A DNA stretch of 36,785 nucleotides from Halorubrum sp. Hd13. Lineage in GTDB: Archaea > Halobacteriota > Halobacteria > Halobacteriales > Haloferacaceae. Location: contig NZ_NHOY01000031.1 of the NCBI RefSeq assembly GCF_002252755.1, forward strand, positions 1 to 36,785. Reading direction: 5' to 3'. The position numbers and the translations under genes were made by a program. The notes under the pieces were generated by a model. It had not been told where the DNA came from. It did no database searches and saw only the letters and a list, made by a program, of their open reading frames with translations. Below, piece by piece: positions 1-36,785 of the stretch (positions within the stretch are counted from its first letter, which is position 1; the number at the start of each line of letters is the position of its first letter).

Positions 1-34
1 CTTAACTTAACATCACCGACCGGAACCGGTGAAA

Positions 35-42
35 GCTTTTTG
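35..42 (+). promoter_or_regulatory. TATA-like element of the HAD hydrolase gene
   Basis: A CTTTTT-type T-rich element lies 25-32 bases before the GTG at 67, after an A-rich BRE-like GAAAG. The spacing suits a leaderless or very short-leader transcript. Confidence 0.55.
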
Positions 43-66
43 ACGGCTACCCTCCGAGGGTGAGCC

Positions 67-756
67 GTGTACGACGCCGTCGTCCTCGATAAGGACGGGG
101 TGCTCGTCGGACGGACCCCGTTCAACACGCTCCGTGAGGCCGCCTGGGACGCGTTCGTGAGCCTCGGCGTCGAGGATCCCGACCTGGCCCACGTCGACGA
201 CGTCGCCGTCGGCGTCGACCCCGCGACGCTCACCGACATCTGCGAGCGCTACGGGATGGAGCCGGCGGAGTTCTGGCGCGTCCGCGACGAGACGGCCTCG
301 AACGCCCAGATCGACGCGGCCCGAGCGGGGCGGAAGACGCCGTACGAGGACGTCGACGCGCTCCGCTACCTCGACGCCCCGCTCGGCGTGGTCTCCTCGA
401 ACCAGCAGGCGACCGTCGACGCCGTCCTCGACCACTTCGGTCTCGCCGGGCGGTTCGAGGTCGCGTACGGGCGCGAGCCGTCGATCGCCAGCCTCTCGCG
501 GAAGAAGCCCTCGCCGTACTACCTCGAACGCGCCCTGGAGGACCTGGGCGCCGAGACGGCGCTGTTCGTCGGCGACAACGAGTCGGACGTGCGCGCCGCC
601 GACAACGCCGGCATCGACTCCGCGTTCGTCCGGCGTCCGCACCGCCGTGCCGCGGAGCTCTCCTGCCAGCCGACGTACGAGATCGACGACCTCCACGACC
701 TGGTGAGCATCTGCGGGCGGTCGCCGGTGGACGCGGCCGCGAGCGATCGATTTTAG
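67..756 (+). CDS. HAD superfamily hydrolase (phosphoglycolate phosphatase-like)
   Basis: A 229-residue cytosolic phosphatase-type protein. All four HAD motifs are visible. Motif I is LDKDGVL, with the nucleophile Asp8 and the acid/base Asp10. Motif II is the Ser in VVSSNQQ, near residue 118. Motif III is a Lys in RKKPSPYYLERAL. Motif IV is LFVGDNESDVRAADNAG, near residues 171-187. A helical cap lies between motifs I and II, as in subfamily IA enzymes that cleave small phosphate esters. The GTG start is chosen because motif I begins almost at once and a TATA element is correctly spaced upstream. The substrate cannot be read from sequence. The next gene starts about 115 bases downstream, across a tandem repeat. 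Confidence 0.85.
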   Translation: MYDAVVLDKDGVLVGRTPFNTLREAAWDAFVSLGVEDPDLAHVDDVAVGVDPATLTDICERYGMEPAEFWRVRDETASNAQIDAARAGRKTPYEDVDALRYLDAPLGVVSSNQQATVDAVLDHFGLAGRFEVAYGREPSIASLSRKKPSPYYLERALEDLGAETALFVGDNESDVRAADNAGIDSAFVRRPHRRAAELSCQPTYEIDDLHDLVSICGRSPVDAAASDRF

Positions 757-766
757 CCGCCCGCGG

Positions 767-826
767 CGCGGTCGAGAGTACCCACCCGTGACGCGGTCGA
801 GAGTACCCACCCGTGACGCGGTCGAG
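767..826. repeat. Intergenic tandem repeat, 25-base unit
   Basis: Two perfect 25-base copies (767-791 and 792-816) are followed by a 10-base partial copy (817-826). The array lies between the HAD gene stop and the start of the next gene. The unit begins CGCGGTCGAGAGTACCC. It resembles none of the other arrays in the window. Confidence 0.9.
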
Positions 827-872
827 GGGGTTCGTTCCTCGGACCGCAACCACTATTCAGACCGCGACCGAG

Positions 873-1622
873 ATGCCGCCCGTGTCCTCGCCCTCCACGA
901 GTCCGGACGCCGACGCCCGCCGCTCGGCCGTCCGGCCGATCGCGAAGCGGTACCGCCGCGCCGAGCGCGCCGTCAGCTGGCTCGTCGCCCTGTCGGTCGC
1001 CGGGGCGTTCCTCGCCGCGTTCGCGCTCGCCGATCTGCTTCCCGCGCTGGCGGTGGGCGCGGTTCTCCTCGTCGCGGTTCGGACTCCGTTCCTGCGTCGG
1101 CGCGGGACGACGAGGCTCCTGACCGACGCGTCCCCGGAAGCGGTGACCGAGGCGTTCGCGTCGGCGACGCCGCCGGTCCTCGCGTTCCAGTGGGCCGTCG
1201 CCGACGAGGTTCGCCCGACCTCGGACGGGGCGGGCGGGGCGTACGAGCACTCGTCGCTCGTCGGGCTCCGGACCTACTCGCTGGAGATAGCGACGGAGAC
1301 GGAGGCGCACCCGGACGGGAATGCGACCGACGCGGACCCCGCTGACCCCGCGAGCGACGACGGCGTCGCTCCGGTCGCGCGCGTCCGGATCGAGGGGACC
1401 CTCGACGGGGCGCCGTGGGGCGCGTACGCGGTCTCGATCCGGGACGCGGCCGACGGGGCCCCGGGCGAGACGGTTGTCGACGTCGAGCTGCTCTCCCGGC
1501 GGCGGTTCGGGCTCCGCAGCGTTCCGCAGGCGCTGGTCGCGGACGCGTACTACGCCGACGCGGTCGCGGCGCAGGGGTACGCGGTCGCCGACCGCGACGT
1601 GTCGTTCGCGGTGTCTCGGTAG
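873..1622 (+). CDS. Membrane protein of unknown function, two N-terminal TM segments
   Basis: A 249-residue protein that I do not recognise. After a short polar N-terminus, two hydrophobic segments (about residues 33-51 and 53-72) form a hairpin. A hydrophilic acidic domain of about 175 residues follows, mixed alpha/beta in appearance and probably cytosolic. The ATG at 873 is preferred over an in-frame GTG at 813 because 813 lies inside the tandem repeat and would add an arginine-rich tail unlike haloarchaeal proteins. Its 3' end converges on the next gene with only 22 bases between. That gene also carries two TM segments and a soluble domain, so the two may be related in role; this is inference. 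Confidence 0.7.
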   Translation: MPPVSSPSTSPDADARRSAVRPIAKRYRRAERAVSWLVALSVAGAFLAAFALADLLPALAVGAVLLVAVRTPFLRRRGTTRLLTDASPEAVTEAFASATPPVLAFQWAVADEVRPTSDGAGGAYEHSSLVGLRTYSLEIATETEAHPDGNATDADPADPASDDGVAPVARVRIEGTLDGAPWGAYAVSIRDAADGAPGETVVDVELLSRRRFGLRSVPQALVADAYYADAVAAQGYAVADRDVSFAVSR

Positions 1623-1644
1623 GACCGACCGGACGGCGGAGGCG

Positions 1645-2199
1645 TCACGCGAGGAGCTCGCTCTTCGGCGCGTCGACGACGGTCCGAGAGACCGCCTCGT
1701 CGTCTTCGACGCCCCGGAGGTCGACTCCGCGGAGGCGGAGCGCGACCGCGGCGTCGGCCCGCTCCGCGTCGTCGCGGGGTCGGACCGTCTCTGTCTCGCG
1801 CTCGCCGTCGCCGTCCTCGCTCCGGTGGACGATAGCGAGTTCGCCGTCGTCGAAGGCGACGTGTTCGACGTCTCGGTAAGAAACGGTCGTCGTCCGTTCG
1901 CGGGCCACCGACGCGGCGACGCCGCCGACCGCGGTGAGCAGACCGAGCAGGCCGATCGCCGTCTGCGCGGTCCCGCCGCCCGCGAGGAGCCACTCGGCCG
2001 CCGCGGGAACGATCGCCGCGAGAGCCGCGATCCCGCTCCAACCGCCGTCGCGGAGGGCCGACGGGAGGCGCCCGGAGACGAGTGCGCTTCCGGCCGCAGC
2101 GACGCTTCGAGCCACGCCGCGGCGGATCCGGAGCTCGCCGGGAGCGACGCGGACGGACCCGCGGGCCGTGGCGAACGACCACGTGCGCGAGCGGCTCAT
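1645..2199 (-). CDS. Membrane protein with PH-like soluble parts, unknown function
   Basis: A 184-residue protein. The N-terminus (VRVAPGELRIRRG) and the segment after the membrane pair (TVSYRDVEHVAFDDGELAIVH) look like the strands of a bacterial PH-like domain, split around two TM segments at about residues 54-75 and 79-98. The tail is acidic. The ATG at 2199 is chosen; an in-frame GTG at 2208 would add three residues. A TATA-like GTTATAAG on this strand at 2351-2358 would give a leader of about 120 bases. The PH-like reading is from pattern only, and the function is unknown. Confidence 0.6.
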   Translation of the reverse strand: MSRSRTWSFATARGSVRVAPGELRIRRGVARSVAAAGSALVSGRLPSALRDGGWSGIAALAAIVPAAAEWLLAGGGTAQTAIGLLGLLTAVGGVAASVARERTTTVSYRDVEHVAFDDGELAIVHRSEDGDGERETETVRPRDDAERADAAVALRLRGVDLRGVEDDEAVSRTVVDAPKSELLA

Positions 2200-2350
2200 C
2201 GACCGCACCGCGTCGACCGTCGGTCGAGAGGGCGAGCGCCGTCGGTTCGGGAGCTCCGCTCGCGGCGAGAGGTCGGAGGCACCGCCGCTGGGCGGGGACG
2301 CAGTGGGACCGTTCGCATGGAGGGATACCGTTCACTGCGCCGGCGAGGCA

Positions 2351-2358
2351 CTTATAAC
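2351..2358. promoter_or_regulatory. Near-symmetric TATA element in a divergent intergenic region
   Basis: CTTATAAC can be read on either strand. On the plus strand no start codon lies at a leaderless distance, and the reductase has its own TATA-like box at 2454-2463. On the minus strand it could drive the membrane protein starting at 2199. The rest of 2200-2484 shows no gene that I can support. Confidence 0.4.
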
Positions 2359-2453
2359 ACGGAGCCGCGCCGGGTCGGCGTCGGTCGATCCCGACCCGAA
2401 CTGGCTCCGGTCGTCTCTGCCTCGAATCGGTCGTCGAGCGCGGGAAGCCGGAC

Positions 2454-2463
2454 GCTTTTTGAC
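2454..2463 (+). promoter_or_regulatory. TATA-like element of the aldo/keto reductase gene
   Basis: GCTTTTTGAC lies 22-31 bases before the ATG at 2485, at leaderless spacing. It has the same form as the element before the HAD gene. Confidence 0.5.
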
Positions 2464-2484
2464 TCGGTCGGCCCTCGCAGCGTC

Positions 2485-3249
2485 ATGGACCTCCCGCCCG
2501 TCGGTCTCGGTACGATGGGGATCGACGACCCGGACGCGGTCGCGACGGCGCTCTCGGTCGGCTACCGCCACCTCGACACCGCGCGGATCTACGACAACGA
2601 GGCGGCCGTCGGCGAGGGACTCGCCGCGAGCGAGGTCGCCCGAGACGAGGTGACCGTCGCCACGAAGCTGTGGATCGACGATCTCGCCCCCGACGAGGTC
2701 GGCCCGGCCGCCCGCGAGAGCGCGGACCGTCTCGGCGTCGAGGCGATCGACCTGCTGTACGTCCACCGACCCCGAGGAGCCTACGATCCCGAGGCGACGC
2801 TGCCCGCGCTCGATCGGCTGGTCGACGAGGGGCTCGTGCGGAACGTCGGCGTCTCGAACTTCGAGCCGGCCCAGTTGGACCGCGCGATCGACGTCCTCGA
2901 CGCGCCGCTGGCGGCCCACCAGACCGAGCTCCACCCGCTGTTCTACCGGCCGGAACTCCTCTCGCACGCCCGCGAACGCGGCTACGACGTGGTCGCCTAC
3001 TCGCCGCTGGCCGGCGGTCGGGTGCGCGAGGTCGACGCCGTCCGTTCGGTCGCGGCGGCGCACGACGCCGCGCCCGAGGCGGTCGCGATCGCGTGGGCGA
3101 CCGCGAAGGAGCCGGTCGCCGCGATCCCGAAGGCGTCGAGCGAGGCCCACCTGCGCGCGAACCTCGCGGCCGCCGACCTCGACCTCGTTCCCGATGAGGT
3201 CGCCGCGATCGACGCGGTCGAGCGCGAGGAAGAGCTGTTCCCGGAGTAG
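2485..3249 (+). CDS. Aldo/keto reductase
   Basis: A 254-residue (beta/alpha)8-barrel NAD(P)H-dependent oxidoreductase that reduces aldehydes or ketones in the cytosol. The tetrad is visible: Asp31 and Tyr36 in LDTARIYDNEA, Lys61 in ATKLWID and His94 in YVHRP. The family signature NVGVSNFEPAQL and the cofactor segment IPKASSEAHLRANL are present. The protein is shorter than the usual 270-320 residues and lacks long C-terminal loops, as in compact archaeal 2,5-diketo-gluconate-reductase-like members. The start follows from the TATA spacing and an immediate PPVGLGTMG. The physiological substrate is unknown. Confidence 0.9.
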   Translation: MDLPPVGLGTMGIDDPDAVATALSVGYRHLDTARIYDNEAAVGEGLAASEVARDEVTVATKLWIDDLAPDEVGPAARESADRLGVEAIDLLYVHRPRGAYDPEATLPALDRLVDEGLVRNVGVSNFEPAQLDRAIDVLDAPLAAHQTELHPLFYRPELLSHARERGYDVVAYSPLAGGRVREVDAVRSVAAAHDAAPEAVAIAWATAKEPVAAIPKASSEAHLRANLAAADLDLVPDEVAAIDAVEREEELFPE

Positions 3250-3321
3250 CGTCAGCCCGATCGATCCATATTTGTGTATAATATATCCCGAGAGAACACC
3301 GAGATCGGCACGATCCCGCGT

Positions 3322-3331
3322 CACTTTTGTA
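3322..3331 (+). promoter_or_regulatory. TATA-like element of folD
   Basis: ACTTTTGTAC lies 23-32 bases before the ATG at 3354. Upstream, 3266-3292 is unusually AT-rich for this genome (ATATTTGTGTATAATATAT) and may serve as the reductase terminator. Confidence 0.5.
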
Positions 3332-3353
3332 CCGCCTCGCTCTCGATCTGAAC

Positions 3354-4304
3354 ATGACCGAGAGCGCGAACGGCGCGGGCGGCGACGCACCCGGCGACGA
3401 CGACCCGGACGCGACGACGATCATCGACGGGGAGTCCGTCGCGGCCGACGTGCGCGCCGACGTGGCCGCGCACGTCGAGACGCTGGCGGACGCCGGCGTG
3501 ACGCCCGGGCTCGCCACCGTTCTGATGAGCGACGACCCCGCGAGCGAGACGTACGTCTCGATGAAACAGCGCGACTGCGAGGAGGTCGGCATCGAGAGCG
3601 TCCACGTCGAGATCGACGCCGACGCGCCCGCCGACGAGCTGTACGAGACCATCGACGACCTCAACGACCGCGACGACGTCCACGGCATCCTGGTCCAGCT
3701 ACCCGTCCCAGACCACGTCGACAAGCGGAGCGTCCTCCGGCGGATCGCCCCCGAGAAGGACGTGGACGGCTTCCACCCGGAGAACGTCGGGCGGCTCGTC
3801 GCCGGCGACGCCCGGTTTAAACCCTGTACGCCACACGGCGTCCAGAAGCTCCTCGCGGCGTACGACGTGGAGACCGAGGGCGCGGACGCGGTCGTCGTCG
3901 GCCGGTCGGACATCGTCGGGAAGCCGATGGCGAACCTCCTGATCCAGAAGAGCCCGGTCGGGAACGCGACCACGACGGTCTGTCACTCCCGGACCGAGGA
4001 CCTGGAGGGGAAGCTCGCGGCCGCCGACATCGTGATCGCGGCCGCCGGGATGTCCGAGTTCGTCGACGGCTCGATGCTCAAGCCCGGTGCGACCGTGATC
4101 GACGTCGGGATAAATCGGGTCGAGGCGGAGACGGAGAAGGGGTACGAGCTCGTCGGCGACGTGGACTACGAGTCGGCGACGGAGGTCGCGGGCGCGATCA
4201 CGCCGGTCCCCGGCGGCGTCGGGCCGATGACGCGGGCGATGCTCCTTCACAACACGGTGAAGGCGGCGGGGATCCAGTCCGACGTCGCGATCGACCTCGA
4301 TTAG
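3354..4304 (+). CDS. folD: Bifunctional methylenetetrahydrofolate dehydrogenase / methenyl-THF cyclohydrolase FolD
   Basis: A 316-residue enzyme that interconverts 5,10-methylene- and 10-formyl-tetrahydrofolate with NADP for C1 metabolism. Visible family motifs are TYVSMKQRDCEEVGI with the catalytic Lys, VDGFHPENVGRL, VVVGRSDIVGKPMANLL (Rossmann nucleotide site) and ITPVPGGVGPMTRAML. An acidic extension of about 22 residues precedes the conserved IIDGESVA, which is common in halophiles. The ATG at 3354 is preferred over an in-frame TTG at 3327, which lies inside the promoter. The gene is monocistronic and converges on the next gene across 83 bases. Confidence 0.95.
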   Translation: MTESANGAGGDAPGDDDPDATTIIDGESVAADVRADVAAHVETLADAGVTPGLATVLMSDDPASETYVSMKQRDCEEVGIESVHVEIDADAPADELYETIDDLNDRDDVHGILVQLPVPDHVDKRSVLRRIAPEKDVDGFHPENVGRLVAGDARFKPCTPHGVQKLLAAYDVETEGADAVVVGRSDIVGKPMANLLIQKSPVGNATTTVCHSRTEDLEGKLAAADIVIAAAGMSEFVDGSMLKPGATVIDVGINRVEAETEKGYELVGDVDYESATEVAGAITPVPGGVGPMTRAMLLHNTVKAAGIQSDVAIDLD

Positions 4305-4387
4305 GCGGAACGGCGACGGACGCGCTCAGTCCCGCCGAAACGTCCCGGTCGTCGCACGACGCGGTCGTCGCTCGTCGGGGCGTCCGC

Positions 4388-4945
4388 CTACGTCTCGGGC
4401 CGCCACCGTCCCCCGATCTCGTCGCGGGGATAGTCCTGATACGTGCCGTCCAGAAACGTGGTGACGCGCCCGTCCTCCTCGCTGAGCGTGACCCCCCAGA
4501 GGACGTCGTCGCGGAGCGACGTCTCCAGGGCGCTCATGTGTTTGGTCCCCATCCAGTCGGGGAACTCGAGGTCCTCGACGTTCTCGACCTCGCCCCGGTA
4601 GGGGTTCCGGACGCGCACCATCTGACGCTGAATCGTGCCGTCGCCGGTCACGATGACGGCGCCGTCTCGGCTGAACGCCACGTCCCGAGCGACCTTCGTG
4701 AACACGTCGCGCGACTCGGTGACGACGCGGCAGCGGTCGACCGGCCACTCGTTGTCGCCGAGGGGGTCGGTGTAGTCTGCGAAGTTCACCTCCGCGACGA
4801 TGAGGATGTAGAGACTGGGACCGCTCACGTACTGTTCGCCCCACTTATCGAACTCCATGCTCAGCGACTCGGCGGTGTACCTGATGTGATCCATCAGGCT
4901 CTGGCTCGTCGCGTACTTCTGGAGCACCTGGTCAAGCGCGTTCAT
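4388..4945 (-). CDS. Diadenylate-cyclase (DisA_N/DAC)-like protein, divergent active site
   Basis: A 185-residue protein whose C-terminal half matches the DAC domain pattern. It has SRDGAVIV (residues 92-99, the DGA motif) and then WMGTKHMSALETSLRDDVLWGVTLSEEDG (split here for description: GTKH at 133-136), corresponding to GTRHRAA...SEETG in bacterial cyclases. DAC enzymes join two ATP molecules into c-di-AMP. Here the RHR triplet reads KHM, so activity is uncertain. Residues 1-50 look helical and include a YILIV strand; no TM segment is evident. The ATG at 4945 is chosen from the TATA at 4973-4980. It could be a divergent relative of archaeal DacZ or a catalytically altered paralogue. The next gene upstream on the same strand is a nucleotidase. 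Confidence 0.65.
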   Translation of the reverse strand: MNALDQVLQKYATSQSLMDHIRYTAESLSMEFDKWGEQYVSGPSLYILIVAEVNFADYTDPLGDNEWPVDRCRVVTESRDVFTKVARDVAFSRDGAVIVTGDGTIQRQMVRVRNPYRGEVENVEDLEFPDWMGTKHMSALETSLRDDVLWGVTLSEEDGRVTTFLDGTYQDYPRDEIGGRWRPET

Positions 4946-4972
4946 CTGATATATGTACACACGCAACAAACC

Positions 4973-4980
4973 GTATTAAA
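4973..4980 (-). promoter_or_regulatory. TATA box of the DAC-like gene
   Basis: TTTAATAC on the minus strand, 28-35 bases before the ATG at 4945. It indicates an own, probably leaderless, promoter rather than read-through from the nucleotidase gene. Confidence 0.65.
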
Positions 4981-5066
4981 GCCTCTCAGAGGCTCGGCCG
5001 ATCCCAACGGAGCAATGTGACGCCGCTCTCACCGCTTCGCGCCTCGATTCGACGCTCGCGCCGCCG

Positions 5067-5132
5067 GCCGCGCAGTCGATGTCGGCCGCGCAGTCGATGT
5101 CGGCCGCGCAGTCGATGTCGGCCGCTCAGTCG
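5067..5132. repeat. Tandem repeat, 18-base unit, running into a stop codon
   Basis: Three perfect copies of GCCGCGCAGTCGATGTCG (5067-5084, 5085-5102, 5103-5120) and a 12-base partial copy (5121-5132). The partial copy contains the nucleotidase stop codon (complement of TCA at 5126-5128), where the full repeats have GCA. The array therefore looks like amplified end-of-gene sequence just past the stop. Confidence 0.9.
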
Positions 5133-6607
5133 TCGTCGCCGGCGGCCGCGCGGTTCCGAATCTCGATGCGGCCCTCGATCTCGGGGTCGATCCCGTGTTC
5201 GCGGGCGTAGGCGGCGAGCACCTCGTACTGGATGTCGGCCTCGTCGATCCGGTGTCGCTGCCCGAGCGTCGGGAACTCGTGTTCGGAGTGGAGCAGGTAC
5301 TCCGAGACGGCGACGGTGTAGCGACGCTCCGGGTCGATCGGCTCGCCGCCGACGGTCGCCTCCAGGACGAGCTCGGCGTCGGCGTCCCAGACGACCTCGG
5401 CGTTCGAGACGTGTCCGTGCCACCAGTCGTCCTCGCCGAAATCGACGTCGGGCGCGGCCATCTCGCGGAACACGTCGTGCAGCTCCGCGCCGGTGACCGA
5501 GGCGAGCGCCACGGGCTCCTCGAACGGGATCAGGCTGATGAGGTCGGCCTTCGTCACCTCGCCCGCCCACGGGTCGCCCTGCCGGAGCCCGCCGGCGTTC
5601 GAGAGCCCCACGTCGGCGTCGTGGGCCCAGCGGAACGCGTCGGCGACGAAGTTGCCGACGCGGCACTCGCCGCCGTGGACAACCTCGCCCGTGCGCTCAA
5701 TCGGCCGGTCGACGACGTCGAAGGCCTCCGAGAGGTCGGCCGCGGCCATCCGCTCCGCGAGGGCGTCTTCGAGGCCCGGCGCCGGATCGGCGCCGTCGGG
5801 CTCGTGGAGCGTCGCGGTCGGGACGGGAGTTCCGGCGTCGTTCGCCGCGGCGTCGCCCGACCCGTCGGCCATCGCGTCGCTCGGAGCGCGTCCGCCGAAC
5901 TCCACCTCGGCCACCGTCTCGCCGTTGACGCCGGGGCGGACGATCCGGGTACCGGCGACGACGTCGTTCCGGCGGCTGTGGACGTGGCCGCCGAGGATCG
6001 CGTCCACGTCCAGCGCCCGCGCGAGGTCGTCGTCGCCCGCGCCGAGATGGGAGAGGACCACGGCGTGATCGAGCGCGTCGGCGTCGGTCCCGCTCGCCCC
6101 CTCGGCGACCGCGGCCCGCATCTCGGCGAGGGCGTCGCGCGCGGCGGCGACCGGGTCGTCGAATGAGAGCTCGGCGGCCATCGGGTTCAGCGAGTCGGTG
6201 GCGGGGTCGGTGACGCCGACGAACCCGACCGCGGCTCCGTCGACCTCGCGGACCGCCCACGGGACGACGCCCTCGTCGCGGCCGAACGGCTCGCCCGCCT
6301 CGTCGCGGACGTTCCCGGAGACGAACGTCGCCGGCGCGTCGGCGACGAGCCCGCGGAGCGCGTCCGGGCCGTAGTCGAACTCGTGGTTGCCGAACGTGTC
6401 GAGCTGAGTGCCCGTGGCCCGGTAGAAGTCGAGGACTTGCCGCCCGCTCGCGACCAGCGACAGGACGCCCGGCGCGGTCGTGTCGCCGGTGGCGACGACC
6501 GCGGCGTCGGGGCCCGAGAGCGCCCGGATCCGGCCGGCGAGGCGAGCCGCCCGCTCGGGGGCGTCGAAGACGTTCTCGATGTCGGAGTAGTGAACGAGAC
6601 GGACCAT
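5126..6607 (-). CDS. Bifunctional metallophosphatase / 5'-nucleotidase (UshA-like)
   Basis: A 493-residue, two-domain enzyme. The N-terminal calcineurin-like metallophosphatase domain shows YSDIEN, GDTTAP, GNHEFD and GGHVHS metal-ligand motifs. The C-terminal 5'-nucleotidase domain shows GNFVADAFRWAHDADVGLSNAGGLR. Such enzymes hydrolyse nucleotides or 2',3'-cyclic nucleotides. The first motif reads DxE where the classic form is DxH, so one metal ligand may differ. There is no signal peptide, so a cytosolic location is expected, unlike periplasmic UshA. The ATG at 6607 has a T-rich promoter 30-39 bases upstream. It lies just upstream of the DAC-like gene on the same strand, so a shared nucleotide-second-messenger role is conceivable but unproven. 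Confidence 0.88.
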   Translation of the reverse strand: MVRLVHYSDIENVFDAPERAARLAGRIRALSGPDAAVVATGDTTAPGVLSLVASGRQVLDFYRATGTQLDTFGNHEFDYGPDALRGLVADAPATFVSGNVRDEAGEPFGRDEGVVPWAVREVDGAAVGFVGVTDPATDSLNPMAAELSFDDPVAAARDALAEMRAAVAEGASGTDADALDHAVVLSHLGAGDDDLARALDVDAILGGHVHSRRNDVVAGTRIVRPGVNGETVAEVEFGGRAPSDAMADGSGDAAANDAGTPVPTATLHEPDGADPAPGLEDALAERMAAADLSEAFDVVDRPIERTGEVVHGGECRVGNFVADAFRWAHDADVGLSNAGGLRQGDPWAGEVTKADLISLIPFEEPVALASVTGAELHDVFREMAAPDVDFGEDDWWHGHVSNAEVVWDADAELVLEATVGGEPIDPERRYTVAVSEYLLHSEHEFPTLGQRHRIDEADIQYEVLAAYAREHGIDPEIEGRIEIRNRAAAGDDD

Positions 6608-6636
6608 GCGATGTCAGACGGGAGGGGCGAGCGACG

Positions 6637-6646
6637 CTTAAAAAAC
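6637..6646 (-). promoter_or_regulatory. TATA-like element of the metallophosphatase gene
   Basis: Minus-strand TTTTTTAAGC, 30-39 bases before the ATG at 6607, in the divergent region shared with the ribosomal operon. Confidence 0.5.
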
Positions 6647-6751
6647 GCGGAGTCCGGCGCGGGCGGCGCCTCGGGTTCGGCACGGCCGACTCCCGACTCC
6701 GGGGAGCCGATTCCCGCCCCGTGACTCCCGCTCGCACACGCGAGGGACATT

Positions 6752-6767
6752 GAAAGCGCTTTTATGG
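6752..6767 (+). promoter_or_regulatory. BRE/TATA promoter of the rpl7ae operon
   Basis: GAAAGCGCTTTTATGG: a purine-rich BRE-like stretch followed by CTTTTATGG. The start codon lies about 115 bases downstream, so this transcript should carry a leader of about 90 bases, unlike most genes here. Confidence 0.6.
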
Positions 6768-6860
6768 ACGTCCGGACTACGTCGGGTCACAGCCTCTGTG
6801 GGGTTGATGATGTGCCGTTCCGTTAGGGACCGACCACGGGACGGACACGCGAGCCCGCAC

Positions 6861-6873
6861 GGAGGATAGGTGA
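6861..6873 (+). promoter_or_regulatory. Shine-Dalgarno-like leader site before rpl7ae
   Basis: GGAGGATAGGTGA precedes the ATG at 6881; GGTGA ends 7 bases before the start. It matches the anti-SD sequence of archaeal 16S rRNA and fits a leadered mRNA. Confidence 0.6.
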
Positions 6874-6880
6874 ACAACAT

Positions 6881-7243
6881 ATGCCCGTTTACGTAGACTA
6901 CGAAACCCCAGCCGACCTCGCCGAGCGATCGCTCGAGGCGCTCGAGGTCGCTCGAGACACAGGCACCGTGAAGAAAGGAACCAACGAGACCACCAAGGCC
7001 GTCGAGCGCGGCAACGCCGACCTCGTCATCGTCGCGGAGGACGTCTCCCCCGAGGAGATCGTCATGCACCTCCCCGAGCTCGCCGACGAGAAGGGGATCC
7101 CGGTCGTCTTCGTCGACACCCAGGACGACGTCGGTCACGCCGCGGGCCTCGAGGTCGGATCGGCCGCCGCCGCCGTCGTGGACGCCGGCGACGCCGACGA
7201 CGACGTCGAGGACATCGCCGAGAAGGTCGCGGAGCTCCGATAA
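6881..7243 (+). CDS. rpl7ae: 50S ribosomal protein L7Ae
   Basis: A 120-residue kink-turn-binding protein. It sits in the large subunit and in archaea also serves in box C/D and H/ACA guide RNPs and RNase P. Visible family features are the [17 protein letters not shown]-binding segment (about residues 28-41), [18 protein letters not shown] and the C-terminal [11 protein letters not shown]. It opens a tight four-gene cluster (rpl7ae, rps28e, rpl24e, ndk) with 0-6 base gaps, an arrangement typical of haloarchaea. The start is supported by the SD-like leader. Confidence 0.97.
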
Positions 7244-7249
7244 CCACCC

Positions 7250-7474
7250 ATGAGCGCAGAAGAGGGTATCGACGACTCGACCACCGCCGAGGTGATCGAG
7301 GTCGTCGGCAAGACCGGGATGCACGGCGAGGCCATGCAGGTCAAATGCCGCATCCAGGAGGGATCGAACCAGGGCCGGATCATCACCCGGAACGTCCTGG
7401 GCCCCGTCCGCATGGGCGACGTGCTCCAGCTCCGGGAGACCCAGCGCGACGCCGACTCCATCGGAGGCCGATAA
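7250..7474 (+). CDS. rps28e: 30S ribosomal protein S28e
   Basis: A 74-residue OB-fold ribosomal protein of the small-subunit platform. The family core [46 protein letters not shown] and the terminal [12 protein letters not shown] are all present. The length is normal for archaea, with a slightly longer acidic N-terminus. It starts 6 bases after the rpl7ae stop and surely shares its transcript. Confidence 0.97.
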
Positions 7475-7477
7475 CCA

Positions 7478-7666
7478 ATGGTCGAGACACGCACCTGCGA
7501 CTACACCGGCGAGGAGATCGAGCCCGGCACGGGCACGATGTACGTCAAGAAGGACGGACAGATCCTCCACTTCGTCGACTCGAAGGCGGAGAAGAACTAC
7601 TTCCTCGGCCGCGAGGCGCGCGACCTCGAGTGGACCGAGGAAGGGCGCGACCACGGTGGCGAGTAG
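7478..7666 (+). CDS. rpl24e: 50S ribosomal protein L24e with degenerate zinc finger
   Basis: A 62-residue large-subunit protein at the subunit interface. The fold is clear from TCDYTGEEIEPGTGTMYVKK, DGQILHFVDSKAEKNYFLG and REARDLEWTEEGR. The family's zinc finger is CxxC...CxxxC. Here Cys7 remains, but the other ligands are Thr10, Val33 and Ala37, so zinc cannot be held in the usual way. The substitutions are conservative in size and the rest of the protein is intact, so this is a working zinc-less version, not a decayed gene. It begins 3 bases after the rps28e stop and abuts ndk. Confidence 0.95.
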   Translation: MVETRTCDYTGEEIEPGTGTMYVKKDGQILHFVDSKAEKNYFLGREARDLEWTEEGRDHGGE

Positions 7667-8146
7667 ATGAGCCACCACGACGAGCGCACCTTCGTGATGG
7701 TGAAGCCCGACGGCGTCCAGCGCGGTCTCATCGGCGAGATCGTCTCCCGCTTCGAGGAGCGTGGCCTGAAGCTCGTCGGCGGCAAGTTCATGCGCATCGA
7801 CGAGGCGCTCGCCCACGAGCACTACGGCGAGCACGAGGACAAGCCGTTCTTCGACGGTCTCGTCGAGTTCATCACCTCCGGCCCCGTCTTCGCGATGGTG
7901 TGGGAGGGAGCCGACGCGACCCGACAGGTCCGCGCGATGGTCGGCGAGACCGATCCCGCCGAGTCCGCCCCGGGCACGATCCGTGGCGACTTCGGGCTCG
8001 ACCTCGGCCACAACGTGATCCACGCGTCGGACCACGAGGACGAGGGCGCGAACGAGCGCGAGATCGACCTGTTCTTCGACGAGGACGAGCTCGTCGACTA
8101 CGGCCTCGACACCGCCGCGTGGGTGTACGAGGACGAATCGCACTAA
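7667..8146 (+). CDS. ndk: Nucleoside diphosphate kinase
   Basis: A 159-residue enzyme moving the gamma-phosphate of ATP onto NDPs through a phospho-histidine. Visible features are [20 protein letters not shown], the active-site [22 protein letters not shown] with the catalytic His, and GTIRGDFG. It is slightly longer than the usual 150 residues, with a C-terminal [15 protein letters not shown]. Its ATG immediately follows the rpl24e TAG (TAGATG), so translation is probably coupled. Confidence 0.97.
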
Positions 8147-8268
8147 CGGCGCACGAAGCCCGGCTTTCCGCTTTTCGACGCCTCCGAGGAAACGCGAGCG
8201 GTCGCTCCGTCGACACACCGCGTTTCCGGTGAACAATCGTCAACGTTCCCGCGGAGTCGTGCGGTTCT

Positions 8269-8302
8269 CTCGCCGCTGACGGTTATAAACTCTCGCGGCG
8301 AG
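8269..8302. other. Inverted repeat enclosing a TATA-like sequence
   Basis: CTCGCCGC (8269-8276) pairs with GCGGCGAG (8295-8302) around an 18-base loop containing GGTTATAAAC. It lies between the convergent ndk and beta-propeller genes. It could be a bidirectional terminator hairpin, or a promoter for an RNA antisense to the propeller gene; I cannot tell which. Confidence 0.4.
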
Positions 8303-8334
8303 CTCCCAGTCGAAGTCGGAGGGCGAACGGCCGC

Positions 8335-9621
8335 TCAGTCGTCGAGCGCCACGACGCGCCCGTCATCGGTGACGACGAGCACCTCGTCGGTCCCGTCGCC
8401 GGTCGCGTCGGCGAACAGCGGTCCCGCGTACACCACGGCCCCGCCCACGTCGCCCTGCGCGATCGCCTCGCCGTTGGCGTTCAACACGAGCACCTCTCCC
8501 CCGCGGTTCACCGCGACCGGCCCGGGGTCGCCGGTTCCGCGGACGTCGGCGACGCCGGGGGCGTTCACCCGGGTCTCGCCGCCGTACTGCTGTTTCCAGG
8601 CGACCTCGCCGTCGCGGAGGTCGACCGCCCAGACGCTGCCGGCGCCGCCGACGTAGATCCGGCCGGGGCCGGCGTCACCGACCGTGACGGGGAGGTCTTG
8701 GAGCCCGACCTCGAACCGCCCGGAGCCGTCGGCGAGGTCGACCGTCTGGAGGTTCCCGCTCGTTCCGCCGAGCGCGAGCACCGGCCCGTCCGGCGCGTCG
8801 ACCGCGGTCCACGTCAGCGGCGTGACGGCCGGCGTCGCGGTCCAGCGCTCGTCGCCGCTCGCGTCGAGCAGGCGGATCGTCGCCCCGTCGTCTCCGACCG
8901 TCGCGACGGCGACGCCTCGGGGCGCCTCGCCGCCGTCCTCTGTCTCGAAGTCGGCGATCAGCGGGCGGCGGTCGATCCCCCCGTCGACCGTCGTCTCGAA
9001 GACGGGGTCGCCGTCGGCGTCGACGGTCACGACGGCGCCGTCGGTCGCGGCCGCGGCGACCTCGGCGTCGCCGTCGGCGTCGACGTCGCCGACCGCGGGC
9101 CGGGTCGCGCCCGAGCCGCCGACGTCGACGGCGAACCGGGTCGAGCCGTCCGTCGCGTCGAGGACGACGAGCGAGCCCGACTCCGTCGTGAACGCGACGA
9201 CCGAGTCGCCGCCGAGCGTGTCGGAGACGAGGCCGCTGATGCCGGGCGGGCCGCCGCCGGTCCCCGAGCCTGCGCCGCCGCCGGAGTCGTCGTCCTCACC
9301 GGAGTCGTCGTCCCCGCCGGCGGCGTCCCCCGTCGCGATCGCGGAGAGCGGCGTCCGCCACGCGACGTCGCCGCCGACCGCGGTCGCGCCGACGACTCGC
9401 TCCCCGTCTGCGGTCGTCGACTGGACGACGATCGGGTCGCCGTCCATCGTGGCGACGACGGCGCCGCTCCCGTCGTCGCCGCCGACGGGCTCGGTCTCCC
9501 ACACGACCTCGGCGTCGACCGCACCGTCGTCGATCCCGACGAACGCGAACAGCGCGACGCCGACGCCGGTCGCGCCGCCGGCCAAGAGAATCAGCGTCGC
9601 GAACAGAACGCGGCGGTCCAT
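8335..9621 (-). CDS. Membrane-anchored beta-propeller protein (PQQ/FG-GAP-like repeats)
   Basis: A 428-residue protein. An N-terminal TM segment (about residues 5-30, LFATLILLAGGATGVGVALFAFVG) is followed by an Asp/Gly-rich linker and repeated blades. The blades contain DVDADGDAEVAAA, VTVDADGDPVFETTV and DATGDGTDEVLVVTDDGRVVAL, with calcium-binding-type D-x-D-x-D/G stretches. This marks a surface-exposed propeller, probably for binding or scaffolding; no PQQ enzyme partner is adjacent. The ATG at 9621 is preferred over a GTG at 9630 by proximity to the TM segment. The gene converges on ndk and precedes a 30-base tandem repeat. Confidence 0.8.
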   Translation of the reverse strand: MDRRVLFATLILLAGGATGVGVALFAFVGIDDGAVDAEVVWETEPVGGDDGSGAVVATMDGDPIVVQSTTADGERVVGATAVGGDVAWRTPLSAIATGDAAGGDDDSGEDDDSGGGAGSGTGGGPPGISGLVSDTLGGDSVVAFTTESGSLVVLDATDGSTRFAVDVGGSGATRPAVGDVDADGDAEVAAAATDGAVVTVDADGDPVFETTVDGGIDRRPLIADFETEDGGEAPRGVAVATVGDDGATIRLLDASGDERWTATPAVTPLTWTAVDAPDGPVLALGGTSGNLQTVDLADGSGRFEVGLQDLPVTVGDAGPGRIYVGGAGSVWAVDLRDGEVAWKQQYGGETRVNAPGVADVRGTGDPGPVAVNRGGEVLVLNANGEAIAQGDVGGAVVYAGPLFADATGDGTDEVLVVTDDGRVVALDD

Positions 9622-9683
9622 TGCCGACACGTTCGGGCGTCGCGGGCATACGGCTGTCGGATGCGGCGGGCGACGATGTCGCG

Positions 9684-9773
9684 GACGACGGGGCGGACGG
9701 TTCGAGTCACGGCGACGACGGGGCGGACGGTTCGAGTCACGGCGACGACGGGGCGGACGGTTCGAGTCACGGG
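9684..9773. repeat. Tandem repeat, 30-base unit, three copies
   Basis: Copies at 9684-9713, 9714-9743 and 9744-9773 (last base altered). The unit begins GACGACGGGGCGGACGGTTC. It is followed by a short echo of GAGTCACGGGC. The array fills the gap between the carbonic anhydrase stop and the propeller start. Confidence 0.9.
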
Positions 9774-9788
9774 CGAGTCACGGGCGGG

Positions 9789-10496
9789 CTACAGCAGTGT
9801 GGTGACGTTGTCGGCGTGGTCCGCGCCCACGAGCTCTCGGAGGGCGTCGGGGTCGCGCTCGCCGTTCGCGTTCACGAGGTAGACGGCGCCGTCGCGGTCG
9901 CCGTACGCCCGGTGGAAGTCGTACGCGAAGCCGTACACGTCGACGTCGGCGGCGGCCTCGGTCTCGCGGGCGGCCGCGACCTGCTCGTGGACGTTGTACT
10001 CGACGAGGCGGTTGCGGAGGCTCGCGGCGGTGCCGGCGCCGTCGTCCGCGGCCGCGCGGTCCTCGCCGACCTCGGCGATCCCCGCCTCGACGATCGGAAC
10101 GAGCTCCGCCACGTCCGCCCGGACGCCCGGCTCCTCGGGGACGGCGCCGTCGCGGACCGCCGCGAGGGCGGCGCCGACCGCGCCGCACCCGGTGTGGCCG
10201 ACGACCGCGAGCACGTCCGTGTCCGTGTGAGCGAGCGGGTAGGCGACGCTCCCCGAGAGCACGCGCTCGCCGTCGACGACGTCGCTCACGCGGTTTCCGA
10301 TGTTGCCCGCGGTGAAGAGGAACCCCGGTCGATCGACCGACCACATCCCCTCCTGTGAGACGCGCGAGTCGGAACAGCAGACGGAGACGACGGGCGGTCG
10401 CTGCCCGTCGCGTCGGGCGGCGAGCTCGCCGGCGGCGGCGGACTCGACGTGGTCGTCGTTTCCGTCGAGGAGCTCGGCGAGGAGTTCGCGGCTCAT
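9789..10496 (-). CDS. Beta-class carbonic anhydrase
   Basis: A 235-residue cytosolic zinc enzyme hydrating CO2 to bicarbonate. The zinc and catalytic motifs are intact: CSDSR (Cys41, Asp43, Arg45) and HTGCGA (His101, Cys104). FTAGNIGNRV and VAYPLAHTDTDVLAVVGH are also typical. A segment rich in Ala, Asp and Glu (about residues 118-165) is an acidic halophile elaboration. The ATG at 10496 is chosen because a TATA-like CCTTTTTGAA lies 24-32 bases upstream; an in-frame alternative at 10523 falls within that promoter. Confidence 0.93.
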   Translation of the reverse strand: MSRELLAELLDGNDDHVESAAAGELAARRDGQRPPVVSVCCSDSRVSQEGMWSVDRPGFLFTAGNIGNRVSDVVDGERVLSGSVAYPLAHTDTDVLAVVGHTGCGAVGAALAAVRDGAVPEEPGVRADVAELVPIVEAGIAEVGEDRAAADDGAGTAASLRNRLVEYNVHEQVAAARETEAAADVDVYGFAYDFHRAYGDRDGAVYLVNANGERDPDALRELVGADHADNVTTLL

Positions 10497-10517
10497 AATC
10501 AGCAACTCCCGGTGGGC

Positions 10518-10529
10518 GTTCAAAAAGGG
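10518..10529 (-). promoter_or_regulatory. TATA-like element of the carbonic anhydrase gene
   Basis: Minus-strand CCCTTTTTGAAC at leaderless spacing from the ATG at 10496. Confidence 0.5.
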
Positions 10530-10584
10530 GCCGGACCGAAGCGGGACGGACCCAAAAGGGCAGGGCCGGGACGAGCCGACCGGG

Positions 10585-10719
10585 TCAGATCACGAACCCG
10601 ACGATCTGAAACAGGAATCCGAGGACGAACACCGCGATCAACGCGACCGTCGCGACCACGACGGCCGGTGCGAGTGTCTCCTCGTTCTGGTCGAGGACGA
10701 GGCTTTCCATGTCTCTCAT
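10585..10719 (-). CDS. Small single-pass membrane protein (44 aa)
   Basis: Forty-four residues starting MRDMESLVLDQNEETLAPAV, then one TM segment (about residues 20-43) of Val, Ala, Ile, Phe and Leu ending at the C-terminus. An acidic N-terminus with a C-terminal TM suggests a tail-anchored microprotein. An internal ATG at 10710 is an alternative start (41 residues). It is codon-like and membrane-like in only this frame. Short proteins of this type are common and unstudied in haloarchaea. A possible TATA (GTTCAAAC, minus strand, about 10740-10750) is at the right distance. No function can be assigned. Confidence 0.6.
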   Translation of the reverse strand: MRDMESLVLDQNEETLAPAVVVATVALIAVFVLGFLFQIVGFVI

Positions 10720-10841
10720 ACGAGTCGCCTCGTCGCCGCGGGGTTTGAACGCTTCGCTCGCGTCCCGGGGCGGGCGTCTCCGCCGGCCGAATCGCCGTCG
10801 AATCGGCACCGCGACGAGCCTCCCGCCGTCGAAGAGAACTT

Positions 10842-10850
10842 TCTTTTACC
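10842..10850 (+). promoter_or_regulatory. TATA element upstream of the kinase uORF
   Basis: TCTTTTACC lies 23-31 bases before the ATG at 10873. Leaderless initiation would therefore begin at the small upstream ORF, not at the kinase start at 10919. Confidence 0.5.
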
Positions 10851-10872
10851 TCTCGCCGGACCGTACTGGTGG

Positions 10873-10932
10873 ATGAGCGACGGAGCGCGACAACTCGCCG
10901 GACCGAGCGGAGGTGTCGATGTCGAACCGTGA
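10873..10932 (+). CDS. Possible 19-codon leaderless upstream ORF
   Basis: Encodes [19 protein letters not shown] then TGA at 10930-10932. ATG-Ser-Asp is a common haloarchaeal start context, and the TATA spacing fits leaderless translation. It overlaps the kinase ATG at 10919 by 14 bases in another frame. It could be a leader peptide coupling translation to the kinase, or chance. Confidence 0.35.
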   Translation: MSDGARQLAGPSGGVDVEP

Positions 10933-11515
10933 CGCGGTCGACGGCGGGGACACCGCCGGCGCGTTTGCCGGCCGGGGCGGCGATGAGACGGGCGACGCCG
11001 AGGCCGGCGCCCTCGCGGTCGTCTGCGGGCTTCCGGGCGTCGGCAAGACGACGGTCGCCGAGCGGATCGCCGCTCACGTCGACGGCGAGATCCTCCGCAC
11101 GGACGTGATCCGGAAGGAGCTGTTCGGGGACCCGGACTACTCCGACGCGGAGACCGAGGCGGTGTACGCGGAGCTGATCGACCGGGCCCGCGAGCGCGCC
11201 GCCGACGGCGACGCCGTCGTGCTCGACGCCACGTTCGCCGACGCCCGCTTCCGCGCCGATGTCCGGGAGATGGGCGAACGAGCGGCCGAATCGTTCGACC
11301 TCGTGGAGGTCGAGTGCGACGAGTCGGTCGTCGAGCGTCGGATCGAGCGCCGCGACGGGATCAGCGACGCCGACTTCGACGTCTACCTCCATTTCAAGGA
11401 TGTCTTCGATCGGATCGAGACGGCCCACGTGACCGTCGACAACTCGGGCGCGGAGGCGGAGACGTTCGCGCAGGTCGACGCGGCGTTCGGCGCCGAGCCG
11501 GGTGGCGGCGAGTGA
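10919..11515 (+). CDS. P-loop kinase (AAA_33 type, predicted nucleotide or small-molecule kinase)
   Basis: A 198-residue cytosolic ATP-binding protein. Walker A is GLPGVGKT (residues 37-44). [11 protein letters not shown] and [13 protein letters not shown] resemble the acceptor and Walker-B-like parts of the AAA_33/zeta-toxin-like kinase group. A lid-like [19 protein letters not shown] follows. The first 30 residues are Asp/Gly-rich and probably disordered. The ATG at 10919 has GGAGGTG ending 3 bases upstream; a GTG at 10913 in the same frame is an alternative. The substrate is unknown; homologues in archaea are often annotated simply as ATP-binding protein. No antitoxin-like partner is adjacent. 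Confidence 0.82.
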
Positions 11516-11611
11516 GCGGCGGGGACGACGGCGCCGCCACCGCCGGGAGTCCCTCCACCTCGACTCGTGCTAGCGATTCGCACGGCGAACGCACACACGC
11601 GTCTCCCATCA

Positions 11612-11618
11612 CTTATAC
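11612..11618 (+). promoter_or_regulatory. TATA box of the aIF1A gene
   Basis: CTTATAC, 23-29 bases before the ATG at 11641, a clear leaderless promoter. Confidence 0.65.
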
Positions 11619-11640
11619 CGACGAACGCACTACGGACTGT

Positions 11641-11925
11641 ATGAGCGAAGAATCCGGGCGTCGGAACCTCCGAATGCCCTCGGACGACGAAGTGTTCGCC
11701 GTAGTGACCGAGCACCTCGGCGGGAACCACGTCCGCCTGCGGTGCGTCGACGGCGAGACGCGACTGGGCCGGATCCCCGGCCGCATGAAGTACCGGACGT
11801 GGATCAGCGAGGGCGACGTCGTGCTCGCGGAGCCGTGGTCCTGGCAGGACGAGAAGGCGAACGTCGAGTGGCGATACGAGGACGACGAGGCGGACCAGCT
11901 GCGGCGCGAAGGACACATCCAGTAG
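11641..11925 (+). CDS. eif1A: Translation initiation factor aIF1A
   Basis: A 94-residue OB-fold factor that binds the A site of the small subunit and helps start-codon selection. Conserved stretches are [50 protein letters not shown] and [16 protein letters not shown]. The length fits archaeal aIF1A, with a short basic N-terminus and a charged C-terminus. The ATG at 11641 is fixed by the TATA spacing. It is likely monocistronic, with 125 bases separating it from the kinase gene. Confidence 0.96.
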
Positions 11926-11987
11926 TCGTTTTCGAGCGGCCAGTGGCCGCGTTCGTCCCCGTTCCCGCCCAGCGGGTAGCGACCCGG

Positions 11988-12569
11988 TCAGGCGAACAGG
12001 AGGACGATCACGGCCACGAACAGGAGCTCGCCGCCGACGAGGAGGACCGCGACCAGCCAGTAGCGGTAGGTCCAGAGCCACTCGGCGGCCCGGTTCCACC
12101 GCTCCGAGAGCCGACCCGCTTCGGCGGCGTCGCTCTCGGTCCCGCCGCGCCCCCCGACGTACGCCTCGTCGAGGCGCCAGCCCCCGTCCGGGTCGTACGT
12201 CGCGGGGACCCGCGTCCCGACCACCTCGTCGACGTCCAGCGGCGAGACGCCAGCGGCGTCGAGGAAGGAGAGGAACGCCTCGGACTCGGCGAGCGACCCG
12301 TTCCGAGGCGCCGAGAAGCGTTCGACGTGGGTCGCCCCCCCGTGAGGCGGTCGGAGCTCGACCACGACGCGGCGATCCGTCGACCGCACCGCGGTCACGA
12401 CGAGGACGCTCTCCTCGTCGTTGAGATACGCCTCTCGGAGGCGACGCTGCACCTCGTCGTCGACGGCGTCCGTCGCGTCCAGTGAGTCGTCGACCGACTC
12501 CGTTACCTCGCCGTTCGCGTCGATCGACGACTCGGCCGCTCGCCCGTCCTCGGCGGGGTCGTCGGGCAT
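11988..12569 (-). CDS. Tail-anchored membrane protein, unknown function
   Basis: A 193-residue protein with an acidic N-terminal domain and a single C-terminal TM segment (about residues 165-192, WLWTYRYWLVAVLLVGGELL onward). The middle part, YLNDEESVLVVTAVRSTDRRVVVELRPPHGG, looks like an alpha/beta domain facing the cytosol. I do not recognise the family. The ATG at 12569 is chosen because the open frame upstream becomes arginine- and proline-rich within the tandem repeat. It is divergent from the HTH regulator across that repeat. Confidence 0.65.
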   Translation of the reverse strand: MPDDPAEDGRAAESSIDANGEVTESVDDSLDATDAVDDEVQRRLREAYLNDEESVLVVTAVRSTDRRVVVELRPPHGGATHVERFSAPRNGSLAESEAFLSFLDAAGVSPLDVDEVVGTRVPATYDPDGGWRLDEAYVGGRGGTESDAAEAGRLSERWNRAAEWLWTYRYWLVAVLLVGGELLFVAVIVLLFA

Positions 12570-12618
12570 TCGATCGGTGGTTGGCGACGCGCGCTCATAA
12601 GCCCGTGGCAGCCGCGGG

Positions 12619-12690
12619 CGAGACCGCCCCCGCGGGCGCCGACACACCCGCGAGACCGCCCCCGCGGGCGCCGACACACCCGCGAGACCG
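12619..12690. repeat. Tandem repeat, 32-base unit, between divergent genes
   Basis: Two perfect copies (12619-12650, 12651-12682) and a partial third (12683-12690). The unit begins CGAGACCGCCCCCGCGGGCG. It lies between the starts of the tail-anchored protein and the HTH regulator, directly upstream of the latter's TATA-like CCGTTTGAAC at 12700-12709, so copy number could alter promoter spacing. Confidence 0.9.
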
Positions 12691-12729
12691 TCCCGGAAAC
12701 CGTTTGAACGTCGGCGCCCACACAGTGGT

Positions 12730-13473
12730 ATGCGCGAAGTGACGCTCCTGATCCGCCACCGCGGCGGGCCGGAGTCCGAGGTGAGCACTCGCCACCCGGA
12801 GGTGACGATGCGGTCCGTCTCGTCGATGACCGGCCGGGGGACCGAGCGGAAGCGGATCGTGGAGCTCCGCGGGCCGACAGAGGATATCGAGTCGTTCATC
12901 GACGAGTTCCGCGCGGCCGACGCCGTCGTCGAGGCGGAGCCGCTGTCGCCGGTCACCGGCAACCACGCGTACGTCGCGGTCGTGGTCGACAGCGAGGGCT
13001 GGGAGGGTATCAGAGGCCGGCTCTCGGAGATGGGGATCCACTACCGAACGGGGACGACAATCACCGCCGGAATCGAGCGCTGGACGGTGTACATCGAGGC
13101 GGACGACGACCTCGCCGCGATGATCCGCGAGCTGGAACGCGGCGACAACGACGTCGAGCTCGCGCGCAACGTCGAGATGGGGTCGATCGAGCGACCGCCG
13201 GGACTGCCGGCCTCGGGCATCCTCGACGGGCTCACCCCGAGACAGCGGGAGGTGCTCTCGACGGCCATCGCGGTCGGCTACTACGACCACGGGAGCGGCG
13301 TGGGCGTCGAGGACGTCGGCGACGAGCTCGGACTCGGATCCACGACGGTGTGGGAGCACCTCTCACGGGCGGAGTCGACGGTGATGAACGCCCTCTTCAA
13401 CCGGTTCGAGGGGCAGACCGAGTCGGACCGGAGCGAGCGGTCGACGGCGGGGGAATCGCCGGAAGACGAGTGA
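12730..13473 (+). CDS. HTH-10 family (bacterio-opsin activator-like) transcriptional regulator
   Basis: A 247-residue regulator. The N-terminal 150 residues form an alpha/beta sensing domain (MREVTLLIRHRGGPESEV onward) of two ACT-like halves; I cannot name a ligand. The C-terminus holds the HTH-10 domain: LTPRQREVLSTAIAVGYYDH (about residues 165-184), then VGDELGLGSTTVWEHLSRAESTVMNALF with the recognition helix. This family includes Bat, but the PAS/GAF sensor of Bat is absent. The tail is acidic. A TATA-like element at 12700-12709 fixes the ATG at 12730. Targets are unknown; the divergent tail-anchored protein gene is one candidate. Confidence 0.85.
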   Translation: MREVTLLIRHRGGPESEVSTRHPEVTMRSVSSMTGRGTERKRIVELRGPTEDIESFIDEFRAADAVVEAEPLSPVTGNHAYVAVVVDSEGWEGIRGRLSEMGIHYRTGTTITAGIERWTVYIEADDDLAAMIRELERGDNDVELARNVEMGSIERPPGLPASGILDGLTPRQREVLSTAIAVGYYDHGSGVGVEDVGDELGLGSTTVWEHLSRAESTVMNALFNRFEGQTESDRSERSTAGESPEDE

Positions 13474-13525
13474 CCAGATCGGCGTCCGAACAACGCTTTT
13501 GTAGCTACGGCGTTCAGCGACGGGT

Positions 13526-13717
13526 ATGACAGAGGGTTCGGTGTCCGTTCCTGTCGAGCAGTACGAGCGGCTCGCGGCGCTCGCGGCCGCCCGCGGCGTG
13601 ACGCCCGAGGCCCAGCTCGCCCGCCTGATCGACGACGCCTACGAGGGGCTCGACGGCGACGCGGAGCCGCCGGAGTCGCTCCCGCTCGGGGTCTGCGACG
13701 CGGACGAAGAGGAGTAG
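13526..13717 (+). CDS. Small ribbon-helix-helix-like protein (63 aa)
   Basis: Sixty-three residues with an N-terminal strand GSVSVPVEQYERL, helix LAALAAARG, turn VTPEAQ and helix LARLIDDAYEGL. This is the order of a CopG/Arc-type ribbon-helix-helix DNA-binding fold. The tail is acidic and carries one Cys. A TATA-like CGCTTTTGTA at 13495-13504 supports the start. No toxin gene lies beside it on the same strand, so an antitoxin role is not supported. It converges on the M28 peptidase gene with a 38-base gap. Confidence 0.65.
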   Translation: MTEGSVSVPVEQYERLAALAAARGVTPEAQLARLIDDAYEGLDGDAEPPESLPLGVCDADEEE

Positions 13718-13755
13718 AGCGATAGCGGCCGCGGTCGCTCGCGGGGCCGCGAGCG

Positions 13756-15150
13756 TCACTCGTCGTACGGCCAGCGACCGCCGGTCTTCAGCTCCGTGAC
13801 GTAGCCGTCGGCGATCGACTCCCGGATCGCCGCCCGAGACCGGTGCGCGACCTCGTCGCCGCCGGCCGCGCCGCCGCCGTCCGTGGCGAAGCGGTACGTC
13901 GCTTCGGCGACCAGCGTCGCCACCTCTCGGAGGTCGCGCGGGTCGAGCTTGTCGAGCGTGTCGGCGTGGGTGTGGCCCCACCCCCGTCCCGACCGCTCCG
14001 ACGTCGTCGACGCCATCACCGCCGGGATCCCCTCCTGCACGAACGCCCACTGATCGCCGTGCGGCGAGACCGTCTCGCCGGTCGTGATGGGGGCGTCGAA
14101 CGCCTCGGCCACCGACCCGAACACCGCTCCCATCCCGTCGAAGCCGTTCGTTCCGACGCGGAGGTTCCGGGAGTTACAGGCGCCGTCGAGGTTGACCATG
14201 CAGGCGATCTCGTCGCGCGGCGTCGTCTCGGCCGCGTGGTACGCGCCCCACAGGCCGATCTCCTCCGCGCCGAACGTGACGACGCGAACGCGGGTGTCGA
14301 GGTCGCTCTCGACGGACGCGAGCAGGCGGCCGACCTCGGCGACGAGCGCCGACCCCGCGCCGTTGTCGTTCGCGCCGTCGCTCACGTCGTGGGCGTCGAC
14401 GTGGGCGGTGAGGAACACCGCCTCGTCGGTGTCGGGCCCGACGTCGGCGACGGCGTTGACCGAGGTCGTCGGCTCGTTCCGGCAGTCGACTTCGATCGAC
14501 ACCTCGGGCGCGTCGGGGACGTCGCCGCCGCCGTCGCCGGCCTCGGCGGCGAGGCGCGCCAGCCGCTCGCCCACCTCCTTCGAAACGCCGACCGCGGGGA
14601 TCGGCCCCGGTCGGTTGTGGTAGCCGACCTCGCCGGTGGGCGGGAGCGCCCCCTCGACGTGGTTTCGGAAGACGAAGCCGACCGCGCCGCGCTCGGCGGC
14701 GGTGACGTACTTCTCCATCCGGTGGATCCACCGGTCGTGCGTCTCCGGCGTCCGCGAGGAGGCCATCGCGACCGCGCCGTCGAGGGCGTCGCCAGCCGCC
14801 GCGAACTCCTCGTCGGTCCCGTCCCCGACGTCGACGAGGGGGGCGTTCGCCTCGCCGGCCGGCGTCCCGGGGAGCGCGATGACCTCGTGAGAGCGCTCGT
14901 GTCGGCGCTCGACGGGACCCGAGAGCTCGATCGCGGAGTCGCCCCGCCACCAGCCGGGGATCTCGAACTCGTCGAGCCCGGCGTTCCGGAGCCCGGCGTC
15001 CTCGAAGGCGGCGACGACCCGCTCCGCGCCGCGCCGCTCGCCGACCGACCCCGCCATCCGGTTCCCGATGTCAGTCAGGTCCGTGAGGAGGTCCCAGCCG
15101 AAGTCGCTCGTGCGCGCGTCGCCGACGACGCGGTCCGGTAGCGCTGTCAT
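13756..15150 (-). CDS. M28 family metallopeptidase with PA domain
   Basis: A 464-residue zinc amino- or carboxypeptidase-type protein. Metal-binding segments are visible: HVDAHDVSDGANDNGAGSAL (His/Asp ligands), FGAEEIGLWGAYHA (Glu-Glu pair), CMVNLDGAC (Asp) and GWGHTHADTLDKLDP (His). A protease-associated domain (about residues 105-200, including VGFVFRNHVEGALPP and IPAVGVSKEVGERL) is inserted before the catalytic core. There is no signal peptide, so it is probably cytosolic. The ATG at 15150 has a TATA-like CCTTTTCGC at 15172-15180. It is likely to trim peptides; specificity is unknown. Confidence 0.9.
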   Translation of the reverse strand: MTALPDRVVGDARTSDFGWDLLTDLTDIGNRMAGSVGERRGAERVVAAFEDAGLRNAGLDEFEIPGWWRGDSAIELSGPVERRHERSHEVIALPGTPAGEANAPLVDVGDGTDEEFAAAGDALDGAVAMASSRTPETHDRWIHRMEKYVTAAERGAVGFVFRNHVEGALPPTGEVGYHNRPGPIPAVGVSKEVGERLARLAAEAGDGGGDVPDAPEVSIEVDCRNEPTTSVNAVADVGPDTDEAVFLTAHVDAHDVSDGANDNGAGSALVAEVGRLLASVESDLDTRVRVVTFGAEEIGLWGAYHAAETTPRDEIACMVNLDGACNSRNLRVGTNGFDGMGAVFGSVAEAFDAPITTGETVSPHGDQWAFVQEGIPAVMASTTSERSGRGWGHTHADTLDKLDPRDLREVATLVAEATYRFATDGGGAAGGDEVAHRSRAAIRESIADGYVTELKTGGRWPYDE

Positions 15151-15220
15151 ACGACCCGGTTAGACCGAGGGCGAAAAGGGGTTGCGGGAAGCGGAACCGC
15201 GGGCCGCGGTCACGACCGGC

Positions 15221-15928
15221 TCACTTCCACTCCTCGGCGTCGTCCGTGGACCCGAGTTCGCCCTTCGCCCGCCTCGGTGGCCGGCGCATCGTCAGCGCCA
15301 GCACGGCGAGATAGAAGCAGCCGACGACCGCGATCACGAGCGCGCCCGGAATCGCGCCGACCGCCGCGGTCGCGACGACGCCGTTCCCGGACGACGTGAA
15401 CACCGTGAGCCGAACGAGCCACGCGGCGATGAGAACGGTGAGGAGCGGGGCGTACAGCCGACGGAGACGCCGCGACATCGCCTCGACGCTGGGCGTCTTG
15501 ATCGTCGGCTCACGGAGATCCTCGCTGAGGAGCTTCCGCCAGTTCGACTGCTTGACGCCCTCAGGGTCGAGCGCGTTCGCGAACACGTTCTCCTCTAAGA
15601 GCCGCACCCGTGACCGCCAGACGTCGAACATGCGGTAGCGGCGCGTCTCGATGCCGAGGAAGACGCTGAGCATCACGAGTCCGATGAGCAGCACGTAGTG
15701 GGGGCGCGACTCGTTGGAGAAGGTCCACGTGAGCAGCGACGCCGTCAGCACGACCGCCCAGTTGGTCGTGCGGTCGATGCGGGTCCGCCACGAGCTCGTC
15801 CGCCCGAGCTCGCCGCGGTAGGTGTGGCCCATGAGCGAGAGGAGGTCGGAGCGGTCGCCGGCGGCCTCGGCGGCCACCTCGCGCTCTTCGCGCGACCCGG
15901 AATCGAAGTCCTCTGGCGGTTCAGACAT
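15221..15928 (-). CDS. DUF2270 membrane protein
   Basis: A 235-residue protein with four predicted TM segments in two pairs. The first pair is about residues 55-95 (WAVVLTASLLTWTF and HYVLLIGLVMLSVFLGIE). The second is about 160-215 (LYAPLLTVLIAAWLVRLTVF and IPGALVIAVVGCFYLAVLAL). Between them is a conserved cytosolic loop, RYRMFDVWRSRVRLLEENVF and LLSEDLREP, which I recognise as the DUF2270 pattern found in haloarchaea and some bacteria. Its function is unknown. A TATA-like GTTTTACCC at about 15951-15959 (minus strand) fits the ATG at 15928. Confidence 0.82.
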   Translation of the reverse strand: MSEPPEDFDSGSREEREVAAEAAGDRSDLLSLMGHTYRGELGRTSSWRTRIDRTTNWAVVLTASLLTWTFSNESRPHYVLLIGLVMLSVFLGIETRRYRMFDVWRSRVRLLEENVFANALDPEGVKQSNWRKLLSEDLREPTIKTPSVEAMSRRLRRLYAPLLTVLIAAWLVRLTVFTSSGNGVVATAAVGAIPGALVIAVVGCFYLAVLALTMRRPPRRAKGELGSTDDAEEWK

Positions 15929-16034
15929 ACCGTCTGTACCGGGTCTGAACGGGTAAAACCCGCCGGACAGCGGGACCGATCTGAGGGGAGAGGGGGCCGC
16001 GAATTTGCGGGCGAAAGGCGGTCCCGACGACGCC

Positions 16035-16370
16035 TCAGGCCGGGTCGGCCTTCGTCGTCTCGACCGCCACGTCGTCGGGGTCGACGCCGATCCGGGCGAA
16101 CTGCGTGCGGACGTGCTCCTCGGCCGCGTCGAGCGCCGCCGACTTGGTGTCGAACCCGCGGGGCATCGGCTCCTCGAAGGCGACCCGGATCTCCTCGCCG
16201 TCGACGGTGAGCGCCGAGCCGCCGCTCTCGACCTGGTAGAAGGAGTCGCACACCCAGACGTAGGGGGCGTCCTCGTCGGGCGCGCCCTTGTACGTCGGCG
16301 GGTCCTCGCCGCGCTCGAACACCGTCCCGGTGAGGTCGGTCCCGCCGCCGCTGCCGCGAACCAGTATCAT
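16035..16370 (-). CDS. Conserved haloarchaeal protein (111 aa), unknown function
   Basis: A 111-residue protein with no TM segment. It begins MILVRGSGGGTDLTGTVFER and continues with strands (YVWVCDSFYQVESGG, LTVDGEEIRVAFEEPM) and a C-terminal helix (SAALDAAEEHVRTQFARIGV). It looks like a small compact alpha/beta domain of a haloarchaea-restricted family, possibly DUF7113; that name is from memory and unverified. A TATA-like CCTTTTCCG around 16392-16400 supports the ATG at 16370. Confidence 0.7.
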   Translation of the reverse strand: MILVRGSGGGTDLTGTVFERGEDPPTYKGAPDEDAPYVWVCDSFYQVESGGSALTVDGEEIRVAFEEPMPRGFDTKSAALDAAEEHVRTQFARIGVDPDDVAVETTKADPA

Positions 16371-16513
16371 ACCGACGATAGGGCCCCGACGCGGAAAAGG
16401 GGCCCGAGACGGGCGCGAGACGCCCGAGACGCCGGCGGCACCCGCGACGCTCGCGACGGCCCGTGCGACCCGGAGGGGGAAACGCTTTCGGCGTGGCGGC
16501 CGCTGATTCGCCC

Positions 16514-18406
16514 ATGACGCTGGAGGACTTCACCGAGTTCACCGACGACGAGGGCGACGGCGGGGGCGACGCCGGCTCGCCCGCCGACCGCGACACCGAC
16601 GACGCGCCCGGAGCGGAGGGAGCGGCTTCGGAAGGCGCGGCGACCGGCGACGGCGGTCGCGCGGTGTCCTCGGGGACCGAGGGCGACGAGGCGGACGACG
16701 ACGGGTTCGCCGCGTACGACGTGGAGCCGGCGGGCGAGGACGCCGGGCTCGGAGTCGTCTCCGTCTCGCAGGGGCTCCGCGTCGCCGAGGAGGCCGAGGA
16801 GACGACGCTGCGGGCGTTCGTCACGACCGGGAACCGCGAGTCGGTCCGGCTCGGAAAGTACCTCCTCGTCCCGTACCCGGACGGCGAGCGGCTGTTCTGT
16901 CGGATCACGGGGCTGGAGTACGCGCAGGAGTTCCGCTCGGACGACGCCACCGAGATCCACGCCCGCCGCCAGATGCGCCGCGACGACTTCGCGGAGCGCG
17001 ACTACAAGTTCATGGCCGAGCTGGAGCCGATGTCCGTCGTGTACGGCGAGGGCGACGACATGAAGCGGCGGATGACCGACCGGGTGCCGAAGCCGGGCGC
17101 GGTCGTCGAGGAGGCCTCCGACGACGCCGAGATCAAGACCGGCCTGAAGATCCCCGAGGACGGCGTCTTCCTCGGTCACCTCTCCGTCGGCGGCGAGAAG
17201 GTCCGGACGGCGGCGGAGCCTCCGACCGTCGACTACCGGGTGAAGGACGACTACACTGACGGCGACCCGCTCGCGTTCCGGCACACTCTCGTCGCCGGGG
17301 GGACCGGGTCGGGGAAGACCCACGCCTCGAAGAACGTCCTCCGGCAGTACCTCGACTCGGACCGCACCTACCCGACCGGCGACGGCCGGGAGTCGCGGAT
17401 GGCGGTCGTCCAGTTCGACCCGCAGGACGAGTACGCGCAGATGCACGACGACAACCCCGACCTCGACGCCGACTTCGCCCGGCGGTTGGACCGGGAGGGG
17501 ATCGCGCACGGCGGCCACGACGACGCGGTCGCGCTGGTGCCCCGGGTCGCGAACGCGACGTATCCCGGCGAGGGGCACCGCGCCGAGCGCGTGGAGTTCA
17601 CCATCCCGTTCTCGCTCGCGCGGGACATGCCGTGGCTCGTCGCCGGCTCCGGGCTCAACGACAACCAGTACCCGGCCCTGCTGACCCTCCTCAATCGCTT
17701 CTTCGGCGACTACGGCGACTCGGGCACGTACAGCCAGTTCCTCTCGTACCTCGACGACCCGGCGCTGAAAGCGGAGCTCGACGAGAGCGGCCGAGTCCAC
17801 GAGGCGACGTTCGACGCCGTGAAACGCCGGGTCCGGGCGGTCCCCGGCGGCGTGTTCGACCAGGACGCGAAGCCGATCACGGAGTTGGACCACACCCTCG
17901 TCCGGCCCGGCGGCCTCTCCGTGGTGCCGACGTACCACCTGCCGACCTCCCGGCAGAAGGAGATCGTCGTGCTCGCGGTCGCGGGGCTCCTCGTCGACGA
18001 TAAGCTCTCGAACGACCCGGACAGCGACCGGATCGAGGAGACGCCGCTCCTCATCGGCATGGACGAGGCGCACAACTTCCTCGCGGACGCCGACAACGTG
18101 CAGGCCCGGAAGGTCGTCCAGAAGTTCACGGAGGCCGCCAAACAGGGCCGCAAGGAGCGTCTCGGTCTCTTCCTGATCACGCAGGACCCGCAGGACGTCG
18201 CGGAGTCGGTGTTCAAACAGGTGAACACGAAGATCGTGTTGAACCTCGGCGACGAGGACGCCATCAACAGCGTCAACATCCCCTCGAACCTCGCCGGCAA
18301 GGTCCCGTACATGGAGAAGGGGCAGATGGTGGTGTACTCGCCGGACAACTCGGAGCCGGTGGAGCTGATCGGGCTCTCGAAGTGCGTGACGCGCCACGGC
18401 GAGTAG
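16514..18406 (+). CDS. HerA/DUF87-type hexameric ATPase
   Basis: A 630-residue P-loop ATPase. Residues 1-75 are a strongly acidic, low-complexity tail. A HerA-like beta-barrel region follows (GKYLLVPYPDGERLFCRITGLEY). Walker A is AGGTGSGKTHASK (near residue 258) and Walker B is LLIGMDEAHNF (near 512). LGLFLITQDPQDVAESVFKQ is the arginine-rich sensor region of the HerA/FtsK group. HerA proteins translocate DNA and work with the nuclease NurA, but no nurA, mre11 or rad50 lies nearby, so a repair role is not shown. The ATG at 16514 is chosen over a GTG at 16463 by a promoter-like AACGCTTTCG just upstream. Confidence 0.88.
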   Translation: MTLEDFTEFTDDEGDGGGDAGSPADRDTDDAPGAEGAASEGAATGDGGRAVSSGTEGDEADDDGFAAYDVEPAGEDAGLGVVSVSQGLRVAEEAEETTLRAFVTTGNRESVRLGKYLLVPYPDGERLFCRITGLEYAQEFRSDDATEIHARRQMRRDDFAERDYKFMAELEPMSVVYGEGDDMKRRMTDRVPKPGAVVEEASDDAEIKTGLKIPEDGVFLGHLSVGGEKVRTAAEPPTVDYRVKDDYTDGDPLAFRHTLVAGGTGSGKTHASKNVLRQYLDSDRTYPTGDGRESRMAVVQFDPQDEYAQMHDDNPDLDADFARRLDREGIAHGGHDDAVALVPRVANATYPGEGHRAERVEFTIPFSLARDMPWLVAGSGLNDNQYPALLTLLNRFFGDYGDSGTYSQFLSYLDDPALKAELDESGRVHEATFDAVKRRVRAVPGGVFDQDAKPITELDHTLVRPGGLSVVPTYHLPTSRQKEIVVLAVAGLLVDDKLSNDPDSDRIEETPLLIGMDEAHNFLADADNVQARKVVQKFTEAAKQGRKERLGLFLITQDPQDVAESVFKQVNTKIVLNLGDEDAINSVNIPSNLAGKVPYMEKGQMVVYSPDNSEPVELIGLSKCVTRHGE

Positions 18407-18457
18407 GCGAACGGGTAGTCGGGTCGACCCGTTTTCACGCGACCGGATCCGCCGTCG

Positions 18458-18468
18458 CCCTTTTTCAG
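18458..18468 (+). promoter_or_regulatory. TATA-like element of the UspA gene
   Basis: CCCTTTTTCAG lies 23-33 bases before the ATG at 18491. Confidence 0.5.
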
Positions 18469-18490
18469 GACCGGCCGAGAAGCGTCGCCT

Positions 18491-18952
18491 ATGACCAAAC
18501 GGATCCTGGTGGCGGTCGACGGCTCGGACGAGGCGACCGAGGCGCTTCGGTTCGCGGCCACGGAGTGGCCGGACGCCGAGCTGACGGCGCTTCACGTGAT
18601 CAACCCGGCGGACTCGACCACCGGCGCCGAGGGCGGGTTCCCGGGCGCGGTCGACCAGTGGTACGACAGCGCCAGGGGCCGGGGAGAGCGGATCCTCCGC
18701 GAGTCATCCGAGGCGGTGGACCGCGATATCGACACCAGACTGGAGGTGGGCCGGCCGACCGCGACGATCCTCGGGGTCGCCGGCGGCGAGGCCGCCGTCG
18801 GCGACGAGAACGGGACGGAGGGCACCGGCGAGCCGTACGATCACGTCGTACTCGCAAGCCAGGGCCGGACCGGGATCTCTCGGATCCTCCTCGGGAGCGT
18901 CGCCGAGGGGGTCGTCCGCCGCGCCGACGTGCCGGTGACGGTCGTGCGGTAG
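18491..18952 (+). CDS. Universal stress protein, UspA family
   Basis: A 153-residue cytosolic UspA-fold protein, normally dimeric and often ATP-binding. It begins KRILVAVDGSDEATEALRFA and ends with SQGRTGISRILLGSVAEGVV then RADVPVTVVR, the nucleotide-loop region. The first Gly of the G-x2-G-x9-GS motif is Ala here (ASQG), so ATP binding may be weakened. A Gly/Glu-rich insertion (about residues 98-117) precedes the last strand. Its role in stress signalling is inferred from the family only. Confidence 0.92.
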   Translation: MTKRILVAVDGSDEATEALRFAATEWPDAELTALHVINPADSTTGAEGGFPGAVDQWYDSARGRGERILRESSEAVDRDIDTRLEVGRPTATILGVAGGEAAVGDENGTEGTGEPYDHVVLASQGRTGISRILLGSVAEGVVRRADVPVTVVR

Positions 18953-19010
18953 CGGGACGCGATCCCCTCGCAGCGGGCGTCCGGCTACTCGGACGAGTAC
19001 GCCGGCGCTC

Positions 19011-19298
19011 TCAGTTCTCGACCCGGTCGGCCTCGACGATCTCGCCGACGACGGTCCAGCCCTCCTCGTCGGGGCCGGATCGGCCGAGCAGCACCGACTC
19101 GTGGTCCTCGGCGGTGATCAGCCGGAACTCGGCGTCGCCGTCGGCGTCGGTGCGGACGCCCTCGCCGCGGAACTCCCGCTGGAAGAACTCGGTCGAGGAG
19201 AACTCGAAGACGCCGGTCTCGCCGTCGTCGAGGGTAAGCCTGACCGGGCGCGGCTGCACGTTGTGGATCCGCTTCGCGATCGGATGGAGATCGGGCAT
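19011..19298 (-). CDS. Conserved small haloarchaeal protein (95 aa)
   Basis: A 95-residue protein beginning MPDLHPIAKRIHNVQPRPVR and followed by a mostly beta-strand domain (VRLTLDDGETGVFEFSS, AEFRLITAEDHESVLLG, GWTVVGEIVEADRV). There are no TM segments or cysteines. I do not know its function; the small all-beta form could be an Sm- or OB-like fold, which is a guess. The ATG at 19298 is supported by a minus-strand TATA, GTTTTATTCC, at 19320-19329. It lies divergent to the DUF4013 gene. Confidence 0.7.
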   Translation of the reverse strand: MPDLHPIAKRIHNVQPRPVRLTLDDGETGVFEFSSTEFFQREFRGEGVRTDADGDAEFRLITAEDHESVLLGRSGPDEEGWTVVGEIVEADRVEN

Positions 19299-19443
19299 GG
19301 TCTCGGGTCGGCCCGGTGGGGGAATAAAACCGCGGTCCGCGGCACGTCCGCCCCGAAACCGGACTGACCGAGCGCGACCCGACGACGGTCGCGGGACCGT
19401 ACGTGCTTATCATGTCATAGAGCGTAAACTAATCCGATACCCA

Positions 19444-20169
19444 ATGATATCCGCCTCACTCGACTACCTGCGCGACGGCGACGACGCCGTCGTCACCGTC
19501 CTGATCGGCGGCGTGCTCCTGCTCGCGAGCCCGCTCATCGTGCCGTCCATCCTCGTGCTCGGCTACGTCTCCCGAGTCCTGCGGCTGACGGCGGACGGCG
19601 ACGACGAGCCCCCGGTCTTCGACGAGTGGGGCGACCTGCTCGTCGAGGGAGCGAAGGCGTTCGCGGTCACGCTCGTCTACTCGCTGGTGCCGCTCGCCGT
19701 GTTCGCCGTCGCCGCCGTGGTGACCGTCGGCGCGTTCGTCGTGGTGCCCGGCGGCGGCGGGTCCGGCACCTTCCTCGGGAGCTTCGTCGCCGGCGTCCTC
19801 GTGTTAGTCATCGGGATCGCCGGGCTCGCCGTCTCGCTCGTCGGTCTCTACGTGACCCCCGCGGCGCTGGCCGCCGTCGCCGACTCCGGGCGGCTCGGAG
19901 ACGGGTTCGCGGTCGGGACGCTCTGGACCGTGGTCTCGAAGCGGGCGTACGCGACCGGCTGGCTCACCGCCGCCGCGGTCGTCCTCGCCGGCGCGCTCGC
20001 TATCGGCGTGCTCTCGGTGGTTCCGGTCCTCGGGACGATCGCGGGGCTGTTCGTCCAGTTCTACGCGCTCGTCGCCGCGGCCGCCGTCATCGGCTGGACG
20101 TGGGCCGACGTGCGGCCCGTCTCGGCCGAACCGGCGGAGTCGGAGCCCGCGGAGCGGCCCGCGGTGTAG
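19444..20169 (+). CDS. DUF4013 membrane protein (first of two)
   Basis: A 241-residue integral membrane protein. About six hydrophobic segments are visible, including DDAVVTVLIGGVLLLASPLI, SLVPLAVFAVAAVVTVGAFV, LVLVIGIAGLAVSLVGLYVT and LFVQFYALVAAAAVIGWTWA. The loop VLRLTADGDDEPPVFDEWGDLLVEGAKAF has the P-x-F-x-[DE]-W signature that I associate with DUF4013. Its function is unknown. A paralogue lies at 34320-35513. The ATG at 19444 follows a TATA-like GCTTATCAT at 19404-19412, implying a short leader. Confidence 0.85.
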   Translation: MISASLDYLRDGDDAVVTVLIGGVLLLASPLIVPSILVLGYVSRVLRLTADGDDEPPVFDEWGDLLVEGAKAFAVTLVYSLVPLAVFAVAAVVTVGAFVVVPGGGGSGTFLGSFVAGVLVLVIGIAGLAVSLVGLYVTPAALAAVADSGRLGDGFAVGTLWTVVSKRAYATGWLTAAAVVLAGALAIGVLSVVPVLGTIAGLFVQFYALVAAAAVIGWTWADVRPVSAEPAESEPAERPAV

Positions 20170-20176
20170 GCGACTT

Positions 20177-20292
20177 CGACGCTGAACGAACGCATCAAAA
20201 GCAGTCGACGCTGAACGAACGCATCAAAAGCAGTCGACGCTGAACAAACGCATCAAAAGCAGTCGACGCTGAACGAACGCATCAAAAGCAGT
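20177..20292. repeat. Tandem repeat, 29-base unit, four copies, between convergent genes
   Basis: Copies at 20177-20205, 20206-20234, 20235-20263 and 20264-20292; the third has one G-to-A change. Each unit contains ATCAAAAGCAGT, so on the minus strand each gives a CTTTTGAT tract. The array lies 21 bases past the rpl11 stop and 7 bases past the DUF4013 stop, where a transcription terminator would be expected. Confidence 0.92.
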
Positions 20293-20312
20293 GAAAATCG
20301 GCGACCGCCGCG

Positions 20313-20789
20313 TTACTCGTCGAGAACGTCGTCGTAGTCGCCGGCGTCGACGCGGTCGTCGAACGTCCGGGCGTCCTCGCCCTCGATGGTGACGCCGAGG
20401 GAGGCGCAGGTACCGCCGACCTCCTTGGCGGCGTTTTTCACGTCGTACGAGAGCAGGTCGGTCGACTTCTGCTCGGCGACCTTCTTCACCTGTTCGATCG
20501 ACATGTCCGCGACGAAGTCCGTCTGGGGCTCGCCGGAGCCCGTCTCGAACCCGGCCTCGTCTTTGATCAGCTCGGCCGTCGGCGGGACGCCGACCTCGAT
20601 CGTGAACGAGCCGTCGTCGTCGTACTCGACGGTGACGGGGACTTCCATCCCGTCGAACGCGGCGGTTTCGTCGTTGATCTGCGCCACGACGTCCTGTACG
20701 TCCACCGGCGTCGGCCCGAGCTCGGGACCGAGCGGCGGGCCGGGGTTGGCCTGCCCGCCGGGGACGAGCGCTTCGATAGTTCCAGCCAT
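20313..20789 (-). CDS. rpl11: 50S ribosomal protein L11
   Basis: A 158-residue protein of the GTPase-associated centre, binding 23S rRNA with the L10 stalk. It has the typical VPGGQANPGPPLGPELGPTP (near residues 9-28), FTIEVGVPPTAELIKDEAG and QVKKVAEQK, and the C-terminal rRNA-binding part GGTCASLGVTIEG. The acidic tail is characteristic of haloarchaea. The ATG at 20789 is fixed by the family N-terminus MAGTIEALVPGG and by a TATA at 20811-20819. The gene stands alone; rpl1 and rpl10 are not beside it, as in some haloarchaea. Confidence 0.97.
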   Translation of the reverse strand: MAGTIEALVPGGQANPGPPLGPELGPTPVDVQDVVAQINDETAAFDGMEVPVTVEYDDDGSFTIEVGVPPTAELIKDEAGFETGSGEPQTDFVADMSIEQVKKVAEQKSTDLLSYDVKNAAKEVGGTCASLGVTIEGEDARTFDDRVDAGDYDDVLDE

Positions 20790-20810
20790 GTCCGTACGAA
20801 CCCGGCGATG

Positions 20811-20819
20811 ACTTTTAAC
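20811..20819 (-). promoter_or_regulatory. TATA box of rpl11
   Basis: Minus-strand GTTAAAAGT, 22-30 bases before the ATG at 20789. Confidence 0.6.
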
Positions 20820-20982
20820 GGTTGTTCTTTCGGGTAGCGGGAGCCAGCGGTTCGCATACCTCGGAAATCGAGCGGTCGCGGCCGGCGAGTCCGGGAGTCG
20901 CGGGCGGGGTCGAATCGGGCGAGGACCCCGGACGCGGTCGCCGGGCGAAGGCCCGGACACGGTCGCCGTCGGTGGTTGGTGG

Positions 20983-20991
20983 TTTATATAA
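20983..20991 (+). promoter_or_regulatory. TATA box of the HFX_2341-family regulator gene
   Basis: TTTATATAA, 23-31 bases before the ATG at 21014. It is one of the strongest TATA matches in the window and suits leaderless expression. Confidence 0.7.
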
Positions 20992-21013
20992 ACGGCAGCG
21001 TTACGACTCCCGT

Positions 21014-21997
21014 ATGGGTACCCACATCGTTCCGGTCGGCTTCGACTACGACCGCATGATCGCCCCGCTCATCCGGGACCAGTTCGACGTCGACCGGGTG
21101 ATCCTGTTGGAGGGGACGGTCGGTAGCGAGGCCAACGTCGAGTACTCGCGGAACATCGCCCGGAAGCTGGAACAGGACTTCCAGAGCCTGCTCGGCGCCG
21201 AGACCGTCCGCGAGCGCCTGACCGACGTGTACGACTACGACGCCGCCTTCGAGCGCGCCTTCGACCTGATCAACGCGGAACTCGACCGCGACGGCACCGG
21301 AGAGGAGGGGAGCGGGACCGGGGGCGAGGACGCCGCGGACCCCCCGGCGGAGCGCGAGGTGTGGGTGAACCTCTGTTCGATGCCCCGGCCGGTCTCGTTC
21401 GCGTTCGCGACCGCGGCCCACTCGATCATGGTCGAGCGGCAGGACGACCGCGACCGGATCCACACCTACTACACCGCCCCGGAGAAGTACCTCGAGACCG
21501 AACTCGCGGAGGAGCTCCGCGCGAACCGCGACCTCCTGCGCGAGCTGGTCGAGAGCGACGCGGTCGACGGCGACGCGATCGACGACGGCCGCGTCGCCGA
21601 CCGGCTCGACACGACGACGGACCTGTTAGAGGAGTTCGACGAGCGCGGCACCACGATCGGCGCGAAGCGCATCGGCGACAGCCACGTGATCGAGCTCCCC
21701 GTGGCCTCCTTCCAGAACGTCAAGCCGTTCGAGGAGCTCGTCCTGTTCACCCTCGGCGAGCACGGCGAGTTCGCCTCCGTCTCGGAGCTGGCGGAGACGC
21801 TCGCGGCCGACCTCAACGAGGAGTACACCGACTCGTTCCGCTCGAAGGTGATCTACAACGTCGACCGGCTCGGTCCCGGCGGGAAGGGGTACATCGAGCA
21901 GGAGGAGCGCGGGAAGTCCTACCGCACGACGCTCTCGCGGATCGGACAGCTCTGGGTCCGGGCGCACGCCGACGAGGACCGAGAGCTGGCGCGATAA
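21014..21997 (+). CDS. HFX_2341 (DUF6293) family regulator with C-terminal winged helix
   Basis: A 327-residue protein. The N-terminal part (MGTHIVPVGFDYDRMIAPLI, then DRVILLEG) is an alpha/beta Rossmann-like domain reminiscent of CARF sensors. WVNLCSMPRPVSFAFATAAH is a second conserved piece. A helical linker follows. The C-terminus (LVLFTLGEHGEFASVSELAE, then KVIYNVDRLGPGGKGYI) is a winged-helix DNA-binding domain. I recognise this as the haloarchaeal HFX_2341 family, a predicted regulator of unknown ligand. No CRISPR or defence genes are near. It is divergent from rpl11 and has its own strong TATA. Confidence 0.8.
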   Translation: MGTHIVPVGFDYDRMIAPLIRDQFDVDRVILLEGTVGSEANVEYSRNIARKLEQDFQSLLGAETVRERLTDVYDYDAAFERAFDLINAELDRDGTGEEGSGTGGEDAADPPAEREVWVNLCSMPRPVSFAFATAAHSIMVERQDDRDRIHTYYTAPEKYLETELAEELRANRDLLRELVESDAVDGDAIDDGRVADRLDTTTDLLEEFDERGTTIGAKRIGDSHVIELPVASFQNVKPFEELVLFTLGEHGEFASVSELAETLAADLNEEYTDSFRSKVIYNVDRLGPGGKGYIEQEERGKSYRTTLSRIGQLWVRAHADEDRELAR

Positions 21998-22055
21998 CTC
22001 GGGAGTACTGCGAGCGTGGCTCGAATCCGACTGTTTACTCGTGAATCGTTGCCGA

Positions 22056-22233
22056 CGCGGTGAACACCTCCAAAGCCCCAGCCGACGAGGCAGGCCATTT
22101 GAGTCCCACCCGACCGCGCCAAACCGCACCTCACGCCTCCCCAGCCTCGCGGCTCCCTTCGGTCGCCGCGTTCCTCGCGCTCGGTTCGCGCCCGCCGGGC
22201 GCTCACCGGAGCGCGCCGCCGCGGTCGTTTAAG
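22056..22233 (-). repeat. Dispersed structured element, copy A (TATA-led, multi-hairpin)
   Basis: Most of the 396-base gap 21998-22393. Read on the minus strand it has a TATA-like CTTAAAC (22227-22233) and a GC-rich segment. Hairpin 1 is GCGCCC-gcc-GGGCGC (22188-22202). A GAGCGCGAGG-type spacer follows. Hairpin 2 is CGCGGC...GCCGCG (22148-22170). The block GAGGCTGGGGAGGCGTGAGG (22129-22148) comes next, then GTCGGGTGGGACTC (22101-22114), and finally GGCTGGGGCTTTGGAGGTGT down to about 22056. Copy B on the plus strand at 36631-36785 has the same order. No protein frame is supported. It may specify a non-coding RNA or be a non-autonomous repeat; I recall similar blocks as common in Halorubrum chromosomes but cannot verify that here. 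Confidence 0.7.
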
Positions 22234-22256
22234 TAGGAAACGCGGTGTTCCTCGTC

Positions 22257-22267
22257 GGTTTATAAGC
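22257..22267 (+). promoter_or_regulatory. Orphan TATA box 130 bases upstream of cofH
   Basis: GGTTTATAAGC faces cofH, while the TATA-like element of the structured repeat faces the other way about 25 bases to the left. CofH has its own nearer element at 22361-22371. Initiation here would make a leader of about 100 bases or a small RNA covering 22290-22393, where I see no convincing gene. Confidence 0.45.
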
Positions 22268-22360
22268 GACGTCGCCAGCGGCGGTTCGACGCTCAATCTC
22301 TGCCGTGCTCCGCACACGCGGCCCGCATCACGGTTCTGAGAGGGGGTGCCGTTACCGTCT

Positions 22361-22371
22361 CGTTTTTATCC
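22361..22371 (+). promoter_or_regulatory. Proximal TATA-like element of cofH
   Basis: CGTTTTTATCC, 23-33 bases before the ATG at 22394. Confidence 0.55.
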
Positions 22372-22393
22372 GTGGGGCGGGGACGATCACCTC

Positions 22394-23824
22394 ATGACTT
22401 CGGCGCGGGACCGCGACGCCGACGCCGCCGACGCGGAGGCCCTCGACCGGGACGACTTCGGGTTCGCCGAGCCCGCCACCGGGCAGTCGTTCGGGAACGC
22501 ACTGGCGAAGGCCCGCGACGGGACGCGGCTCACGGTCGACGACGCGACCGAACTGCTCGCGACCGGCACCGACCGGGACGGGATCGACCCGGTCCGGAAG
22601 GAGGCCGTCCTCGAGGCCGCCGACCGCCGCCGCCGCGAGGACGTGGGCGACGAGGTGACGTTCGTCGCCAACCTCAACAACAACGTCACGACCGCCTGCA
22701 ACACGGGCTGCCTGTTCTGCAACTTCAAGGACTCCGCGCACGCCTTCGAGGCCGACAGCGACGCGGACCACGCCGGCTTCACGAAGCCCCCCGCCGAGTC
22801 CCGCCGGATCGTCGAGGACGCCCTCGAGATGGGGATCTACGAGGTGTGCTCCGTCTCCGGGCTCCACCCCGCGCTGGCGCTGAACGAGGAGCACCACGAG
22901 GTCCTCGCCGGGTACGACGACCCCGAGAGCGCGGTGAACTACAAGCCGCCGGAGCGGTACGCGACCGACCCGGGCACCTACACCGAGCAGATCGAGGCGA
23001 TGTCCGTCGGCGGGGTCCACCTCCACTCGATGACGCCGGAGGAGGCGTACCACGCCGCCCGCGGCACCGACTGGGAGTACGAGGCGGTGTACCGCGAGCT
23101 GGCGGCCGCGGGGCTCGACTCCGCGCCCGGCACCGCCGCGGAGATCCTCGTCGACGAGGTGCGCGACGTGATCTGCCCCGGAAAGATCCGGACCGACGAC
23201 TGGGTGGCGGCGATGGAGGGCGCGACCGCGGCCGGGCTCGACGTCACCTCGACGATGATGTACGGCCACGTGGAGACGGTCGCGCACCGCGCGGAGCACC
23301 TGAAGGTGGTCCGCGACCTCCAGGACCGCACCGGCGGAATCACGGAGTTCGTCCCGCTCTCCTTTATCCACCAGAACACCCCCCTCTACCGCCACGGCGT
23401 CGTCGACTCCGGCCCCTCGCGCGACGAGGACGAACTCGTGGTGGCGGTCGCGCGCCTCTTCCTCGACAACGTCGACCACGTGCAGGCCTCGTGGGTGAAG
23501 TCGGGCGACGCCCACGGCCTGAAGCTGCTCAACTGCGGCGCGGACGACTTCATGGGCACCATCCTCTCGGAGGAGATCACCAAGCGAGCCGGCGGCGAGT
23601 ACGGCGAGTACCGGTCGTTCGACGACTACGTCGAGATGATCACGGCGATCGGTCGCACCCCGGTCGAGCGCTCCACCGACTACCGCACGCGTCGCCGTAT
23701 CGACCCCGACGACGGTCCGCACGGCCCGCGGCTCGGCCCGCGGGCCGACGGCTCTCCGATGCTGCCGAACCGGTCGCCCGACGGTCCGGGCCCGGGCGGC
23801 GAGTCGACCGAGGCCGACGACTGA
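22394..23824 (+). CDS. cofH: FO synthase subunit 2, radical SAM enzyme CofH
   Basis: A 476-residue radical-SAM enzyme. With CofG it builds the 7,8-didemethyl-8-hydroxy-5-deazariboflavin chromophore of coenzyme F420; CofH joins tyrosine to the ribityl-aminouracil. The cluster motif CNTGCLFC (Cys102, Cys106, Cys109) is intact and preceded by VANLNNNVTTA. VCSVSGLHPAL, TPEEAYHAARGTDW and ICPGKIRTDDW are CofH-like. The first 30 residues and last 50 are polar extensions. CofG is not visible in this window. The ATG at 22394 is chosen because the upstream part of the open frame would cover the TATA element. Confidence 0.92.
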   Translation: MTSARDRDADAADAEALDRDDFGFAEPATGQSFGNALAKARDGTRLTVDDATELLATGTDRDGIDPVRKEAVLEAADRRRREDVGDEVTFVANLNNNVTTACNTGCLFCNFKDSAHAFEADSDADHAGFTKPPAESRRIVEDALEMGIYEVCSVSGLHPALALNEEHHEVLAGYDDPESAVNYKPPERYATDPGTYTEQIEAMSVGGVHLHSMTPEEAYHAARGTDWEYEAVYRELAAAGLDSAPGTAAEILVDEVRDVICPGKIRTDDWVAAMEGATAAGLDVTSTMMYGHVETVAHRAEHLKVVRDLQDRTGGITEFVPLSFIHQNTPLYRHGVVDSGPSRDEDELVVAVARLFLDNVDHVQASWVKSGDAHGLKLLNCGADDFMGTILSEEITKRAGGEYGEYRSFDDYVEMITAIGRTPVERSTDYRTRRRIDPDDGPHGPRLGPRADGSPMLPNRSPDGPGPGGESTEADD

Positions 23825-23886
23825 GGCGGGGCGCCGCTCGCCCCGCGGTCTCACCGCCTCCCAGCGCGCTGGAATCACCCGAATAC

Positions 23887-23893
23887 TCTTTAC
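23887..23893 (+). promoter_or_regulatory. TATA-like element of the winged-helix gene
   Basis: CTTTACA-type sequence (within ACTCTTTACAATGG), 26-32 bases before the ATG at 23919. The ATG at 23895 would overlap this element. Confidence 0.5.
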
Positions 23894-23918
23894 AATGGTA
23901 CACGTTAGCATGCATAAG

Positions 23919-24236
23919 ATGCCCGCGTCAGACGTACCAGCCGCCGGTTCGGAAAGCGACGCCCCGGACGAAGACGGGGACGCCGACCCGGACCGTCCGA
24001 GGGTCGCGCTCACGCGAACCGACGAGCGAGTGCTCGCGTACCTGGACGACGCGGGGACAGACTACCCGGCGTTCGTCGCGAGCAACACGGGGCTGTACGC
24101 GGACCACGTGGAGTCGCGGCTGGACGCGCTCGAAGCGGGCGGGCTCGTGGAGCGGGTCACCGGCGAAGCGGTGTACCGGATCACCGACTACGGCCGCGAC
24201 GCGCTCCGCGACGACTGCGCGCCGTGGTCGGACTGA
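23919..24236 (+). CDS. Small winged-helix DNA-binding protein (105 aa)
   Basis: A 105-residue protein. After an acidic tail of about 28 residues comes a single winged-helix domain: LTRTDERVLAYLDDAG, then PAFVASNTGLYADHVESRLDAL with the recognition helix, then GGLVERVTGEAVYRITDYGR as the wing. It resembles MarR/PhiH1-like haloarchaeal repressors. No sensor domain is present. The ATG at 23919 (MPASDV) is preferred on TATA spacing; 23895 and 23910 are in-frame alternatives. It lies between cofH and the convergent hmgA gene. Its targets are unknown. Confidence 0.75.
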   Translation: MPASDVPAAGSESDAPDEDGDADPDRPRVALTRTDERVLAYLDDAGTDYPAFVASNTGLYADHVESRLDALEAGGLVERVTGEAVYRITDYGRDALRDDCAPWSD

Positions 24237-24272
24237 GCCCCTTTCGAGAACCGTTGCGGCGACGAGAGCGAC

Positions 24273-25496
24273 CTACCGCCCGAGGTCGGCGTGCGCCGAG
24301 GAGAGGTGTCTGGAGCCGAGCGCCGCCAGCAGCGAGAGCTCCCCCGCGAGCGCGCCGACGGCGATCGCCTCCGCGAGCGCGTCCCCGTTGCTCCCGGCGG
24401 GGTCGCCGCCGCCGCGGACGCCGAGCACGTCGAGCCCGGCGGCCTGCGTCGGCAGCTTCGTGCCGCCGCCGACGGTGCCGACCTCGAGGCTCGCCAGCGA
24501 CACGGAGCAGTAGAGGTCTCCCTCGGGCGTCGCCTCCGCGGTCGTGATCGCGTTCGCGCCCTCGACCACCTGCGCCTCGTCCTGCCCGGTCGCGAGGAAC
24601 ATCGCCGCGACCGCGTTGGCGACGTGGGCGTTGAAGCCGAGCCCGCCCGCCTTGGCGGAGCCGACGAGGTTCTTCCGGGTGTTGATCTCGGCGACCGCCT
24701 CGGGGGTGGTGTGGAGCCGCTCCTCGACGACCTCGCGGGGCACCTCGACGTCGGCGCTCACCGACCGGCCGCGACCCTCGACCGCGTTGATCGCGGCGGG
24801 CTTCTTGTCCGAGCAGAGGTTCCCGGAGAGCGCGACGAGCGCGGCGTCCGTCTCCGCCTCGACGACGTCGCAGGCCTCCCGCGTCGCGATGGTGGCCATG
24901 TTCATCCCCATCGCGTCCTTCGTGTCGTAGCGGAACCGCAGGAAGACGTTGTTACCGACGACGTACGGCGTCACGTCGAGCAGCTCGCCGTGGCTCGTCG
25001 TCGACTCCGCGGCCGCCCGCAGCGACGCCTCGTTGTCGCGGACCCACGCGACGAGCGCCTCCGCCTCGGCGACGTCGCCGACGCGGAAGACGGGCGCGCG
25101 GGTCATCCCGCTCTTCGTCACCCGCGCGGTCGCGCCCCCGGCGTCGTTGACGACCGAGCAGCCGCGGTTGATCGAGGCGACGAGCGCGCCCTCCGTGGTC
25201 GCCAGCGGGAGGTAGCGCTCGCCCGCGAACGCGCCGCCGTCGACCGAGACCGGGCCGGCGACGCCCAGCGGCACCTGCACGGCGCCGATCATGTTCTCGA
25301 TGTTCGAGCCGTGCGCGTCGGCGGCGTCGAAGGCGTACTCGCCCAGCACGTCGACGTCGGCGTCCGCGGTCTCGGCGACGAGTCGCCTGCGGGCCGCCGC
25401 GGCGACGTCGGCGTCGGCGTGCTCTTCGAGCTCGTGGAACCGGACCTCGCCGTCGCGGACGCGCGCCGCGAGCGACGCGGGGGTGGCGTCGGTCAT
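24273..25496 (-). CDS. hmgA: Hydroxymethylglutaryl-CoA reductase (NADPH), class I
   Basis: A 407-residue enzyme making mevalonate from HMG-CoA, the committed step to archaeal isoprenoid lipids. Catalytic residues are visible: Glu102 in ATTEGALVAS, Lys232/233 in SDKKPAAIN, Asp307 in GQDEAQVVEG and His398 in SRHLSSAH. ENMIGAVQVPLGVAGP, KDAMGMNM and GTVGGGTKLPTQ are class I signatures. It lacks the eukaryotic membrane domain, so it is cytosolic. The minus-strand ATTAGCAC near 25524-25533 is a plausible TATA for the ATG at 25496. In haloarchaea this enzyme is the target of statins. Confidence 0.97.
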   Translation of the reverse strand: MTDATPASLAARVRDGEVRFHELEEHADADVAAAARRRLVAETADADVDVLGEYAFDAADAHGSNIENMIGAVQVPLGVAGPVSVDGGAFAGERYLPLATTEGALVASINRGCSVVNDAGGATARVTKSGMTRAPVFRVGDVAEAEALVAWVRDNEASLRAAAESTTSHGELLDVTPYVVGNNVFLRFRYDTKDAMGMNMATIATREACDVVEAETDAALVALSGNLCSDKKPAAINAVEGRGRSVSADVEVPREVVEERLHTTPEAVAEINTRKNLVGSAKAGGLGFNAHVANAVAAMFLATGQDEAQVVEGANAITTAEATPEGDLYCSVSLASLEVGTVGGGTKLPTQAAGLDVLGVRGGGDPAGSNGDALAEAIAVGALAGELSLLAALGSRHLSSAHADLGR

Positions 25497-25563
25497 GTCC
25501 GCGACTCCTCGCGGCGCGTGCTAATGGTTGTCGGTTTCCGGGGTCACCGATTCGCCTCCGGGC

Positions 25564-26361
25564 TCAGCGGTCGGCCTCGTCCAGCGCCGCCCACAGCTCG
25601 TCGAGCGTCGCCTCGTCGGCCGCGGCGACGTACAGGTCTCCCTCGCGCCGGACCGCGGCGCCCGCCTCGGTCGCCAGCAGCTCCGTGACGGCCTGCTCCT
25701 CCTCGTCCGGATGGAACTGCACGAGCCCTTGGAGCCGACCGCGGGCCAGCAGCCCCGAGTGGACCGTCGGCGCCCAGCTGTCGAGCACGCGCTTGACGCG
25801 GTCGTCAAGCGCGCCTCGGATCGCGTCGACCTCGGCCGCGAGCGCCGGGTCGCGGGGCACGTCCCGGCCGACGATCACCGCGACCGTGGCGCCCGCCACG
25901 TCGCTCCCGGGGCCCGCCGCGGCCCGCGCGTCGGCGGCCGTGACGCGGTCGCCGCCGTACCGGACTCCCTCGCCCGAGCGCGCGACGTACGTCTCGCCCG
26001 TCGCGGGCTGGTGGAGCGCCGCGACGAGCGGCGACCCTTCGCGGAGGACCGCGACCGAGGACGCGAACGTCGGCAGGCCCGCGGCGAAGTCGTTGGTGCC
26101 GTCGAGGGGGTCGACGATCCACCGGTACGGCCCGTCGCCGGGGAACTCGCCGGCCTCCTCGGCGAACACCGCGTGGTCCGGGAACGCCTCGCGCACGACG
26201 GGGAGCATCCGCGATTCGGCCGCCACGTCGGCCGCCGCCTTCACGTCGTGGGCCCCGTACTCGGCCTCGGCGTCGCCGTCTCGGTACCGGGCGCGCAGCT
26301 CCGCGCCGCCGGCGAGGACGGCCGCCCGCGCGACCGCCTCGATCTGGTCGTGATCGGTCAC
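25564..26361 (-). CDS. Inositol monophosphatase / FBPase family protein with altered second metal motif
   Basis: A 265-residue member of the Mg-dependent phosphatase family (IMPase, archaeal FBPase, CysQ). The first metal sites are intact: AEEAGE (Glu68, Glu69) and WIVDPLDGTNDF (Asp84, Asp87). The usual WDxAAG site before the EAG element is replaced; residues 219-225 read DEEEQAV, followed by TELLATEAG. Phosphatase activity may therefore be changed or use Glu as ligand. It starts with GTG at 26361, 64 bases from the GNAT stop on the same strand. Substrate could be inositol phosphate or fructose bisphosphate; I cannot decide. Confidence 0.82.
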   Translation of the reverse strand: MTDHDQIEAVARAAVLAGGAELRARYRDGDAEAEYGAHDVKAAADVAAESRMLPVVREAFPDHAVFAEEAGEFPGDGPYRWIVDPLDGTNDFAAGLPTFASSVAVLREGSPLVAALHQPATGETYVARSGEGVRYGGDRVTAADARAAAGPGSDVAGATVAVIVGRDVPRDPALAAEVDAIRGALDDRVKRVLDSWAPTVHSGLLARGRLQGLVQFHPDEEEQAVTELLATEAGAAVRREGDLYVAAADEATLDELWAALDEADR

Positions 26362-26425
26362 GCGGCCGGATTCGACGGGGGAACTGAAACGCGTTCCGGT
26401 GGCCGGCGCCGGGCGGACGAGCGGC

Positions 26426-26899
26426 CTACCGCCCGACGATTCCGGAGAGCCGCTCGCGGAGCGACTCGCCGCCGAGCTTGAGGTAGTAGGCGTCGCCGCC
26501 GTCCTCGTAGTAGTCGTCGATCCGCCGGACCACCTCGAAGCCGAGGTGCTCGTAGAAGCCGAGCGCCCGCTCGTTCGTCGTCCGGGCGTGGCAGGTGACC
26601 GACCGGTGCGCCTCGGCGACGTCGGCGACGAGCCGCTCCGCGTGGCCGCGTCCCCGGTGGTCGGGGTGGACGGCCAGAAAGAGGATGTACCCGTCGCGGC
26701 GGACCGAGGCGAACGCGACGAGCGCGTCGTTCTCGACGAGGAGATGCGTCGTGGAGCGGCGGTAGGCGTCGGTGAAGAAGCCGCGTCGCTGTCGGAGGAC
26801 TCCCTCCTCGGCGCGGATCCGTTCCTTGAGGTCCCACGCCGCGGCGGCGTGGTCGGACTCCCCGGGCGGGTCCGTCCGCTTCTCCACGTTGACGCTCAC
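26426..26899 (-). CDS. GNAT family N-acetyltransferase
   Basis: A 157-residue acetyl-CoA-dependent acyltransferase. Motif A is LFLAVHPDHRGRGHAERLV (acetyl-CoA loop HRGRGHA at residues 81-87). Motif B is RTTNERALGFYEHLGFEVV. The likely acceptor is a protein N-terminus or small amine, but that is unknown. The start is a GTG at 26899 (MSVNVEKRTDPP). It is set by a minus-strand TATA at 26924-26931, since the frame stays open into arginine-rich sequence upstream. It may be co-transcribed with the IMPase-family gene downstream. Confidence 0.85.
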   Translation of the reverse strand: MSVNVEKRTDPPGESDHAAAAWDLKERIRAEEGVLRQRRGFFTDAYRRSTTHLLVENDALVAFASVRRDGYILFLAVHPDHRGRGHAERLVADVAEAHRSVTCHARTTNERALGFYEHLGFEVVRRIDDYYEDGGDAYYLKLGGESLRERLSGIVGR

Positions 26900-26923
26900 T
26901 GCAAGGAGATAACAGGCCAGCGG

Positions 26924-26931
26924 AATATAAC
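26924..26931 (-). promoter_or_regulatory. TATA box of the GNAT gene
   Basis: Minus-strand GTTATATT, 25-32 bases before the GTG at 26899, at leaderless spacing. This fixes the otherwise ambiguous start. Confidence 0.65.
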
Positions 26932-26977
26932 TCCACCGCCACCGGGGAGGGTTGCGGTCGGCCGTGCTCCCCCCGAC

Positions 26978-27034
26978 GCGGACTCGCTCCGAGGCGATCC
27001 CTCCAAGGCGGACTCGCTCCGAGGCGATCCCTCC
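26978..27034. repeat. Tandem duplication, 30-base period, between divergent genes
   Basis: Twenty-seven identical bases at 26978-27004 and 27008-27034, beginning GCGGACTCGCTCCGAGGCGA. It sits between the GNAT promoter and the DUF502 promoter-like GCGTTTTGTCC at 27055-27064. Confidence 0.85.
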
Positions 27035-27086
27035 GAGAGCGCCCGTCGACGGAAGCGTTTTGTCCGGTTCGTTCGTGGTGCCGACA

Positions 27087-27944
27087 ATGGCTGTCGAGTC
27101 CCCGCCGAACCGAGGGCGCCTCAGGCGGGCGCTGCTGACCGGCGTCGCCGTCATCGTCCCCTCCGTCATCACGCTCGCGGTGCTGGGGTTCGTGTTCAAC
27201 GCGATCTACGACTACCTGGACGCCTTCTCCACGGCGATCCTGCCGCTGTTGCCGCGGTCGACGCTCCCGATGGGCCGGGAGGTCGCCATCGAGGTCGCGA
27301 CGCCCGTCGTGTTCGTCGGGTCGATCCTCCTCATCGGCGTCGCCGTCGAGTCGACGCGGTACGGCGAGCTCGCGGTCGACTACGCCGACTACGCGATCGA
27401 GCAGATTCCGGGCGTCGGCTCCGTCTATCAGGGGTTCCGACAGATGAGCGACGCCATGCTGGAGTCGGACGGCGGGAACTTCCGGGAGGTGGTCCTCGTC
27501 GAGTTCCCGACCGAGGACGTGTACACCCTCGCGTTCGTCACGAGCGACACGCCGGACGCGGTCGCCGGCCCGGCCGAGAGCGGGGAGATGCGGACGCTGT
27601 TCATGCCGATGGCCCCGAACCCGGTGATGGGCGGGCACGTCCTGTTCGTCCCCGAGCGGCGGATCGTCGACGTCGACCTGAGCGTGGAGCAGGGGATCCG
27701 GGCGCTCGTGACGAGCGGCGTCGCCCTGGAACGCGCCGCGGCCGACGCCGACGGCGTGTCGCCGTCGCAGATACGCGACGCCGGCCAGGGCGGGCGGATC
27801 GGCTCGTACCACTCCCCGACGTCGGACGCCGCGAAGCGCCCGGACGAGGAGACTGACCGGGCGAGCGACCATTCGGGCGACGACCGGGGCGGGCGGAGCG
27901 ACGAGCGGATCACGCCCGACGACGGCCCGGGTGACCGCTCGTGA
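27087..27944 (+). CDS. DUF502 membrane protein
   Basis: A 285-residue protein with two N-terminal TM segments (about residues 15-40, LLTGVAVIVPSVITLAVLGF; and about 67-90, VATPVVFVGSILLIGVAV). They are followed by the DUF502 soluble region: EQIPGVGSVYQGFRQMSDAM, REVVLVEFPTEDVYTLAFVT and FMPMAPNPVMGGHVLFVPE. The last 50 residues are a disordered acidic tail. DUF502 proteins occur across bacteria and archaea without a known role. The stop overlaps the archease start by 4 bases (GTGA), so the two are almost certainly co-translated. Confidence 0.88.
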   Translation: MAVESPPNRGRLRRALLTGVAVIVPSVITLAVLGFVFNAIYDYLDAFSTAILPLLPRSTLPMGREVAIEVATPVVFVGSILLIGVAVESTRYGELAVDYADYAIEQIPGVGSVYQGFRQMSDAMLESDGGNFREVVLVEFPTEDVYTLAFVTSDTPDAVAGPAESGEMRTLFMPMAPNPVMGGHVLFVPERRIVDVDLSVEQGIRALVTSGVALERAAADADGVSPSQIRDAGQGGRIGSYHSPTSDAAKRPDEETDRASDHSGDDRGGRSDERITPDDGPGDRS

Positions 27945-28423
27945 GCTTCGCGCTCCGCGACCACACCGCCGACGTGGCGGTCGAGGCGACCGCGCCGACC
28001 CTCGCGGGGCTGTTCGAGGCCGTCGCCGACGGGCTCACGACCGCGAGCTGCGAGGCGGTCCCGGAGACCGGCGAGCGGTTCTCGCTGACCGTGCGCGCCG
28101 AGGGCCGCGAAGCGCTGCTGTTCGACTACCTCGACCGGCTGATCTACGAGCGCGACGTGCGGCTCGTCCTCCCCGCCGACCACCGGTGTTCGGTCTCGGG
28201 GCCGAACGGTTCGGCGGCGGACGGCGACGACGCGACGGCCGACTCGACGGCGGACGATGACGACGCGACCGCCGACCCCGACGGGTGGACCGTCGAGGCG
28301 ACGGCCCGCGGGGTCCCGCTCGGCGACGTCGCGGCTCGCGAGATCAAGGCGGTCACCTACTCCGAGATGACCCTCGAACGGCGGAGCGACGAGTGGTACG
28401 CGTACGTCGTCTTCGACGTCTAA
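27941..28423 (+). CDS. Archease, activator of the RNA ligase RtcB
   Basis: A 160-residue protein that promotes guanylylation and turnover of RtcB. The core is recognisable: FALRDHTADVAVEATAPT (metal-site Asp and His near residues 7-11), LFDYLDRLIYERDV and IKAVTYSEMTLERR. An insertion rich in Asp, Ala and Thr (about residues 88-115) makes it longer than the usual 140 or so. It starts with GTG overlapping the DUF502 stop. RtcB lies 0.7 kb downstream, with one membrane-protein gene between. Confidence 0.92.
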   Translation: MSFALRDHTADVAVEATAPTLAGLFEAVADGLTTASCEAVPETGERFSLTVRAEGREALLFDYLDRLIYERDVRLVLPADHRCSVSGPNGSAADGDDATADSTADDDDATADPDGWTVEATARGVPLGDVAAREIKAVTYSEMTLERRSDEWYAYVVFDV

Positions 28424-28492
28424 GGGGAGATAGACACCCGAGAGGAACCGATCCGTGAAAACGATTATCCGTGTCGAGAGCGTTGTTACCGT

Positions 28493-29020
28493 ATGTCACG
28501 GACGGACGACACGGGGACGACCGACCGCCGCTGGGGAGCGGGCGCGCTCGGCGGTCTGGTCGCCGGCGTGGCGATGGGCGTGGTGTTACACGGAGCGCTG
28601 GGACTGATGCCGACGATCGGCGCGCTCGTCGGCGTCGAGACGGCCCTCGGCGGCTGGGCGGTCCACCTGTTCAACAGCGCCCTCTTCGGCGCCCTGTTCG
28701 TCGCGGTCTTCGACCGGGCCTTCTTCGACGACCTCCGCGCCGACGTCGGGGGGTGCCTCTCGCTCGGCGTCGTCCACTCGGCGCTGCTCGGGGTGATCAC
28801 CGGCGGACTGCTGTTGCCGACCGCGATCGCGCTGGAGGGGGCGACGTCGCTGCCGGTCCCCACGCTGCCGTTCCCCGGCCTCACGGCGAGCTTCGAGTTC
28901 GGCGCGGTGATCGCCGTCGCGCACCTGATCTACGGGCTCGTGCTCGGCCGCGTCTTCGCCGCGCTCACGCTCGCGGAGGGCGCGATCGGTTGGCTGCCGT
29001 TCGATCCGGTCGACCGGTAG
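28493..29020 (+). CDS. Four-TM membrane protein, unknown function
   Basis: A 175-residue glycine- and alanine-rich integral membrane protein. It has four hydrophobic segments: about residues 17-38, 53-78, 88-108 and 131-155. It begins with a polar SRTDDTGTTDRR tail. The ATG at 28493 has a TATA-like CGATTATCC at 28464-28472, so it can be transcribed separately from archease. I do not recognise the family. Its position between archease and rtcB is suggestive, but nothing in the sequence points to RNA repair. Confidence 0.75.
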   Translation: MSRTDDTGTTDRRWGAGALGGLVAGVAMGVVLHGALGLMPTIGALVGVETALGGWAVHLFNSALFGALFVAVFDRAFFDDLRADVGGCLSLGVVHSALLGVITGGLLLPTAIALEGATSLPVPTLPFPGLTASFEFGAVIAVAHLIYGLVLGRVFAALTLAEGAIGWLPFDPVDR

Positions 29021-29099
29021 CGGGGCGACCGTCGCACCGCCGCCGGCGTCGCGCCCGCCTCTCGCAACGCCCTTGCCCCCGCGCGCCGAACGCCGGGGT

Positions 29100-30608
29100 A
29101 TGACAACGCGCGAGTTCGACGGGATCCGACTGGAGAAGGTGCGGGACCACGTCTGGGAGATCCCCCGCGAGGGCGACATGAACGTCCCCGCGCGGGTCCT
29201 CGCCAGCGAGTCGCTCCTGGAGGAGATCGGCGACGACGACTCGCTCCAGCAGCTGAAGAACGCGACGCACCTCCCGGGGATGGCCGAGCCCGCCCTCTGT
29301 ATGCCCGACGGCCACCAGGGGTACGGCTTCCCCGTCGGCGGCGTCGGCGCGATCGACGCCCGGACCGGCTGTATCTCGCCCGGAGCGGTCGGCTACGACA
29401 TAAATTGCGGCGTGAGAATGGTAAAAACTAATCTCACCTACGACGACGTGCGCGGCCGGGAGTCCGAGCTCGTCGACGCCCTCTTCGAGGCGATCCCCTC
29501 CGGGCTCGGGGGCGGCGGCGTGATCGGCGGCGACGCCGACGCGATCGAGGGCGCATTGGAGCGCGGCGTCGAGTGGGCCGTCGAGCGGGGGTACGGGATC
29601 GAGAGCGACCTCGCGCGCTGCGAGGACGAGGGGCGGCGGCCCGACGCCCGGCCGGAGTACGTCTCCCAGAAGGCGATGGACCGCGGGCGCAACCAGATGG
29701 GCTCGCTCGGGTCGGGGAACCACTTCCTGGAGGTCCAGCGCGTCACGGACGTGTTCCTGCCCGAGGTCGCCGAGGCGTACGGGCTCACCGAGGACGGGAT
29801 CGTCGTCCTGATCCACTGCGGGAGCCGCGGACTCGGCCACCAGACCTGCAACGACTACCTGCGGCGGATCGAGAAGGAGCACGGCGACCTCCTCGACTCC
29901 CTGCCGGACAAGGAGCTCGCGGCCGCGCCCGCCGGCTCGGCGCTGGCCGAGGAGTACTACGGCGCGATGGGGGCGTGCATCAACTTCGCGTGGGTGAACC
30001 GCCAGCTGATCACCCACCAGGCCCGCGAGACGTTCGGCGAGGTGTTCGACGCCGATCCGATCGAGGACCTCGGGATGGAGCTCCTCTACGACGTCGCGCA
30101 CAACATCGCGAAGAAGGAGACCCACGAGGTCGGCGTCGACGCCGCCGGGCGCCCCGCGGTCGGCGACGAGGCCGTGGACCGCGCGGATCGAGAGCTGTAC
30201 GTCCACCGCAAGGGCGCCACGCGCGCGTTCCCCGCGGGCCACGAGGACGTGCCCGAGACGTACCGCGAGGTGGGCCAGCCCGTGATCATCCCCGGGAGCA
30301 TGGGCGCCGGCTCGTACGTGCTCCGCGGCGGCGCGGAGTCGATGTCGGTGTCGTTCGGCTCCACCGCCCACGGCGCCGGCCGGCTGATGAGTCGGACGCA
30401 AGCGAAACAGGAGTTCTGGGGCGGCGACGTGCAGGACGACCTCGAGGACGGCCAGCAGATCTACGTGAAGGCGCAGTCGGGCGCGACCATCGCCGAGGAG
30501 GCCCCGGGCGTCTACAAGGACATCGACGAGGTGATCCGCGTGAGCGACGCGCTCGGGATCGGCGACAAGGTCGCGCGGACCTTCCCCGTCTGCAACATCA
30601 AGGGGTAG
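29100..30608 (+). CDS. rtcB: RNA-splicing ligase RtcB
   Basis: A 502-residue GTP- and Mn-dependent ligase joining 2',3'-cyclic-phosphate and 5'-OH RNA ends, required for tRNA exon joining. Metal motifs are visible: GYDINCGVRMV (Asp100, Cys103), LGSGNHFLEVQ and IHCGSRGLGHQ. HNIAKKE and YVHRKGATRAFPAGH (which I take to carry the guanylylated His, near residue 368) and IIPGSMGAGSYVL follow. No intein interrupts the DINCG site, a common intein position in archaea. The ATG at 29100 gives the family N-terminus. It forms a near-cluster with archease upstream. Confidence 0.96.
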   Translation: MTTREFDGIRLEKVRDHVWEIPREGDMNVPARVLASESLLEEIGDDDSLQQLKNATHLPGMAEPALCMPDGHQGYGFPVGGVGAIDARTGCISPGAVGYDINCGVRMVKTNLTYDDVRGRESELVDALFEAIPSGLGGGGVIGGDADAIEGALERGVEWAVERGYGIESDLARCEDEGRRPDARPEYVSQKAMDRGRNQMGSLGSGNHFLEVQRVTDVFLPEVAEAYGLTEDGIVVLIHCGSRGLGHQTCNDYLRRIEKEHGDLLDSLPDKELAAAPAGSALAEEYYGAMGACINFAWVNRQLITHQARETFGEVFDADPIEDLGMELLYDVAHNIAKKETHEVGVDAAGRPAVGDEAVDRADRELYVHRKGATRAFPAGHEDVPETYREVGQPVIIPGSMGAGSYVLRGGAESMSVSFGSTAHGAGRLMSRTQAKQEFWGGDVQDDLEDGQQIYVKAQSGATIAEEAPGVYKDIDEVIRVSDALGIGDKVARTFPVCNIKG

Positions 30609-30683
30609 CGGCGGTCTCCGCCCGCCGCCGAGCGCTTTCGCGGCCGACCTTCTCTTCCCGTCGAGCGCTTTCGCCGCCGGCCG

Positions 30684-30690
30684 CTTATAC
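30684..30690 (+). promoter_or_regulatory. TATA box of the Tat-signal protein gene
   Basis: CTTATAC, 28-34 bases before the ATG at 30718. Two near-identical GAGCGCTTTCG segments (30630-30640 and 30663-30673) lie upstream, 33 bases apart. Confidence 0.55.
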
Positions 30691-30717
30691 CGGATGCCGC
30701 GGCCACGTCGCACCGAG

Positions 30718-31410
30718 ATGAGCGACCACTCGCGGAACGATAGCTCGTCCGACGCGGTCTCGAGACGATCCCTGCTCGGCGGCGTCGCCGCCGTCGCCGG
30801 CGGCGGCCTCGCCGGGCTCGGCGCGCTCGCGGCGTCGAGCGAGCCGGCGGCCGCGGTCGACGGCGACCCCGCCGCCTTCGAGGCGGGCGACGCGCCGACC
30901 GTCACCAGCAACGACGGGCGGATCGACTCCGTCTACCTCTCGCCCGTCCTCGACGTGTCGTGGACCGACTTCTCCGCCGGCGTCGAGCGCGTGACGCTCG
31001 TGCTCGCCGTCGGGAGCGACGCCGGCGTCGACGAGGTGTACCGGGAGACGCTGACCGCGTCAGACCCGGACGCGACGCCCGGCGACGTCGCGGCGGTAGG
31101 GAGCGCCGACGGCGGGAAACCGGACGGGACGGCGCCCGACTTCGCGGCGGTCGACGGCGGCCTCACCGCCCGGTTCGAGCGCGCCGACGCGACCGCCCGC
31201 GGCGACGCGGTGACGAGCGAGTCGCTCGGTGACCCGAACTTGGCCGGCGGCGAGAGCGCGACGACGACCCTCGACGTCGTGTTCCGCGCGGACGTCGTCG
31301 GCGGCGGCGACGAGGCGACCGTCGTGCGCACGACGACCGTCGACGTGACGGTCGAGAACCCCGCCGGCGACGCGACGGCCGGCGGTGAGGTCGAGGTGGA
31401 CGCCGCGTAG
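30718..31410 (+). CDS. Tat-exported protein, unknown function
   Basis: A 230-residue protein. The N-terminus has a twin-arginine signal: SRRSLLGG (about residues 15-22), then a hydrophobic AVAGGGLAGLGALAA and a cut region near SEPAAAV. The mature part is acidic and beta-rich (RIDSVYLSPVLDVSWTDFSA, VERVTLVLAVG, TTTLDVVFRADVVGG, TVVRTTTVDVTVENP), like an immunoglobulin-like surface domain. There is no lipobox Cys. The ATG at 30718 is preferred over one at 30694 by TATA spacing. It is likely secreted folded, as is usual in haloarchaea. Confidence 0.78.
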   Translation: MSDHSRNDSSSDAVSRRSLLGGVAAVAGGGLAGLGALAASSEPAAAVDGDPAAFEAGDAPTVTSNDGRIDSVYLSPVLDVSWTDFSAGVERVTLVLAVGSDAGVDEVYRETLTASDPDATPGDVAAVGSADGGKPDGTAPDFAAVDGGLTARFERADATARGDAVTSESLGDPNLAGGESATTTLDVVFRADVVGGGDEATVVRTTTVDVTVENPAGDATAGGEVEVDAA

Positions 31411-31431
31411 GACGGGGCGGTTCCGGCCCGC

Positions 31432-32160
31432 TCAGAGGTGCATTCCGCCGTCGACTTCCAGCACCTCGCCGTGGACGTACTCGTTGTCGATCAGGTAGCG
31501 GACGGAGTGGGCCACGTCCGCCGGCTCGCAGGCGTACTCGGGGAGGTGGGTGTCGACGTTCTCGTGGCCGCGAAACTCGATCCCTTCGAGGTAGTCGAGG
31601 ATGACGTCGTTGAGGTCGGTCTCGACGGGACCGGGCGCGACCGCGTTGACCTGCACGCCGTCCGGGCCGAGCTCCCGAGCGAGCGCGCGCGTCAGCCCGT
31701 GAACCCCGGCCTTGCTCGCGGCGTAGCTGGCGTCCACCGTCCCGAGCGTGCCGCCGACGCTGGAAAGGAAGACGACATCGCCCCCGGCCGCCCTGAGGTG
31801 CGGCGCCGCCGCGCGGGTGACGCGGAACGCCCCGGAGAGGTTGGTGTCGATCACCGACTCCCACTCGGCGTCGGTCGTCTCTTCCAGCCGGTTCGGGCGC
31901 GTGATCCCGGCGTTGTTGACGACCGCGTCTAGCGAGTCGAACGCGTCGACGGCGGTTTCGACGAGTCGGTCCGCGGCCGCGGACTCGGAGATGTCGGCCC
32001 GCACGGTGACGGCCTCTCCGCCCGCCTCGCGGACCCGCTCCGCCGTCTCGTCCGCGGCCTCCTCGTCCGACCGGTAGTTGACGACGACGTCGCGCTCGGC
32101 GAACTCGACCGCGATTGACCGCCCGATTCCGCGACTGCTTCCGGTGACCAGTATCGCCAT
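31432..32160 (-). CDS. SDR family oxidoreductase (3-oxoacyl-ACP reductase FabG-like)
   Basis: A 242-residue classical short-chain dehydrogenase. The cofactor motif is TGSSRGIG (residues 6-13), followed by NNAG (82-85). The catalytic Ser133, Tyr146 and Lys150 lie in SSVGG and YAASK, and APGPVETDL is typical. The sequence is closest in pattern to FabG, but haloarchaea lack standard bacterial fatty-acid synthesis, so another keto substrate such as PHA-type or a xenobiotic is likely. The ATG at 32160 is chosen over a GTG at 32166. Its promoter carries an operator-like palindrome, so regulation by a repressor is likely. Confidence 0.88.
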   Translation of the reverse strand: MAILVTGSSRGIGRSIAVEFAERDVVVNYRSDEEAADETAERVREAGGEAVTVRADISESAAADRLVETAVDAFDSLDAVVNNAGITRPNRLEETTDAEWESVIDTNLSGAFRVTRAAAPHLRAAGGDVVFLSSVGGTLGTVDASYAASKAGVHGLTRALARELGPDGVQVNAVAPGPVETDLNDVILDYLEGIEFRGHENVDTHLPEYACEPADVAHSVRYLIDNEYVHGEVLEVDGGMHL

Positions 32161-32163
32161 ACC

Positions 32164-32173
32164 CACACGTGTG
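32164..32173. promoter_or_regulatory. Perfect 10-base palindrome between promoter and SDR start
   Basis: CACACGTGTG, centred 8-9 bases before the SDR ATG, at or just after the expected transcription start. It could be an operator half of a composite site. Confidence 0.4.
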
Positions 32174-32174
32174 A

Positions 32175-32194
32175 TTAATGGTTAATACCACTAA
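32175..32194 (-). promoter_or_regulatory. Operator-like inverted repeat over the SDR TATA box
   Basis: TTAATGG-N6-CCACTAA: the arms match at six of seven positions. The 6-base centre (TATTAA on the minus strand) is the TATA box, 22-27 bases before the SDR start. A protein bound here would block TBP, so repression is the simplest reading. Confidence 0.5.
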
Positions 32195-32269
32195 CGAATA
32201 CAAAACCGCGATCGGGCGGCACTCGGTCACTGCGGATCGCAGTCGCTTGCGACCGAACGCGGCCCCCCG

Positions 32270-32581
32270 TCAGCGCTCTCGCTTCGCCTCTCGGCCGAGC
32301 TCCTGCTCGACCGCTTCGACCTTCCGGTCCGCGGTCGTCTCCGCGGTCCGCTTGTCGTCGATCTTCAGCACTGTCGAGACGCGGTCGCCGTCGACGGCGT
32401 CGTGGGCGGCCGCGGCGGCGGCGAACACCGTCTCGGCGTCGTCGGCCTCGATCACGGTGCCCATCGGGTTCGTCTCGTAGCTCACGTCGAACGCGTCGAG
32501 CGCGTCGACGGCCTTCGCGACCTCGCTCGCCATGCTGTCCTCGATCACCGGCGCGACGCTCAACAGCGCGACTGTGGTCAT
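32270..32581 (-). CDS. MTH1187 family thiamine-binding protein
   Basis: A 103-residue cytosolic protein of the YkoF/MTH1187 (DUF77) group, small ferredoxin-like folds that bind thiamine or related ligands. The typical start VALLSVAPVIEDSMASEVAKAV is present, as are YETNPMGTVIEADD and VSTVLKIDDKR. The tail is charged and helical. The ATG at 32581 is supported by a minus-strand TATA, GATTTAAGTG, at 32606-32615. Its physiological role is unclear in any organism. Confidence 0.88.
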   Translation of the reverse strand: MTTVALLSVAPVIEDSMASEVAKAVDALDAFDVSYETNPMGTVIEADDAETVFAAAAAAHDAVDGDRVSTVLKIDDKRTAETTADRKVEAVEQELGREAKRER

Positions 32582-32605
32582 GGTCGCGGATCCGCGCCGC
32601 CGACA

Positions 32606-32615
32606 CTTAAATCGG
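32606..32615 (-). promoter_or_regulatory. TATA box of the MTH1187-family gene
   Basis: Minus-strand GATTTAAGTG, 25-34 bases before the ATG at 32581. Confidence 0.6.
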
Positions 32616-32642
32616 CGCGCGCGGTGGGGCCCGCGTCGACGC

Positions 32643-33578
32643 CTACTCGAGGGCGTCCCGCAGGAACGACAGCTGATGCCCCACCGCCGGCTCGAAGTCC
32701 TCGCCGAGCGGGGAGAAGTGGTCCGCGGGCATGGTGACGACCGTCCCGCGCGAGAGCGACTCGCCGGCGTCGACGACAGCCTCGCTGTCCACGATTGCGT
32801 CGTCGGTCCCGGCCAAGAGGAGGGTCGGCGCCCGGATCTCGTCGAGCCGCCCGACGGGTCGGTAGTTCGCGACCCGCAGCAGCGACCGCGCCGGCGTCTC
32901 GTTGCGCCACGTCGACTCGCGGTCGACCAGGTCCAGGTACTTCCGTTTCGTCCCCGGCTCAGTGATCGCTGCGAGCTCCTCGGTACCGCCCACGATCGGG
33001 ACGCTCCGGCCGCGACCGAACCGGTGACCGACCAGGTCGCGGAGCCCGGCGATCCCAGAGCGCGCGAGGTACTTCGCGCCTCGGCGTCGGGCGATCGCGC
33101 GGCCGTCGAGCATCGGGACCGCGCCGATCACGGCGTCGACGTCGGCGCGCTCCGCGGCGAGCGCGAGGACGTGCGCCGCCGACAGCGACGCGCCCCAGAG
33201 CACGAGTCCGCGCCCGACGGCGTCGACGCGGCGGACGCGGTCGATCGCGGCCGCGTAGTCGGCGCGCTGGTCCGCGGGGTGGACCGCCTGCGAGTCGCCG
33301 TCCGAGGCGCCGAACTCGCGGTAGTCGAAGCAGAACGCCGCGTAGCCGGCGTCGGCGAACCGCTCCGCGACCGCCGGGTAGCCGAAGCTCCGCTCCGCGC
33401 CGAGGCCAGGCGCCATCACGATCACCGGGGGGTCGTCGCCGTCGCCGCCCGGGAGGCAGAGGGTGCCGCGGCAGGTGTCGCCGTCGACGTCGAACGCGAG
33501 CGCACGGGTGGCGAACCGCTCGCGGGGCGGCCGGGCGAGGCGGCGCTGCGCGCGGTTCACCGGGTTCCGGCGGGTCAC
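32643..33578 (-). CDS. Alpha/beta hydrolase
   Basis: A 311-residue alpha/beta-hydrolase-fold enzyme, probably an esterase or acyl-peptide-type hydrolase. The nucleophile elbow is WGASLSAAH (Ser in GxSxS form). The acid is probably in LLLAGTDDAIVD and the base is His in MPADHFSPL. The oxyanion-region VIVMAPGLGAERSFGYPAV and FCFDYREFGASDG are typical. It starts with GTG at 33578, overlapping the upstream gene's stop by 4 bases (GTGA), so the two are translationally coupled. The substrate is unknown. Confidence 0.85.
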   Translation of the reverse strand: MTRRNPVNRAQRRLARPPRERFATRALAFDVDGDTCRGTLCLPGGDGDDPPVIVMAPGLGAERSFGYPAVAERFADAGYAAFCFDYREFGASDGDSQAVHPADQRADYAAAIDRVRRVDAVGRGLVLWGASLSAAHVLALAAERADVDAVIGAVPMLDGRAIARRRGAKYLARSGIAGLRDLVGHRFGRGRSVPIVGGTEELAAITEPGTKRKYLDLVDRESTWRNETPARSLLRVANYRPVGRLDEIRAPTLLLAGTDDAIVDSEAVVDAGESLSRGTVVTMPADHFSPLGEDFEPAVGHQLSFLRDALE

Positions 33579-34027
33579 GATCGGTCCTCGGAATCCGCGC
33601 GGTCGCCGTCGCCGCGGGCGGCATCGTCGTCGTCGGCCTCCGCCGCGGCCGGATCTTCGTCGTCGGCCGCCGCGGCTTCGTCCGCGTGCGACAGCGTCTC
33701 CAATACGCGCGTCGAGAACTCCGTCTCCGAGATCTCGTACGCGGCCAGCGCCTCGAACCACTCCGGCTCCGCGCGCCACGTCCCGAGGACGTCGCCGGGC
33801 GCGCGGACGACCGTCGCCTCGACCCGGACGGGGTCCCACTCGTCGGCCTCGGCGCGGTCGATGAGCGCGTTGAGGGCGCGCCCGATCTCGGGGTGGTGCA
33901 CCTCGCGGCCGGGAAACGCCGTCATGTACGTGAGCTCGAGCGGGTCGCCGCCGTCGATCTCCTCGACGCTGATCCCGTAGCTGCGGAGCGCCGGCTCCAC
34001 GTCGGTCGTCTGCTCGTCGCCGGTCAT
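33575..34027 (-). CDS. Conserved acidic haloarchaeal protein (150 aa), unknown function
   Basis: A 150-residue protein. A folded part of about 115 residues begins VEPALRSYGISVEEIDGGDP and includes LELTYMTAFPGREVHHPEIG and VRVEATVVRAPGDVLGTWRA. A strongly acidic Ala/Asp/Glu tail completes it. There are no TM segments. I do not know the family. It is coupled by a GTGA overlap to the alpha/beta hydrolase, so a shared role is likely. A minus-strand TATA, GATTTATTCC, near 34048-34056 supports the ATG at 34027. Confidence 0.72.
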   Translation of the reverse strand: MTGDEQTTDVEPALRSYGISVEEIDGGDPLELTYMTAFPGREVHHPEIGRALNALIDRAEADEWDPVRVEATVVRAPGDVLGTWRAEPEWFEALAAYEISETEFSTRVLETLSHADEAAAADDEDPAAAEADDDDAARGDGDRADSEDRS

Positions 34028-34118
34028 ACGGGACGGTCGACCGGACGGAATAAATCGCTACCGGCGTCGCTCGGTGCGAGAGAAGTTCTCGGTCCGTCGA
34101 AAGCCGCGGACGGGGGAT

Positions 34119-34138
34119 GGCCGCCGCGCGCGGCGGCC
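34119..34138. other. Perfect 20-base GC palindrome
   Basis: GGCCGCCGCG followed by its exact complement CGCGGCGGCC, in the 292-base divergent gap 34028-34319. It could extrude as a cruciform or hairpin, or bind a dimeric protein. Confidence 0.6.
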
Positions 34139-34190
34139 GTGATCGGAGTTGTCAGAGGCACACGATTGTCCCGCGCGGCCGGTTTGTTCT

Positions 34191-34211
34191 ATTTCGTGAA
34201 ATCATATAAAC
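34191..34211 (+). promoter_or_regulatory. Distal TATA box with adjoining ATTTC-GT-GAAAT inverted repeat
   Basis: The inverted repeat 34191-34202 directly precedes CATATAAAC (34204-34211). This strong TATA lies about 110 bases upstream of the DUF4013 ATG, which has a nearer element. A transcript from here would have a leader of about 85 bases or could use a GTG at 34254. Confidence 0.45.
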
Positions 34212-34288
34212 GCTCGGGAGGCGGTCCTTCTGGTTTCCTCCGCTCCGGAACTCGTGCCCGCCTCGACGCGGTCCGCCGAACCGGGCAT

Positions 34289-34298
34289 GCTTTATCAC
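34289..34298 (+). promoter_or_regulatory. Proximal TATA box of the second DUF4013 gene
   Basis: GCTTTATCAC, 22-31 bases before the ATG at 34320. Confidence 0.6.
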
Positions 34299-34319
34299 CG
34301 TCGCGGGACAGGATCGGAT

Positions 34320-35513
34320 ATGATCCGGGGCGCGTCGTCGGTCCTTCCGCGGTCCGCCGACGCCGCCGGCGTCCTCGTCGTCGGCGGCTTCCTGACCCTG
34401 CTGGCGTGGGTGGCCACGCCGGTCTGGGTCGGCGGCGTCCTCGCCGTCCCGCCGCTCGTCGTCCTCGCGCCGCTCGCGCTCGCGCCCGCCTTCGTGCTCC
34501 GCGGGTACCTCGTCCGCGTCGTCGCCGGCGGGGGCGCGACCGGGAACCGGGAGGGCGCGCCGCCGTTCGTCGCCTGGAACGAGCTCTATCGGGACGGCGC
34601 GAAATCGGTCCTGCTGAGCGCGCTGCTGCTCGCGCCGTTGGCGCTGCTGTTCGCGGTCGCGGCGCTCGCGTTCGCCGCCGTCGAGACCGGGGCCGTCGAC
34701 CTCGCCCCCGCGACCGGTCTCGCCGAGCGCGCGCTCGGCCCGAGGAGCGCTCCCGCCGTCCTCGGCGCCGGCGGCGGGCTCCTGAGCGTCGCCGTCGCGG
34801 CGTACCTCCTCGCGTTCGCGTACGTCAGGCCGGCGGCGCTCGCCGCGTTCGCCGCGTCCGGACGGCTCCGCGACGCCCTCCGTCCGGGGCGGGTCGCCGC
34901 CGTCGCCGGCTCGGCGGAGTACGCGACGACGTGGCTCGTCGCGGTCGCGGCGCTCGGCGCGGGGTACGCGCTGGCCGCGCCGCTCGTCCCGCTCGTCGCC
35001 GGCGTCCCGCTCGCCTTCGCCGTCCGGGTCGTCGCGCACGCGCTCTACGGCCGCGGCGCCGCGGACGCGATCGAGTTCGACGCCGCTGAGCCGTCCGAGC
35101 CAGCCGAGTCGGCCGACTCACCGGCGGCGGGAGCGTCCGAGTCGCCCGCGCCTCCGTCTGCGTCTCCGACCGCGGCGTCGGGAGCGCCCCCGGAGCCCGC
35201 GGACCCCTCCCCCGACCGGTTCGACGGCGGGTCCCGGCGATCGGCGACCGAGGCGTCGGCGGCGGTCCAGACCGGTCGGACGGTCCCGATCGGCGCCGAC
35301 CGAGGGGCGCGGACCGGGGTCGACTCCGCCGGCTTCGAGTGGAACGCCGAAGGCGACGTGGAGAGCGGTGACGAGCGAGCGCCGCCACCCGACGACGGAC
35401 ACGGCGGTGACCGCGCCGAGCGGGGAGGGACCGACCGCCGGGACACCGACCGCGGGGGCGCCGCCGACGGGTTCGACTGGAGCGCGCCCGTCGACGCGGA
35501 AGACAAGAGTTGA
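34320..35513 (+). CDS. DUF4013 membrane protein with long acidic tail (second of two)
   Basis: A 397-residue protein. Residues 1-245 repeat the topology of the 19444-20169 protein: paired N-terminal TM segments, a [20 protein letters not shown] loop matching the P-x-F-x-x-W signature, then about four more TM segments. The loop [20 protein letters not shown] corresponds to TPAALAAVADSGRLGDGFAV in the other copy. Residues 250-397 are a disordered Ser/Pro/Asp/Glu-rich cytosolic tail absent from the paralogue. A short [13 protein letters not shown] ends the protein, and a similar [13 protein letters not shown] occurs earlier in the tail. The ATG at 34320 is set by TATA spacing. Its function is unknown. 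Confidence 0.82.
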
Positions 35514-35538
35514 TACGAGCGCGGGCGAACGGTCGCCC

Positions 35539-36606
35539 ATGCGCATCTCCGACCGGGGCTACGGCGAGGAGGGCCGGGAACGGCTCACCCTCGTCCCCGA
35601 GAACGTCGACGACCTCTGGCACCTCGCGCACGTCCTCGAACCGGGTGACCTCGTCGAGGGGGACACCACGCGCCGGATCCAGCGGAACGACGACCAGATG
35701 CGGGACACCGGCGGCCAGCGCGAGCACCTGTTCGTCACGCTGGAGGTCGACGACGTGGAGTTCGCCCGGTTCGCCAACCGGCTCCGCGTCGGGGGCGTGA
35801 TCGTCGCCTGCTCCCGCGAGGACCAGCTCAACGCCCACCACACGCTCAACGTCGAGGAGCACGACGAGATAACGGTCGAGAAGCACTTCAAGCCGGACCA
35901 GACCGAGCGGCTGGAGGAGGCGACGGAGGCCGCCGAGAACCCCGATGTCGCCATCGCGACCGTCGAGGAGGGGGCCGCCTACGTCCACACGGTCCAGCAG
36001 TACGGCACCGAGGAGTACGCCTCGTTCACGAAGCCGACGGGGAAGGGAGAGTACTCGCGGCCCCGCGAGGAGCTGTTCGCGGAGCTCGGCGAGGCGCTCG
36101 CGCACCTTGACGCCGACGCCGTGATCCTCGCGGGCCCGGGGTTCACGAAGAACGACGCGCTCGACTACGTCACCGAGGAGTACCGCGACCTCGCCGACCG
36201 GATCACCACGGTCGACACCTCCGCCGCCGGCGACCGCGGCGTCCACGAGGTGCTCAAGCGCGGCGCGGTCGACGAGGTCCAGAAGGAGACCCGGATCTCG
36301 AAGGAGGCGAGCCTCATCGACGAGCTGACCGAGAACATCGCGCAGGGCGCGAAGGCGACGTACGGCCCGGAGGACGTGGCCGAGGCCGCCGAGTTCGGCG
36401 CGATCGAGACCCTCCTCGTCGTCGACGACCGGCTCCGCACGGAGCGGCAGGGGGAGGGCGACTGGTCGATCGACGTCAACGAGGTGATCGAGTCGGTCGA
36501 ACAACAGGGCGGCGACGTGGTCGTCTTCTCCTCCGAGTTCGCGCCCGGCGAGCAGCTCTCGAACCTCGGCGGGATCGCCGCTATCCTGCGGTATCGGCTG
36601 GAGTGA
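35539..36606 (+). CDS. pelA: mRNA surveillance protein pelota
   Basis: A 355-residue aRF1 paralogue that recognises ribosomes stalled with an empty A site and, with aEF1A and ABCE1, splits them. The N-terminal Sm-like domain ([20 protein letters not shown], then [16 protein letters not shown]) and the central domain ([20 protein letters not shown]) are visible. The C-terminal eRF1 domain 3 ([15 protein letters not shown], then [20 protein letters not shown]) is also present. The GGQ motif of release factors is absent, as expected for pelota. The start follows the DUF4013 stop by 25 bases. A hairpin-rich element begins just downstream. Confidence 0.95.
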
Positions 36607-36630
36607 GAAACGGAAGCGGCGCAACGTCTA

Positions 36631-36785
36631 TTTATAAATGAACTGTGCGGTGGCGCGTGCCTGCGAGCGGGCCATCGGCCCGCGAGCAGCACCGCGCGAG
36701 GGAGTCAGTCGTCCGGAGCGAAGCGGAGGACGACTGACGAGGCTGGGGAGGTGTGAGGCTGCGGTTGTGGTTGTGGGCGGGTGGG
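36631..36785 (+). repeat. Dispersed structured element, copy B (cut by the window end)
   Basis: TTTATAAA (36631-36638) is followed by a GC-rich stretch. Hairpin 1 is GCGGGCC-atc-GGCCCGC (36667-36683). A GCGCGAGG spacer leads to hairpin 2, GTCAGTCGTCC (36704-36714) with GGACGACTGAC (36728-36738), an 11-base perfect stem. The block GAGGCTGGGGAGGTGTGAGG (36739-36758) follows, then GCGGTT, and GGGTGGG at the very end. It matches copy A (minus strand, 22056-22233) in order and in the block, but the hairpins have different sequences. The 3' part lies outside the window. Confidence 0.7.

Follow-up and report, generated by a model that had tools for sequence, protein, structure and literature searches.

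Haloarchaea offset external salt by keeping K+ at molar levels inside the cell; in Haloferax, c-di-AMP is an essential molecule. In the diadenylate cyclases (DACs) that have been studied, the protomers work head to head (PMC8573169), and both an RHR motif and a DGA motif are required for activity (PMC3328451, PMC13022847). Among the haloarchaea, Mn2+-dependent synthesis of c-di-AMP has been shown for the DacZ of H. volcanii, an enzyme whose N-terminal domain has a PK_C-like fold, and the same Haloferax study reports a single cyclase (PMC6741144). Proteins that bind c-di-AMP include TrkA of Mycoplasma bovis and Streptococcus mitis (PMC13022847, PMC12453120), the Usp domains of KdpD (PMC8214093), and the K+/H+ symporter KimA (PMC10284832).

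The window analysed here is the whole stretch of 36,785 nucleotides of contig NZ_NHOY01000031.1 from Halorubrum sp. Hd13 (GCF_002252755.1), and it contains a DAC-like open reading frame of 185 codons (Table 1). The initial annotation gave this frame no strand; it lies on the minus strand, and the plus strand of the same interval holds an unrelated frame with nothing DAC-related in its translation. The motifs quoted at the time are matched exactly and at the residues claimed, with DGA as listed in Table 1, GTKHMSALETS at residues 133–143 and SEEDGRV at residues 155–161. The frame is a real gene and not a chance one, since homologues at 98 to 43% identity are found in many genomes (the closest named relative, from Halorubrum sp. 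Boch-26, being the one at 98%) and dN/dS within the protein's own clade is 0.05–0.27, indicating purifying selection. The TTTAA box upstream of the start codon likely serves as the gene's own, near-leaderless promoter.

Table 1. Coordinates in the window of the DAC-like gene, its motifs and its neighbours.
Feature	Position	Strand	Remarks
DAC-like gene, 185 aa, type A (KHM)	4388..4945	-	Halobacteria-restricted family (by sequence matches)
DGA motif, residues 94–96	4658..4666	-	97–100% kept in type A; kept in DacZ
GTKHM, residues 133–137, counterpart of GTRHR/GARHM	4535..4549	-	Lys135 a fixed type A residue; type B and DacZ have Arg
SEE, residues 155–157	4475..4483	-	Glu157 invariant across family; Ser in haloarchaeal DacZ
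Arg160, family-specific residue beside SEE	4466..4468	-	No exceptions in type A or B; DacZ has Leu/Met
TTTAA box, 30 nt 5′ of ATG	4976..4980	-	Kept in six Halorubrum loci
5′-nucleotidase-C-domain protein gene, upstream neighbour	5126..6607	-	Halorubrum core gene, 51/52 genomes
FolD-type methylene-THF dehydrogenase/cyclohydrolase gene, downstream convergent neighbour	3354..4304	+	

The gene product is a true DAC-type protein. The initial annotation had proposed this homology, which is borne out by the profile matches of the homologues and by the predicted structure. The window protein itself matches Pfam DAC (PF02457) over residues 92–168 with a score of 21.3 bits and E = 2e-4. This is a little under the curated gathering cut-off of 27 bits; its homologues score 20.5–39 bits, most of them above that cut-off. 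A PDB sequence search with the window protein returned no convincing match. The AlphaFold model, built from 94 aligned rows (pLDDT 89.4, pTM 0.86) and replacing a first model from 27 rows (pLDDT 65), has the DAC fold, and its 50 best PDB matches are all DAC proteins, namely CdaA, CdaM, DacA/DacM, DisA and the B. cereus protein 2fb5, a CdaS homologue (PMC8573169). These matches have a probability of 1.00, 14–18% identity and E-values down to 1e-6, and those of one earlier model agreed with them; the non-DAC fold against which the initial annotation had cautioned was not seen. Of the sequence motifs, DGA and SEE are present and a strict RHR is absent, with KHM in its place. A strict RHR is an invalid criterion for DAC membership in Halobacteria, however, because active haloarchaeal DacZ also deviates from it, reading RHM.

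Compared with haloarchaeal DacZ (HVO_1660 type; NF041371), the short family to which the window protein belongs shares the DAC domain, DGA, [A/T][R/K]HM, N65, P68, R111 and R145, and it occurs in the same genomes. The short proteins measure ~185 aa against ~270 aa for DacZ and lack its N-terminal half; in the model of the window protein only 44 residues stand ahead of the first DAC strand, with no PK_C-like N-terminal domain. Where DacZ reads SES and carries Arg in the RHR-like motif, the short family reads SEE-x-G-R, and its type A has Lys. The window protein reaches 19.6 bits against NF041371 over residues 91–167, short of the full-length cut-off of 430 bits, and the dacZ-mscS operon, a feature of DacZ, is missing from the window copy. 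With the DAC domains of bacterial CdaA/DacA, CdaM, CdaS and DisA the short family has in common the fold, DGA, GT[R/K]H and SEE, but its third motif residue is Met or Leu rather than Arg, the first is Lys in type A, and there is no membrane, coiled or HhH domain.

The initial annotation suggested looking for a second, canonical DAC gene in the genome, and there is one. A DacZ on contig C29 scores 487 bits to NF041371, the DacZ equivalog, and is followed downstream by an MscS-type channel-like gene, a call made from its sequence and from the known dacZ-mscS2 operon. In addition, contig C42 carries a short type B paralogue (36941–37495) with 43% identity to the window protein (45% over the best stretch). 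The two share their length, an N-terminal helix, WMG-x-[K/R]-H-[M/L]-SA and SEE-x-GR, but the paralogue reads DGG and GSRHM, with Arg rather than Lys, and sits after carotenoid-type genes. Type B copies adjoining bacterioruberin-like carotenoid genes (CrtD, LyeJ and CruF types, by sequence) are found in several Halorubrum and related genomes (L082, which is host contig C42, L072, L075, L141 and L142).

The change from RHR to KHM was presented in the initial annotation as a peculiarity of the protein. KHM had been read correctly and its Lys is indeed special, but its Met is ordinary: the DacZ motif is G[A/T]RHM in 31 of 31 genes read, from 31 genomes. To identify Haloferax DacZ we used the primers whose sequences PMC6741144 gives; four Haloferax genomes have exact matches to the forward coding stretch and to the reverse primer, and all four read DGA, GARHM and SES. 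As active Haloferax DacZ reads GARHM, the third Arg is missing from an active enzyme group, and Met in third position is normal among haloarchaea. KHM as a decisive sign of a pseudo-enzyme was accordingly rejected, RHM being the norm in DacZ.

At position 135 of our alignment, all 35 type A rows have Lys, and Arg stands in all 39 type B rows, among which L030 (a Lys-clade member reading RHL) is counted, and in all 19 DacZ rows. The Lys proteins form one supported clade in the tree, with L030 as the single return to Arg, and L030 retains the TrkA and APC neighbours of its Lys-clade kin. Because Lys135 is fixed in 100% of type A rows and found in 0% of type B or DacZ, it is a clade marker, an old, fixed and conservative change that reflects neither local mutation nor decay. 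The good support for the Lys clade, together with the RHL of L030 beside the same TrkA/APC neighbours, makes K and R seem exchangeable at the first place of the motif. Mutation of RHR to AAA abolishes the activity of M. tuberculosis DisA and M. bovis CdaM, a result that concerns Ala rather than Lys. The remainder of the site is well kept in type A, where DGA, H136, S155 and E157 are each conserved at 97–100%. In type B, DGG is found in place of DGA, and SAE or SQE in place of SEE, in some members.

Matches to the short family occur in 118 of 292 Halobacteria genomes. Across the wider phylum, the matches outside Halobacteria are weak (~20 bits, over the DAC region), which is the level expected of other DACs, and the family is confined to Halobacteria. 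A DacZ-type DAC is present in 79 of 79 genomes tested. At least 12 family matches contain stop codons, and the patchy distribution and frequent breakage mark the short gene as dispensable and often lost. Plasmid carriage is common in the family: relatives at 40–73% identity, of both types, reside on 25 haloarchaeal plasmids, where PGAP mostly annotates them as ‘diadenylate cyclase’. One protein accession recurs unchanged on plasmids from Halosimplex and from two species of Halorussus, a sign of recent transfer. A K+-transport plasmid segment (L235, L243 and L251) is likewise shared, with its protein accessions identical, by Halosimplex and Halorussus species, pointing to recent transfer between families. 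One further locus found in the genome search (L062, 4995–6080) holds two adjacent tandem short-DAC copies, both of KHL type, with one in-frame stop in the second.

The relatives of the window gene lie in K+-homeostasis clusters far more often than expected by chance. In chromosomal loci, with the domains of the neighbours confirmed by Pfam, 13 of 83 family genes have a K+/ion-transport gene (match threshold ≥100 bits) no more than 500 bp away, compared with 1.7% of positions in 40 random control loci from the same genomes. Over whole loci of ~10 kb the enrichment is weaker (24/83 vs 4/40, p = 0.02), and the chromosomal enrichment is somewhat inflated, since the HMMs for neighbouring genes derive from these very loci, which also share ancestry. 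The plasmid records, which were annotated by others, therefore provide a better test. Trk/RCK, cation:proton antiporter or MscS genes are present within 7 kb in 14 of 18 plasmid loci. Merging near-copies leaves about eight different arrangements with such linkage and three without it; two of the four loci without such genes have a magnesium transporter. By comparison, 250 kb elsewhere on five of these plasmids contains only two comparable genes.

The tightest arrangement is an APC-Usp permease/dac/trkA/trkH operon with a dac that reads KHL, in which the stop of the permease gene abuts the dac start with no gap (TAAATG; GGAGGAATAAATG). Type B copies, too, can follow an APC permease gene (L074, L079). 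For L074 we considered a fusion of permease and DAC and rejected it, as the two genes are in different reading frames. A window-type KHM copy with 73% identity (L097) has two antiporter/TrkA_N genes 110 bp away and, further out, a Usp gene. Type B copies in L249 and in L076–L090 (Natrialbaceae) have a different conserved context, unrelated to K+: they adjoin genes for DUF790 and a DEAD-box helicase, and on the annotated plasmid lie close to grpE/dnaJ.

Unlike many of its plasmid relatives, which belong to the same family, the window copy lacks K+ genes in its surroundings and is flanked by the 5′-nucleotidase-C-domain and FolD genes. A functional link to the nucleotidase, which might degrade pApA, was rejected; the pairing looks positional, because the nucleotidase is a Halorubrum core gene with or without the DAC-like gene, and the latter has its separate TTTAA box. 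A role in anti-phage defence was also rejected, with no PADLOC match, as was a viral origin, the sole viral-contig matches being to a distant phage DAC. A 167-aa stand-alone DAC is encoded on large viral contigs, IMG/VR entries of 236 and 395 kb (L202, 5740–6240, and L203, whose fetched 12.2-kb stretches are identical), with DGA, GTRHI and SEE and 53 bits to the DacZ model. It stands in a same-strand run with look-alikes (by eye) of SpoVR, DUF444, ribonucleotide reductase and PhoH, and is likely a phage-encoded diadenylate cyclase.

We consider it fairly probable that the window gene encodes an accessory diadenylate cyclase adapted to the control of K+ and osmotic balance, and the gene context of the family favours a role in c-di-AMP/K+ signalling. 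As we infer its catalysis, product, metal, dimer and targets, a stand-alone DAC domain with an N-terminal helix, free of the DacZ N-terminal domain, would pair head to head with a second protomer and bind two ATP with Mn2+ or Mg2+. Binding of ATP and metal through DGA, [K/R]H[M/L] and SEE would lead to c-di-AMP, with Lys135 taking over the phosphate-contact role of the first Arg. This c-di-AMP would be made beside, and not instead of, that of DacZ, and would govern how actively K+ and osmolytes are transported by Trk/RCK proteins, K+/H+ antiporters, APC-Usp permeases and MscS channels. The accessory-cyclase reading is weakened by the dead AAA mutants, by the DGG, SAE and SQE variants of type B, by the window copy's lack of K+ genes, by the patchy and often broken state of the family, and by the weaker enrichment at the level of whole loci.

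The main rival, which we judge unlikely, is that the protein is a DAC-fold sensor or regulatory subunit that has lost cyclisation and binds ATP or c-di-AMP, forming mixed dimers with DacZ or gating adjacent K+ transport proteins. The replacement of the first Arg by Lys throughout type A and the altered motifs of some type B members fit such a role, as do the family-specific Arg160 and Glu141 and the lack of an N-terminal signal domain, and with DacZ in every genome tested, synthesis is already covered. A pure sensor, however, need not keep metal and catalytic residues, and DGA, TKH and SEE are nearly invariant in type A, while the Lys-to-Arg reversion in L030 left the gene context the same. 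The changed residues around the phosphate site (Lys135, Glu141 and Arg160) could instead belong to a cyclase of the same fold with a different product, such as a mixed or linear dinucleotide, but the neighbourhoods offer no hint of another messenger and the linked genes are of the usual c-di-AMP target types; of the explanations weighed here we hold this to be the least probable. It is also very improbable that the gene is a selfish or decaying remnant with no present role: patchy presence, plasmid carriage and broken copies are what such a remnant would show, but the low dN/dS and motif conservation in the window clade and the conserved TTTAA box speak against it.

Of more interest than KHM itself is the second DAC class beside DacZ, with its linkage to K+ transport. 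Among the papers that our literature search covered, none describes either one, and we state the novelty with care. It is possible, rather than probable, that Halobacteria have a mobile second DAC class wired into K+-transport operons. It would act locally on the adjacent transporters, in the role of a dedicated cyclase or, for the Lys clade, of a non-cyclase regulator that binds nucleotides. The second class also probes whether RHR is truly required, as active DacZ does without the last Arg and the Lys clade without the first one too. With targets and a putative cyclase side by side, a mobile DAC in trk, antiporter and permease clusters is a system for testing c-di-AMP control in archaea, and the K+-transport clusters on plasmids suggest a second, accessory c-di-AMP system for salt balance.
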